64,000 nucleotides of DNA from Veronia nyctiphanis (GTDB lineage: Bacteria; Pseudomonadota; Gammaproteobacteria; Enterobacterales; Vibrionaceae): the NCBI RefSeq assembly GCF_004116385.1, contig NZ_PEIB01000006.1, forward strand, positions 1 through 64,000, given 5' to 3'. The translations under genes were made by a program, and so were the position numbers. Shown in pieces: positions 1 through 64,000 of the stretch (positions are counted from its first letter, which is position 1; every line of letters begins with the position of its first letter). Below the pieces are notes generated by a model. The model searched no databases and was not told where the DNA came from. It saw only the letters and a list, made by a program, of their open reading frames with translations.

Positions 1-518
1 TTAATAAATAAATTAATTTAAATCAGTGCTATATGGCATGATAGATGTTTAAAGTGAGAGGTGTTTCTGCTTTTGTTCAATTTTTTCATTCTATTTTAAT
101 TGAATGTTTAAATATTTCATTGGTTTACTTATTGTCAATGCTTCCAGTGTGTCTTTATTATGAGATATCGTCGTTTTTATGCTCTTTCTTCCCTAAAATC
201 CATTGAAAGTACGCCAAAGTATCACCTATGATTCTTGTGTTAATAATTAGTAATGTATGACTTGCAACTTAACATGTTGATTTTTAACTGGCGAGTGAGT
301 TTTCTTATATTTATTGTGTTTCATTATTGATAATTGTGTTTCTTAATTAAATACAGCAAAGAGATAGCTATAAATTAATATCTCAATGATTAATTTTTTG
401 ACCTATTATTTTTGTACGGGTTATGAAATCCGCTGCAAATCTGCTATTCGGGAATTTGCTATTAATCCTTGCGTAAAAAATTACGGTAAGCATTCGATAA
501 TTAAATGGAGAAACTAGT
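1..518. other. AT-rich region upstream of the microcin-like gene
   Basis: About 500 bases, visibly AT-rich, with no convincing long gene. A TATAAA at 369-374 could be a -10 element for the cassette, but I see no good -35 partner. A 43-codon + strand frame (386-517, ATG to TAG) ends one base before the ATG of the peptide gene at 519. It has no clear ribosome binding site and is not annotated as a gene. The window starts inside this region, so an immunity or regulatory gene could lie further upstream. Confidence 0.5.
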
Positions 519-719
519 ATGAAACAAGTCATTACTATGGAAGAAGCAAAAGAAGTGAACGGTGGTACTGGTGGTCTTGGTGGTATTCTCGGCGGTATCA
601 TTGATATTGTTCTGACTATTGTTGACGCTATTCCAAGCGCAACTCTAGGCGACGTTGCGAAATCTTTATTTACACTTGTTGCCAACGTTGTTAAAGGCCT
701 ATTTGGCGGTAACAAATAA
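519..719 (+). CDS. double-glycine leader peptide, putative class II microcin/bacteriocin precursor
   Basis: This encodes a 66-residue precursor. Residues 1-16 (MKQVITMEEAKEVNGG) form a leader of the double-glycine type: counting back from the cleavage site there are Gly-1, Gly-2, Val-4, Glu-8 and Ile-12, matching the pattern cut by C39 peptidases. The predicted mature peptide is 50 residues, has no cysteine, begins with closely spaced glycine pairs (GG-L-GG-IL-GG, a glycine-zipper-like stretch), continues into a hydrophobic region with few charges, and ends GLFGGNK. A Shine-Dalgarno GGAG lies nine bases before the ATG. The next gene is an exporter with a C39 domain, which strongly supports secretion after leader removal. 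Antibacterial activity is inferred. A signalling peptide is the main alternative. No modifying enzymes such as lanthionine synthetases are nearby, so an unmodified peptide is likely. Confidence 0.8.
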   Translation: MKQVITMEEAKEVNGGTGGLGGILGGIIDIVLTIVDAIPSATLGDVAKSLFTLVANVVKGLFGGNK

Positions 720-740
720 TTAACAATTAATAGTGAAAAA

Positions 741-771
741 ACGCATCTCCTTTGTCATAAGGGAGATGCGT
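741..771. terminator. stem-loop between peptide gene and exporter gene
   Basis: An inverted repeat (ACGCATCTCC ... GGAGATGCGT, extended by further pairs including a U-G) sits 21 bases after the peptide stop codon. On the + strand it is followed by TAAAAATAAA rather than a run of T, so it is not a classical intrinsic terminator in that direction. It could protect the 3' end of the peptide mRNA or cause partial termination, giving more peptide than exporter. On the - strand the A-run at 735-740 would act as a U-tract. Confidence 0.5.
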
Positions 772-904
772 AAAAATAAAATAATATAATAAGTCAGCGT
801 TTGACTGACAATAAATGTTGGAAGCTGGACGCTTTCAACTTGCTGAATTACTGACACTACATCCTGTAGCGATTCAGATAGCATTTTCAGGGAGCCTTAT
901 ACAT

Positions 905-3079
905 ATGAGTTCTGCCCCGCTTAAGGTCATCCTTCAAAGCGAAGTCACCGAGTGTGGAAATGCTTGTTTGGCTATGGTTGCCAGCAAATTTGGTGTCGAA
1001 CTGACTCTCCCTCAACTTCGTAAACTCAACCCAGCTGAAATCGGCGCGGGTGTGAACCTCAAAGATATCTCAGAAGTCGCCTTGATGGCTGGCTTCCACT
1101 GTAGCCCAGTAAAATTCGACAACGATAAACCGGAAGAACTTGAACTTCCCTGTATTGTCCATTGGGGTGGGAACCATTTCGTTGTTCTTGAGTCAGTCAG
1201 TAATGATCAACTGAAGGTCATTGATCCTGCCCTTGGTCGCCGAATATATAAGAGAGACTACTTCGCAGAGATGGTGACAGGTTATGCATTAGAACTGACG
1301 CCAAACTTCGACAAAAAGCCTGACTTAAGTAACCTTCTGTCTGATAGCGGCAGAGGTATTGTTACTTTTAAGGCATTACAGCGTGTGATGCCTGGCTTTA
1401 GAAACAACCTACTGCTTGTCCTACTGATGAGTTTTACTGTTGTTTTTATTTCTATGCTATCTCCACTTTATGTTCAGAAAGTGGTTGACGAGGCAATATC
1501 GAAAGGCAATTTAGATCTCCTCTATGTTCTCTCTGTCGTCTTTGCCGCTATATTTCTCCATGAAGTCGTCTTTAGTTATGTAGCAGAAATAACAAAGGTC
1601 AGTTTAAGAAACCGGCTTAAAGAAAAGCTGACAACCAGTATCTTCGCGAAACTTATTTATTTACCTATTGATTACTTTAATCGAAGAACAACGGGTGATT
1701 CACTCTCGCGGATAGGCTCCGCAGAGGGCATTACACATTACATGGTAGATGGCGTTATTGTCATTGTGACATCGACAGTGATGATCGCTCTTTCCATCTC
1801 TGTCATGTTGTACTTCAATGTGCTTCTCTCTGTCTTATCCGTGCTGGTCATGCTTGTTTTCGCCCTTTCAAAGTATTTGTTCAAGCGCTCTGTTATTCAT
1901 GTTGAAAAACAGCTGATTAATGACAGGGTGAAATCTGACTCATTAGCTATTGATATCATTAAATCGATCAAGACGATTAAGTCGTATTCGTCAGAGTTTA
2001 GGAAAAATAATACTTGGTCGAGCTTCTTCTCTTCTTACATTGCTCAGGATATTAAAAAGGCCAAAATTGATATTCACATTGGCATTCTGAGTAAGCTCTT
2101 TCTGTACTCAGAACTTTTATTGATAGTCACGCTCGGTGGTTACTTAGTGATCAAAGGTGATATGACTGTCGGAACCATGTTTGCCTTCATTCTCTATAAA
2201 AATATTTTTACCGAGGAGGTCATTAAGCTGGTAGAAATGCTGATCGTTAAACAGTCGATAGAAGTTCACTTAGAGCGTGTTAATGACATTATTGATCACG
2301 AATCTGAAGTGGAAGACCTTGCTCGAAATGAGAAAACGATTGAGCGACAGGTGACATTTCCAGTATCGAAAGCGATTAATCTTGCCGACGGGGTAAGTGT
2401 TAATGTCAACCAACTTGATTATCAGCCCGCTGGTGCGCCACATAAAATCCTTAAGAATGTAAACCTAAAAATAGATAAAGGTGAAAAGGTTTGTATTATC
2501 GGTAAAACGGGTTCGGGTAAAACCACGTTGACCAGTATTATCTCAGGGTTATTCCGTCAGAGCACGGGTACGGTTGAGCTTGAGAAGGTCGACACGCTTT
2601 CACTCAACCCAGTTGCCCACAGGGCGTTGACTTCAACACTGTCTCAGGATGATGAGATTTTTGCCGGGAGCATTGAGGAAAACATCACCTTAAGTCCTTA
2701 TGACATTGATTACGACTATCTGGACTATGTGTGCAAGCTGAGCCTGATAGACAAAGATATCGAAAAGATGACTGTGGGATATAAAACGCTGTTATCTGAT
2801 AACTCAGGCTTTCTCTCTGCGGGTCAGAAGCAACGCTTGCTCATTGCAAGGGCGCTGTATCAAAAACCAAGGCTCCTTATTCTGGATGAATTCACCTCTA
2901 ACCTTGACGAAAGGACCTCAAAGCGTTTGGTGGATAACATTATTAAACATGTTAAATGCACCTTGATTGTTATCTCTCACGATACGTCAATCATGACACG
3001 TTTTGACTCTGCTTATCTGGTAAGTAATGGTCGGTTGAGGAAACTTCGTCATCGAGAGGTCAATCATGTCAGTGATTGA
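905..3079 (+). CDS. peptidase-containing ABC transporter (C39 peptidase / bacteriocin exporter)
   Basis: This is a 724-residue inner-membrane exporter that should cut the double-glycine leader and pump out the mature peptide. The N-terminal C39 peptidase domain (about residues 8-130) has a complete catalytic set: Gln11, Cys17 (TECGNACLAM), His91 (WGGNHFVV) and Asp107 (IDPALG). Hydrophobic membrane segments follow over about residues 160-450. The ATPase domain has Walker A GKTGSGKTT near 535, signature LSAGQKQR near 636, Walker B LLILDE near 660 and an H-loop VISHD. I chose the ATG at 905 because AGGGAG lies just upstream and homologues begin a few residues before the Gln/Cys motif. An in-frame ATG at 815 would add 30 residues. 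The 3' end overlaps the next gene by 14 bases. It resembles CvaB and the PCAT family. Confidence 0.93.
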   Translation: MSSAPLKVILQSEVTECGNACLAMVASKFGVELTLPQLRKLNPAEIGAGVNLKDISEVALMAGFHCSPVKFDNDKPEELELPCIVHWGGNHFVVLESVSNDQLKVIDPALGRRIYKRDYFAEMVTGYALELTPNFDKKPDLSNLLSDSGRGIVTFKALQRVMPGFRNNLLLVLLMSFTVVFISMLSPLYVQKVVDEAISKGNLDLLYVLSVVFAAIFLHEVVFSYVAEITKVSLRNRLKEKLTTSIFAKLIYLPIDYFNRRTTGDSLSRIGSAEGITHYMVDGVIVIVTSTVMIALSISVMLYFNVLLSVLSVLVMLVFALSKYLFKRSVIHVEKQLINDRVKSDSLAIDIIKSIKTIKSYSSEFRKNNTWSSFFSSYIAQDIKKAKIDIHIGILSKLFLYSELLLIVTLGGYLVIKGDMTVGTMFAFILYKNIFTEEVIKLVEMLIVKQSIEVHLERVNDIIDHESEVEDLARNEKTIERQVTFPVSKAINLADGVSVNVNQLDYQPAGAPHKILKNVNLKIDKGEKVCIIGKTGSGKTTLTSIISGLFRQSTGTVELEKVDTLSLNPVAHRALTSTLSQDDEIFAGSIEENITLSPYDIDYDYLDYVCKLSLIDKDIEKMTVGYKTLLSDNSGFLSAGQKQRLLIARALYQKPRLLILDEFTSNLDERTSKRLVDNIIKHVKCTLIVISHDTSIMTRFDSAYLVSNGRLRKLRHREVNHVSD

Positions 3080-5245
3080 TCCGCAGCGTGGCAAAATCAG
3101 TCTAAAGACTCGCTTTCTTGTGAGGCTTTTTTCTTTTCTGCCTTACCGTTTGTTGAGCTGGTTCATTGCCCCGTTGTCAGGTTCTCGTTTAAGTCTATCG
3201 ATAATCAACTCATTGCGGATAACATTCAGGCTTACATGCCTGATATGAAAAGCCGGTCAAAACAATACGTTCGCCGCATAAAGCGTGACTACTTGATGAG
3301 TGCATTCAGCCAGTACCTGTTGTCTAAAGCTTTTTTTAGTCGTATTGCCAAGGTATTCAACTCTTCATCTGAACAGACACTGTTACTCAGCCATCAAGGC
3401 AAACTAAATCTATTTGTCATTCACCCTTTCGGTTGCTATTTCACCACAGCACTGTTGCTGATTCGTAGCCTTAGACAAAGAGATATGCCAATTTACTTGG
3501 TTGTCGATGACAAGCTGAAAGGTTACATGACCATCGAGCGCCTCCAGAGTATCTGTGACACTCTGACTGAAGAGGGGCGAGTGACGGTTTATAAGGCGTC
3601 AGAAATTCAGTTCGATCAGGCATTTTTGTCAGACATGGAGCGTCAAGCGATTAACGTCATCATGCCAACCACCATTTCAGCTGGCATGCAGGATTTTGCC
3701 TCCGTGAAGTTTTTATCAAAGACGATTCAGCTATCCGCCTGTTTAAGCACAGTCATTACGCATCAAAGAGATTGTGCGGTGTATACGATTGATACGCCGA
3801 TAAATATATTTAACCTTTCCAGTCATTCATTGACATTACGCGCGCTGTCGATAAGAGACAGTGAAGCGGAAGACTCTGGACGTATTGCCAGACAATGGTT
3901 AACGCGTGTTGTGAACGATATGCAGCAACAAGTCTTGGAAAGAACGGATCAATGGCTGGAGTGGATCTTGGCAGAAAAGTTCTATGGACGGCCTGATCCA
4001 GCCAGTATGGGGGTAGAAATGAAAGAGAACTTTGGCAGTTTTGTTTCGGGTCGTGTGGAGGTTCCAGCAGGCTTAAGAATGCTTTGCTATGGTCTTCTGT
4101 CATTTTTTGTCACCGCACTTATCATGATGGGAACAGTGAAATACTCTCCCAGTGATGCTGCACCGGGTTATTTACTTGCGACTGATGAAACCGCCGTGGT
4201 GAAGAGTGAGTACACGGGACAGGTAATTTCTGTGGATGTGGAAGAGGGCAGTGTTGTCGGTAAAGACCAACTTCTCTACCGAATTAAAGTGAATAACCAG
4301 TCTGTTAGCTCTTCAACCTTGGGTGATAGCTTGATAGGCCAGTTACAGAAAGATATGACTGCTTTAAATCAGCGAATAAAAACCCTGAAAGAAGAGCATG
4401 TTGTTAGCGTCAGAACGATAAAAAAAGAGATAAACAGCAAAATAGATCAACTGCGTACTCTCGACGGCTTGATGGCTCAGCAACAATCCACGCTGGAGCT
4501 GCTACGAAATCACAATGAGCGGATTAAATCGCTCTACCGCAAGGATCTTACATCTCGCACTGTGTTAGAGCAGGAAAAACTCAAGCTCCTTAATGCTGAA
4601 AAAGAAATGACAAACTATCGGTTCAGGAAGAAAGGCCTGAGTACCGAGATTGACCGTCTGAGTAGTGAGATTAAGCGCAGAGATATCAACCTCAGGCTCA
4701 ATGTCGAAGCTGAAGCGTTGAAGATCTCATCAGTAGAGAAGCAGTTACTTGAGTTGAGTGAGGATCGTGTAGTCAGCATTTATGCCAATAAATCGGGTGT
4801 GGTAAATAATCTCAAAGTCGCTAGCGGCGATACGATCATTGTCGATGGGCGCGAGATCATGGAGATCACCCCATCAGCAACGGAGAAAATCACCAATGCT
4901 GTGGTGTTTATCCCGACAGGGAAATTAGTCGATATTGATGTGGGTAAACCGCTTCGCGTCGTGGTTGATGCGTTTCCTGTTTCCGAGTATGGCAGTTTTA
5001 CCGGAAGGATTACCCGACTGTCTAGCTCGACCTTTAAGCATACTGACTTCGTTGTTGAGCTGCCCCGAGGCTCTCTCTACTACAAAGCGGACGTTGAAAT
5101 TTATGCAGGAGAAGGTGGATCAACGAATAATATGGACTCATTTAAACCGGGGATGCTGATCACTGCTGATATCTTGGGAGACAAAACTACACTCTTTGAG
5201 TGGCTGTTTGAGCCCTTTATCAAGGCGTTTAGACGCGTATTCTAA
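3066..5245 (+). CDS. HlyD-family membrane fusion protein with N-terminal LpxL/HtrB-like acyltransferase domain (frame break)
   Basis: The frame opened by the ATG at 3066 (RFLVRLFSFLPYRLLSWFI) stops at 3248. The continuing frame is already coding before its first ATG at 3236, so one base is missing between about 3170 and 3195. Restored, the protein is about 726 residues. Residues 1 to about 310 look like a lipid A acyltransferase-type domain: an N-terminal hydrophobic segment, a VIHPFGCYF segment where the family has HFGNWE, a VKFLSKTIQLSA segment and a terminal WLEW. The catalytic acidic residue of the HX4(D/E) motif appears to be absent. A membrane segment (LLSFFVTALIMMG) and a HlyD/CvaA-type periplasmic adaptor with lipoyl-like halves around a coiled coil follow. 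The gene is coupled to the exporter by a 14-base overlap. Its expected role is to bridge the exporter to TolC. The acyltransferase-like part is unusual and its function is unknown. Confidence 0.82.
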
Positions 5246-5253
5246 ATAAAAAA

Positions 5254-5276
5254 AACGCCCTGCTTAGCAGGGCGTT
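5254..5276. terminator. bidirectional intrinsic terminator
   Basis: A perfect 10-base stem (AACGCCCTGC / GCAGGGCGTT) with a three-base loop, flanked by an A-run on the left and a T-run on the right. It lies between the convergent membrane fusion protein gene and the hexose-phosphate mutase gene and should end transcription from both sides. Confidence 0.9.
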
Positions 5277-5308
5277 TTCGTTATGTCTGCTGTTAGCATC
5301 CTCAGCGA

Positions 5309-6720
5309 CTACAGTTCTAAAAACTGCTTGAGATCGCCGACCATTGCTTCTGCTGTCTCTTTGTCTTCCCACTCTACGAAGATACGCAGAAGAGGTTCGG
5401 TACCAGAGAAACGCAGCAGTGCCCAGCCACCACTCTTGAAATAGACCTTAAGACCATCGGCATAGCTGACTTTTTCAATATCATGCTTGAAGTCAGGCAG
5501 TGCTTTTTCAACATAAATCTTGTTGTAAAGCGCTTCGCGCTGAGACGGCTTGAATGTACAGTCACCTTCTGCTGTATAGGCATAGCCATATTTGCTATAG
5601 ATTTCATCAAGCAGTTCTGACAATTTTTTGCCCGTGACACTGATCATCTCAACAAGAAGCTCGATGCAAATACGCCATCTTTGCCTTTAATGTGACCACG
5701 GATGGTCAGGCCACCTGAGCTTTCACCGCCTATCAGAGAGTCATCCGCTTCCATTTGTGAACTGATGTGTTTAAAGCCAACAGGGACTTCAAAACACTTC
5801 TCGTCATGGTCAGCTGCGACTTTGTCCAGCAGATGCGTGGTTGCAATGTTGCGGACAACCGAGCCTTTCCAGCCTTTGTATTCCAGAAGGTAGTAGTAAA
5901 GTAGTAACAAGACTTCATTTGGATGAATGAAGTTACCTTTTTCATCGATGATACCAAGACGGTCAGCATCGCCATCGGTGCCGATACCGATGTCGTAACC
6001 TTCATGGGCAACAAGGTGCTTCAGGCGATAAAGTGTTGCGGCATTTGGTGATGGCATTAAGCCGCCAAACGAAGGGTTTTGACCATCGTTAATCACATCA
6101 ACGTCGCAGCGTCCGTTGATTAACACGGTTTGCAGGGCGTTTTTCGCTACACCGAACATTGGGTCAATCAGTACACGTAGATTCGCCGCTTTTATCGCTT
6201 CAATGTCGATAAAATCGATAACCGCATCAACGAACTCATTCATTGGGTTGATGATTTGTACACTGCCGTTCGCAACTGCCTCTTCGAAATCGACAGACTT
6301 AATGTCGCTTTGCTGAAGCGTCGTTACCTGCTCTTCGATTTTCGCGGTGATCACCTCGTCAGCGTCGCGGCCGCCTTCGATAAACACTTTAATGCCGTTG
6401 TAGTCTGCCGGGTTGTGTGATGCCGTGATACACGCAGAGTAGTGGGTTTTCATCTCGCGGGCTTTGAACATCACTATAGGCGTTGGGACAAACTTGTCGA
6501 TGAAGCTTACCGTAATGCCATTTGCTGCCAGTACTTCTGAGAACCATTTTGCCGCTTTATCTGACAGGAAACGTCTGTCGAAACCAATAACGAAACCCGG
6601 TTCTACCGCATTCTCGTTGACCATGATGTTCGCCAGCCCTTGTGCCGCCAGACGAACATTGCCACGGGTAAATTCTTCACCAATCAGGGCGCGCCAGCCG
6701 CCGGTACCAAACTTGATCAT
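5309..6720 (-). CDS. phosphomannomutase/phosphoglucomutase-family protein of the chitin locus (frame break)
   Basis: This is a cytoplasmic alpha-D-phosphohexomutase of about 470 residues. Visible motifs are the N-terminal KFGTGGWRA, the active-site phosphoserine loop TASHNP, the metal-binding loop DGDADRLG, the sugar-binding GGESSGG and a C-terminal phosphate-binding RFSGTEPLLR. The frame starting at 6720 ends at 5644 and the C-terminal part continues in another frame from about 5660. Adding one base near 5654-5661 restores SSLLVEMISVTGKKL. As last gene of the chitin operon, directly after chitobiose phosphorylase, it probably converts the GlcNAc-1-phosphate released by that enzyme to GlcNAc-6-phosphate. 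The same gene order (VC0611-VC0612) is known in V. cholerae. The exact substrate is inferred from context. Confidence 0.88.
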
Positions 6721-6771
6721 TTTGAATTCCTTTCAAAGTAAAAACGGGAGCCGTGGCTCCCGTAAAATCCG

Positions 6772-9177
6772 TTAGCCCAGTACGACGGTAACCTGGTTGA
6801 CGGTGCCTTCGGCTTGCGCTGGAATTGCGCCTTCGATTGCCTCGCCATTGAGTAAGATTGACGTCACGCCTTTGCTGACACCGTTCGGGTTTTCGACTTT
6901 GATTTGATAAGTTGCACCGCGCCACTCGCGGTTAACTTCAAAGCCCGGCCAGCTTGTTGGAATACATGGATCAACCGTCAGGCCATCAAAGCCAGTCTGT
7001 ACGCCCAGAATGAAGTTGGTCACAGCAAAGTATGCCCAGCCAGATGTACCTGTCAGCCATGGGTGGTTTGCGCGGCCATGGTTTTCATGGTCGCGGCCCA
7101 TGATGAACTGCACATAGCTGTAAGGTTCAGCGATGCGGGTATCAATCATCTCATTTTGGTTATACGGGTTCAGTGCGTCATAGAACTTCATCGCACGGTC
7201 ACCACGGCCCAGCTTGGCTTCAGCCACCCACGCCCATGGGTTCGGGTGAGAGAAGATGGCACCGTTTTCTTTCACGCCCTGATAAACACGGGTAACAAAA
7301 CCGATGTCATCATTTGGCGTTGCGAAAGACGGCGCATTCAGGTGAAGACCGAATTCAGAGAACAGGTTCTCGTCAACGGCATCCATCGCTTTCTCGCCAC
7401 GCTCTTGCGAAGCAAGGCCTGACAGAACTGCCAGTGTGTTTGACTCAAGGTGGATGCAGCCTTCAGTTTGTTGAGCAGTACCGATTTTGTCACCGTTTTT
7501 GGTCAGGCCGCGGATATACCACTCGCCTTCGTCATCCCAAAGGTGCGCTTCACACGCTTCACGTACGTCGGCTGCCATGATGGTGTATTTCTCAACATCT
7601 TCAGTTTTGCCGAGGTGCTTCGCCAGTGAAACGAACTCTTGCAGTGCCCAGAAGTGCAGGAATGACACCATAGACGACTCACCACCGCCAAGGTTCAGAC
7701 AGTCATTCCAGTCTGCGCGTAGACCTTTACAGATACCTGTCTGGCCCACATACTCAGCAGAGAAATCAAGCGCTGCTTTCATGTGCTCGTACACGGTGGC
7801 ATCGCCGCCGTCAGCATAAGGGATTACTTCGTCAAAGAAGCCTTCTTCGCCTGTTTCTGTCACGTATTTGCAGATGGTGGGTACCAGCCACAGGTGATCG
7901 TCTGAACAGGTGTCTTCAATACCGTGTATCTTGTCTTCGTCGCTTGGCGTTGGGACAACAGTTGGAGATTTCGATGGCTCAACGTCTGCTTTTTCAGGAT
8001 CGAACCAGTCTGGATCGAACAGGTGGAGACCGTAACCGGCTTTAACCTGACCGCGGAGTAGGTCAACCAGACGCTTTCTGGTCATCTCAGGGTTGGAGTG
8101 CGGGACTGAGATTGCATCCTGCGCTGTGTCACGGTAACCAAGGCCTGTACGACCGCCCACTTCGATAAATGATGCGAAGCGTGACCAAACCACACAGGTT
8201 TCAGCCTGATAAAGGGTCCATGCATTGATCATGGTGTCCAGACCTTCGTTTGGCGACTTCACGCTGAACTTGGCGCAACGACTGTCCCAATGCTCGCGGA
8301 TACCAGCAAATGCGGCATCAACGTTAGCAAAATCTTGATACTTCTCGCGAAGACGCTCACCTTCGCCTTTACCCATGCCCAGTACGAAAACAAAGCGTAC
8401 TTCTTCACCCGGCTGGATAACGAATTGCTTGTGCAGAGAGCCACAGTGGTTGTAACACGTCTGTACGTGGTTAGAGCAACGACCTTTCTCTACTGCGATT
8501 GGGTTCGCTTCGTCACGGTATAAGCCAAGGAAGCTGTCACGTTGGCCGTCGTAGCTGTCTGGTTCAAAGTTTGAAGCCAGATAGTAGAAGCCTTCATAGT
8601 CGTTGGTGTTGTAGTAGAGATCGTACTCAATCACGCCATTTTTGTATGACGTACCCGCTGAGTAGAGGCTCATTTGATGGTTCTGGTTATCAGACTGAAT
8701 GTGGCTGAACGAGAACTCAACAAAAGAGAATGCACTTATAGTACGCGGCTTGTCGCCGTCGTTTTTCACTTTGACATCCCAGACCTGTGCGTCTTCACCT
8801 TTTGGTACAAACAGGGTTTTCGATGCCGTGATGCCGTTGTATTCACACTTGAATTTCGAGTATGAAAGGCCGTGACGTACTTCGTAGCTGGCTTCTTCAA
8901 GGCTCTTTGCTACTGGCTGCCATGAGATAGACCAGTAATCGCCTGTCTCATCATCACGCAGATAAACATAGTGACCCGGACGGTCGAAGGTCGCGTTTGG
9001 ACGGAATTTGGTTACGCGATTATATTCCGGGCTGTTATAGAAACTGTAACCGCCTGCATTGTGAGAGATAACGGTACAGAATTTTTCCGTGCCAAGGTAG
9101 TTTGTCCACGGCGCCGGAACATCAGGGCGGGTGATGACATATTCCCTGTTTTCATTATCAAAATAACCGTATTTCAT
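6772..9177 (-). CDS. chbP: N,N'-diacetylchitobiose phosphorylase (GH94)
   Basis: This 801-residue cytoplasmic enzyme cleaves (GlcNAc)2 with phosphate to GlcNAc-1-phosphate and GlcNAc. The length equals that of the characterised Vibrio proteolyticus enzyme. The general acid Asp falls at position 492 (RADWNDCLNLGGGESS), as in that enzyme. Other GH94 features are the N-terminal beta-sandwich region, the central alpha/alpha barrel segment with WSRFASFIEVGGRTGLGYRDTAQD, and the C-terminal HPWLTGTSGW phosphate-binding stretch. The ORF is intact. The phosphomutase gene follows 51 bases downstream. Upstream, 172 bases separate it from gspK, so it may also have its own promoter. Confidence 0.95.
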   Translation of the reverse strand: MKYGYFDNENREYVITRPDVPAPWTNYLGTEKFCTVISHNAGGYSFYNSPEYNRVTKFRPNATFDRPGHYVYLRDDETGDYWSISWQPVAKSLEEASYEVRHGLSYSKFKCEYNGITASKTLFVPKGEDAQVWDVKVKNDGDKPRTISAFSFVEFSFSHIQSDNQNHQMSLYSAGTSYKNGVIEYDLYYNTNDYEGFYYLASNFEPDSYDGQRDSFLGLYRDEANPIAVEKGRCSNHVQTCYNHCGSLHKQFVIQPGEEVRFVFVLGMGKGEGERLREKYQDFANVDAAFAGIREHWDSRCAKFSVKSPNEGLDTMINAWTLYQAETCVVWSRFASFIEVGGRTGLGYRDTAQDAISVPHSNPEMTRKRLVDLLRGQVKAGYGLHLFDPDWFDPEKADVEPSKSPTVVPTPSDEDKIHGIEDTCSDDHLWLVPTICKYVTETGEEGFFDEVIPYADGGDATVYEHMKAALDFSAEYVGQTGICKGLRADWNDCLNLGGGESSMVSFLHFWALQEFVSLAKHLGKTEDVEKYTIMAADVREACEAHLWDDEGEWYIRGLTKNGDKIGTAQQTEGCIHLESNTLAVLSGLASQERGEKAMDAVDENLFSEFGLHLNAPSFATPNDDIGFVTRVYQGVKENGAIFSHPNPWAWVAEAKLGRGDRAMKFYDALNPYNQNEMIDTRIAEPYSYVQFIMGRDHENHGRANHPWLTGTSGWAYFAVTNFILGVQTGFDGLTVDPCIPTSWPGFEVNREWRGATYQIKVENPNGVSKGVTSILLNGEAIEGAIPAQAEGTVNQVTVVLG

Positions 9178-9349
9178 TGATGTATCCTTATTCGCTATCC
9201 TGCACTGATCGGGACTGAGACGTCATCATTCATCCCGACAGTTCATTGTGTATGAGCGCTTTGTTGGCACCCAGTCTCTTGTTAACCGCCAGTGTTACTG
9301 GCAAACGGTATTAAATGTCTGAGCTGATTATTCGCCAGCCCAGAAAAAA

Positions 9350-10215
9350 TCAATATAAGTTGTGATGTCCTCTGGCCATCAGCAATGCACCGTCCATGGC
9401 ATCGCCAGCAGGCTTCACCAGTAGAGATGCAGCTGCAGGCATCAACCAAGGCACAATGCGTTCACCGATACTGCCCATTAGCGCGACTTTGCTGGCCCCT
9501 TTGCGGTGAAGGCCGATAATAAGGCGCTCAATGTCATCAGCAGTGGCTTTTAGCATCTCAATGGCCAATGGGTCGCGCTGCTCAGCAAAGGCAAAAATCG
9601 CGGGGCTGAACTGACCGTAATCTCTTGGCTTCGCTGTTTTTGACCAGTCGACAATGGCATCAATATCGTTATCAAAGTGATCGAGAACATGGCCCACCAG
9701 AGCGCTTACTGGACGGAGGCCGTCATTGGCAAGCAGTGTTTGCTGAATCAGGCGCAAACCCATGACGCGCCGCCACCTTGGTCGGAAATGGGGAATTCGC
9801 GGCCACCGATAACAGTTTGTTTTCCCTGATGCGTCATGACGCCGACAGAGCCGGTACCTGCAATCACGATGGCACCGTCATCACCCGAAAACGCGCCCAT
9901 ACACGCACCGTAACCGTCAGTGTTCAGGGTCATATGTGCATAGGGGTGGGGAAGTGCCATGAAGGCGTGCCACGCATTTTTTTGCTCTGCGCCAGCTAAT
10001 GCCAGTCCAACAGAGATGTCAGGCATATCGACAATCCCTGCTTGCTGCGCGGCTTCACCGATGGCGGTTTGCAGAGAGTCCATGGCAAGCTCAACACCCA
10101 GCAGGATATTAGCGCTTCCGGTTTTTGCTTCGCCAAGAAGGTTGCCTGCTGCGTCGGTAATGCGTGCTCGACAAGATGTGCCGCCACCGTCGACACCACA
10201 AAAATACTTACTCAT
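9350..10215 (-). CDS. gspK: glucosamine kinase GspK (frame break)
   Basis: This is an ATP-dependent kinase of the BadF/BadG/BcrA/BcrD ATPase family (about 288 residues restored) that phosphorylates free glucosamine to glucosamine-6-phosphate. The start MSKYFCGVDGGGTSCRARI carries the glycine-rich phosphate-binding loop. A second nucleotide-binding segment (VIAGTGSVG) and SDQGGGA follow. The ATG at 10215 overlaps the end of the GH9 gene by eight bases (ATGAGTAA), so the two are translationally coupled. The reading frame breaks near 9763-9770, directly after SDQGGGA, and adding one base joins it to GLRLIQQTLLANDG. Pairing with an exo-glucosaminidase makes sense, because that enzyme releases the glucosamine this kinase uses. 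Confidence 0.9.
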
Positions 10216-11911
10216 CCTGCAGATCCTTGCTTTGTGCGGCGATCGCCAGCAGGAACCATGCAGCATGAGGGATCCATTGTTCGCCCCAGCGCCAGTTTTG
10301 CAGCATGTCGTCTTTTTGCGGATCTGGATTAAATGCAATGCCCTTAGGATCGTCGAAACCTGCTGTGATCCCGTTACAGATACCACCATAAGCATTGAAG
10401 AAGCCAAGATCTGGCAGGTAGTCCGGGTTGTTACGGCCATATCCATCGAGCATGCACATGTCGTAAGGGTTCAGACCGAGCACCCAGTCGATTGCGTTCT
10501 GACCGTATTTTTTTAGCTCAGATGTTAAAGAGGTATCGAGCGATACATCACTGGCCATGAACGCCATCGCGGCGAGTGAACCCAGGCGTGCATTCTCGCC
10601 CTGCCACCAGTAACCGGTTTCGTTATCCTGAGCCACGAAGAAGCTGCTGCGCTTATCTCCAGATACTGGCTTAGTGTATTGGCGAGGGTAACCGAAGGGG
10701 TTACTGACTTCTGAGGTAATAGACAGCTCAAATTGCAGAGCCTGCCCCAGTACCTGCTGATATTTTTCCGTTAACGCAGCATCATGTTCAATAGCCAGAT
10801 ATTGCATCAGCGCAATAGCGGGCAAGCCTGCTTCGGCGGCATGGAAATAAGGCCTGCTGCCGTTTTCTGTCGCAGACCAGAAGTGTTGCCATTGCTCGTC
10901 ATTTTGTTGGTACTGAGAGAGAACATCCGCCCAACGGCGTGCTTCTGTCAGATACTCGTCTGAGCCTGTTGTCCGGAACAGCTCAACCGCTGCGAGCAAC
11001 GCGCAATAAGCGTCAATCAGGTTTTCCTGTCCGTTATCCAGATACGCATTGTTGTGTTCAATCAGGTGCCAGTATCCGCGTTCAGCCGTAATGAGATATT
11101 GTTGACTCGGAAACTCGCCCTGTGTTTTTTGTCGTGCAGCTGCAGCAAGCGCTGCAATGCTAACGCCTGCACCTTGTCTGAACCCGGCCTCAAACGCATC
11201 GGTCTTGTGGCCATCTTGCGTTTCGTACGCACAAATCTCACGCTGAGCAGTATCTTTGCTCCACTTGTCGAAGACGGTGAGGTAGAAGAAACCCGCAGGG
11301 TCTTGCATACGTACGAGGAAATCTGCACCGAAAAGGGCTTCATCAACAAGACGTGATTTCACGAACGGTGCAAGTTGTGAGTCAGCCAACTCCAGTGCTT
11401 TTAGCATGTTCCACACTACCATTGGGGTTTGCTGTGGATTCATATAGTTGGCGTAGGAGAGGTGGCTCAGGTATTTACTGACATCGCCTGATGCGTCATA
11501 CCAGCCACCGTGCACATCGGCGTAGCGTTCTGTACCGACAAGAGAAGCCTGACTATCGGCATCATCAAAGTCGCCGCTGCAGCGCTGTGATTTGAAGTAG
11601 TGAATGATGTCAGAGAAAGTACGTTGAATCAGGAAATCAGACTTGATGTCAAAACGTTCTGAGGTCACATCGCCAGCACGTACTTGATACGTACCTGCTT
11701 TTGTCAGTGAGGAGAAATCAGCGAGATAGACGTCACCAATTTGCCAGTTATCAACATTGCCTGATGGTGTCAGAGGTACATCCATCACGGTCTCGCCTGT
11801 CTGGCTGTCGAGGACCTGAACGACAGTAACCGGGCACGAAGCCCGGGTCACGATGAGTGCTTTTTTGCTGCTTTGGCAATCGTAGCCAAGATGGTTGAGT
11901 AACAACTGCAT
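10208..11911 (-). CDS. GH9 exo-beta-D-glucosaminidase / chitosan-oligosaccharide hydrolase
   Basis: This is a 567-residue glycoside hydrolase of family 9 with an N-terminal Ig-like domain (about residues 1-90) and an (alpha/alpha)6 barrel. No signal peptide is visible, so it should act in the cytoplasm on imported sugars. The catalytic aspartates in HGGWYDASGD fall at residues 139 and 143, the numbers I recall for the Photobacterium profundum GH9 glucosaminidase. The likely general acid is the Glu near 544 in WRWGEQW. Family knowledge from Vibrionaceae says these enzymes release glucosamine from (GlcN)2. A beta-glucosidase activity was also reported for the V. cholerae relative. It sits between the transporter ATPases and gspK and overlaps gspK by eight bases. 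Confidence 0.88.
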   Translation of the reverse strand: MQLLLNHLGYDCQSSKKALIVTRASCPVTVVQVLDSQTGETVMDVPLTPSGNVDNWQIGDVYLADFSSLTKAGTYQVRAGDVTSERFDIKSDFLIQRTFSDIIHYFKSQRCSGDFDDADSQASLVGTERYADVHGGWYDASGDVSKYLSHLSYANYMNPQQTPMVVWNMLKALELADSQLAPFVKSRLVDEALFGADFLVRMQDPAGFFYLTVFDKWSKDTAQREICAYETQDGHKTDAFEAGFRQGAGVSIAALAAAARQKTQGEFPSQQYLITAERGYWHLIEHNNAYLDNGQENLIDAYCALLAAVELFRTTGSDEYLTEARRWADVLSQYQQNDEQWQHFWSATENGSRPYFHAAEAGLPAIALMQYLAIEHDAALTEKYQQVLGQALQFELSITSEVSNPFGYPRQYTKPVSGDKRSSFFVAQDNETGYWWQGENARLGSLAAMAFMASDVSLDTSLTSELKKYGQNAIDWVLGLNPYDMCMLDGYGRNNPDYLPDLGFFNAYGGICNGITAGFDDPKGIAFNPDPQKDDMLQNWRWGEQWIPHAAWFLLAIAAQSKDLQDE

Positions 11912-11949
11912 AGTTTATCCTCGAAACATGTTACTAAACACAAATGGCC

Positions 11950-12942
11950 TTATTCGTAGAGGTAACAACGAACAAAGTGGTTGTCAGACAGCTTGGTCAC
12001 ACCCGGTAGGGCCTCTTTACATTTGTCTGTTGCATGCAAGCAGCGACCGGCAAATGGGCAACCTTTGGTGTCTGGTGTCCAAAGCGGGATTTCACCTTTA
12101 TTGCCTTCTAGCTGATGGTGAATTGACTTACTCGGATCCGGAACGGCTGAAACCAGAAGCTTGGTATAAGGGTGTTGTGGACGGTGAATGATTTCTTCAG
12201 TATCACCCCACTCAACCATATGACCGACATACATCACGGCGAGATCTTCTGCGATATAACGCGCAGTTGCGATATCGTGGGTGATGTAAAGCAATGCCAT
12301 TTCACGTTCGAACTTCATTTCTTCCATCAGGTTAAGTACACCTGCACGGATAGAAACGTCGAGCATTGATGTCGGTTCGTCAGCCAGGACAACTTCAGCA
12401 CCCACAGCGATGTTTCGTGCCAGGTTGACACGTTGACGCTGACCGCCAGAGAGCTGGTGGGGGAACTTAGCCGACGTCTCTTTTGCAGGCGTCAGACCAA
12501 CCTGCTCAAGCAGTTCGTAGACACGCTCTTCCAGCTCTTTATTGCTACCACTGATTTTGTTGTGGATTTTCAGCGGTCGAGCAATATGGTGGAAGATGTT
12601 TTGCGTTGGGTTCAAAGAACCGAACGGGTCTTGCCAAACCATTTGAACACCCTGACGGTATTCCATCAGGTCCTGGTGTTTTTTAATGGTTTCGATATCA
12701 CGCCCTTTGTACTCGATAGTGCCTTGGTTAGGCTGGTACATTTTGGCGATCATTTTTGCTGTGGTTGATTTACCTGAACCGGATTCACCAACAACAGACA
12801 GGCCACGGCTTTTATATAATTTGAATGACACATCATTGATGGCACGCATCACGGGCTTATTCAATGAGTTACTGTTGATCTCAAAATCTTTTACCAGATT
12901 TTTGCCTTCAACAATTGGTTGACCTAATTCTACGCTCATCAT
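11950..12942 (-). CDS. chitin-oligosaccharide ABC transporter ATP-binding protein (OppF-like)
   Basis: A 330-residue ATPase of the oligopeptide/dipeptide importer family. It has Walker A VGESGSGKST, Q-loop QDPFGSL, signature LSGGQRQRVNLARN, Walker B VVLADEPTSMLD and a C-terminal oligopeptide-transporter extension with CPFAGRC. It is the second ATPase of the importer. Located 26 bases after the partner ATPase gene in the same operon, it probably powers import of (GlcNAc)2-type sugars rather than peptides, by analogy with the V. cholerae VC0616-VC0620 importer. Confidence 0.9.
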   Translation of the reverse strand: MMSVELGQPIVEGKNLVKDFEINSNSLNKPVMRAINDVSFKLYKSRGLSVVGESGSGKSTTAKMIAKMYQPNQGTIEYKGRDIETIKKHQDLMEYRQGVQMVWQDPFGSLNPTQNIFHHIARPLKIHNKISGSNKELEERVYELLEQVGLTPAKETSAKFPHQLSGGQRQRVNLARNIAVGAEVVLADEPTSMLDVSIRAGVLNLMEEMKFEREMALLYITHDIATARYIAEDLAVMYVGHMVEWGDTEEIIHRPQHPYTKLLVSAVPDPSKSIHHQLEGNKGEIPLWTPDTKGCPFAGRCLHATDKCKEALPGVTKLSDNHFVRCYLYE

Positions 12943-12968
12943 TACTTCCTCAATTCACACCGACGCAA

Positions 12969-13940
12969 TCACAGGCCTGTAAACAGGTGGCAATTGGTTA
13001 AACGGTTTTGCTCTACTTCTGTCAGGCGAGTTGCTGTCTTAAAGCAGCTTTCTTTCGCTTTGCTACAGCGAGCTTGGAAACGACAACCCTGAGGAACTTC
13101 CAGAAGGTTCAGCGGGTTACCCGGAATACCAGTCAGTTTTGGTTTCGGGCCTGTCAGTGGAGGGAACGACCCGGCTAGACCTTCCGTATACGGGTGGAAT
13201 GGGTTTGCCAGAATTTCTTTAGATGGTGCAACTTCAATCAGCTGACCCGCATACATCACACCGATGCGGTCAGTGAACTCCACCATCAAAGAGAGGTCGT
13301 GCGTAATGAAGAGAATGGAGAAGCCAAACTCTTCTTTCAGTGCGTAGATTTTTTGCAAAATTTCGCGTTGTACAACAACGTCAAGCGCGGTTGTAGGCTC
13401 ATCCATGATGATGAGCTTAGGGTTTAGTGCCAGCGCAACAGCGATAACCAGACGTTGACGCATACCTCCAGAGAACTGGTGAGGGTAATCGCGAAGACGG
13501 CTAGGGTGAATATCAACGATTTCCAGCAGACCCTCAGCACGACGAACAGCTTGCTCTCGTGTCATATTGGTGTGGCGCATAATGACATCACAGAACTGCT
13601 CTTCCATGTTCAGAACAGGGTTCAGTGCGTTCATCGCTGACTGGAAAACCATTGACATTTCGCTCCAGCGGAATGCCTGCATGCGTTGGTCACTGTATTT
13701 CAGGACATCTTCACCATTGAAGAGAACTTCGCCACCGCTAATAAATGCGGGCGGCTTGTGAAGGCGCATCAGGGAAAAGGCAACGGTAGACTTACCGCAG
13801 CCTGATTCACCCGCAAGGCCAAGCACTTCACCTTTACCAATATCAAAACTTACATTGTTAACGGCGCGAACATCGCCCGCATCAGTAATATAGTCAACGC
13901 AAAGATTGCGGACAGACAGTAATGGTTCTCTCATGCTCAT
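12969..13940 (-). CDS. chitin-oligosaccharide ABC transporter ATP-binding protein (OppD-like)
   Basis: A 323-residue ATPase with Walker A AGESGCGKST, signature FSGGMRQRLVIAVAL, Walker B LIIMDEPTTALD, H-loop FITHD and the C-terminal GCRFQARC motif of the oligopeptide family. Its start codon overlaps the stop of the upstream permease gene by four bases (ATGA), so the two are translationally coupled. It works with the second ATPase as a heterodimer on the cytoplasmic face of the importer. Substrate assignment comes from the locus. Confidence 0.9.
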   Translation of the reverse strand: MSMREPLLSVRNLCVDYITDAGDVRAVNNVSFDIGKGEVLGLAGESGCGKSTVAFSLMRLHKPPAFISGGEVLFNGEDVLKYSDQRMQAFRWSEMSMVFQSAMNALNPVLNMEEQFCDVIMRHTNMTREQAVRRAEGLLEIVDIHPSRLRDYPHQFSGGMRQRLVIAVALALNPKLIIMDEPTTALDVVVQREILQKIYALKEEFGFSILFITHDLSLMVEFTDRIGVMYAGQLIEVAPSKEILANPFHPYTEGLAGSFPPLTGPKPKLTGIPGNPLNLLEVPQGCRFQARCSKAKESCFKTATRLTEVEQNRLTNCHLFTGL

Positions 13941-14965
13941 TTCTCACCACTCCAAGCAACTTCCTGAATGGCAGGTTTTTCTTCCTGACGGGTTTTTTGG
14001 TCTTCTTCCTGCATTTTCTTCCAGCGACGCATGCCTTTCTGGGCGCGTAGTGCTGGGTTGGCAATCTCGTCAACCGCGAAGTTGATAAGTGCCAATGCCA
14101 GAGATAAGACGGTCAAGGCGATACATGGTGCAAGGACTTCCCACCAGATCCCCAAGAACATAGATGAAGACGTTCTTACGTTGTAAAGCATTGAACCCCA
14201 GCTAACGCTATTAGGGCTGCCCATACCGATAAACGACAGTACTGACTCGGTCAAAATGGCGTACATAACTGAACCGATAAAGCTGGCGCCAACAAGCGGA
14301 ATTAGGTTTGGCAATATCTCTACAAAGAGAATACGCAGACGTGACTCACCAAGGACCTCGGCAGCTTTTACAAATTCTTTCTCACGCAGAGAAAGCGTTT
14401 GTGCTCGGATCACTCTCGCTCCCCAAGCCCAGGAGGTTAAGGCAATAACCATGGCTATCACCAATGGGCCCGCCTCGCCAACAAAGGCTGCGATAACCAT
14501 GATGATTGGGAGTTGAGGTACAACGAGCATGACGTTCATAGCGCCAGACAAAATGTTGTCGACACGGCCGCCAAAATAACCTGCCGATATACCCATTATG
14601 GTTGCGGTAACACAGACGAAAATACCAGCCAGTAAACCAACCATCAGAGAAGTGCGCGCACCGTATACCACTTGTGACCATACATCTCTACCAAGGCGTG
14701 TTGTGCCAAGCACGTGGTCAGCTTCTTTTGACATGCGGAGGCGACGGCTATTATCAGCAAGGTTTTCTGCTACCCAACCATCAGGGTTCGCCTGCGCGGC
14801 CTTTACGATTGCACTCGGGTATTCATGCGGCTTACCTGTTCGCTTGTCAGGCGCATGACTGGTGATGAATGGTGCGAAAATCGCTGCCACAATGAACAAC
14901 AACAGAGTGACTACACCAAACAGCGCTTTGTTGTTTCCTTTGATGATCTTGAATAGTTCTTTCAT
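13937..14965 (-). CDS. chitin-oligosaccharide ABC transporter permease (OppC-like)
   Basis: A 342-residue inner-membrane permease. A first membrane segment (LFGVVTLLLFIVAAIFAPFIT) is followed by a periplasmic loop (about residues 40-105) and five further hydrophobic segments. The EAA coupling loop is visible as EFVKAAEVLGESRLRILFVEILPN. The charged C-terminal tail (KKMQEEDQKTRQEEKP) is long for the family. The start is two bases after the stop of the OppB-like gene. Confidence 0.9.
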   Translation of the reverse strand: MKELFKIIKGNNKALFGVVTLLLFIVAAIFAPFITSHAPDKRTGKPHEYPSAIVKAAQANPDGWVAENLADNSRRLRMSKEADHVLGTTRLGRDVWSQVVYGARTSLMVGLLAGIFVCVTATIMGISAGYFGGRVDNILSGAMNVMLVVPQLPIIMVIAAFVGEAGPLVIAMVIALTSWAWGARVIRAQTLSLREKEFVKAAEVLGESRLRILFVEILPNLIPLVGASFIGSVMYAILTESVLSFIGMGSPNSVSWGSMLYNVRTSSSMFLGIWWEVLAPCIALTVLSLALALINFAVDEIANPALRAQKGMRRWKKMQEEDQKTRQEEKPAIQEVAWSGEK

Positions 14966-14967
14966 GG

Positions 14968-15954
14968 TTATTTGCCTCCCTTACGTAGGCGAGGATCTAG
15001 CATTACGACGAGTATGTCGGCAAGAAAGTTAAATAACAGCATCACCAGGGTAATCATAATCAGCAGACCCTGAAGTACTTGATAGTCACGAGCATTAACG
15101 GCATTCAGCATAACTGTGCCTAGGCCTGGATACTGGAAGATCATCTCAACAACAAGCTGTCCACCAATGGCCATACCAAGAGCCATCGATAGGGCTGTTA
15201 CCGTAGGAAGCAATGCGTTTCTTGCTGCGTAGTTGAATACAACACGGTTTTCGTTCAGGCCCTTACCCTTGGCCATGGTGATGTAATCTTCGTTGAGAAG
15301 GTTAATCATGTTATTGCGCATACTGATAAGGAAACCACCGATTTGTGCGACGGTCGCACAGAGAAGCGGAAGTGCAGCGTGGTAAAGAATACCTGTGTAA
15401 GTATCCCAGCTTGTCCAGTCGAGGATAGCGCCCTCAGGTTGGCCGTATGCGGTTGGGAACCACTTGGTACTGATCGCAAATGTGAACAGGACTAATATAC
15501 CGATAACGACTGGCGGTACAGCTTGTAATGCCATGAAACCGGGAGAAATAAATGAGTCAAATTTACTGCCACGACGCCAAGCGGCAAAGATACCCAGAAC
15601 TGAACCGATACAGAAGGCAAGTACAACAGAGCTACCTGCGAGGAAAAGTGTCCAGCCAATTGAGCCACTAATAAGGTCATTAACTTGCATGGGATAGAAC
15701 GTAGTCGATACGCCTAACTCCCAAGAGAAAATACTTTTGATGTATGTGAAGTATTGGATATAGAGTGGGTCGTTATTGAATCCCAGTAGCTCTTTCATTG
15801 CCGCGATACGTTCAGGTGTCACCTGAGCTGTCATATTGGCAAACATCATGGTCACCGGGTCGCCCGGCATGGCACGCGGCAAGATAAAGTTCAGCGTGAT
15901 TGCGATAAGCAATGCGCCAAAATAAAACATTAAACGATTTAAGAAAAATCCCAT
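14968..15954 (-). CDS. chitin-oligosaccharide ABC transporter permease (OppB-like)
   Basis: A 328-residue inner-membrane permease of the OppB/DppB type. It has an N-terminal membrane segment (LMFYFGALLIAITLNFILP) with the typical PGDPV motif after it, further membrane segments, and an EAA-like loop in the DYITMAKGKGLNENRVVFNYAARNALLP region. It is the first membrane component after the binding protein and forms the translocation pore with the OppC-like partner. The 130-base gap upstream contains a hairpin that may lower expression relative to the binding protein. Confidence 0.9.
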   Translation of the reverse strand: MGFFLNRLMFYFGALLIAITLNFILPRAMPGDPVTMMFANMTAQVTPERIAAMKELLGFNNDPLYIQYFTYIKSIFSWELGVSTTFYPMQVNDLISGSIGWTLFLAGSSVVLAFCIGSVLGIFAAWRRGSKFDSFISPGFMALQAVPPVVIGILVLFTFAISTKWFPTAYGQPEGAILDWTSWDTYTGILYHAALPLLCATVAQIGGFLISMRNNMINLLNEDYITMAKGKGLNENRVVFNYAARNALLPTVTALSMALGMAIGGQLVVEMIFQYPGLGTVMLNAVNARDYQVLQGLLIMITLVMLLFNFLADILVVMLDPRLRKGGK

Positions 15955-16042
15955 AACTCACACCTTTAATGGCACAGCAAAGCCGCGACCAGAGAATTCA
16001 AAACCCCAATGGTCAAAATAAGTTGTTTTTCTTGGGGAAAAT

Positions 16043-16063
16043 GGCGGTGCTGATTGCACCGCC
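16043..16063 (-). terminator. intercistronic hairpin after the binding-protein gene
   Basis: A perfect eight-base inverted repeat (GGCGGTGC / GCACCGCC) with a five-base loop lies just downstream of the binding-protein stop codon. On the - strand it is followed by CATTTTCCCC, a weak T-run. Such hairpins often cause partial termination or stabilise the upstream mRNA, so that the binding protein is made in excess over the permeases. Confidence 0.55.
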
Positions 16064-16084
16064 TGATTACAGTTGCCTGTAAGA

Positions 16085-17764
16085 TTAAGCTTTTGGCTTC
16101 AGGTCAAGAACGTGAAGCAGACGCTCTGGTACGCCCTGGTGGATACTTGGGTTACCTTTAGCGTTGTCGCCATTCCACCAGCCAGTGAAGCGAGTGGTGT
16201 TGTACTGGTACTGCGCAGCGCCAGAAAGTACTGGGATAACGGTTTGGTTATCAGCCAGAATCTTCTGGATTTTCTGTGCAGACTTCAGTTGCTCAGCTTT
16301 GTCAGCAGTCTTGTAGAAGCCGTCAAGCAGTGCATCAACTTCAGCGTTCTGGTAACGGTGCATTGCGAAACGCGGGTTACCTTCTTTCGCCATGAAGCGA
16401 GAGTGGAAACCTGAATCCCACGTCAACCATGGATCTGGACCGTTGAAGTAGTTAGTCAGAGCAATATCGAACGTACCGCCAGTCATGTTGCTGTTGTAAA
16501 CAGCAAAGTCAGGAGTAACAGATTTCGCATTGATACCTGCTTCAGCAAAGTTCTCTACAGCCAGGATTGAAGCGTTGTTCCAGTCAGTCCAGCCAGTAAC
16601 AGTTTGAACTTCAAGCTCAAACTTCTTACCAGTCGGAGTTTCAACAAATCCGTCACCGTCTACGTCTTTGAAGCCAGCTTCTTTAAGAAGTTTCTTCGCA
16701 TATGCAGTGTTGAATGTGTTGTAAGCTTTGTTTGCTTTGTATACTGACGCGTCAGACCAGCTTTCGTAGAAAGCAGCCAGACCTGCACCTGAGTGCAGTG
16801 GTGAACCGTTGCCGTAGTATGCGATGTCAACGATTGACTCACGGTCAAGAGATGCTGACAGAGCACGACGGAAGTTCAGATTAGTCAGAGCTTCGTTCTT
16901 CGCTGCATCCGGGTGTTGGAAGTTAACCAAGAAGTTAACTGGACCACCGATTGGTGCAGACCAGTGCTGGTGGTTCTTGTTCGCTGAACCGTATGTTGCT
17001 TCGATGTCAGGAATGAAAGAAGTTGACCAGTCAAGCTCAGATGCTACTGCTTTAGCCAGAAGACCATCGTTGTCTTTGATCAGCGGCATACGCAGACAGT
17101 CTACGTCTAGGTTCGCTGCATCCCAGTAGTTAGGGTTTTCACACTGAACGTAAAGGTTGCTAGTGAACGAAGAAACTTCTGTAAATGGACCTGTACCAAC
17201 TGGGTTTTCGTTAGCAAATGCCTCTGGCTTTTCAACTTTGCTCCAGATGTGCTTAGGAACAATTGGAGTTTGAACCAGCTTGAACGCTGCTGATGCATTT
17301 GCTTCAGCCAGGCTGATTTCAACGTTGTTGCCTTTGACTTTAACGTCAGTGATCAGCTTGCCGTTACCTGGCAGGTCAAGTACTGAGTTTTCACGGATCA
17401 GATCAAAAGAATACTTAACGTCTTCAGGAGTAAATGCTTGTCCGTCTGACCATTTAACGCCTTCACGGATTTCGAACGTTACTTTGCGCAGGTCATCAGA
17501 AACGGTGTAGCCTTTCGCCAAACGTGGAACAGCTTTGTTGCCATCCAGTTGGTTAAAAATAACCAGTTGCTCGTAAACGAAGTCACGCGTACTACGCAGG
17601 TTATTTTGCAAATATGGGTTAAAGTTGCGAGTCAGTTGCGGGTAGAAGTCTGGTACTACTGTCAGTTCTACCTGGTCTGCTGCGCTTGCTGTAGGAGCCA
17701 TAAAGGCAGTAGCAGCAGCGACCACCGCAAGTGCTACTTTAGATTTTTTCAACGTGGTAAGCAT
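16085..17764 (-). CDS. cbp: periplasmic chitin-oligosaccharide-binding protein (SBP family 5)
   Basis: A 559-residue solute-binding protein of the oligopeptide-binding family. Residues 1 to about 28 are a signal peptide (SKVALAVVAAATAFMAPTASA, cut before ADQ). The mature protein has the family's early VPKHIW and NPVGTGPF segments. In V. cholerae the corresponding protein binds (GlcNAc)n in the periplasm and keeps ChiS inactive when unliganded. Position as first gene of the importer operon, with chiS encoded just upstream, supports the same dual role here. The ORF is intact. The 605 bases upstream hold the operon promoter. Confidence 0.92.
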   Translation of the reverse strand: MLTTLKKSKVALAVVAAATAFMAPTASAADQVELTVVPDFYPQLTRNFNPYLQNNLRSTRDFVYEQLVIFNQLDGNKAVPRLAKGYTVSDDLRKVTFEIREGVKWSDGQAFTPEDVKYSFDLIRENSVLDLPGNGKLITDVKVKGNNVEISLAEANASAAFKLVQTPIVPKHIWSKVEKPEAFANENPVGTGPFTEVSSFTSNLYVQCENPNYWDAANLDVDCLRMPLIKDNDGLLAKAVASELDWSTSFIPDIEATYGSANKNHQHWSAPIGGPVNFLVNFQHPDAAKNEALTNLNFRRALSASLDRESIVDIAYYGNGSPLHSGAGLAAFYESWSDASVYKANKAYNTFNTAYAKKLLKEAGFKDVDGDGFVETPTGKKFELEVQTVTGWTDWNNASILAVENFAEAGINAKSVTPDFAVYNSNMTGGTFDIALTNYFNGPDPWLTWDSGFHSRFMAKEGNPRFAMHRYQNAEVDALLDGFYKTADKAEQLKSAQKIQKILADNQTVIPVLSGAAQYQYNTTRFTGWWNGDNAKGNPSIHQGVPERLLHVLDLKPKA

Positions 17765-18175
17765 TCGTTATTCCTTACTCAGCTTTTCGTTCCATTCTTA
17801 TTTCTCACCCGTTTCACTTGGGTCAGGCCTAAGCTCGCTATGAGAGTTGATGAGCTCAACATTCACATGGCCGTGCAAGCTCAGTGCACCCCTAGGAAAC
17901 TCCGCATCGTCGTTGTGGTCAATCACGCCACCCGTTAAAAACGTCAAATGAATCGCGGTCTACGTAAATTCCGTCAAAAGTGGTTGTGTAATCGACCTCA
18001 TTGATGAGTTTATTACTATATGTGAAGTTACGATGACAGGGGGTTTCCTACATGGTTAATATGAATTTAAATAAGTAAAAACAATAGTTTATTAGTGTTT
18101 TTTTGCTTGAGTGACACGGATCTCTAACGTGTCATTTTGATTTTTTTTTAACGTGAATTTACGTCTTTCATTTGT

Positions 18176-18191
18176 TGTGATTTTGTTCTCA
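18176..18191. promoter_or_regulatory. possible CRP binding site
   Basis: TGTGA, six bases, then TCTCA, against the consensus TGTGA-N6-TCACA (one mismatch in the core). Chitin genes in Vibrio are under CRP control, so a site is expected. This one lies about 410 bases upstream of the binding-protein start, which is far for direct activation. Confidence 0.25.
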
Positions 18192-18324
18192 GAAGTAGTA
18201 TAAAATTATCACTTCATCAACTAAATCACTTTTTTCTCATCACTAACCCACTGGACGAGTCTATTTTTTGAACATAAATTCGCCACGTGAAACTAGTGTT
18301 TAGCTGCCTTTGTAGTAGTAGAAA

Positions 18325-18346
18325 AAAAGCCCAGAAATGGGCTTTT
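18325..18346 (-). terminator. terminator of chiS
   Basis: A stem AAAAGCCC / GGGCTTTT with a short loop lies just after the chiS stop codon. On the - strand it is followed by a run of T, a good intrinsic terminator. Confidence 0.85.
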
Positions 18347-18369
18347 ACGAAGAGATTTTGTTTCGAGTT

Positions 18370-21300
18370 TTATCGGGTTATTAGCGTTTGGAGCCGCTCT
18401 CTCTGCGCTTTAATTTCCGAATGTTCTGCTGATGTGTTGGGGCACTTTTCCAGTACGTAATCGATGGTTTTGAGTACCGTTCGCCAGCGCGGTGATTTTG
18501 GTAGAGTTTCAACCTGAAGGTATTTATCTAATGTTCGGGTTTGTAACGTGCTTCTATCTAAATACACGCGCCAAAGGCCACTCTCCTCTGCCAACGCAAA
18601 CTTGTTTTTACCCGTTTCTTTTTGCCAGAAATCGAGTGTACCAACCATGACGGTCACCAAGGTTTCGCGCAACATATCGGCCTTATTTGGCTTATCGTGG
18701 TCGAGTTTGTCAGCCATACGACTAAATTCACCACCAAGACCTCTGAGGTCTTCTAGGTAGCTTTGGCTTCCATCGTAGGCGTAATCAGCCAGCGCCTGAA
18801 TAGCATTCTCCAAAATGCCCACACGTTTGGTTGGCATGTCTTCACTGGTACTGAGTAGCAATACAGTGTCGATGCCAGAAGACTCGGGCAAAACAAACAC
18901 ATCAGTCTGTATCTGAGTGGTAATACCACTGACTCGAAAGTTTAGATTGCCGCTGTAGTGGCCTTTGCTGCTGCTAGCATCTGGCAGAGGCGTGATTAGA
19001 AAATCTTCCAGCATGTGACGTTCTATTTGTTCGGGCTGCAAGTTAAACAGATTACCGCAGGCATCGTTGGCATAGCGGATCCTGCCTGACTCATTGACAC
19101 AGATAATAGATTCGGGCACTGAATCTAGCAGGCTAAGGAGTCGGTTTTGAGCTTCAATCAATCCTGCTTCAGCTTGCTCACGTCGATGTATTTCTTTCTG
19201 TAATACTGCGTTTTGCTCGCGCTCCCTCTCCGTGAGGTGTGCGTCAATGTAGGCACGGATACGAGCAGTGATCTCGTCTTTGTTAAATGGTTTGGCAAGG
19301 TAATCGTTAGCACCGACATCAAAGCCTTTAATGCGGTCCTGCATTTGCGTCAGTGCCGATAGCATAATGATAGGCAGTTCAGTTTTGCTGTGGTGCTCTC
19401 GCAGATGTTCACAGACATCATAACCGCTGAGTTCCGGCATCATCACATCGAGTAGTAGCATTTGCGGTTTTTCGAGCGTTACCATTTCTATTGCTTGGCG
19501 ACCATTTTCCGCCGTGATCACACGATAGCCTTCCAAATGAAGGAAGTTTTTGAGAATTTGTAGGTTAACGGCTCATCATCAACGACAAGAATTAACGGCG
19601 CATGCGGGTTTTCTTCAAAACATTCTGAATCTTTGAACGTCTCCTGCCGCACGGGTGCTGTGAAGTGATGACGTTTGCCACTTTGCTTGCGAATGGCAAT
19701 ATCTTGCTCTGATGCGAGGGGAAGGGTAAAGCTAAACGTCGTCCCTATCATTGGCTGACTGCTGACATACAGCTGTCCATCCATGATTTCTATCAATTTT
19801 CGGCTGATGGAAAGCCCGAGCCCTGCTCCCTGACGATACGTGGAGCTATCCTGACGTGCTTGTGTCAGCGGCTCAAAGATGTAGTCGATCTCCTCACTTG
19901 GGATGCCTTGACCAGTATCCGTCACCTGAATGCGGATCATATTGTCTCTGAACTCACCATTGATGATGACTTTACCTTCATCTGTGTACTTAATGGCGTT
20001 ACCAACCAGGTATATAGAACCTGCTCCAAGCGTTGCTCATCCGCTTTCACCAAAGGAAGGTCGATAGGCATTTGATTGATAATACGGACAGGTTTATTAC
20101 CAATCAGGTGACTGGAAAGCTCTATAACCAAACGCACGGCGCTGGCGGTATCAACAGCCTCTAATTGCAGATCGAGTTCGCCGTAGCGCATTTTGTGGTA
20201 ATCAAGAAGGTCATCGACCAACCCAGAAAGACGCTGGCCGCTACTGATTATCATCTGTAGCTGGTTCTTGTGTTGCTCTATGTTGTTTCCTTCTGTACCA
20301 GCCAGCATAGACTCGGCCATACCTACCATGCCATGAAGGGGCGTTCTCAACTCATGTGAAGTGGTTGCCAGAAAGTCATCTTTCATTTTATCTGCTTGCT
20401 TTAGCTCGTTATTTTTTTGCTTTATCAAGGCTAAGTTTTCTTCGAGCTTGGCGTTTTGCTCTTTAATTAAAGCAATTTTGTCGGATATCGAACGCTGCAT
20501 CCGGGCAAAGCTGGTTGCCAACCGGCCAATTTCATCTTTTCTGTCGGTAAATGCGATTTCCTGCTCCATATCTCCAGCAGAAACTTGCTCTGCTGCCCAT
20601 GTGAGCCTGAGAAGCGGTGAGGTAATGGAGTTCGAAAGCATGTGAGAGGCGAGGATCACTAAAATGATCGCCGATACCATGACAACGAAAAAGATTTTCT
20701 CTAGCTGATCAATCCTTGCATAAGCGTAAACTTCCGGAAGCTCGAGGACTAATCCCCATTTGTAACCCATAATAACAACGGGTGTGTACGCACTTAATAC
20801 CTGCGTATTATCAAAGTTGGTAAAGCTACCGACGCCTGTCTCTCCGCCCAGCGCTTCGTCAATGGCCTGACTGAAGAGTTTGTTGGCATTGTCGTCACCA
20901 GATGGGTTTCTGAGGTTATGGTCTTCGCCGACAAGCAATGTGGTCACAAAGTTGTCTTGCGAATCTCGGCTAAGCATCTCGATCATTTTTTTGTCAGACA
21001 ATCGAAATAACACATAGCTGTGAAGATAGTCGTTTTGCGTAATAGCAGTAGCAAACCAAGCGGTTTTACCGTCATCGCCGCTCGATACAAAATCCGTAAA
21101 GACGATGGGTTTGGTGGTGTTTGTCGAGCCGTCACCAGTGAGCTTTCTTTGCTCTACTTTCCCTTTTAGCCAAGCTTCTGTTTTGCCTTGAATTTCCGAA
21201 AATGCTTTACCTTCAGTGGTACTTTTCCATTTTGACGAGAGGAGGTTTTCGGCCAGAGAATCGCTTTGGCTTGCTGCATAAACAACATCACCAGACATGT

Positions 21301-21772
21301 TGACCAAGAGCACTTCATCGAATTGGGATCGTTTGAGATATTCCCGGTAGGGGCGGTTATAGCGATCGAACGCCATGCTGTAGTTACCGCTGTACTTTCT
21401 GATGCCTGAGTTAGCATTGGCAAACCCCTGATTAAGGTATCTCTCTCTCAGGAGTTTTCTTGTTTCTTCGGGGATCTCACCTAATTGCGCGTAAGCACCT
21501 ACTAACCCATAGAAACGACCACCACTGTTTGTGGCAAGCTCTGACGATGCAAAGGCATCAACATCCTGACGAAGGCTGTTAAAGTAGTTAAGTAGCTGCT
21601 CTTTCTTGTTATCACGCAGCGAGGCCATATGGTTGGTGCTTTGTTCTTTAAGATCGCTGGTATGTGATGACAGGAAAAACGTTGCCAATAGGGTAAGAGG
21701 AGTCACACTGAGAACCAGAAAGGCGATCATCAGTGTGTGTTGAAGTCGTTTGAACTTCTGCTTTTTCTTCAT
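18370..21772 (-). CDS. chiS: chitin-responsive hybrid sensor kinase ChiS (two frame breaks)
   Basis: Restored length is about 1134 residues, close to V. cholerae ChiS. In order: an N-terminal membrane anchor (about residues 12-32), a large periplasmic sensor region, a second membrane segment near 365-385 (IFFVVMVSAIILVILAS), HAMP, coiled coil, HisKA with SHELRTPLHGMVGMAES, HATPase with DTGQGIPSEE and GAGLGLSISRK, a receiver domain (VVDDEP, LLLDVMMPELSGYD), a coiled coil, a PAS-like region and a C-terminal region. The frame breaks near 20011-20014 (in QVLYNLVGNAI) and near 19567-19571 (in DDEPVNLQILKN). One added base repairs each. In V. cholerae ChiS senses chitin through the binding protein encoded next door and activates chitin genes by binding DNA directly. 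The same role is inferred here. Confidence 0.9.
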
Positions 21773-21938
21773 TTTTCAGCCTGACCAATGAGCTTTGGGG
21801 TCGTTTGTTACTTGTGGATTGCCTATGTTCATCGCAATAGTGCATCCATATTCGGCGCATTTTTGACTATGTTGCCGTGAGTTGGCAAGTGAGTGATGGC
21901 GGTAACGCGGTGAAGTTGGCATATTTGACGAAATTAAC

Positions 21939-21960
21939 GGACTGCCCTCAAGGGCAGTCC
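21939..21960 (-). terminator. hairpin downstream of rsmC
   Basis: A nine-base inverted repeat (GGACTGCCC / GGGCAGTCC) lies nine bases beyond the rsmC stop on the - strand and is followed by a short T-containing stretch (GTTAATTT). It is probably the rsmC terminator. Confidence 0.65.
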
Positions 21961-21968
21961 CATTGGTG

Positions 21969-22991
21969 TTAGTGCTTATCAGCGCTGTAAATTGCAAACT
22001 TCGATGTTTTATCCAGCACTTCGCATGTACCGAAGGCTTCTTCAATCAAAGGTGGATAGCGAAGAAAACTATTTGCCACAATCATCAGTTTACCTCGGTG
22101 AGTGAGCTTTGAAGGCGCTTTTTTAATAAAGGTTTCTGTCGCAGCATAATAGGTCTTCAAACCCGCATGAAACGGGGGGTTACTAATAATATTGTCGTAC
22201 TTTTCAGTAACCTTACTGTAAACGTCAGAAGCGACAACATCTCCGTTAAGATCGTTAAATCGAAACGTCTCTTTTGCTGACTCAACAGCCAATGCGCTGA
22301 TATCCACCATTGTCACCGACGCTTCTGGGTATCGACTTTTTATCACTGCGCCTATCACGCCAGCGCCACAGCCGAAATCGAGTGTTTTGCCCTTTAATGG
22401 TGGGAGATTATCGAGGAGTAACTTACTGCCTACATCCAATTCATTTTGACTGAACACACCGGGCAGTGCGCGAATTGTCAAAGACGTATCGCCGAATTCC
22501 AGCGGATAGCTCTTGAACCAGTCATTGATTGAGAATGGTTTTGGTGTTTCTGTACACTGGCCCCAGTAAAAACTGCATCGGCGTGCAGTGTCAAACTTAG
22601 TGACCTTGCCGTAATCGGTAAACAGCTTTTCAATACTTTTGACGCCACTTCTGTTCTCACCGACTACACAGATTTCGCAGTTCTCTGCGCAGCGGGCCAT
22701 CAGCATTGCGAGCAGATATTGAGCTTCAGCTTTTGCTTTAGGCCAATACAGCAAAACCATATCGATAGTTTTGTTCGCTGGAAACTCAGCACCAAAGTAA
22801 GTGGTCACTTGGCTGAATGTATCCATCTTGTTTGCAAATGCTAGATTGGTAGTAAACACAGAGACGCTTGCTGCCACCTCGCAAAGCTCAGTCGCGAAGG
22901 TATCTTCCAACTCTCCTGCAATGAGCAGGTTTTTACCTTCAAAATATTCGAGTTGACGTGCCACGACCTGGCTTGGAGTGCTGTAAGACAT
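21969..22991 (-). CDS. rsmC: 16S rRNA (guanine1207-N2)-methyltransferase RsmC
   Basis: A 340-residue S-adenosylmethionine-dependent enzyme that methylates G1207 of 16S rRNA. It has the duplicated architecture of the family: a degenerate N-terminal methyltransferase-like half and a catalytic C-terminal half with LDFGCGAGVIGAV (SAM loop) and NPPFHAG (amino-methyltransferase motif). I chose ATG 22991 (MSYSTPSQVVARQ) because AGAGG lies upstream and homologues start there. An in-frame upstream ATG at 23054 adds 21 residues unlike the family. Transcription is away from the operon that follows chiS. Confidence 0.92.
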   Translation of the reverse strand: MSYSTPSQVVARQLEYFEGKNLLIAGELEDTFATELCEVAASVSVFTTNLAFANKMDTFSQVTTYFGAEFPANKTIDMVLLYWPKAKAEAQYLLAMLMARCAENCEICVVGENRSGVKSIEKLFTDYGKVTKFDTARRCSFYWGQCTETPKPFSINDWFKSYPLEFGDTSLTIRALPGVFSQNELDVGSKLLLDNLPPLKGKTLDFGCGAGVIGAVIKSRYPEASVTMVDISALAVESAKETFRFNDLNGDVVASDVYSKVTEKYDNIISNPPFHAGLKTYYAATETFIKKAPSKLTHRGKLMIVANSFLRYPPLIEEAFGTCEVLDKTSKFAIYSADKH

Positions 22992-23087
22992 GCGGTGCCT
23001 CTGTTGAAGAAATTCGGCGCGCATTGTCCCACAAAGGTCAGTCTGTGGGAACACGCGCCGTTATTCAGGCAGCATTAGGTATGAGAG

Positions 23088-24179
23088 TCAGGAATTATCC
23101 TGCTTGTCGAGAAATTGGTGAAACTCGATTTCATACATGTGGAACAACACCAAGGTGACACTGAAGACGATGGGGCCATAGATTAGGCCCATTAGACCAA
23201 AGACGTGCAGGCCACCAATCAAAGAGAAGAAAATCAGGAGGGTATTCATACCTGAATTACCCTGCATCAATAGCGGCCTGAGAATGTTGTCAACGGACCC
23301 CACGACCAATGCTCCCCATGCAATTAGAAAAATTCCCCACTCCCACTGACCGATGAGTAGCAGATAAATTGCAGAAGGCAGCCAAATGAGCGCCGTTCCC
23401 ACTACCGGAATGAATGAAGCAAAGGCCATCATGGTGCCCCAGAATAGTCCCGGGAATCCGGCGAGCCACATTGCAAACCCACCCACCAGGCCTTGAGCAA
23501 GTGCTGTCAAAAAAGAGCCCAGCACTGCCGATTTAGCCACTTTTTCAACTTCTTCCAGCAATGTATCTTCCTGACTGCGGGAGAGAGGGATCACGTGTCT
23601 GAGGGTTTGAATGATTTTTGCGTGATCGCGAAGAAGAAAGAACAAAACAAAAAGCATCAAAAGGAAATTGACGAACATGCCAGTAATGTCGCCAACAAAC
23701 TTAGAGCTAAACGAGAGCATCTGCCCACTGAACTTAGAAAGTGTACTCGCCGCCTTCTGCGCAATTTCTTGCGCGGTAATAGGCTCTATAGGGAGTGAAT
23801 TAACCAAATTGATGGCGTAAGTGACCTGCGGAGAGTTAAGAATGATCTCAGCGCCGCCAGAGGAAAACCATGCGTAACTGTCGCTGAAAAACTTCAACCC
23901 TTGATTCAATATGGCGGCGAACACGACAATTAAAGGGATGATGATGATGACAGTTAATAACAAACACGACAGCGCGGCAGCGAGATTACTTTTGTTTGGC
24001 AGCAGCGTTTTAATCTTGCCATGAAGGGGAGCAAAAAGCAGTGAAACAATGAACGCCAGCACAATAGAGCCAACATAGGGTTCTATTAGTGTGTAGCAGG
24101 CATAAAAAGCGATCAACAGCGCTACAATGAGCGTCCAATGTCGTGTTTCTATTTTCATTTTTGAAGCCACGGTATTCAT
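23088..24179 (-). CDS. AI-2E/PerM-family integral membrane protein
   Basis: About 363 residues of the AI-2E transporter family (PF01594). There are two membrane segments near the N-terminus, a third near 70-95, a soluble central region, then clustered C-terminal membrane segments with LIGGLHVFGLMGLIYGPIV, the family's conserved GP-containing stretch. Family members include pumps for small molecules and ions, but most are uncharacterised, so no substrate is claimed. The start is uncertain. ATGs at 24212, 24179 and 24158 are all in frame and none has a strong ribosome binding site. Confidence 0.82.
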   Translation of the reverse strand: MNTVASKMKIETRHWTLIVALLIAFYACYTLIEPYVGSIVLAFIVSLLFAPLHGKIKTLLPNKSNLAAALSCLLLTVIIIIPLIVVFAAILNQGLKFFSDSYAWFSSGGAEIILNSPQVTYAINLVNSLPIEPITAQEIAQKAASTLSKFSGQMLSFSSKFVGDITGMFVNFLLMLFVLFFLLRDHAKIIQTLRHVIPLSRSQEDTLLEEVEKVAKSAVLGSFLTALAQGLVGGFAMWLAGFPGLFWGTMMAFASFIPVVGTALIWLPSAIYLLLIGQWEWGIFLIAWGALVVGSVDNILRPLLMQGNSGMNTLLIFFSLIGGLHVFGLMGLIYGPIVFSVTLVLFHMYEIEFHQFLDKQDNS

Positions 24180-24267
24180 TCCTGTCGTTTTGACCACCTT
24201 GGTAGTGGACATACTAGGTATAGAGGTATGATACGCTGGCAAATTTACAGGAAAAAGGTCTTATTTG

Positions 24268-24375
24268 ATGGGATGTTGTGAAGGCAAATGCAACTCTAGG
24301 AAAAAGTATCGTCCCGGTTTGACCTCATGTCTGGCTGTGTTGCTTCTGATACTTGTTGTCGCGCTTTGGCGTTGA
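24268..24375 (+). CDS. possible 35-residue cysteine-rich single-span membrane peptide
   Basis: An ATG at 24268 opens a 35-codon frame. The N-terminus MGCCEGKCNSRKKYRPG holds three of its four cysteines in a CC-x3-C pattern and a basic patch. The remaining half (TSCLAVLLLILVVALWR) is a good single membrane span. AAAAAGG lies about nine bases upstream as a ribosome binding site. It is oriented opposite to hemL and to the AI-2E-family gene and lies between them. I do not recognise a family. The clean RBS, metal-ligand-like head and membrane tail argue for a real gene, but a chance ORF of this length is possible. Confidence 0.45.
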   Translation: MGCCEGKCNSRKKYRPGLTSCLAVLLLILVVALWR

Positions 24376-24391
24376 GCTTTATCTGGCAATG

Positions 24392-24414
24392 AAAACGGCG
24401 CTACCGCGCCGTTT
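24392..24414 (-). terminator. terminator of hemL
   Basis: A perfect stem AACGGCGC / GCGCCGTT with a short loop, followed on the - strand by TTTTC. It lies just past the hemL stop codon and could also end the small + strand ORF before it. Confidence 0.8.
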
Positions 24415-24429
24415 CCTCTATACATCCAC

Positions 24430-25720
24430 TTAGGCGTCATTCGATAGGGCTTCAAATGCTCTATCAGCAGCTGCAAGTGTCGCTTCAATTTCTTTCTCAC
24501 CGTGAGCCAGAGAGGTAAAGCTGGCCTCGAATGCGGATGGAGCAAGATACACGCCCTCATCTAACATCAGATGAAAGAAGCGTTTAAACTTTTCGATATC
24601 ACACTGCTGTACATCAGCAAAGCAAGTGATTTCCTCTTTATCAGTAAAGAAGAACCCAAACATGCCACCAACCTGATTCGTTGCCAAAGGCACACCATGA
24701 CGGTCTGCGGCGGCTTTAAGCTTCGGCCAGTCGCTTGGTGATTTCAGCGAGGTGCTGCTCGTTACCTTCTTGGCGAAGAATAGACAGAGCTGTTGTACCT
24801 GCCGCCATTGCAATTGGGTTTCCTGATAGTGTACCCGCCTGATAAACAGGCCCCGTCGGTGCGATAAACTCCATAACATCACGGCGTCCACCAAAAGCCC
24901 CAACAGGCATGCCGCCGCCGATCACTTTACCTAAAGTCGTTAAGTCTGGTTTGACGTTGTAGTATGCCTGAGCACCTCCGAGAGCAACTCGGAAGCCCGT
25001 CATCACCTCATCAAAAATCAGCAGTGCGCCGTTTTGGTCGCAAATGTCGCGAAGCCCCTCAAGGAAGCCCGGTTGAGGCGGAATACAGTTCATGTTCCCT
25101 GCGACAGGTTCAACGATGATGCAAGAAATCTCCTCAGGGTACGCTTCGAACATTGCTTTTACTGAGTCGAGGTCGTTGTGTATACCGGTAAGGGTGTGCT
25201 TAGCAAAATCAGCAGGCACACCCGGTGATGTAGGTTCACCCAACGTTAATGCGCCAGACCCTGCTTTCACTAGCAGACAGTCTGCGTGACCGTGATAGTT
25301 ACCTTCAAACTTGATGAACTTATCACGTCCTGTAAAGCCTCGAGCCAGTCGGATTGCGCTCATGGTTGCTTCAGTACCTGAATTTACCATCCTCACCATT
25401 TCCATTGATGGGACGATTTCACTGACCAGCTCTGCTAATGTGATTTCTCGAGCAGTTGGCGCACCGAAGCTCAAGCCGTTTTGTGCGGCTTCAACGACAG
25501 CATCTCTGATAGCTGGATGGTTGTGACCGAGAATCATTGGGCCCCAGGATCCGATGTAGTCGATATACGCTTTACCATCCGCGTCGTACATGTATGCGCC
25601 ATCAGCACGTTCAACGAAAATTGGATCTCCTCCAACGCCAGCGAAGGCTCTGACAGGTGAGTTTACACCGCCTGGGATGGTTTTACGGGCTTGCTGGAAT
25701 AACTCAGCAGATTTGGTCAT
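24430..25720 (-). CDS. hemL: glutamate-1-semialdehyde 2,1-aminomutase (frame break)
   Basis: This PLP enzyme converts glutamate-1-semialdehyde to 5-aminolevulinate, the committed haem precursor, in the cytoplasm. The start is [23 protein letters not shown] features are the segments [25 protein letters not shown] and the lysine in [18 protein letters not shown]. The first frame runs to 24716 and ends ...KRLAEA, while the C-terminal part ([21 protein letters not shown] to EALSNDA) is in another frame. The break is near 24717-24724. Unlike the other breaks in this window it is repaired by removing one base or adding two. The gene is normally essential for haem synthesis, so an assembly error is likely. 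Confidence 0.92.
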
Positions 25721-25993
25721 GGTAGGTTCCTGAGCTTGATATTCTGATTAATTGTTCTATTTCATTGTACCGAAAAGAGTGACTTACTGGCGAGTTCAAT
25801 ATTGGATACAGCGTAAACTCCATGTCGGAAAGGTTAACTTCGCTCAGCTCTGTTTTTTGCGGGTCAAACACCAATTAAGCCAGTTACACTTCACTGTAAT
25901 GCTAATAAAAAGATACTTAGGCGGCGAATGCTTGAACGATATACGCCGCTAATAGATAATAGAAGGAATAGAGATAGACTTTGTGAGGTAACA

Positions 25994-26335
25994 ATGAGTG
26001 ATACCAATTTGCCACTGGAGTTTTCCGAAGTAGCGGCGAACAAGGTAAAATCGCTGATCACTGAGGAAGAGAACCCGGACCTGAAACTGCGTGTTTATAT
26101 CACCGGCGGTGGTTGTAGCGGTTTTCAGTACGGCTTTACTTTTGATGAGGCTGTGAATGACGGTGATATGACAATAGAGAAAAGTGGTGTGACGCTGGTT
26201 GTCGATCCCATGAGTTTGCAGTACTTACTGGGTGGTACTGTTGATTACACTGAAGGTTTGGAAGGAGCACGATTTTTCGTGAATAACCCAAACGCGACAA
26301 CAACATGTGGTTGTGGCGCATCCTTTAGCGTGTAA
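25994..26335 (+). CDS. erpA: iron-sulfur cluster insertion protein ErpA
   Basis: A 113-residue A-type Fe-S carrier that delivers clusters to target enzymes. The three cluster-binding cysteines are present ([11 protein letters not shown] and the C-terminal [11 protein letters not shown]). The ATG at 25994 follows GAGG and matches the family start [15 protein letters not shown]. An in-frame ATG at 25928 would add 22 unrelated residues. It is divergent from hemL, as in other Vibrionaceae. Confidence 0.95.
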
Positions 26336-26848
26336 TCGAAGTGGCGGACATATTTGTGCGCCGCTCTATCCCAACACTCCTGCCTTGCTTTTTACAGTGT
26401 TTTTTATTTGCGGACCCCTCCCCTCAAAATTAGCCTAACCTCATCAAGGCATTCGTCATATCTTATAAGCACATTTATTTCTGAGCGTTAAGTCGACACC
26501 TTTTCACGTCCAATTTGTCTGTCATGTTCACAATGCTAAACGAGATATACCCCTCGTGTTTTCCTTGCCATTGATATCAAATCTTAAGTGGCCGATTGAT
26601 TATGCAACAAGGTTGATTTGCTTTATTGGGGTATTATACTCATTTCAGTTACCCTGTTTCCCTTGCCTTAAATTTCATTTTTATGTGACTCACCCCATAC
26701 TTAAATGTAAATGTTCGTAATGTTACGACAGCTTGTGGTCGATAACTCCTTCAGGGTGTATAAAAGATGGGAATTTGACGCATCGTCGAAAACCATACGC
26801 GTTATTGCGACGTATTTCTTCGCATTCAACTCAGAGGAATAGAGAATA
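26336..26848. other. 513-base intergenic region between erpA and the RND pair
   Basis: No ORF of note on either strand. The region should contain the promoter of the efflux genes. A weak stem (AGTGGCG / CGCCGCT) at about 26340-26365 follows erpA but lacks a T-run. I see no regulator gene or clear operator. Confidence 0.5.
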
Positions 26849-27937
26849 ATGCCGAACGAAGACAGTTCATCATTCAGTCGATTTTTTTCCCGTCACCCTT
26901 GGATCATTTCTGCTTCTTTCATGGCGATGCTGGTTGCATGGGTTGCGAATGGAGACCAGAGCACTGACGAGCAAGCAGTAAAAACCGAAACTCAAGTTCC
27001 TCTCGCCAAAGTGACCTACGATACTTTTGTTGCCCAGCCAGTGATCAGAAGTATTTCCCTTTACGGTAAAACAACGCCTGATCGTCAGATCAGCCTTCGT
27101 TCTGAAATCGCTTCTACTGTTACTGAGGTTAAGGTGAGTAAAGGCGCACTGGTAAGCAAAGGCGATGTGATCATGGCCTTTGATAAGACGGATCGTCCTT
27201 CACAGCTAAAGCGCGCAAAATCTCTACTCACTGTACGACAGAAAGAATACAACGCGGCAAAGTCGTTAAAAAAGAGAGGGCTGCAAGGTGAAGTCGCATT
27301 TTCACAAGCGGAAGCCAACCTTATTGACGCAAGAGCAGCATTAGAAAATCTTGAACTTGGTCTTGCACGGACAGAAATTCGTGCTCCTTTTGATGGCGTC
27401 GTTGATCAAATCAATATTGAATTGGGCGATTATGTCAAATCAGGTGACGTCGTAGCCCATCTTGTCGACCTTGATCCGCTGGTTGTCAAAGCTAATGTCA
27501 GTGAGCGCCATATTGAAAAAGTGAAACTTGGCACTAAGGCGCCAATAAAACTGCTCAATGGGAACGAGGCTGTCGCGACACTCCGCTATCGCGCGAGTAT
27601 AGCTTCTGATCAAACCAACACATTTGATGTGGAGCTAGAATTACCCAACCCAACGTTCTCTATTCCAGCCGGAATCAGTACTGAAATTGACTTGCCTTTG
27701 GAAGAAAGTTTGGCTGTTAAGGTAACGCCATCCATGTTGGCATTAGACAACAAAGGCAACTTGGGTGTGAAAACCCTCTCAGGCGACCAAGTTAAATTCA
27801 TGCCTATCAATCTGGTGAAAACGGAAAAAGACGGCGTATGGCTTTCAGGCCTTGGCGACAGCGTCAATTTGATCACCAAAGGGCAAGGCTTTGTCCGAGA
27901 TGGCGATCAGGTGATTGCTGTTTCAGCGACTAAATAG
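26849..27937 (+). CDS. RND efflux periplasmic adaptor subunit
   Basis: A 362-residue HlyD/AcrA-family membrane fusion protein. An N-terminal hydrophobic segment (WIISASFMAMLVAWVANG) without a lipobox Cys suggests a membrane anchor. Then come a lipoyl half (TVTEVKVSKGALVSKGDVIMAFD), a short alpha-hairpin, the second lipoyl half (EIRAPFDGVVDQINIELGDYVKSGDVV) and a beta-barrel domain. Fourteen bases separate it from the pump gene with AAGGAG before the ATG, so they form an operon. It links the pump to an outer-membrane channel (probably TolC) encoded elsewhere. Confidence 0.9.
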   Translation: MPNEDSSSFSRFFSRHPWIISASFMAMLVAWVANGDQSTDEQAVKTETQVPLAKVTYDTFVAQPVIRSISLYGKTTPDRQISLRSEIASTVTEVKVSKGALVSKGDVIMAFDKTDRPSQLKRAKSLLTVRQKEYNAAKSLKKRGLQGEVAFSQAEANLIDARAALENLELGLARTEIRAPFDGVVDQINIELGDYVKSGDVVAHLVDLDPLVVKANVSERHIEKVKLGTKAPIKLLNGNEAVATLRYRASIASDQTNTFDVELELPNPTFSIPAGISTEIDLPLEESLAVKVTPSMLALDNKGNLGVKTLSGDQVKFMPINLVKTEKDGVWLSGLGDSVNLITKGQGFVRDGDQVIAVSATK

Positions 27938-27951
27938 TAAGGAGCTCATTC

Positions 27952-30900
27952 ATGCGTGGATTGATTGATGCATCCTTGATGCGCACCCGGACCATGGTGG
28001 TGCTGCTTATTTGTTTATTGCTTGCTGGCGCAAGCACCTACATTTCTATTCCCAAAGAAGCCAACCCAGACATAAAAATTCCAATTATTTATGTCTCTGT
28101 AAATCATCAGGGAATTTCTCCTACCGACGCAGAGCGTCTTCTTATTCGACCTGTCGAGCAGGAGCTTCGCTCGATTGAAGGTGTGAAAGAGATGACCGCG
28201 ACCGCATCAGAAGGTCACGGCTCGATAACGCTGGATTTCAATGTCGGCGTTGATCTCGATGAGGCAATGACGGATGTTCGTGAGGCTGTTGATAAAGTGG
28301 CTCCGCGACTCCCGGCAGGTGCTGATAAACCGACAGTTAATGAAGTAACCATGGCGGGTCAGATGCCCGTCCTCTCAGTCGCGCTTTACGGTACAGCGCC
28401 AGAAAGAACCATGGTGACCGTTGCTAGAAAACTGCGTGATGTCCTTGAGGGCTATAAGCAAATACTGGAAGTTGATATTGCGGGTGACCGTGATGACGTT
28501 GTCGAGATAGTGGTCGATCCGCTCTTGCTCGAGAGTTATAACCTGGTTTTGCAAGATATTTTTAACCTCGTTTCAAACAATAACCAGGTTATCGCGGCGG
28601 GCTTTATCGATAATGGTAACGGGCGATTCTCGGTCAAAATACCCTCGGTGTTTGAAACTGTACAAGACGTCTTAGACTTGCCTGTAAAGGTAGATGGTAA
28701 GAAAGTCGTCACCTTCGGCGATATTGCTACCGTCCGCAGAACATTTCGTGACCCGGGTAGCTTCGCGCGTCTCGACGGGCAGCCTGCTGTGGTTATGGAT
28801 ATCAAAAAGCGAGCTGGTGAGAACATCATCGAGACCGTCGGCCTTGTGAAGGCTGTGATTGAAGAAGCGCAGAAACAGCCGGAGTGGCCAGAAAATCTGC
28901 TGGTAAAATATACATCAGACGAGTCAAAGACTGTCAAAATGATGTTGACCGACCTTCAGAACAACATTCTGTCTGCAATTATCCTTGTGGTCGTGGTCAT
29001 TGTTGCCATTTTAGGTGCCAGAACAGCATTGCTGGTAGGCATTTCAATTCCGGGTTCATTCCTGACCGGGCTTTTGGTGTTGGGCATGTCAGGTCTGACA
29101 GTCAATATTGTCGTTCTGTTCTCGTTGATCATGGCGGTGGGTATGCTGGTTGATGGGGCCATTGTTGTCACTGAGTTTGCTGACAGGCGAATGCGTGAAG
29201 GTGTTCATCGTCGCGAAGCCTATCAGGAAGCGGCGAAGCGAATGGCATGGCCTATCATTGCATCAACGGCGACCACACTGGCGGCGTTCGCACCCATGCT
29301 GTTCTGGCCGGATACCACGGGCGAGTTCATGAAGTACTTGCCGTTGACCTTGATAGCGACTCTGACTGCATCGCTTGTCATGGCATTATTGTTCGTACCT
29401 GTGCTGGGCAGTTTGTTGGGTAAACCAAGAACCTTATCGGCCAAAGAAAAACAGAAGCTCGTTGCCCTTGAAGAAGGTGATTTCAATCAGGCGACCGGAT
29501 TCACCCGCGTCTATTTGAAAGTTCTTAAAGGTGCTATCCGTCACCCACTCAAAGTGGTCGGTCTGGCACTGGCCATTGCAGCTGGTACGATCTATGCCTA
29601 CGGACAATCAGGCCTAGGGACAGAGTTTTTCCCTGATGTTGACCCTGAAGTGTTTAACGTCAATGTCCGTTCAGACGGGGATCTTTCTATCTATGAAAAG
29701 CACGCGCTGATGCAAGAAGTTGAGCAGCGTCTTTCAGGAATGGATGAGATCCAGACCATCTACACCCGCACAGGTGGCCGTGATCAAATCGGCACCATCC
29801 AGATGAAACCTGTCGACTGGCAGTATCGCCGCAAGGTCAAAGAGATCATTGAGGAGTTGAGAGAAAAGACAGCGGATCTCGCTGGTTTGCAGCTTGAATT
29901 TAAATTCCCAAGCGCAGGGCCACCAAGCGAAAATGATCTCGATATTCAGCTCAGCGCGACATCAAAAGAAGCACTGAACGACGCGGCGTATCAGGTCAAA
30001 GTCTGGCTGGAGAATCAGTCAACCTTTACCAACATCAACGATACCATGGATAAAGAGGGCATCGACTGGACCATTGATGTCGATCGCTCAGATGCTGCCC
30101 GCTTTGGTGCATCAGCGAGCCTTGTTGGTAACACGGTGCAGTTTGTCACTAATGGTCTGAAAATTGGCGACTACCTGCCGGATGATTCAGATAAAGAAGT
30201 CGACATTCTGGTTCGCTATCCTGAGGATAAACGTGATATTGGCCGTTTTGATGAGCTAAGGGTCAATACCCCTTACGGTATGGTGCCTATTACCAACTTT
30301 GCCACCGTCAAACCGGAACCTAAACAAGGTACGATTAACCGTGTCGACGGTAAGCGGGTGTTGAATATCCGCGCGGATATGGCCAATGGCTATCAGCTCA
30401 GCACTGAACTGCCAGCACTCAAAGCCGCGTTAGCTGAAATGAACATGCCTGAAGGTGTGACGTTCAAAATTCGTGGTCAGGATGAAGAGCAGCAGAAGAG
30501 TATGGAATTCCTGATGAACGCGTTTATTGTCGCACTCGCTGTGATGGCAATGATCCTCATCACTCAGTTCAACAGCTTCTATCAGGCGTTTCTGATCCTC
30601 AGTGCTGTTCTGTTTTCAACGGTTGGTGTATTCCTTGGTTTGCTGGTATTCCAACGTCCTTTCGGCGTTATCATGTCAGGTATCGGTGTAATCACCTTGG
30701 CAGGGATCGTGGTGAACAACAACATCGTTTTGATTGATACCTATAACGTGTTGCGTCGAAGTGGCCTCAGTAAGGTCCACGCGATTCTTTCAACGGGTGC
30801 TCAGCGTCTTCGTCCTGTTATGCTTACGACAGTCACGACGATTCTTGGTTTGTTGCCAATGGTATTGGAGATGAATATCGATCTGATAAATCAGAAAGTT

Positions 30901-31173
30901 GAATTTGGCGCGCCGAGCACACAGTGGTGGTCACAACTAGCTACTGCGGTATCAGGCGGTCTGGCATTTTCTACCTTATTGACATTAGTGCTTACGCCAT
31001 GTTTGCTGATGTTTGGCGGTGACAAGATTAGGGTGAGAAAAGAGATGAATGACTATCTGCCTAATCAAAAGCAGGCGTTGTCTATTCCCGACGAGCTTGC
31101 CCAAGAACAGGCCAGTACTTCACAAAGTGGGCCAGCGGCAGAAGTGAATACTAAATCTGAAGTTGTGAACTGA
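27952..31173 (+). CDS. RND efflux pump, inner-membrane transporter
   Basis: A 1073-residue AcrB-type transporter with the duplicated plan of six membrane segments, each half preceded by a large periplasmic loop. The N-terminal helix begins LMRTRTMVVLLICLLLAGAST. In membrane segment 4 the conserved pair Asp-Asp of AcrB is Asp-Gly (GMLVDGAIVVTEFADRR). In segment 10 the proton-relay Lys region reads AGIVVNNNIVLID, with no lysine. This resembles a Vibrio subgroup, and V. cholerae has an RND pair at the same place. Substrates cannot be told from sequence. The C-terminus is a polar tail of about 50 residues. Confidence 0.92.
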   Translation: MRGLIDASLMRTRTMVVLLICLLLAGASTYISIPKEANPDIKIPIIYVSVNHQGISPTDAERLLIRPVEQELRSIEGVKEMTATASEGHGSITLDFNVGVDLDEAMTDVREAVDKVAPRLPAGADKPTVNEVTMAGQMPVLSVALYGTAPERTMVTVARKLRDVLEGYKQILEVDIAGDRDDVVEIVVDPLLLESYNLVLQDIFNLVSNNNQVIAAGFIDNGNGRFSVKIPSVFETVQDVLDLPVKVDGKKVVTFGDIATVRRTFRDPGSFARLDGQPAVVMDIKKRAGENIIETVGLVKAVIEEAQKQPEWPENLLVKYTSDESKTVKMMLTDLQNNILSAIILVVVVIVAILGARTALLVGISIPGSFLTGLLVLGMSGLTVNIVVLFSLIMAVGMLVDGAIVVTEFADRRMREGVHRREAYQEAAKRMAWPIIASTATTLAAFAPMLFWPDTTGEFMKYLPLTLIATLTASLVMALLFVPVLGSLLGKPRTLSAKEKQKLVALEEGDFNQATGFTRVYLKVLKGAIRHPLKVVGLALAIAAGTIYAYGQSGLGTEFFPDVDPEVFNVNVRSDGDLSIYEKHALMQEVEQRLSGMDEIQTIYTRTGGRDQIGTIQMKPVDWQYRRKVKEIIEELREKTADLAGLQLEFKFPSAGPPSENDLDIQLSATSKEALNDAAYQVKVWLENQSTFTNINDTMDKEGIDWTIDVDRSDAARFGASASLVGNTVQFVTNGLKIGDYLPDDSDKEVDILVRYPEDKRDIGRFDELRVNTPYGMVPITNFATVKPEPKQGTINRVDGKRVLNIRADMANGYQLSTELPALKAALAEMNMPEGVTFKIRGQDEEQQKSMEFLMNAFIVALAVMAMILITQFNSFYQAFLILSAVLFSTVGVFLGLLVFQRPFGVIMSGIGVITLAGIVVNNNIVLIDTYNVLRRSGLSKVHAILSTGAQRLRPVMLTTVTTILGLLPMVLEMNIDLINQKVEFGAPSTQWWSQLATAVSGGLAFSTLLTLVLTPCLLMFGGDKIRVRKEMNDYLPNQKQALSIPDELAQEQASTSQSGPAAEVNTKSEVVN

Positions 31174-31225
31174 CGTGCGAAAGTATTGAAGGGTGAGTGA
31201 TTCGATGGTGCACTCATTGATAACG

Positions 31226-31255
31226 AAAAAGCAGCGCATTGCGCTGCTTTTTTTG
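31226..31255. terminator. bidirectional intrinsic terminator
   Basis: AAAAAGCAGCGC-ATT-GCGCTGCTTTTTTT: a strong stem with A-run and T-run flanks, between the convergent RND pump gene and mepM. Confidence 0.92.
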
Positions 31256-31293
31256 TTCCGAAAATTTGGATTGCCTTTTGCGGCTAAGGTAAA

Positions 31294-32610
31294 TCAGGAA
31301 TCATCGTTGCGATGAATTGGCCCAAGAGAGGCCAGTATCTGACTGAACTGATTAAGGGTTGCTAACCTCTTTTCAGCTAGAGAGATAAAATCGGTTTTCG
31401 CTTTACCTGTTAATGAGCGTGCTTGAGGTAATTTGACCGTTCTAGGGTTTTTATGGCGACCATTCACCAAGAATTCATAGTGAAGGTGCGCGCCAGTTAC
31501 ACGGCCAGTTCTTCCTACTTTACCAATTGTTTGTCCTTGCTTTACACGCTGCCCTTTTTTGACGAGACGCTTCGACAGATGAAGGTACTTGGTGGTGTAG
31601 GTGTTATTGTGCTGAATGATAATGTAATTACCATTGTATTTGTTGTAGCCCGAGGTGCGAACAGTACCATCACCTGCTGCCCATACAGGGGTGCCTACAG
31701 GTGCGGCATAGTCTGTGCCGCGGTGCGCCTTCATCTGTCCTGTGACGGGATGGAGGCGGCGACCGAAGTTTGAGCTTACCCGGCGAAAGTTAAGGGGGGT
31801 ACGCAGAAATGCTTTACGCATTGCACGCCCATCAGCGTCATAATACTCACCCGTTTCTGAGCGCACTGCTGTAAATACATCACCTTGGTTGGTAAAAGTC
31901 GCGGCTAAAATCTCACCCCGGCCAATGCGCTCGCCTTCGATAAATTGCTCTTCAAACAGAACCTCAAAGTGATCGCCTGCTCTGATATCGAGGGCGAAGT
32001 CGATGTCCCAGCCAAATATCTCAGCAATTTGCATGATTTGATTTGCTGTCAGGCCACCGGAGATTGCTGCATTCCAGAAGTTTGAGGTAATTTCAGCGCT
32101 GGCGAACCCCATCTGTGTGTCAATGGGCTTACTGTCTATTTTTGACTGAAACTTGTCATCCACCCGGGTGATCACCAAGGTGGTATTCACACCTTGCGGT
32201 TGTTCCAGTTTGACTAATTGCTGGTCTCCGTCAAAGCCCATACGCAGCTTATCGCCGGGGCGCAAACGGGTTAAGCTCTTCGCTTCTTCACTGCTGTTTA
32301 TCAGTTTATACAGTACATTGGCACTGATCCCTTCAGCGTTAAACAGTGTTGACAGGGTATCACCTGATTTTACTGTCACTGTTTTCCATTCCAAAGGCTC
32401 AATATTTGCCAGCACTTCCTGACCTGCAGGGGGAAGCAAAGCGTGGTGTTTAATAGGCACTGCATAAAGCTTCCCAGTTTCCAGAGTCTGGGAAGTGTCG
32501 AGCTCTTGTTGGCTTGGCAGTAGCAGGGCGATAACGAGCGCTGCACTGAGGCCTGCGATGACGGTTTGATATTTCCTTGGCAAAGCCATTTTTCTTCTTA
32601 TATGCATCAA
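31294..32610 (-). CDS. mepM: murein DD-endopeptidase MepM-like (LysM + M23)
   Basis: A 438-residue envelope hydrolase that cuts peptide cross-links in peptidoglycan to allow wall growth. An N-terminal membrane anchor (VIAGLSAALVIALLLPS) precedes a LysM-type domain (KTVTVKSGDTLSTLFNAEGI) and a C-terminal M23 zinc peptidase with the ligands in AHRGTDYAAP and HLHYEF. The size equals E. coli MepM. It is divergent from tyrS, with 184 bases between. Several Vibrio M23 paralogues (Shy family) exist, so the exact orthologue name is less certain than the function. Confidence 0.88.
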   Translation of the reverse strand: MMHIRRKMALPRKYQTVIAGLSAALVIALLLPSQQELDTSQTLETGKLYAVPIKHHALLPPAGQEVLANIEPLEWKTVTVKSGDTLSTLFNAEGISANVLYKLINSSEEAKSLTRLRPGDKLRMGFDGDQQLVKLEQPQGVNTTLVITRVDDKFQSKIDSKPIDTQMGFASAEITSNFWNAAISGGLTANQIMQIAEIFGWDIDFALDIRAGDHFEVLFEEQFIEGERIGRGEILAATFTNQGDVFTAVRSETGEYYDADGRAMRKAFLRTPLNFRRVSSNFGRRLHPVTGQMKAHRGTDYAAPVGTPVWAAGDGTVRTSGYNKYNGNYIIIQHNNTYTTKYLHLSKRLVKKGQRVKQGQTIGKVGRTGRVTGAHLHYEFLVNGRHKNPRTVKLPQARSLTGKAKTDFISLAEKRLATLNQFSQILASLGPIHRNDDS

Positions 32611-32794
32611 GTGTTCAATATTACAAAAAAATGAAATGAGAACAGAAGCTCTTCGGTGCCACAGATTTGAGATTCTGTAACTACATCAGCCAGTTCCTTT
32701 TGACAGTAATAAGTCTAACTGGTTTCAAAAACCATCGCTATTCAAGTAGTATGTCGCTCTATCACAAATTGCCGATTCTTGGGAGCATTTAACT

Positions 32795-33982
32795 ATGGCG
32801 AGCATTGAAGCTGCGCTAGCTGAAATAAAGCGTGGCGTTGAGGAGCTGATTCCTGAAGAGGAATTAATTGCAAAACTGAAAGAAAATCGTCCTTTACGTA
32901 TCAAACTGGGCATGGATCCGACAGCTCCGGATATTCATTTGGGCCACACTGTGGTGATGAATAAGCTTCGCGCATTCCAGGAACTTGGCCACGAAGTGAT
33001 TTTTCTGGTGGGTGACTTCACTGCGACAGTGGGTGACCCGACAGGTAAGAATGCGACACGTCCTCCGTTGACGAGAGAGGAAGTGCTGAAAAACGCCGAG
33101 ACGTATAAAGAGCAGGCGTTCAAAATTCTGGACCCAGAAAAGACCCGTTTTGAGTTTAACTCAGACTGGCTGAACGAGCTGGGTACAGTCGGTATGATCC
33201 GTCTGGCTGCAAGCTCTACAGTTGCTCGTATGCTTGAGCGTGATGATTTCAAAAAGCGTTACAGCACCAACCAACCTATCGCTATTCACGAGTTCATTTA
33301 CCCGCTTCTACAAGGCTATGATTCCGTGGCTCTGGAAGCGGATGTTGAGCTCGGTGGTACCGACCAGAAGTTCAACCTGTTGATGGGACGTGAACTGCAA
33401 AAGCAGCACGGTCAAAAGCAACAGGTGATCATTACCATGCCTTTGCTGGTGGGTCTTGATGGCGTTAAGAAGATGTCTAAGTCAGCCCATAACTACATTG
33501 GTGTGACGGATGCCCCGGGCGAGATGTTTGGTAAAATCATGTCTATCTCTGATGACTTGATGTGGAACTACTATGAGCTGCTTTCTTTCCGTCCACTTGA
33601 AGAGGTTGAGCAGCTTAAGACAGATATCGAAAATGGCAAGAACCCGCGTGATGTGAAGATCTCTCTGGCGAAAGAGATCATTGCGCGCTTCCACAGCGAA
33701 GCAGATGCTGACGCTGCTGAGGCCGAGTTCATCAACCGTTTCCAAAAAGGTGCAATGCCTGATGAGATGCCTGAGTTTGAGTTCGGTCAAGGTGTAGCGA
33801 TCGCGAACCTCCTAAAAGATGCAGGTCTGGTTGGTTCAACGTCTGACGCGATGCGTATGATCCGTCAGGGTGCTGTAAAGATTGATGGCGAAAAAGTCTC
33901 TGATACCAAATTGATTCCAGAATCGGGTCAAGCTGTGTATCAGGTAGGTAAACGAAAGTTTGCCCGTGTATCACTGAACTGA
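32795..33982 (+). CDS. tyrS: tyrosyl-tRNA synthetase
   Basis: A 395-residue class I aminoacyl-tRNA synthetase that charges tRNA-Tyr. The HIGH motif is HLGH at residues 48-51, KMSKS is present as KKMSKSAHN near 230, and a C-terminal S4 RNA-binding domain ([16 protein letters not shown]) follows. The length and sequence fit the shorter, TyrZ-like bacterial type. GGGAGC lies upstream of the ATG. Confidence 0.95.
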
Positions 33983-34002
33983 TTCACTCTTTATACATGA
34001 TT

Positions 34003-34028
34003 AAAAAGGCGCGTCAGCGCCTTTTTTC
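34003..34028. terminator. bidirectional intrinsic terminator
   Basis: A stem AAGGCGC / GCGCCTT with a four-base loop, preceded by AAAA and followed by TTTTTT, between convergent tyrS and the flavodoxin gene. Confidence 0.9.
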
Positions 34029-34034
34029 GTTTTG

Positions 34035-34601
34035 TCATTGATTAAATCGGCTGGCAAGGGTTGCCACACGTTTACCCAGATGATGGGCTGTTTTCAGATC
34101 GACCTGTTGTATTGGGCCATCTCCATTTTCAACGGCTGCCATCACGCCTGTTTGTCCACTGAAACGATTGAATTCATCCGTGCCTGAGCCATCCGGCCTG
34201 TCGAGCCCACACCAAAGCATACTGTGCTGCGTCGCCAGTACCTGCAGGTAATTGATGGTGTGATGCAAATCACCACCAATGCTTCCGCCAATCGTAAAGC
34301 CTGCCGCCAGCTTATTTACCCAGCGTTGCTCGACCCATTCCGGGCTGGATGCATCAATAAAGGCTTTGAACTGGGCGGGCACACTCCCCATGTATGTTGG
34401 GCAACCAAAGATGATGGCTGTGCAATCGCGGAGGGATTCAAAAATGGCATTATCTTTGAAGCGCCCTTGTTCGATATCTTCATCTTTTATCTGATAGAGC
34501 AGGGGGGCAATATCGGCCTCCATCACACCTTTGGCTACGTGCTCTGCCAGTTTGTGGGTTGTGCCATTTTTGGAGTAGTAGATGATGGCAATTTTTTTCA
34601 T
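34035..34601 (-). CDS. flavodoxin-fold FMN protein (WrbA/NQO-like)
   Basis: A 188-residue flavodoxin-like protein. The FMN phosphate loop is YYSKNGTTHKLAEHV, and the second flavin loop is FGCPTYMGSVPAQFKAFID. Proteins like this are NAD(P)H-quinone reductases or reductant carriers. The ATG at 34601 overlaps the stop of the upstream questin-oxidase-like gene (ATGA), so the two are translationally coupled and may work together in an oxidation or reduction step. The specific partner and substrate are unknown. Confidence 0.85.
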   Translation of the reverse strand: MKKIAIIYYSKNGTTHKLAEHVAKGVMEADIAPLLYQIKDEDIEQGRFKDNAIFESLRDCTAIIFGCPTYMGSVPAQFKAFIDASSPEWVEQRWVNKLAAGFTIGGSIGGDLHHTINYLQVLATQHSMLWCGLDRPDGSGTDEFNRFSGQTGVMAAVENGDGPIQQVDLKTAHHLGKRVATLASRFNQ

Positions 34602-35583
34602 GATTGTTCTCCCAATACGGCTTGGATTGCCATCAAGAGTTCCGGTAAGGCTATGGATTGATATAACCACGCGCAGCTGTAGACGAGCTTGATCGTGTGA
34701 TCGTTTTTGGAGGCTAACGCTTTGGTAAACCAGCTATTCCACTCTTTTTGGTTATCACTTGTGGTTGCCAGTGGCACAAAAGCATGGCGATAAGTAGATG
34801 TACATACTGCTGCGACGTAAGCCTGCCAAAAATATCCCAAGGCTTTATCAATGTCGTCAATGAAAGGTTCAAGAGACAGCAATGCCTGCAAACCAGTGAC
34901 ACCATGTAGCAAGGTGAAATCATTGGATGCGATAAATTGCGTGGTGACGAGCCGAACTATTTTCGCTCGGTCGATCACTTCAGGTACTGCAGCAATTTCT
35001 TGGTATCTGGGTTGCTGAGACAGAAACTGGATATCATCCGAAATAAGCCTTCAGGGTATTTCTGGTCCGAAAAACGTGTTGTGGCATTTCCGAGGTGCTG
35101 TTCAAGCGTCAGCATGGGATCTCTGATAAGTGGACCCGGTGAGACGTAGTTGGCGGCGAAAAGCCCTAGTGCATGACTGACTTCATGTGGGCTGTTAGAT
35201 TCGACAGCGTAGCTGAGCCTGATAATGCCGTGAAAGGAAGCGGCCGCGAGGCCGGGCAGTAACTCATTGATTGCTTTTTCAACTGCTTCTCTCATCCCGT
35301 TGGCAACGATGTCGGCATGATAAAAATCGATCAAGGCCAGAAGCGTATCTGGATTGCCTCTTTCTGGTTGTAGATTGTTGATTAACCGTGACTCAGAAAA
35401 TAATTCAAGGTGTTGTTCATGTGCTCGATATTCTGTTTCAAGCTGCTGTCTATTTGCGCCAATCTTCTCCATCGCCATTAAGGCCATTGGAAGGTGGTTT
35501 GACAAGCTTCCTCCGTAGGTCGGGAGATACTTGTGTGCCTGACTGACCAGCTGCAAGCTGTTTTCGGTAAGTGGTGAAAACAT
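34598..35583 (-). CDS. questin oxidase-like family protein (DUF4243, frame break)
   Basis: Restored, it is about 328 residues. Segments typical of the family are SNHLPMALMAMEKIGA near the start, SFHGIIRLSYAVESNSPHEVSHALGL in the middle and DFTLLHGVTGLQALLSL near the end. The first frame ends at 34975 and the second begins at 34978, but the second frame is coding further upstream (PRYQEIAAVPEVIDRAK). The break therefore lies near 35010-35016, and one added base repairs it. The family name comes from a fungal enzyme that cleaves the anthraquinone questin by a Baeyer-Villiger-type reaction. Bacterial members are largely uncharacterised. It overlaps the flavodoxin gene by four bases. Confidence 0.78.
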
Positions 35584-35782
35584 CTTAAGCCCCCTCAGTG
35601 ATTTTGCAGAGTTGGGTATTCATCCGCAGTCGCAGTGTGTTGCCAATCGAGTGTTTTTTGTTGGTGTTTGCTCCATAGCCCATCGCTGACTCCATTATTG
35701 CTTTAGTAAAGTTATTTATTTACATAGTAGGGGGTTTTTATTTAAGTAAGGCAAATGCTTTACTAAGTTGCGATAGGGATTA

Positions 35783-35810
35783 AAAAACGCGCTATATCAG
35801 CGCGTTTTTA
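35783..35810. terminator. intrinsic terminator after btuF
   Basis: AAAAAACGCGCTATATCAGCGCGTTTTTA: a stem AACGCGCT / AGCGCGTT with T-runs in both directions, 21 bases past the btuF stop codon. The upstream flank of the questin-oxidase-like gene shares this spacer. Confidence 0.85.
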
Positions 35811-35830
35811 TATGGGCTTTCGAACGGTGA

Positions 35831-36649
35831 TTAAGCCTGCTCGCGCACCTTGTCCATTGCTGTACAAATCTGTTTGACGGCTTTCAATGAGCGAGGCGTG
35901 GCTTGATTCACCCAGTCAGCAGTCAGGTTAAATACAGCTTCTGATTGCGCTGCTGGCAGGTGATCTTTCCAAGATTCCCAGAACACTTTTGGATCTGTCG
36001 AACCGTCCGCATAGAAAATGGCCTCTGGCTTTTTCACTATGACCTGCTCTTTGTTGACCTGCGGGTAAGCAGCACTGGCCGCCTCGAAAGTATTTTTACC
36101 GCCACAGATAGCAAAGAGTGGGTTTGGCCAGTTGTTACCGCTAACGGTAAACAGAGGGTTTGAACTCAGCTGATAAAAATAAGCTACCTGCGCCTTTCCT
36201 TCTTGGGCCTTACGGATTTCGGCCAACTCTTTGCGCATTTCATCGGCGGCTTTTTCACCGATGCTTGAATCAGACGCATACTTGCTTAGCGCCTCTAGCT
36301 CGTTAGCTGTGTTATCCAAAGTGCTCAGGGTTGAATGGAAAACAGTAATGCCTAGCTTCTCAAGTTTTTCTACTTGGTCAGCGGGGTTACCGCCTTTCCA
36401 AGAAATGACCAAATCTGGCTGAAGTGCCGCGATTCGTTCAATATTCAGCCCCTTGTAGCTTGCGACATGCTCTAGTTTATCGACTTCAGCAGGGTAGTGA
36501 CTGTAATCATCGACAGCGATCATCGCATCACCCAGACCGGCCGTGTAAGCCAGCTCAGTAGCATGAGGTGAAAGGCTGATCACTTTTAGCTCTGCGGCAT
36601 GAGCAACGACTGGCAGTGATAACAAAATGGTAAATAAAAAGCGCTTCAT
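35831..36649 (-). CDS. btuF: vitamin B12 (cobalamin) periplasmic binding protein
   Basis: A 272-residue periplasmic binding protein of the BtuF/FhuD type that captures cobalamin for the BtuCD importer. It has a signal peptide (MKRFLFTILLSLPVVAHA, cut before AELKV) and the early motif ISLSPHATELAYTAGLGDAMIAVDDYS. I chose ATG 36649 because its A is also the last base of the upstream TAA stop (TAATG) and the signal peptide begins there. The ATG at 36715 would place the signal peptide internally. Confidence 0.9.
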   Translation of the reverse strand: MKRFLFTILLSLPVVAHAAELKVISLSPHATELAYTAGLGDAMIAVDDYSHYPAEVDKLEHVASYKGLNIERIAALQPDLVISWKGGNPADQVEKLEKLGITVFHSTLSTLDNTANELEALSKYASDSSIGEKAADEMRKELAEIRKAQEGKAQVAYFYQLSSNPLFTVSGNNWPNPLFAICGGKNTFEAASAAYPQVNKEQVIVKKPEAIFYADGSTDPKVFWESWKDHLPAAQSEAVFNLTADWVNQATPRSLKAVKQICTAMDKVREQA

Positions 36650-37605
36650 TACAGGATCCTTCCCAAGAACATAAGTAAACTCTGCAACCCAATCCACAGT
36701 AAAGATCTGGCCCATAAATGACGGGACACAAGCATGAGGTGGGAAGCAGTAGGGGCGATATCGCCACCAATGGATTTTCGTTTCAGCTTTTGCTGGTCAT
36801 AGACAACGGGCCCACCAAGGGCCAGTTGAAATTTTGTGCCAATTGCTGCCAGCAACCAGCCTTTGCCTTGCTCCCGCCATTGTTGTCCCTGTTGTTTGAT
36901 GGCGGAAAGGGCGTGGTATCCGTTTTTACCTGCCGCAATAAGCAGCGCAAACAAGCGTGTTGGTAACCAATCAAGCAAGGTCATCACTTTGCTGACAGGT
37001 AAGCCATAGTCCTGATAGCGGACCTGATTCGGTGACCACATTCGGGCCAGTTGCATTGTCAGGGCATAGGTGAAAGCACCAGGGCCGCCGAGAAGGGCAT
37101 ACCAGAACAATACCGAAATCAGTTGCCGGCAATAGCCGACGGTTAGAGTTTCAGCGCCCGCTTTACCAAGGCCAATGGCTGATAGTGAAGAGGTGTCTCT
37201 GTTGACCTGCGGTGCCAGTGCTTCCCTCGCTGAAAGCTTGTCTTCTCTTGACAGTGCGCCTGCAAGTCGCTGATGACTCTCATGGAGTGGTCGCCAGTTC
37301 AGCGCGAACCAGAGAAGAAGAAAATCGAGGAACCACTGCATCCATACCACTTGCTGGAGCGCAATACAGAAGACGAGTGTGGTCAGACTCAAAAGCATCA
37401 AGGTGAGCGTGCCTGCAAGCCTTTGCTGGGTTCTGCTGTCAGTGGTGTGATGGACGCGAACAGCAATCTCAGTGGCCAGTTTGTGCCAGTATGGCTTTGG
37501 GCTGAATGCGCCCTGAGCCGGATAAACCCAATGGAATAGCAAAGCGCCCCACATGGCAAGCAAGGAGGGTGTTTCCAGTAACACGGTGAAAATATCCGGC
37601 ATCAT
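36649..37605 (-). CDS. CbiB/CobD-family cobalamin biosynthesis membrane protein
   Basis: A 318-residue polytopic membrane protein that matches the CbiB (adenosylcobinamide-phosphate synthase) family in outline: hydrophobic segments near 85-115 and 180-205, a GGPGAFTYALTMQLARMW segment, LDWLPTRLFAL and a C-terminal hydrophobic anchor. It is clustered with btuF (one-base overlap) and follows mtnN by six bases, a gene group common in Vibrio. These bacteria generally lack de novo corrin synthesis, so a role in cobinamide salvage is likely. Full enzymatic competence cannot be judged by eye. Confidence 0.8.
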   Translation of the reverse strand: MMPDIFTVLLETPSLLAMWGALLFHWVYPAQGAFSPKPYWHKLATEIAVRVHHTTDSRTQQRLAGTLTLMLLSLTTLVFCIALQQVVWMQWFLDFLLLWFALNWRPLHESHQRLAGALSREDKLSAREALAPQVNRDTSSLSAIGLGKAGAETLTVGYCRQLISVLFWYALLGGPGAFTYALTMQLARMWSPNQVRYQDYGLPVSKVMTLLDWLPTRLFALLIAAGKNGYHALSAIKQQGQQWREQGKGWLLAAIGTKFQLALGGPVVYDQQKLKRKSIGGDIAPTASHLMLVSRHLWARSLLWIGLQSLLMFLGRIL

Positions 37606-37611
37606 AGCGAG

Positions 37612-38313
37612 TTAGTCTGCCAGCAGTTCAACCATTTTTTCTACCATGGCACTTGAGCTTTTTGCAGCCAGTGGCAGGAATTCCTCAAAACTCATTGGGG
37701 ATTCTTTATCGGCAACATCCGAAATGGCACGCACCACAACAAACGGCACCGAGAACTGGTGGCAAGTCTGAGCGATAGCTGCGGCTTCCATTTCAACAGC
37801 GATAACATTCGGGAAGTGTTCACGAATGTAAGACTGACGCTCAACGCTATGAATGAAGGCATCACCCGTACAAATCAGACCGCGCAGTGCGTGTGGCGCA
37901 GGAGACATTGCTGCCAGCGCTTTTTCTGCCACTTCCATCAAGGCTGCGTCTGAATCAAATGTCGCAGGTTGCCCCGGCAACTGGCCCATCGCATAGCCAA
38001 ACGCTGTGACATCCGCGTCGTGGTGAGCAACCGCCGATGAGATAACCACATCACCCAGATTCAGAGAAGGGTCAAACCCGCCCGCAGAGCCAGTGTTGAT
38101 AACCAGTTCTGGTTTAAAGCGCTCAAGTAATACCGATGTACCCACCGATGCCGCGACTTTACCAATACCTGATTGCAGCAGGATGATATCTGTACCAAAC
38201 AGCTTACCGGTGAAGAACTTACATCCTGCAACTTCCTGCAGCTGACAGTTTTCCAGTTTTGCTTTCAGCAGAGTAACTTCCTGCTCCATGGCACCAATAA
38301 TACCAATTTTCAT
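37612..38313 (-). CDS. mtnN: 5'-methylthioadenosine/S-adenosylhomocysteine nucleosidase
   Basis: A 233-residue cytoplasmic nucleosidase that releases adenine from 5'-methylthioadenosine, S-adenosylhomocysteine and 5'-deoxyadenosine, detoxifying SAM by-products and feeding AI-2 synthesis. The N-terminus [13 protein letters not shown] holds the catalytic Glu. [18 protein letters not shown], the substrate-binding [10 protein letters not shown] and the catalytic Asp in [10 protein letters not shown] are all present. It heads the mtnN-cbiB-btuF operon. Confidence 0.95.
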
Positions 38314-38376
38314 CTCAGATCTCGTATGGGTTAAAAATAAGGCGCACAGTTTACCATGGCAGAAATGCGTGACGAA

Positions 38377-38410
38377 AAAAAAGTGCCCGAGTCGGACACT
38401 TTTCTTTTTT
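38377..38410. terminator. intrinsic terminator between gltD and mtnN
   Basis: An AAAGTG-rich stem (AAGTGCCCGA / TCGGACACTT, one G-U pair) flanked by A8 and a T-rich run, between the end of the first gltBD operon and the mtnN promoter region. Confidence 0.8.
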
Positions 38411-38435
38411 TACTAAGGTGTTACGTTCAGCATCA

Positions 38436-44326
<5,891 letters not shown>

Positions 44327-44620
44327 TGCAATTCTCCCTTGCGACTGCCTAGGGCAGTTACTGCATTTTTGCGACACTCTGTGCCAGTGTCTTTAGTCTT
44401 TCTTGTCCAACACGTTATCTATTATTTTCATTTGGGTCAAATTTCTCTCATATCTGTAACACTTTTCTCTTAGATAGACAAATATGTTGAGTTTGCTTCT
44501 GAATAGTAGTTTTTTATTGTGATTAGATTGGTTCTCATTACGAGAGAGGCCGCTTGTTTTATTGCGATTAGAGATGATTTTTTACAATTTTGGAGGTGAG
44601 AGTGAATAAGGGGGATGAAA
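44327..44620. promoter_or_regulatory. upstream region of gltB locus 1
   Basis: About 290 non-coding bases between the terminator of the second gltBD locus and the gltB start. It must hold the gltB promoter (- strand). A small inverted repeat (ACTGCC-TAG-GGCAGT, 44344-44358) lies just upstream of the ribosome binding site and would form a hairpin in the mRNA leader. The rest is AT-rich, with no identified operator. Confidence 0.45.
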
Positions 44621-44624
44621 GGGT

Positions 44625-44650
44625 AAAAAGCCAGCCTCACGGCTGGCTAC
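44625..44650 (-). terminator. terminator of gltBD locus 2
   Basis: A perfect stem (AGCCAGCC / GGCTGGCT) followed on the - strand by TTTTTA, 26 bases past the gltD stop. Confidence 0.85.
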
Positions 44651-44675
44651 GAAAACGTTTGCTTTGAGAATTGAT

Positions 44676-46145
44676 TCAGGCTGAAATCATTAGAGAGTCG
44701 TTAATAGACTCAAGATTTGTGTCACCCATCAGGTAAGCATCGACAGCTCGGGCACACTCACGGCCTTCGTTGATACAACGTACAACTAATGACTGGCCTG
44801 TACGCATATCGCCTGCTGCAAATACGCCTGGTTGATTGGTTTGGAAATCAGTCGTGGCAACGTTGCCTCTCTCATCCAGTCCAACTTCCAGCTGAGCGAG
44901 CACGCCCTGTGGTTCTGGGTGCAAAAAGCCCATCGCCAACAGTGCTAAGTCACATTCAATGACACGCTCAGAGCCAGCCACTTCGTCAAAGCCAGGACGT
45001 TCACCGGGCTTGGCATCTTGCCACACGATATCAGCCACTCGTACGCCTGTCAGGTTGCCTGCGTCATCACCGACAAACTCTTTGGTCAGGATATTCCAGT
45101 GACGATCACAGCCTTCTTCATGCGAAGTCGATGTTCTCAGGATCATTGGATATTGAGGCCACGGCATGTTAGCAGGACGTTTTTCAGGCGGAATAGGCAT
45201 GATCTCTACCTGAGTCACGCTGCTCGCACCGTGGCGATTCGAGGTACCGACGCAGTCGGAGCCTGTGTCACCACCACCGATAACAAGTACTTTCTTGTCA
45301 GCAGCATGAATAGGCTCTGCTTTAAGGTCCATGTTGTTAGCGCGGCGGTTATTCTGGCCTAGAAACTCCATTGCGAAGTGGACGCCTTTCAACTCGCGCC
45401 CGGGAACAGGCAGGTTACGAGGCACTGTGGAGCCGCCAGTCAACACGACTACGTCGTACTCTTCGCGAAGCGTTTTGGCATCAACGTCTACACCGATGTG
45501 AGCATCAACAACGAATTCGATCCCAGCTTGCTCCATCAAATCGACTTTACGATCAATGATGTCCATACCGAGTTTGAAGTCCGGAATACCAAATCTCAGC
45601 AGACCACCCACTTTCTCGTCTCGTTCGAAAACAGTGACAGTATGTCCGGCACTGTTGAGCTGCTCAGCAGCAGCCAAACCTGCTGGCCCGGACCCGATAA
45701 CGGCAGCCTTCTTTCCGGTTCTCGAGGTCGGTGTTTTTGGTTTCGCATAGCCTTCTTTGTAGGCTTTTTCGACGATACTTTTTTCGATGTTACAAATGGT
45801 GATTGGGTCTTGGTTTATGCCCAAAACACAGGCAGTTTCACACGGTGCCGGACAGATACGCCCAGTAAACTCAGGAAAGTTATTGGTGCTGCTTAAGATG
45901 TGCCAAGCTTCTTCCCAACTGTCACGGTAGACGGCGTCGTTGAACTCAGGAATGATGTTCCCGATTGGACAGCCGTTGTGGCAGAAGGGCACGCCGCAGT
46001 CCATGCAGCGAGATGCCTGATCGTTAACTTTTGTGCCGAACTCTTCGTTCAGCACGAATTCTTTGTTGTCCTGAATACGGACAGAAGGGTCGACTTTGGC
46101 TGGCAATTCTCGGCCAAATTCGAGGAATCCGGTTGGCTTACCCAT
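44676..46145 (-). CDS. gltD: glutamate synthase small subunit, locus 2
   Basis: A 489-residue beta subunit that is clearly a different lineage from the copy at 38436. It starts [15 protein letters not shown] and has cluster motifs [17 protein letters not shown] and [17 protein letters not shown] fold [16 protein letters not shown] and NADPH fold [19 protein letters not shown] 46145 overlaps the end of its gltB by eight bases, indicating translational coupling. The ATG at 46214 lies inside the gltB reading frame and is not the start. Confidence 0.93.
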
Positions 46146-49100
46146 TGATGGCCTCCATTTCATCTTTGTTTGCTGCGGCAGCTTTTTTCGCTTCCAGCAC
46201 GGCTTTGTAATCACGTGGCATGACTTTGACGATATGCTTCAGGTTCTTCTCAAAGTTACCGAGGAACATATCAGCGACGGTACTTCCCGTCAGCTCGTGA
46301 TGCTTGGTGATCATCGTTTTAAGCAGCTGAATGTCTTCATCATCGAGTGGATCGATATCTACCAGCTCATCATTCAGTTTGTGCTTAAAGTCTTTCATCT
46401 GGTCCCAGACGTACGCGACGCCGCCACTCATGCCTGCGGCAAAGTTACGACCTGTCTGACCCAATACGATGGCAACACCACCTGTCATGTATTCACAACC
46501 GTGGTCACCAATGCCTTCTACAACGACTTTGGCACCGGAGTTACGTACACAGAAACGTTCACCCGCGATACCGCGTATGAAAGACTCACCAGAGGTCGCA
46601 CCGTAGAAACAGACGTTACCCACGATGATGTTGTCTTCCGCAATCAAATCGCTGTTGCTATCAGGATAGAGGACCAATGTGCCGCCCGACAGACCTTTAC
46701 CCCAGTAGTCGTTCGCATCACCTTCAACGGTAAATGTGACGCCTTTGGCAAGGAATGCCCCGAAGCTTTGTCCTGCGGACCCTTTAAAGTCAACCGACAT
46801 TGGCTCTGGTAGCCCGCTATCTTTATAAGCTTTCGATATTTCATTCGACAGCATGGTGCCTGTGCTGCGGTCAAGGTTAGTGATCGCGAATGACGCATCC
46901 ACTTTCTTGCCTTCTTTCAGCGCATCGGACGCGACAGAAATCAACTGGCGATCCAGTACCGCATCAATGCAGTGGTCCTGCTTTCTCTGGCAATACATGC
47001 CATCAGTGTCGCGAGGCTCTGCTTTGTAAAGCACCGTTGAGAGGTCCAAATTCTGGTATTTCCAGTGGCCTATATTTTCGCGCGTTTTCAAGTGCTGAGA
47101 CTGTCCAACCATTTCATTGATGGTGCGATAACCCAGCTCGGCCATGATTTCGCGCAGACCTTCCGCCATATAGCTGAAGAAGGTAACAACGTCGTCAACG
47201 CGTCCATCGAAGCGTTCACGCAGCGTTTTGTTCTGGGTTGCGATACCCACAGGGCAGGTGTTGAGGTGACACTTACGCATCATGATACAACCTTCAACAA
47301 CCAATGCAGCGGTTGCAACCCCCCATTCTTCGGCACCCAGCAACGTCGCTACCGCTAGGTCGCGTGGTGTTTTCATCTGACCATCAGACTGAACAACGAT
47401 ACGGTTACGCAGACCATTTTTCAGCAGTGTCTGGTGCGTTTCAGCAAGGCCAAGCTCCCATGGTAAACCTGCGTGTTTAATTGACGAGATTGGCGATGCG
47501 CCTGTTCCACCATCGAACCCTGCAATCAGAACCACGTCTGCTTTTGCCTTGGCAACACCGGATGCGATGGTACCAACACCCGCTTCTGAGACCAGCTTGA
47601 CGTTAACGCGCGCTTTACGGTTCGCGTTTTTCAGGTCATAAATCAGCTGTGCCAGATCTTCGATAGATAGATATCGTGGTGTGGCGGTGGAGAAATCAGA
47701 CCGACGCCCGGGGTCGAGTGACGGGTACGACCAATCCAGTCATCAACTTTGTGGCCAGGTAATTGACCGCCTTCACCGGGCTTCGCACCCTGTGCCATCT
47801 TGATCTGAATTTCTTCTGCGTTGGTCAAGTAGTAAGACGTCACACCGAAACGGCCAGACGCAACCTGTTTGATAGCGGAGCGTTCCCAGTCGCCGTTTTC
47901 TTTTTTCTCAAAACGTGCCGGATCTTCACCACCTTCACCAGAGTTCGATTTCGCGCCTATGCGGTTCATAGCGACGGCAAGCGTCGAGTGAGCCTCATAC
48001 GAGATTGAACCAAAGCTCATCGCGCCCGTTGCAAAACGTTTAAGGATGCTCTCTGCTGGTTCTACCTCATCAATCGAAATGCTTCCTGCCGGGTTAGCGG
48101 CAAACTCAAGTTGACTTCTGAGCGTCGCGGCTTTGTCGCCCTGACGGTCAACCGCCTGGCAGTATTTCTTAAACTGATCGTAGTCTTTGTTGCGCGTTGA
48201 GTTCTGCAGCAAGTGGATCGTTGTTGGGTTAAAGAGGTGTTTTTCACCACGTTGTTTCCACTGGTAAACACCACCCACGTCCAAGGTCTGAACTGGGATT
48301 TCACGCGTTGGATAACCAAAGCGATGACGAACCAATACTTCACGTGCAATATCATCGGCAGTCAGACCTTCGATACGTGAGACCGTGCCAGTGAAGTACT
48401 TATCAACGACAGCTTTGCTGATACCGAGTGCTTCAAAAATTTGAGCGCCGTGATATGACTGAACGGTTGAGATCCCCATTTTAGAGAAGATCTTCAGAAG
48501 ACCCGCATCAATCGCTTTTCTGTAAAGGTTGAATAGTTCATCAGGATCAGCATCGGCAGACAATTTGCCGATACGTTGCTGGTCTATGGCAGTTTCATAA
48601 ATCAGATACGGGTTAACCGCGTTGGCACCGTATCCAATCGCTGTGGCGAAATGATGGGTCTCACGTACATCGCCGGTTTCAGCAATAATGTCAGCCTTGG
48701 CACGCAAACCGCAGCGAATAAGGTGATGGTGTACCGCACCTACAGCCAGCATAGCAGGGATGCCAGCAAGCTCAGGGCTGACGCCTTTGTCACTCAGAAT
48801 GAGGAGTACATTACCCTCATTTACCGCTTTTTCAGCCTGCTCGCACAATGTGTTCAATGCGTTTTCAAGTTGCCCAGACTGACCATCAGCGACAAACAGC
48901 GTAGAAAGCGTAATGGCCTTGAGATGAGACTGAGTGTTGTTTCTCAGCTTCTCAAGTTGGATGTTGCTGATAACCGGGCTGTCGATTTCAATTTTTGCAC
49001 AGTGCTCAGCAGACTCTGCCAGCAGGTTATGATCGGCACCGAGGTAGTTTTTCAGTGACATCACCATACGCTCACGGATTGGGTCAATCGGTGGGTTGGT

Positions 49101-50682
49101 GACCTGGGCAAATAGCTGCTTAAAGTAGTTAGCAAGATGCTGTGATTGGTGCGAAAGCACCGCAAGCGGCCAGTCAGCACCCATTGAGCCCAATGCTTCT
49201 TTGCCTTCTCTAAACATCGGCAGAAGAATATCGTTCACTTCTTCAGATGACACACCGAATGCCTGCTGCTTGTGCAACAATTCCTCAGGCTGTGGCTGAA
49301 CATGAACATAATCTGTGTCTGATAGAGCATCGATGGGCTGCATGTTGTCAGCCAACCACTGCGGGTAAGGCTGCGCAGATGCAATTTCTGTTTTCACCTC
49401 TTCATCAGAGATGATTCTGCCTTGTTCCAGATCGGCCACGAAAATTCTACCCGGCTGCAAGCGGCCACGGTAATGAACGTTCTCGGGCGCTATCTCAACC
49501 ACACCACTTTCTGATGCCATGATCAGGAAGTCGTCTTTAGTGACTGTATATCTGCTTGGGCGAAGACCATTACGGTCAAGTGTCGCACCTACCTTCACGC
49601 CATCAGTAAAACAAAGTGACGCTGGGCCATCCCATGGTTCCATAATGTTGGCGTGATATTGATAAAACGCGCGACGTTTCGGATCCATGTCTGCGTTTTC
49701 TTGCCAAGCCTCCGGATCATCATCATCAAGGCGTGCGGTACGCTTCGGCCTGACAAAACAAGAAGCTCTAGTGCCATGTCGAAGTTAGCGGAGTCTGATG
49801 CTAAATCCTGACACACTGGCAGTAGCATTTTCAGCTCTTGCTCGCTGAATGCGGTTGAAGATAACAGCGCCTCACGTGCTTTCATCCAGTTTACATTGCC
49901 ACGTACGGTGTTGATTTCACCATTGTGAGCGATGTAGCGGAAAGGTTGAGCCAGACGCATCTTGGGAAAGTGTTGGTTGAGAAGCGAGAATGCACCAGCG
50001 CAAGCGCTGTGGTCATTGCTTGGTTCTGCAAATCAAGAAAGTACTGAGGAACTTGTTCAGTCGTTAGTTGACCTTTGTAAACCAGCGTCTTACAAGAGAA
50101 CGAGTTGATATAGAAATCATCCCCGATGTTCTCAACGCCTTCAAGGCAGAGTTTAACCGTGTAATTTCTTAATACAAAAAGCTTTCGTTCTAGTTCATCA
50201 GTTGGCATTTGGCTGCCACCTGTGACAAAAGCATGTTCGAATTGTGGCTCAGTGCTGAGCGGGTCATCGCCAATCATGCTGTTATCTGTTGGCAATACAC
50301 GATAACCGATAACTTGGAGATTCAGTCGCTGAACATTTCGCTCAAAGATCTCACGACAGCTCTCGCGCTTTGAAGGATCTTTAGGGAACAGAATAACGCC
50401 GACACCATATTGGTCAGCGGCTGGAAGAGTAAGGCCTTCTTTGGCGGCTTCCTGCGTGAGAAATTCATGGGGTTTTTGTAGAAGAATGCCAGCACCATCA
50501 CCTGAGCACGGGTCACAGCCCTGACCCCCTCGGTGTTCCATTCGGGCCAGCATGTCGAGTGCTTGGGTAATAATATTATGTGACTTCTGATTTTTCAGAT
50601 GAGCCACAAAGCCGATGCCACAGGCATCGTGCTCCATTTCAGGCACATATAGTCCCTGACTAGAATGCATCGTTTCAGTCAT
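46138..50682 (-). CDS. gltB: glutamate synthase large subunit, locus 2 (three frame breaks)
   Basis: Restored length is about 1515 residues. The glutaminase nucleophile is Cys21 ([16 protein letters not shown]), so a 20-residue propeptide is removed. The 3Fe-4S site is [17 protein letters not shown] and the C-terminal beta-helix includes [14 protein letters not shown]. Frames break near 49964-49966 ([14 protein letters not shown]), 49714-49715 (MMMIPEAWQEN) and 47665-47668 ([12 protein letters not shown]). Each is repaired by one added base. ATG 50682 follows GGAAGGA. The protein is only moderately similar to the first copy. Tandem divergent gltBD loci are also known in V. cholerae. Confidence 0.92.
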
Positions 50683-51432
50683 GCTTACGTCCTTCCAGTT
50701 GACACGAGTGTGCGTCACACCCGTCATCCTTACTTATGCCTTTTCCTGGCATTTCCTCACTGATTCTTTGCTGACACCGATAAATAAAAATTGGAGTCAA
50801 AAAAAGACTGGTTGCTCGCCAGCCTTGTTGTGCTGCTTGTTAATTTCCAGACACGAAAACGGAGTGACTAAAGTGCTTGTGAAATCGTTGTCCACTCCGG
50901 TTAACAGTGCGACTGAAATCATATTTAAATTATTCGCAGACGTCCTCATCCTACATATTTAGTAATTTAATTACCATAAAAAAATGAACAAAAATCACAC
51001 TGATCTTTGTTTTATTTGATTTTTAATGTACTTAAAGTGACACCTTTATGAATAATACCCCGTAAATAATGAATAATTTTTCCTAGCACCTATAGCCGTG
51101 GATAGTTACTCTTTCAGTTAATTTTTGTAATTAACTTTCATATGAATCGTGTGTATCATTTTTGAGCGGGTAAGGGTTGATATGAACAGAAATATAAGTA
51201 AATCATGTTTGCTTTTTAGTATTTTGAGTGACTCTCATCGCAGGGTGAATGCAAGATGAGCGTCATTTTTTCGGCGCTGAAGTGCTTGTTTTGTCGTCAA
51301 TTTGACACGGGTCATACAAAACACAAGGTGGCTCACTGAAATTGGTCAAAAGTCTATAAGAATTATTTTTCCAACGTATGCTATGCGCTGGATATGTATA
51401 TCTGGACTTTACGGTAATCGGATTTAGGTGTA
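50683..51432. other. 750-base divergent intergenic region
   Basis: This separates gltB (- strand) from the GGDEF gene (+ strand) and must carry both promoters. It is AT-rich from about 50920 to 51250. A 25-codon + strand frame (51182-51259) has a fair ribosome binding site (AAGGG) but no recognisable features and is not annotated. No repeats or RNA genes are evident. Confidence 0.5.
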
Positions 51433-53188
51433 ATGAATTTATTCCACTGGTTTTTACTCATCTCAACGTTGATAGCGGGCATTGCTATTGGCGCCTTTTT
51501 GATGCGCCGATACCGTATGATCGAGGAAAAAACCTGGCGCAAGTATCTGTCGAATTTAAACACGCCTAAAGCCATTGTTTCTGCGGAAACTGGCGAGATT
51601 TACTTTGCAAACCAAAGTTCGATTCGTGGCTTTCAGCTGCAAGAAAGAAATGACAGCTTTCGATTCACCGATAAAGATGATCAGATTAATTTTTGCCGCT
51701 TTATAAAGATGCAGCCGTGGCCCAAGTGTTTTGCTGATGCTGCGATTGATGTTGGCCATAATGGCAGCTCTAACGACATGCAAGTCACTGTTTCGGGTTT
51801 GCCGTTGTGGATTCGAGGTAAGAAAGGCTGGGTATTAACGCTTGATATCAACCCTCGGCATAGCCGGCCTGATCCTTTTTTCCAAAGTGGCAATCAGATT
51901 ATGCGAAGCGTCATTGATGCACTTGCTGAATTGGTGTGTTTCCAGAATAAAGAAGGAAAAATTGTTGCCACGAACCTTTCGTATGATCTTTTCTGGGGAA
52001 AGCGCGAGGAAGAAGGGGTCTTTTTTGGATCTGAACTGCCAGAAGGTCGTCGAAAGATTCAAAACTGGGTAACTGACCCGACAGGTAACAGTTGTTTGCT
52101 TGAAACCAGCCAAACACTTATCCGTGGGGATGATGGTCAACTCCTCGGCACCTTGAGTATTAGTCACGATGTGACGAATTGGCACATGATACAACAGGTA
52201 CTCGAGCAGGAAATAGAAACCCGACAGTCTGTCGAGCAGGAACTCAATAAGCGAAGCAACTTGCTTGAGTCAATATTCAAGGCTAGTGCAGACCCTATTG
52301 GTGTGTTTAATGAACATTATGTTTATCTCGGGGCAAATGAAGCTACGCCAGCTCTGTAGGTGCAAGTACGCCGGATCTGGAAGGCCAAAGGGCCATTGAC
52401 GTGATTGACCCTGAAATTCTAGAACAAAATAAAAAACAGGAAAAAGACGTTATTAATAGCGGTACTGCACTGCGCTACGAAGATCTGGTGATGAAAGAGG
52501 ATGGCTCTCAAGTCTGGTATGAAGTGACCAAAACGCAGTTTAAAGATCCCATCGACGAAGTTGTTGGTGTCTTGGTAATGGCTCGCGACATCACTGAGCG
52601 GAAAGCGACGCAGCAGCAGCTCGCAGATGCCATCATGGAGCTGGAAGAACTGAGCTTCATCGACGGCCTGACAAAAGTGGCTAACCGCAGAAGTCTCGAT
52701 GAGAAAATTACCAAAATGTGGTCATCACATGCCCGTGACAGACAACCATTGTCTCTCATTCTGTGCGATATTGATCATTTCAAACCTTATAACGATAACT
52801 ATGGACACCAGAGCGGAGACAAAGCGCTTCGCTTGGTCGCGAAATGTTTTCAACAGGTAGTGCGACGTCCGCTGGATCTTGTCGCACGCTATGGTGGTGA
52901 AGAGTTTGCTATCCTTCTGCCCAATACTCCCATTGAGGGGGCCAGAATTGTGGCAGAGAATATTTCCGAACGTCTGCACGAAATCAACATTCCTCATGCG
53001 TTCTCTTCTGTAGCTGATCGCCTTACCTTAAGCCAAGGCATTGCACACTGGTTCCTGACCCAAATCAGGACTACGGTATGCTTGTAGAGCTGGCTGACGA
53101 AGCTATGTATCGCGCAAAAAATACGGGTAAAGCGAAAATTGAATGCGCAGGCACGACGCCTGTCAGAGAGGCGGAGCCCGTTATTTAA
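51433..53188 (+). CDS. PAS-domain diguanylate cyclase (two frame breaks)
   Basis: About 585 residues restored. A single N-terminal membrane segment (FHWFLLISTLIAGIAIGAFL) precedes PAS-like regions, a coiled coil, a second PAS domain (LLESIFKASADPIGVFNEHYVYLGANEAYASSVG) and a C-terminal GGDEF domain. The active site reads GGEEF, and an RPLD inhibitory-site motif (RxxD) lies five residues before it, so it should make cyclic di-GMP with product inhibition. Frames break near 52343-52348 and 53051-53053, and one added base repairs each. The stop is the TAA at 53186-53188. It sits directly upstream of arcB, the same neighbour order as in V. cholerae, but no functional link is shown. Confidence 0.88.
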
Positions 53189-53287
53189 CTCCCTCACCAT
53201 ATGAAATGGCCTGTTGTTTCTTAACGGGCTTTTGTCTGCTGCTTACCGCAGCTATGATAGCCACTGCATTGTTATCAGGTAGTTCCA

Positions 53288-55645
53288 ATGAGACAAATTA
53301 AAGTCCTTGCCCAGTATTACGTTGATTTACTGGTCAAGCTCGGGATCATTAGATTCAGTCTGTTGCTGGCTTTAGCGCTGGTTGCCCTTGCTGTTGTTGT
53401 TCAGGTGGGGATCACTTTGGTCATTAATGGACGGGTAGAAAATATTGATCTTGTTCGATCGGTATTTTTTGGCTTATTGATCACGCCATGGGCGGTGTAT
53501 TTCTTGTCTGTGGTTGTTGATCAACTTGAGGAGTCGCGTCGACGCCTGTCAAAGCTGGTATTTAAGCTGGAAGAGATGCGCGCACGGGATCTCGACCTTA
53601 ACCGTCGTCTGACTGATAACATTGATCAACTGAATCAAGAAATCGAAGAGCGAAAGCGTGCACAGATAGCGCGTGAGACAGCGATGCGAGATCTTGAGGG
53701 AGAGGTTGAACAAAGAGAAAAAGCCCAGCTTGAACTTGCTGAACAATCCCAACTATTACGCTCATTTCTCGATGCCTCTCCTGATCTCATCTATTACCGC
53801 AATGAAAAAGGCCAGTTCTCCGGATGCAACCGTGCCATGGAGGAATTACTGGGTAAGAAAGAGGCCGAATTGGTGGGACTTACTCCCTGGGATGTATATC
53901 GGGAGTCCGTAGCCACTAAGGTTGCAGAGACCGATAAGCAGGTTTTTGATGGTAATATTTCACTGACTTATGAACAGTGGCTGGACTATACCGACGGCAG
54001 GAAAGCCTATTTTGAATTACGAAAAGTGCCTTTCTTCTCTAGAGATGGTCGCAGACTCGGTCTGGTAGGTTTTGGCCGCGAGATTACCGAAAGAAAGCAC
54101 TACCAAGACGCGCTAGAGAAAGCCAGCCGTGATAAAACAGCATTCATCTCTACCATTAGTCATGAGTTGAGAACACCGCTTAACGGCATTGTTGGCTTAA
54201 GTCGAATGCTACTCGACAGCAAGCTTGATGATGAACAACATGGTTACATGCGTACCATCCATGTCAGTGCGATTACTCTAGGAAATATCTTTAACGACAT
54301 AATTGATATGGACAAGTCTGACAGAAGCCGTCTTGAGTTGCTCCCTCAGCCCATTGATTTACCAGATTTCGTGACCGAAATAGAAAATATCAGTGGGTTG
54401 ATGGCGGAACAGAAAGGGCTTCGCTTCTCACTAGACAGGCTCACCCCTCTGGTTCCACAAATAGAAATCGATGTGACTCGTCTTCGTCAGGTACTTTGGA
54501 ACCTCGTTGGCAATGCCGTGAAGTTTACCAAAGAGGGGTGTGTCAATGTTATGGTCAGTTGTGACGTGGTTGATGACAAGGCTGAGTTGGTTTTTGAAAT
54601 AGAAGATAGCGGTATTGGTATTCCTGAAGACGAAGTCGATAAAATCTTTGCCATGTACTATCAGGTTGAGCAGGGCGAAGACAACCTGCATGCAGTGGGT
54701 ACTGGTATAGGACTTGCTGTATCGCGCAAACTGATCCGCTTGATGGGCGGTGATATCACGGTATTCAGTGAGCTCGGTGAGGGGAGCACCTTCACTGTGT
54801 CTTTCTCGGCTCCTATCGCTAAAGCGCAAATAGTTGAGGAGAAGCCTCAAAAAGCATCCTCTGCACCTTTGCGCATTCTGCTTGTCGAAGACATTGAACT
54901 GAACATTACCGTTGCCAAAAACCTTCTTGAAAGCATGGGACATATTGTGACAGTGGCTCGCTGCGGAAAGGAGGCGCTTGATACTTATGAAAATGGTACC
55001 TTTGATCTTCTGCTCTTGGATATTCAACTTCCTGATATGACAGGGTTTGATATCGCAGCAGCGCTCAGAGCATCTGGAGAAATGTTACCACCGCTGGTGG
55101 CCTTGACTGCCAATGTTATCAGTGACAAAAAACACTATCTGGATCAGGGCATGGATGACGCAATCAGTAAACCGATTAATGTCAGCGCCATGAATCGCGT
55201 AATCGGCCGTTTAGCCGATAGCCAAGAGACGCTTGTAGAATTCCCCGAGCCGTCAGAGAGCTGTAGACAAACCGCTGTTGAAGATACCTTGCTGGATTTA
55301 GAGATGCTGACCTCTTACGTTGATATAGTGGGGCCAGAGCCTGTGTTACAAAGTATTGCAATGTTTGAAGATCTCATGCCGGAATACGTAAAGATCCTTG
55401 ATAGTAATATGACAGCGAAAGATGAAGAGGGTATCACCAGCGAAGCGCACAAGATCAAAGGTGCGGCAGGTTCAATTGGCCTTAAACATATTCAAAAAAT
55501 TGCGCAGAAAGCCCAATCGCCAGAGCTGCCGGCATGGTGGGAAAATATTGGTGACTGGGTTGATGAGATTAAAAATTGCTATCCGCAAGATATTGAAGTG
55601 CTGAAACGTTGGTTGGAGAGTTATACGTCAGAGTCTTCCTCCTGA
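53288..55645 (+). CDS. arcB: aerobic respiration control sensor kinase ArcB
   Basis: A 785-residue tripartite sensor kinase that reads the quinone redox state and phosphorylates ArcA when oxygen is low. It has two N-terminal membrane segments (about residues 20-45 and 56-78), a coiled coil, PAS, HisKA with His292 (STISHELRTPLNG), HATPase (EIEDSGIGIPEDE), a receiver with Asp578 (LLLLDIQLPD) and a C-terminal HPt domain with His721 (SEAHKIKGAAGS). All three phosphorelay residues are present and fall at nearly the E. coli positions. The gene is intact and converges on arcA. Confidence 0.95.
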   Translation: MRQIKVLAQYYVDLLVKLGIIRFSLLLALALVALAVVVQVGITLVINGRVENIDLVRSVFFGLLITPWAVYFLSVVVDQLEESRRRLSKLVFKLEEMRARDLDLNRRLTDNIDQLNQEIEERKRAQIARETAMRDLEGEVEQREKAQLELAEQSQLLRSFLDASPDLIYYRNEKGQFSGCNRAMEELLGKKEAELVGLTPWDVYRESVATKVAETDKQVFDGNISLTYEQWLDYTDGRKAYFELRKVPFFSRDGRRLGLVGFGREITERKHYQDALEKASRDKTAFISTISHELRTPLNGIVGLSRMLLDSKLDDEQHGYMRTIHVSAITLGNIFNDIIDMDKSDRSRLELLPQPIDLPDFVTEIENISGLMAEQKGLRFSLDRLTPLVPQIEIDVTRLRQVLWNLVGNAVKFTKEGCVNVMVSCDVVDDKAELVFEIEDSGIGIPEDEVDKIFAMYYQVEQGEDNLHAVGTGIGLAVSRKLIRLMGGDITVFSELGEGSTFTVSFSAPIAKAQIVEEKPQKASSAPLRILLVEDIELNITVAKNLLESMGHIVTVARCGKEALDTYENGTFDLLLLDIQLPDMTGFDIAAALRASGEMLPPLVALTANVISDKKHYLDQGMDDAISKPINVSAMNRVIGRLADSQETLVEFPEPSESCRQTAVEDTLLDLEMLTSYVDIVGPEPVLQSIAMFEDLMPEYVKILDSNMTAKDEEGITSEAHKIKGAAGSIGLKHIQKIAQKAQSPELPAWWENIGDWVDEIKNCYPQDIEVLKRWLESYTSESSS

Positions 55646-55671
55646 TCATCCCCCTGTTCTCCAGACAATAA

Positions 55672-55697
55672 AAAAGCCTGCATGACGCAGGCTTTTC
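55672..55697. terminator. bidirectional terminator between arcB and arcA
   Basis: AAAAAGCCTGC-ATGAC-GCAGGCTTTT: a strong stem with flanking A- and T-runs, shared by the two convergent genes. Confidence 0.9.
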
Positions 55698-55711
55698 TTA
55701 AAACGCTAATA

Positions 55712-56431
55712 CTAAGCGTCTTCAAGGCTTCCGCAAAAGCGATAACCTTCACCATGAATGGTGGCAATAATTTCAGGTGTATCGCCGTGAGACTCAAAGT
55801 GCTTACGAATACGACGAATGGTGACATCGACGGTACGGTCGTGTGGTTTCAGCTCACGACCTGTCATCTTCTTCAGAAGGTCGGCACGGGTTTGAATCTT
55901 ACCTGGGTTTTCACAGAAGTGAAGCAGAGCACGAAACTCAGAGCGTGGCAGTTTGATGAGTTCACCTTCTGGAGTCAGCAGCGAGCGGCTGTTGATTTCA
56001 AGGCTCCACCCATTGAACTCATAACGTTCAACAGAGCGTTTTTCTTCTGAAATTTGACCTTTGCTCATTGCACGAGTCAAAAGGTTGCGGGCACGAATTG
56101 TCAGTTCACGAGGGTTGAATGGCTTGGTGATGTAGTCATCGGCACCGATTTCAAGGCCAAGGATTTTGTCTACTTCATTGTCACGACCAGTCAAAAACAT
56201 CAGTGCCATGTCGCCTTGCTCTCTCAGTTCGCGAGCAAGCAGCAGGCCATTTTTTCCTGGCAGGTTGATATCCATGATGACGAGATTTACCAGATTATCC
56301 GTAAGCAAGCGGTGCATTTCTTCGCCGTCGTTCGCTTCAAGCACGGCGTAGCCTTCGGCTTCAAAAATGCTTTTCAGCGTATTACGAGTGACGTGTTCGT
56401 CTTCTACAATCAGGATGTGAGGGGTTTGCAT
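55712..56431 (-). CDS. arcA: two-component response regulator ArcA
   Basis: A 239-residue OmpR-family regulator. The receiver has the acidic pair in [10 protein letters not shown] and the phospho-accepting Asp54 ([12 protein letters not shown]). A winged-helix DNA-binding domain ends with [11 protein letters not shown] and [10 protein letters not shown] chose ATG 56431 ([12 protein letters not shown]), identical to the E. coli start. An ATG two codons upstream (56437) is also possible. It represses aerobic metabolism genes when phosphorylated by ArcB. Confidence 0.96.
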
Positions 56432-56437
56432 TGGCAT

Positions 56438-56800
56438 TACCTAAATTTCTGTAAGGAGTCCGGTATATAAATTCGTTTACATTGTTCAATTGGCGAACAA
56501 AGGGTGCAGAGACAGGAATCTTTCAGCGGTCAGTTCGCTTATTCACCTTGACCTGCTTTTGCGCCGTCCTTAGAGAAGCTTATTGCAGATTTTTTTTAGA
56601 AACTGCAAGCGACTAACATTTTGCTAATCACTGTTAAATCCTTTGGATGCTGTTGATTGTATTCATTTAACAGCGTGCTAACAATCATTTGTCGTAATTT
56701 GATGTGAATTTTTTTCGAAAAAGTACATTTCGACTCCGCATCTTGAATGACTAAAGGATAATTTAGTATTAATTCTTCTATTTCTAACTCATGGTAAATA
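56438..56800. promoter_or_regulatory. divergent promoter region of arcA and the DUF3293 gene
   Basis: 363 non-coding bases, AT-rich in the half nearer the DUF3293 gene. It must include the arcA promoter. Several GTTAA-type elements (for example TGTTAAAT and TTTAACAG around 56630-56675) resemble parts of an ArcA box, but I cannot assemble a full site. Confidence 0.4.
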
Positions 56801-57256
56801 ATGAACTTTCTCTTTTGTCATTATTTTAAATATGGAATGGAAAATGAAGTGATGCCTGAATCATCAATTCTCTGGAAACATTATCAGACGCCCTGCTTCG
56901 ATGTCCCAACGTCGATCGATTTCAGTTCGTTTGGCATTATCACCGCCAGTAACCCAGAGAGTATTGCGCATACAGATGCCCAAAATAATGAGCGAAACGC
57001 TCAATTAGAACATTATATTAGTGAGTGCGGGTGGGAGTATGTGTCCCTTACTGCCGGATCCCCCGATATGTTATGGCAAGAAAGTAGCTTTGCGGTCAAA
57101 GCAAACAGGTCGGATCTGTTCGCTGTATCAGAAACGTGGCAGCAAAATGCATTCTACTGGGTTAATAATAAAAATCTAATATTGGTGCCAGTGTTGTTAG
57201 CACCTCATTTTCAGCCTGTTAATCTCGGACATTTTGATAACCGGCTGACTTTTTAG
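56801..57256 (+). CDS. DUF3293 domain protein
   Basis: Up to 151 residues. The core (LWKHYQTPCFDVP, FGIITASNP, AHTDAQNNERNAQLEHYI, AVKANRSDLFAVSETWQQNAFYWV) fits the DUF3293 family, small soluble proteins of unknown function common in Vibrionaceae. In-frame ATGs at 56801, 56837 and 56852 compete. The later ones give the more typical start (MPESSILWKHY). No transmembrane or signal sequence is obvious in the core. Function unknown. Confidence 0.72.
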   Translation: MNFLFCHYFKYGMENEVMPESSILWKHYQTPCFDVPTSIDFSSFGIITASNPESIAHTDAQNNERNAQLEHYISECGWEYVSLTAGSPDMLWQESSFAVKANRSDLFAVSETWQQNAFYWVNNKNLILVPVLLAPHFQPVNLGHFDNRLTF

Positions 57257-57290
57257 CGTCAAGCTTATTACAAATAAAGAGATATGGATT

Positions 57291-58229
57291 ATGAAAGGGA
57301 TTTTTCTGCCTGGAGCATTGCTTCTGTGTTTGGGTGTGTGGGTCATTCACCACTTTCCTATATTTGGCCAAATGGCTTATCAAGTTTCTTCTTCCACCGA
57401 GGCGTTGGTCTACGGCTTTGAAAAAAAGACGGTTGACCTCAAAGAGCATCCGATTTATTTCTACGAGGCAAACGCGGGTCAGCAAAAACCTACATTGCTT
57501 CTGATTCATGGTTACAGTGCAGATAAAACCAACTGGCTACGATTTGCCAGACACTTCACTGATGACTTCCATGTGGTCATTCCTGATTTAGCGGGACACG
57601 GTGAAACCGGGTTCAGTCATACGTGGAGTTACACAACCCAAGCGCAAGCAGGAAGGGTTAAAGAGCTGATTGACCTTCTAGACTTGAAATCAGTCAACAT
57701 CATCGGTAGCTCAATGGGTGGTAAAATTGGTGCGTATGTCGCGGCAAACTTCCCCGAGGTTGTCAGCGCTACAGTTCTTTTTGATCCAGCAGGCCTTGAT
57801 GAGCCGAGGCCAGGTAAACGTCTTCAGATCCTCAGAGATTCACAACGAAATATTTTTGAGGTGAATTCAAAAGAAGAATTTGATGAGTTTTTCCAAATGA
57901 CCATGTCTAATCCACCTTGGATCCCGGGTTTTGTGCTTAACGGCATGGCGGCAGACTACCAGCAAAGACGTGAAGAGCTGGCTCAGATCGGTCGTGACTT
58001 CTCCCAAGACGCTATTCAGGAAGAGCTGACGAAAATTGGTTCACCTGTTTTGTTGATTTGGGGTGAAGAAGATCAAATTCTAGATAAGAGCTCGGCGAAA
58101 CTTTGGGAACAGCATGTACCGCAGATTGTTTCTGAAATCTGGCCTGGTATTGGACATCTACCCATGGTTGAGGCACCAAAGAAAAGTGCGATGCGTGTAA
58201 GAGACTTTCTTGATGCTGCGTCTCTGTAA
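57291..58229 (+). CDS. alpha/beta hydrolase (lipase-like)
   Basis: A 312-residue alpha/beta-hydrolase. An N-terminal hydrophobic segment (FLPGALLLCLGVWVIHHFP) could be a membrane anchor or signal. The oxyanion region is LLIHGYSADKTNW, the nucleophile elbow is GSSMGG, the acid is the Asp in LIWGEEDQIL and the catalytic His is in GIGHLPMVEAP. A complete triad therefore supports an esterase or lipase. The substrate is unknown. Confidence 0.85.
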   Translation: MKGIFLPGALLLCLGVWVIHHFPIFGQMAYQVSSSTEALVYGFEKKTVDLKEHPIYFYEANAGQQKPTLLLIHGYSADKTNWLRFARHFTDDFHVVIPDLAGHGETGFSHTWSYTTQAQAGRVKELIDLLDLKSVNIIGSSMGGKIGAYVAANFPEVVSATVLFDPAGLDEPRPGKRLQILRDSQRNIFEVNSKEEFDEFFQMTMSNPPWIPGFVLNGMAADYQQRREELAQIGRDFSQDAIQEELTKIGSPVLLIWGEEDQILDKSSAKLWEQHVPQIVSEIWPGIGHLPMVEAPKKSAMRVRDFLDAASL

Positions 58230-58345
58230 ATAAGAAAAATTAAGAAGATAAAGTTACGGGTTTAATGCCTTTGATTGTTGCGTAGCAGTTGATGATGATA
58301 TCTCTGCTGCGCTTTCATTTTTACGTCTAAGAGATAGGGAATGAC

Positions 58346-58840
58346 ATGACTGACTTGCTGCCAGATATAAGTGATGAACATGGAGAGTTACTTCGTTGGA
58401 TACCGCAACAATGGTTAGATTATGGCGGTAACCCTACTTTCCATGGAAGAGTGGTGACACTGCGCTGTTTTGAGGATAACACCAAGGTCAGAGAGATTTT
58501 GTCTGGTCCCGGAGAGGGGCGTGTGCTGTTTATTGATGGCCATGGCAATCTTAATAAAGCGTTATTGGGCGATCAGCTTGCTGAACTGGCAGTAAAAAAT
58601 GGTTGGCAAGGAATTATAGTTAACGGTGCCGTTCGCGATGTTTCAGCTCTAAGTATGATGGATCTTGGCGTGAAGGCACTCGGTGCGTGTCCGATAAAAA
58701 CAGAAAAACGTGGCGCTGGCGAGCAGGATGTACCGTTACGCATTGCAGGTATTTTAGTCGCGCCTGGCGATTATCTGTATGCAGACTTGAATGGTGTGAT
58801 GCTGAGTGAACACCCTGTTGAGCTCGGTGGAGCGGATTAG
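58346..58840 (+). CDS. RraA-family protein (4-hydroxy-4-methyl-2-oxoglutarate aldolase-like)
   Basis: A 164-residue RraA-fold protein. The loop GDQLAELAVKNGWQGIIVNGAVRDV contains the conserved Gly-Asp and Arg-Asp of the family, which bind metal and 2-oxo acid in aldolase members. RraA of E. coli instead inhibits RNase E. Family membership does not separate the two roles. Proximity to arcA and aceK is shared with V. cholerae. Confidence 0.82.
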   Translation: MTDLLPDISDEHGELLRWIPQQWLDYGGNPTFHGRVVTLRCFEDNTKVREILSGPGEGRVLFIDGHGNLNKALLGDQLAELAVKNGWQGIIVNGAVRDVSALSMMDLGVKALGACPIKTEKRGAGEQDVPLRIAGILVAPGDYLYADLNGVMLSEHPVELGGAD

Positions 58841-58885
58841 AAAAGAAAGCGAAACAACGTTCTCGTTCGATATATAAAGTGAGGG

Positions 58886-59344
58886 TTAAAACTTAACCCC
58901 CACGCCCAGCTTATACTGTGTGGTGTTATCAGCATCCTCGGTAAACGCATAATCCAATGCCGCTTCGAGGTTCATATCTTCGGTAATGGACAGCTGGGTA
59001 CTCATACCAATAATACCTTCCGTTGAGCTGTTCTCTTTCTGCGCCTGAACCTCGCCTTTGATGCTCAAGATATCGCCGAAGTTATACTCAATCCCGCTCA
59101 ATAGACCACGTGAAGCACTGTCTTTAGCAGCCAGTGTCACTTCTGTTGCCACGAAGACGTTGACCTGCTCCATCAGCGGGTAGTGATAACCTGTCGTTAA
59201 CGTCCAACTGTCGAATCCGGCATTACCAGCCTGTAGTGAACTGGTCACCCAAGGCGACAGTTCTTTGTCGACTTGCTGTTCGTCAGCTGCATGTGCTGCT
59301 GTCGTCCCTAATGCGAATAGTGAGGCGAGTAAAACATGTTTCAT
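58886..59344 (-). CDS. small outer-membrane beta-barrel-like protein
   Basis: A 152-residue exported protein with a signal peptide (MKHVLLASLFALGTTAAHA, cut before ADEQQ). The rest alternates polar and apolar residues in strand-like segments and ends with Phe (YKLGVGVKF), the usual outer-membrane sorting signal. I do not recognise a named family. Function unknown. Confidence 0.7.
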   Translation of the reverse strand: MKHVLLASLFALGTTAAHAADEQQVDKELSPWVTSSLQAGNAGFDSWTLTTGYHYPLMEQVNVFVATEVTLAAKDSASRGLLSGIEYNFGDILSIKGEVQAQKENSSTEGIIGMSTQLSITEDMNLEAALDYAFTEDADNTTQYKLGVGVKF

Positions 59345-59513
59345 ACGCCACCGTCCCTGTATTTGTTTTTAGTCGGGATCTTGATACTAGAACAAATATT
59401 AGTGAGCGGATAATTAATTAATGAAAATATTGGCACCTGTTGCATTCTATTTAAAACCTTACGCAACATTTCAAATATAAAGTACCAATATGCCTCATCT
59501 TTAGGGAACTTCC

Positions 59514-61246
59514 TTATGATTCGTAAACACTTTCTGGTGTTCTCAATCGATTCCTTGTGCTGTAAGGACGAACATCGTTAAAGACCCCTTTATCTATGTT
59601 TTGCTGGAGGTTCTGCCAATAGCTGGCGGAGAAAAGGTCTGAATGCAACTCCTCAAACAGTGCCCGGATTTTTGGATTGATCAACAGGAAGGTTCTGAAC
59701 TCCTCTGGAAATACGTCATTTTCACCAACGCTATACCAAGCTCTGCGGCCATCTCGTCTTCTGGATAGCGAGGCGGCGGAATTTTGCGGAAATTGACTTC
59801 AGTGAGGTAGCTGATTTCGTCGTAGTCGTAAAAAATCACTCGGTTGTGTCGAGTGACGCCAAAGTTTTTGAACAGCATGTCTCCGGCAAAGATATTTGCA
59901 GCAGCCAATTGTTTAATGGCATCACCGTATTCCTTGACCACTTCCCTCAGCTCGTCGTCGTTCGCCTGCTCCATATAAATATTGAGCGGGATCATTCGGC
60001 GCTCCATGTACATATGACGAATAAAGACCTCAGTCTCGGTGACTTTGACGTTCGACGGTGCAACGGCAAGAAGCTCCTCAATCAATTCGTCATTAAAGCG
60101 GTTTCTGGGAAAGCTGAAGTTCCTGTATTCCAATGTGTCTGCCATGCGGCCAACACGGTCATGCTCTTTGACTAACTGGTATTTTTCCTTCACCGCCGCA
60201 TGGGTCATGCTCTTTTGCGGTGCAAAGCGATCTTTGATGATTTTGAAGACGAACCCGTATGAAGGCAGAGTGAACACAGACATCACCATGCCTTTGATGC
60301 CCGCTGCGATCTCGAATTTATCATCTGAGCTGTCGATATGATTGATGAACTCACGATAAAGCTCAGTTTTACCGTGTTTCTGACATCCAATTGAAGTGTA
60401 GAGTTGACCGGGTGTTTTATTCGGCATTAGCTGGCTGAGAAAATCAACCAAGGCCGCAGGTACCGGAGCATAAACCATAAAATATGAGCGAGCGAAGCCA
60501 AATATTATGCTGACGTCATCCGCAGACGACAAACAGGCATCGACATACAGTTCGCCTTGTTCGTTGATAAGAACTGGCAATACCAAAGGCCTTGTCTGAT
60601 TCGCCAGCTCCATGCGACCAATCAAGTATGCCCCTTTATTTCGGAAAAAGGGCTCTCTGATCATGTCGAGAGATATTTCGTCGGTCAGCTGAGGCCCAAG
60701 ACTTTCTTGTAATGCATTGACTATAAGCAATATATCTCGCTCTTTGTCTTGCCAAGGCAAGGTGAAAGGCGTGTCATCAAGCAGCTTACGTATCGTCGTA
60801 GGCAGGCAGTCTTTACACTGATAGCGGCGAAGTAAAGGTGTCGGGTATTTGGGAATCCGCCCGCCTTGTGAACTGCTAACGAAGAGCTTGTCACGGCGGA
60901 TATTTCTATGATCGAATATCCTGCAATAAACAGAGTTAAAAAAGCTCTCTGCAATGTCATACCTAGGATAATCATCTAGCAGCTTTATATATTCAGTTTT
61001 GACCGCTTGGAGGAAAGATCGTGTCGCATGCTTCTTTCCCAGCATTATTCTCAGTTGCTGGGTAACAAGACCGACATGATGGTCGTAAAAATTGATGCGG
61101 GATTTCAGTGCCTTTTGAACGCTTTTCCAGTCTTGTTGTTCAAAACGTTCCTGAGCGCCAACCGTGACATCCAGAAAGCGGCCATACATAGCGTCTGAGC
61201 CTTGTAATATAGTTTGGGCCACCAGTTCTTCCATGGACACCGACAT
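59514..61246 (-). CDS. aceK: isocitrate dehydrogenase kinase/phosphatase (frame break)
   Basis: This cytoplasmic enzyme phosphorylates or dephosphorylates isocitrate dehydrogenase to switch carbon between the TCA cycle and the glyoxylate bypass. The first frame ends at 59681. Adding one base near 59739-59742 lets the C-terminus continue ([19 protein letters not shown]... to YES) to a TAA at 59514, giving 577 residues, essentially the E. coli length of 578. Visible motifs are the ATP-binding [12 protein letters not shown] and the catalytic segment [18 protein letters not shown]. It is divergent from the thr operon and not next to aceBA. Confidence 0.92.
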
Positions 61247-61424
61247 CTTCCCCTCCCGAAAATTGCAAATTTATTCATTTTTTATTGCATCACTATGTCC
61301 TGATGTTGCGACGATCGCAAGACAAGATCCGCTAGGCTGTTACTGATTCTCATTTTTGAAAATTATACTTTTTAATTATTTTTTTACGTGGTTTTTCCGT
61401 ATAAAACTTAAATTTTTATTGACC

Positions 61425-61453
61425 TTGCAACACTGTTTGGGTAAAGGTTATAT
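61425..61453 (+). promoter_or_regulatory. possible thr operon promoter
   Basis: TTGCAA (61425-61430) and TTATAT (61448-61453) with a 17-base spacer lie about 28 bases before the leader ATG. Matches to the sigma-70 consensus are only moderate. Confidence 0.35.
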
Positions 61454-61480
61454 AACTGTAGCGCGAGATGTGACAAATCA

Positions 61481-61549
61481 ATGCAAACAACTGCTATCAC
61501 CACCACCATTATCATTATTACCGGCATTACAGGTGCAGGTGCGGGCTGA
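61481..61549 (+). CDS. thrL: thr operon leader peptide
   Basis: A 22-codon ORF in which 7 codons are Thr and 6 are Ile, beginning MQTTAITTT and ending GAGAG. Ribosome stalling on these codons when charged threonyl- or isoleucyl-tRNA is scarce should favour the antiterminator and allow thrA expression. It is directly followed by the attenuator and lies about 90 bases before thrA. Confidence 0.93.
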   Translation: MQTTAITTTIIIITGITGAGAG

Positions 61550-61569
61550 TATGCACAAAATTCTATAAG

Positions 61570-61603
61570 AAAGCCCGCACCAAGAGGTGCGGGCTTTTTT
61601 TTT
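61570..61603 (+). terminator. thr operon attenuator
   Basis: A stem AAGCCCGCACC / GGTGCGGGCTT followed by TTTTTTT. The 3' arm (GGTGCGGGCT, 61586-61595) is repeated exactly at 61538-61547 at the end of thrL, so the 5' arm can pair with either copy. This is the classic mutually exclusive terminator/antiterminator layout. Confidence 0.92.
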
Positions 61604-61636
61604 ACAAAAATTGCAGCATGGAAATTGGAGGAAAGG

Positions 61637-64000
61637 ATGCGAGTCCTAAAATTTGGCGGAACGTCGCTGGCAAACGCAGAGCGATTCAGCAGGGCTGCCG
61701 ATATCATCACCAGCAACACCTGCCAGAGTGATGTATCAGCAGTACTTTCAGCGCCAGCAAAAGTAACCAACGGCCTGGTTGCAGTGATTAATCAAACAGT
61801 GAAGAACGGCGAAGCAGACCAGCAGGTTGCAGAGATTGAGTCGATTTTCACTGACTTGTTCGAAGGCCTGTCGAAGATGGAGCCGGGGCTTGAAACAGCA
61901 CCTTTGTACGATAAGCTTTCAAGTACGCTGAATCAGCTCAAAAAATACATCAGTGGTATCTCGCTTCTTGGTCTGTGCCCAGACAATGTTCATGCTCGCA
62001 TCATCAGCAAAGGTGAGCGTCTGTCTATCGCAACAATGTCAGCACTGCTCGAAGCCCGTGGTCACAATACCTTTGTTATCGACCCAACGCATTATCTGCA
62101 AGCGAAAGGTGAGTACCTTGAAGCCATGGTCGATATTGAGGTTTCTTCTGAGCGTTTTCGTCTTGAGCCTATTCCAGCGAAGCACATTGGTTTAATGCCT
62201 GGCTTTACTGCTGCTAACGAGCAAGGCGAGCTGGTGACACTGGGCCGAAACGGCTCTGATTATTCTGCGGCCGTTCTGGCAGCCTGTATTCGTGCCGATG
62301 CGTGTGAAATCTGGACGGATGTTGACGGCGTTTACAGCTGCGATCCGAGATTAGTGCCGGATGCGAAACTTCTAAAATCGCTGAGCTATCAAGAAGCGAT
62401 GGAGCTGTCATACTTTGGTGCGAAAGTTCTCCATCCAAAAACTATCCTTCCGATTGCTCGCTTCCACATTCCATGCCTCATCAAAAATACCGCTAACCCA
62501 CAGGGTTTGGGAACACTTATCGGCAACAGCGCTAATGAGGAAAACCTGCCAGTCAAAGGCATCACCACGCTGGGCGACCTGAGCATGGTCAATATCTCAG
62601 GGCCGGGCATGAAAGGCATGGTGGGCATGGCTGCGCGCGTATTTGGTGCGATGTCATCAGCAGGCGTGTCAGTGGTTTTAATTACCCAGTCATCGTCTGA
62701 ATACAGCATCAGCTTCTGTATTGAACAGGCAGATAAAGTTCAGGCACAGCAGGCATTGCAGGATAACTTTGAGCTTGAGCTTGAAAATGGATTGCTCGAG
62801 CCCGTTGAATTTCAGGACAATGTCGCCATCGTATCGCTTGTTGGTGACGGCATGCGCACATCGAAAGGTGTGGCTTCGCAATTCTTCACTTCGTTGGCAG
62901 AAGTTAACGTCAATATCGTTGCGATTGCTCAGGGGTCATCAGAGCGTTCAATCTCTGCGGTAGTGCCTGATGGTCGTGTTTCAGAAGCAGTGAAAGCCTG
63001 TCACGAAAACCTCTTCAACAGTAAGCATTACTTGGACGTGTTTATTGTTGGCGTCGGCGGTGTAGGTGGTGAGCTGGTGGAGCAAGTGCGCCGTCAGCAG
63101 ACAACGCTTGCTGAGCAAGGCATTGTCATCCGTGTTTGTGGTCTGGCCAACAGTAAAGGTTTGTTACTTGATAGCAATGGTGTCGAGCTTGATAAATGGC
63201 GAGACACGCTCAAAGCGAACACAGAACCATTCAGTTTGGCCCGCATGGTGCGTTTGGTCGAACAGAATCATATCATCAACCCTGTATTTATCGACTGCAC
63301 GTCAGAGCAAAGCATCGCTGATCAATATGCTGATTTCCTGTCAGCAGGTTTCCACGTTATTACACCGAACAAAAAAGCCAATACTGCAGGAATGGCTTAC
63401 TACACCCAGCTACGTCAGGCTGCGCGCTCTACGCGCCGCAAATTCATGTATGACACCACGGTGGGGGCAGGACTGCCAGTTATTGAGAACTTACAAAACC
63501 TGATTGCTGCGGGTGATGAGCTTGAGAAGTTCAACGGCATCCTTTCAGGCTCTTTGTCACATATCTTCGGTAAGCTGGATGAAGGCGAAAGCTTCAGTGC
63601 CGCGACCAGTGTTGCCCGCGATAATGGTTTCACAGAACCTGATCCTCGTGATGATTTATCGGGTATGGACGTTGCCCGTAAGCTGCTGATCCTTGCCCGT
63701 GAGAGTGGTATGCACCTTGAGCTGGAAGACGTCGAGGTCGAGCCGGCGTTACCGCCAGGCTTTGATGCCTCTGGTGATGTAGCTGCCTTTATGCAGCGTT
63801 TGCCAGAAGCGGATGCTTATTTCAAAGGGCTCATCGATGATGCTCAGAGTGAAGGAAAAGTGCTGCGCTATGTAGGCTCAATCGAGAAAGGTAAATGTCA
63901 GGTGAAACTGCTGGCCGTTGATAGCGACGACCCAATGTTCAAGATCAAAGACGGTGAGAATGCACTGGCATTCTACAGCCGTTACTATCAGCCAATTCCA
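61637..64000 (+). CDS. thrA: bifunctional aspartokinase/homoserine dehydrogenase I (3' end beyond window)
   Basis: 788 codons are in the window. The reading frame is open to the last base. The N-terminal aspartokinase begins [17 protein letters not shown], with [15 protein letters not shown] and ACT regulatory domains ([29 protein letters not shown]). The homoserine dehydrogenase part starts near residue 470 with [16 protein letters not shown] (NADPH fold). The enzyme carries out the first and third steps from aspartate to threonine and should be feedback-inhibited by threonine. ATG 61637 follows GGAGGAAAGG. It is controlled by the attenuator. Confidence 0.95.

Follow-up and report, generated by a model that had tools for sequence, protein, structure and literature searches.

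Contig C84 of the 5.29 Mb Veronia nyctiphanis genome encodes, on the forward strand of its first 64 kb--the whole stretch of 64,000 nucleotides analyzed here, termed the window--a cassette that, as judged from its sequence, is microcin-like in anatomy and is set apart from known microcin export systems by its adaptor. The cassette consists of genes for a double-glycine peptide, a C39 exporter and an HlyD-type adaptor, which adjoin one another in this order. Comparison between genomes indicates that this arrangement is real and goes beyond chance, because the gene order and a near-identical leader recur in Veronia pacifica and because related peptides adjoin related exporters elsewhere in both Veronia genomes. 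The cassette is very probably a dedicated secretion system. More specifically, and with moderate confidence, it is interpreted as a type I secretion cassette resembling those of class II microcins, the peptide core of which would act on the membranes of competitors and the adaptor of which would include a precursor-handling domain. Nearly all known class II microcins come from enterobacteria. In a published survey, only 2.8% of Vibrionaceae representatives had hits (PMC9746304). The present case concerns one genus with several related cassettes, with divergent peptides and with an adaptor design that is absent elsewhere in the sampled genomes; no description of this system was found among the titles and opening lines of abstracts of open-licence literature on microcin export, HlyD/LPLAT proteins and Veronia.

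The precursor peptide, its exporter and the orthologous locus

The precursor gene (519..719, forward strand) is an open reading frame of 66 residues, for which the division proposed in the first-pass annotation holds: a 16-residue leader ending in GG (MKQVITMEEAKEVNGG) is followed by a 50-residue core, which contains no cysteine, has a calculated mass of 4866.7 Da, is hydrophobic (GRAVY 1.05) and is near neutral in charge (-0.6). Double-glycine leaders end in GG or GA, according to the rule given in PMC9746304; the window peptide has GG at this position and its V. pacifica orthologue (L033:417-617) has GA. In an ungapped comparison the two peptides are identical at 13 of 16 leader residues but at only 7 of 50 core residues, and a gapped alignment gives 40% identity over the whole peptide. 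By these alignments, the core has diverged much further than have the leader, the exporter or the adaptor. The earlier description of the core as cysteine-free, hydrophobic and glycine-zipper-like is retained for its first two properties, whereas its glycine-zipper character is poorly supported, since GxxxG does not occur in the V. pacifica core.

The exporter gene (905..3079, forward strand) was delineated by Pfam models (Peptidase_C39, ABC_membrane and ABC_tran all match) and by homology to V. pacifica; an alternative start lies upstream at 815, and 905 is preferred because the V. pacifica homology begins there. Its top NCBIfam match is TIGR03796 (NHLP bacteriocin exporters), yet the score of 387 bits is below the curated cut-off of 853, and the Veronia precursor leader has only 16 residues, as opposed to the long nitrile-hydratase-like leader of NHLP systems. 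Numbered from the 815 start, the catalytic set comprises C47, H121 and D137, spaced by 74 and 16 residues, with a Q in an LQSE stretch ahead of C47; both the residues and the spacing are as in CvaB, whose catalytic residues are Cys32, His105 and Asp121 (PMC9746304), so that the catalytic set is complete, as was first claimed, in an exporter that ends at 3079. Outside the genus, exporter relatives share at most 34% identity among the matches listed; at 1e-60, 59 of 296 family genomes were matched, 57 of them from other genera.

A survey of the locus in related genomes, which the first-pass annotation had recommended as a check, identified V. pacifica as the closest relative among the searched genomes, with an orthologous cassette in matching gene order (77% identity for the exporter, 57-58% for the adaptor, and 13/16 leader residues). 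The models, the catalytic residues and this V. pacifica locus together support what had been claimed at the outset, namely a C39 cassette dedicated to the secretion of a hydrophobic double-glycine peptide that lacks cysteine. A scan of genome contigs for wider relatives returned only the two V. pacifica loci, viral contigs contained no relatives of the adaptor, and a plasmid search gave no match either to the adaptor's extra domain (see below) or to the peptide. The contigs start only 518 bases (V. nyctiphanis) and 416 bases (V. pacifica) upstream of the peptide gene. Positions 1-500 of the window have no second copy in this genome, so that the contig break is not bridgeable in this way, and there are no tandem repeats at the start of the V. 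pacifica contig. By eye, the nearest neighbors of the window cassette resemble genes of sugar-phosphate mutase and chitin-sugar type.

In the gap that separates the peptide gene from the exporter gene, the transcript can form a strong hairpin (741..771, forward strand; -20.6 kcal/mol, z -5.6) that has no T run after it on this strand; in V. pacifica the corresponding gap also contains a strong hairpin, of another sequence, which leads into a U tract. The window hairpin likely protects or attenuates the transcript, and hairpins at this place would yield more peptide than exporter message. Just past the adaptor stop, an inverted repeat with a T run (5252..5278, forward strand; read from the sequence by eye) is likely the cassette terminator and would suit the convergent gene on the opposite strand as well. 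A promoter scan found no more sites than expected by chance (6 versus a mean of 4.6).

The adaptor gene and its extra N-terminal domain

The adaptor of V. pacifica is encoded by one intact open reading frame of 729 residues. By alignment to it, the window adaptor is one gene split over two frames, which starts at 3066 rather than at 3236 and which is broken somewhere around 3131-3190. The first frame (3066..3248, forward strand; 60 residues) overlaps the exporter stop and aligns with the start of the V. pacifica adaptor, and is thus likely the true N-terminus; in addition, the stretch 3054-3176 matches positions 3-43 of a model of the extra domain. In the second frame, homology to the V. pacifica adaptor already starts at 3131-3134 and runs to 5242. 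The open reading frame there (3236..5245, forward strand), the larger part of the gene, encodes the rest of the extra domain (to about 4080), then a hydrophobic, membrane stretch recognized by inspection (approximately 4082-4141) and, from about 4142 on, the HlyD-type periplasmic part recognized by HlyD models. HlyD_3 is matched over its cut-off, and type_I_hlyD (TIGR01843) scores 115 bits against a cut-off of 209. A membrane fusion protein, as had been reported, is encoded here, and its gene overlaps the exporter end; the frame at 3236 to which it had been assigned, on the other hand, is only the larger part of the gene.

If the frame break were real, then the cassette would be decaying and the system would be dead in this strain. 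This is improbable, even though the adaptor is not the only damaged gene of its kind: in the C95 region of the same genome (described below), the first exporter of a related pair is spread across three or more frames and one peptide frame ends soon after the leader. Against decay stands the condition of other genes. Two genes that are single in V. pacifica, the convergent gene beside the cassette (5312-6624, within 5309-6720) and one on C95 that is dehydrogenase-like, are likewise split here, at 90-96% identity to their V. pacifica counterparts. Given this pattern, a sequencing or assembly error is the simplest, and the likely, reading of the adaptor break as well. Elsewhere in the window, at 9350-10446, another gene that is single in V. 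pacifica occupies two frames according to the open reading frame lists, which again points to indel errors in this assembly; of these two split window genes, the one beside the cassette was compared by tblastn.

The first-pass annotation had treated the adaptor as an ordinary one, which it is not: it carries about 300 extra N-terminal residues, the HlyD part starting about 300 residues into the frame at 3236, and the intact V. pacifica adaptor is 315 residues longer than the ordinary, 414-residue HlyD adaptor of the C48 cluster (see below). Because of this unusual domain, the accompanying statement that the cassette encodes no modification enzyme may not hold. The domain reached no cut-off in Pfam (5 sequences) or NCBIfam (4 sequences), where its best matches are transposase models (E 0.055 and 0.0058, respectively). 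Its family has five members--three in this genome and two in V. pacifica--all of which share the H, F, G and C of an H-x-F-G-C motif (H63 to C67 of the frame at 3236; 3422..3436, forward strand) that was located in the family alignment. At E 0.001, the two Veronia genomes were the only ones of 296 from the family to match the extra-domain profile, and samples of 369 genomes from the class and 398 from the phylum gave matches in its own genome alone; these sets are overlapping samples that amount to less than a full survey. PDB sequences gave no match to the profile up to E 10.

Comparison of the extra domain with LPLAT proteins

The extra domain has, somewhat more probably than otherwise, an LPLAT-like (LpxL/PatA-like) fold. 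When its profile was compared with 221 open reading frames and their reversals, an LpxL protein was the best match outside its own family, at E 0.0043, in an alignment that begins in the N-terminal hydrophobic segment and extends as far as the active-site His of LpxL; a further match (L093_1, E 1.8e-10) was assigned to the family's own C95 gene by position alone. The set of LpxL-type frames used for comparison comprised 29 matches from 13 genomes, among which one of 552 residues was excluded from the alignment and two of equal length from overlapping loci are probably one gene. In the reverse search, the LpxL profile failed to lift the family above decoys, its best member coming only 45th with E 7. 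A first profile-profile comparison with LpxL gave a local E of 0.057, and a forced global mode aligned only 5 columns; with gappy columns trimmed, hhalign scored 22.2 (E 0.04), a score that 8 of the 301 altered alignments, 300 of them shuffled and 1 reversed, also attained. With the threshold off, the alignment is colinear over 282 columns and extends to a C-terminal PDKW opposite the PEQY of LpxL. LpxL came third out of 11 clusters of real proteins, outscored by the family itself and by one unrelated cluster; after removal of the first 62 columns it ranked fifth, with a score of 16.8 that is not significant and is below those of 3 unrelated clusters.

The idea is weakened by the behavior of weak matches more generally, inasmuch as these fall mostly on the N-terminal segment: a scan of 148 genomes of the order at E 5 gave 23 matches outside the domain's own genome, 16 of which lie within the first 107 model positions. 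Eleven of these 16 sit in unrelated-looking open frames of 903-1093 residues, the N-terminus of which reads like that of a sensor kinase, and one of the 23 loci (L105) contained LpxL-type frames. Two AlphaFold models of the domain, built from 3 input rows only, attained pLDDT values of 37.7 and 40.5, so that structure comparisons based upon such poor models constitute weak evidence. In the second model (pLDDT 40.5) a strand directly precedes the His and is followed by alternating helices and strands, an order that resembles that of LPLAT proteins. A Foldseek search with this model placed a plastid GPAT at rank 3 and PatA at ranks 6, 8, 11, 13, 18 and 25, i.e., 7 of the first 25 rows, in a search that as a whole had no match at E 0.001; the top 50 of VIA-align included no LPLAT chain in either comparison.

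The acidic partners expected of an active acyltransferase appear to be absent. In PatA the His works together with a block 3 acid, E200, and HtrB and MsbB seem to use a His and a block 3 acid in the same way, as described in PMC4792965. In the extra domain no block 3 acid was seen by eye, on an alignment that is itself uncertain, and the HX4D/E pattern is lacking in that all five members have Y, F or L, and not D or E, five positions beyond the His. With both acids apparently missing, canonical acyltransferase chemistry is unlikely. What the domain shares with LpxL, LpxM and PatA (PF03279, LPLAT) is therefore a weak colinear similarity, an N-terminal hydrophobic segment and a His at the expected place; it differs from them in the apparent lack of acid partners, in an invariant Cys four residues after the His, in its fusion to HlyD, and in having no match to PF03279 (5 sequences searched with an E limit of 10, although the filters drop most matches above about 0.1).

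Whether the domain serves in precursor handling rather than in catalysis is evenly balanced in our judgment. It would lie on the cytoplasmic face of the membrane beside the C39 domain, held there by the adaptor's first hydrophobic stretch, and would most likely capture the sticky, hydrophobic precursor and hand it over by means of a lipid-binding, LPLAT-like fold. A quite improbable alternative is that it is a diverged acyltransferase in which the invariant Cys replaces the His-acid relay and forms an acyl thioester, from which either the peptide or a lipid that protects the producer would be acylated. Were this so, lipidation would coincide with the release of the core by the C39 exporter, a modifying enzyme would reside inside a secretion adaptor, and the lack of an immunity gene (discussed below) would be explained too. 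More generally, a domain that binds or modifies the substrate would illustrate how very hydrophobic peptides are handled prior to export or, alternatively, a new route to lipidated bacteriocins.

Related peptides and the role of the exported core

Under the preferred interpretation as a microcin-like cassette with a precursor-handling adaptor, the precursor would be cleaved behind GG16 by the exporter at the inner membrane; its 50-residue core, which is hydrophobic and probably helical, would then pass through the exporter, the adaptor and a TolC-family channel to act on the membranes of competing bacteria. The cassette itself contains no TolC gene, in agreement with the first reading of the locus; TolC-family genes occur elsewhere in the genome (8 matches, 3 of them over the curated cut-off). 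In these respects--double-glycine precursor, C39-ABC exporter, HlyD-type adaptor and TolC outside of the cassette--the system corresponds to the CvaA/CvaB type of colicin V (MccV), from which it differs in the roughly 300 extra residues of its adaptor, in a peptide that exceeds no searched cut-off, and in having no recognizable immunity gene. The last of these had also been noted previously and agrees with inspection of the open reading frames, which covered only 518 bases upstream of the peptide gene in the window and 416 in V. pacifica. An antibacterial role for the peptide is only slightly favored, and pore formation, which the first-pass annotation suggested, is a putative activity.

Further cassettes of the same family occur in both genomes. 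In V. nyctiphanis, two tandem exporter-adaptor pairs lie on the minus strand at positions 7127-18116 of L029 (G000:C95:85000-104500), in a region with six candidate double-glycine peptides, of which one is cut short soon after its leader and one is doubtful by score; in V. pacifica, C64 encodes one exporter-adaptor pair and two peptides. A profile of eight peptides, applied at E 1, gave 8 matches in this genome, 4 in V. pacifica and 0 in 5 further genomes; by their scores, the two weakest matches (E 0.26 and 0.49) are doubtful. Of the eight peptides, two weakly match TIGR03949, a model of class IIb bacteriocins (best E 0.076), one matches Bacteriocin_IIc (E 0.4), one matches PSM-delta, and two match an unrelated transporter model, the best of these at E 0.019. 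The best values for the set are E 0.019 (NCBIfam) and E 0.099 (Pfam), and the models concerned are not microcin models. Against the PDB, up to E 10, the peptide profile retrieved 5 sequences, none convincing, the best being a talin fragment at E 0.4.

These relatives bear upon a rather unlikely alternative to an antibacterial role, namely the export of a surface-active, matrix or amyloid-like component involved in biofilm formation or spreading, like phenol-soluble modulins or the small double-glycine proteins of Synechococcus; small GG-motif proteins of cyanobacteria do take part in biofilm formation, as reported in PMC4997328. Such a role would accord with the hydrophobic, near neutral core (-0.6) and with the missing immunity gene. 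It would accord, too, with one C95/C64 peptide pair, the cores of which are identical at 53 of 60 positions, unlike those of a fast-diverging toxin, and the leaders at 8 of 15; because this pair keeps its core better than its leader, fast core change is not general among these peptides. The window peptide, on the contrary, combines a fast-diverging core with a conserved leader, as is usual for bacteriocins. It matched no Pfam or NCBIfam model over the cut-off, and PSM-delta, which is among its weak matches (E 0.058 and 0.099, both below the cut-off), is matched over 15 residues and without significance.

Two orphan peptides, both on the minus strand and with leaders of the type described here, were also found: L096:5463-5669 in V. 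pacifica (E 3.5e-4) and L097:5652-5858 in V. nyctiphanis (E 0.26). Inspection of the 11-12 kb around them revealed no C39 exporter. The former sits 450 bases beyond a kinase-like gene, which reads like one for a hybrid histidine kinase and which could be construed as pointing to a pheromone-like signal exported by the C39 system. That the window peptide is such a signal is, nevertheless, quite improbable: inspection revealed no sensor gene next to the window cassette and no kinase-like frame of at least 100 residues beside the other orphan, and a very hydrophobic core of 50 residues is unusual for a pheromone.

A separate contig of V. nyctiphanis, C48 (L094/L095), encodes the ordinary C39 exporter and 414-residue HlyD adaptor referred to above, together with three double-glycine peptides at L095:6475-6936. 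Its first and last 13,330 bases are identical, and it may, by virtue of this overlap, correspond to a circular replicon of 60,819 bp.
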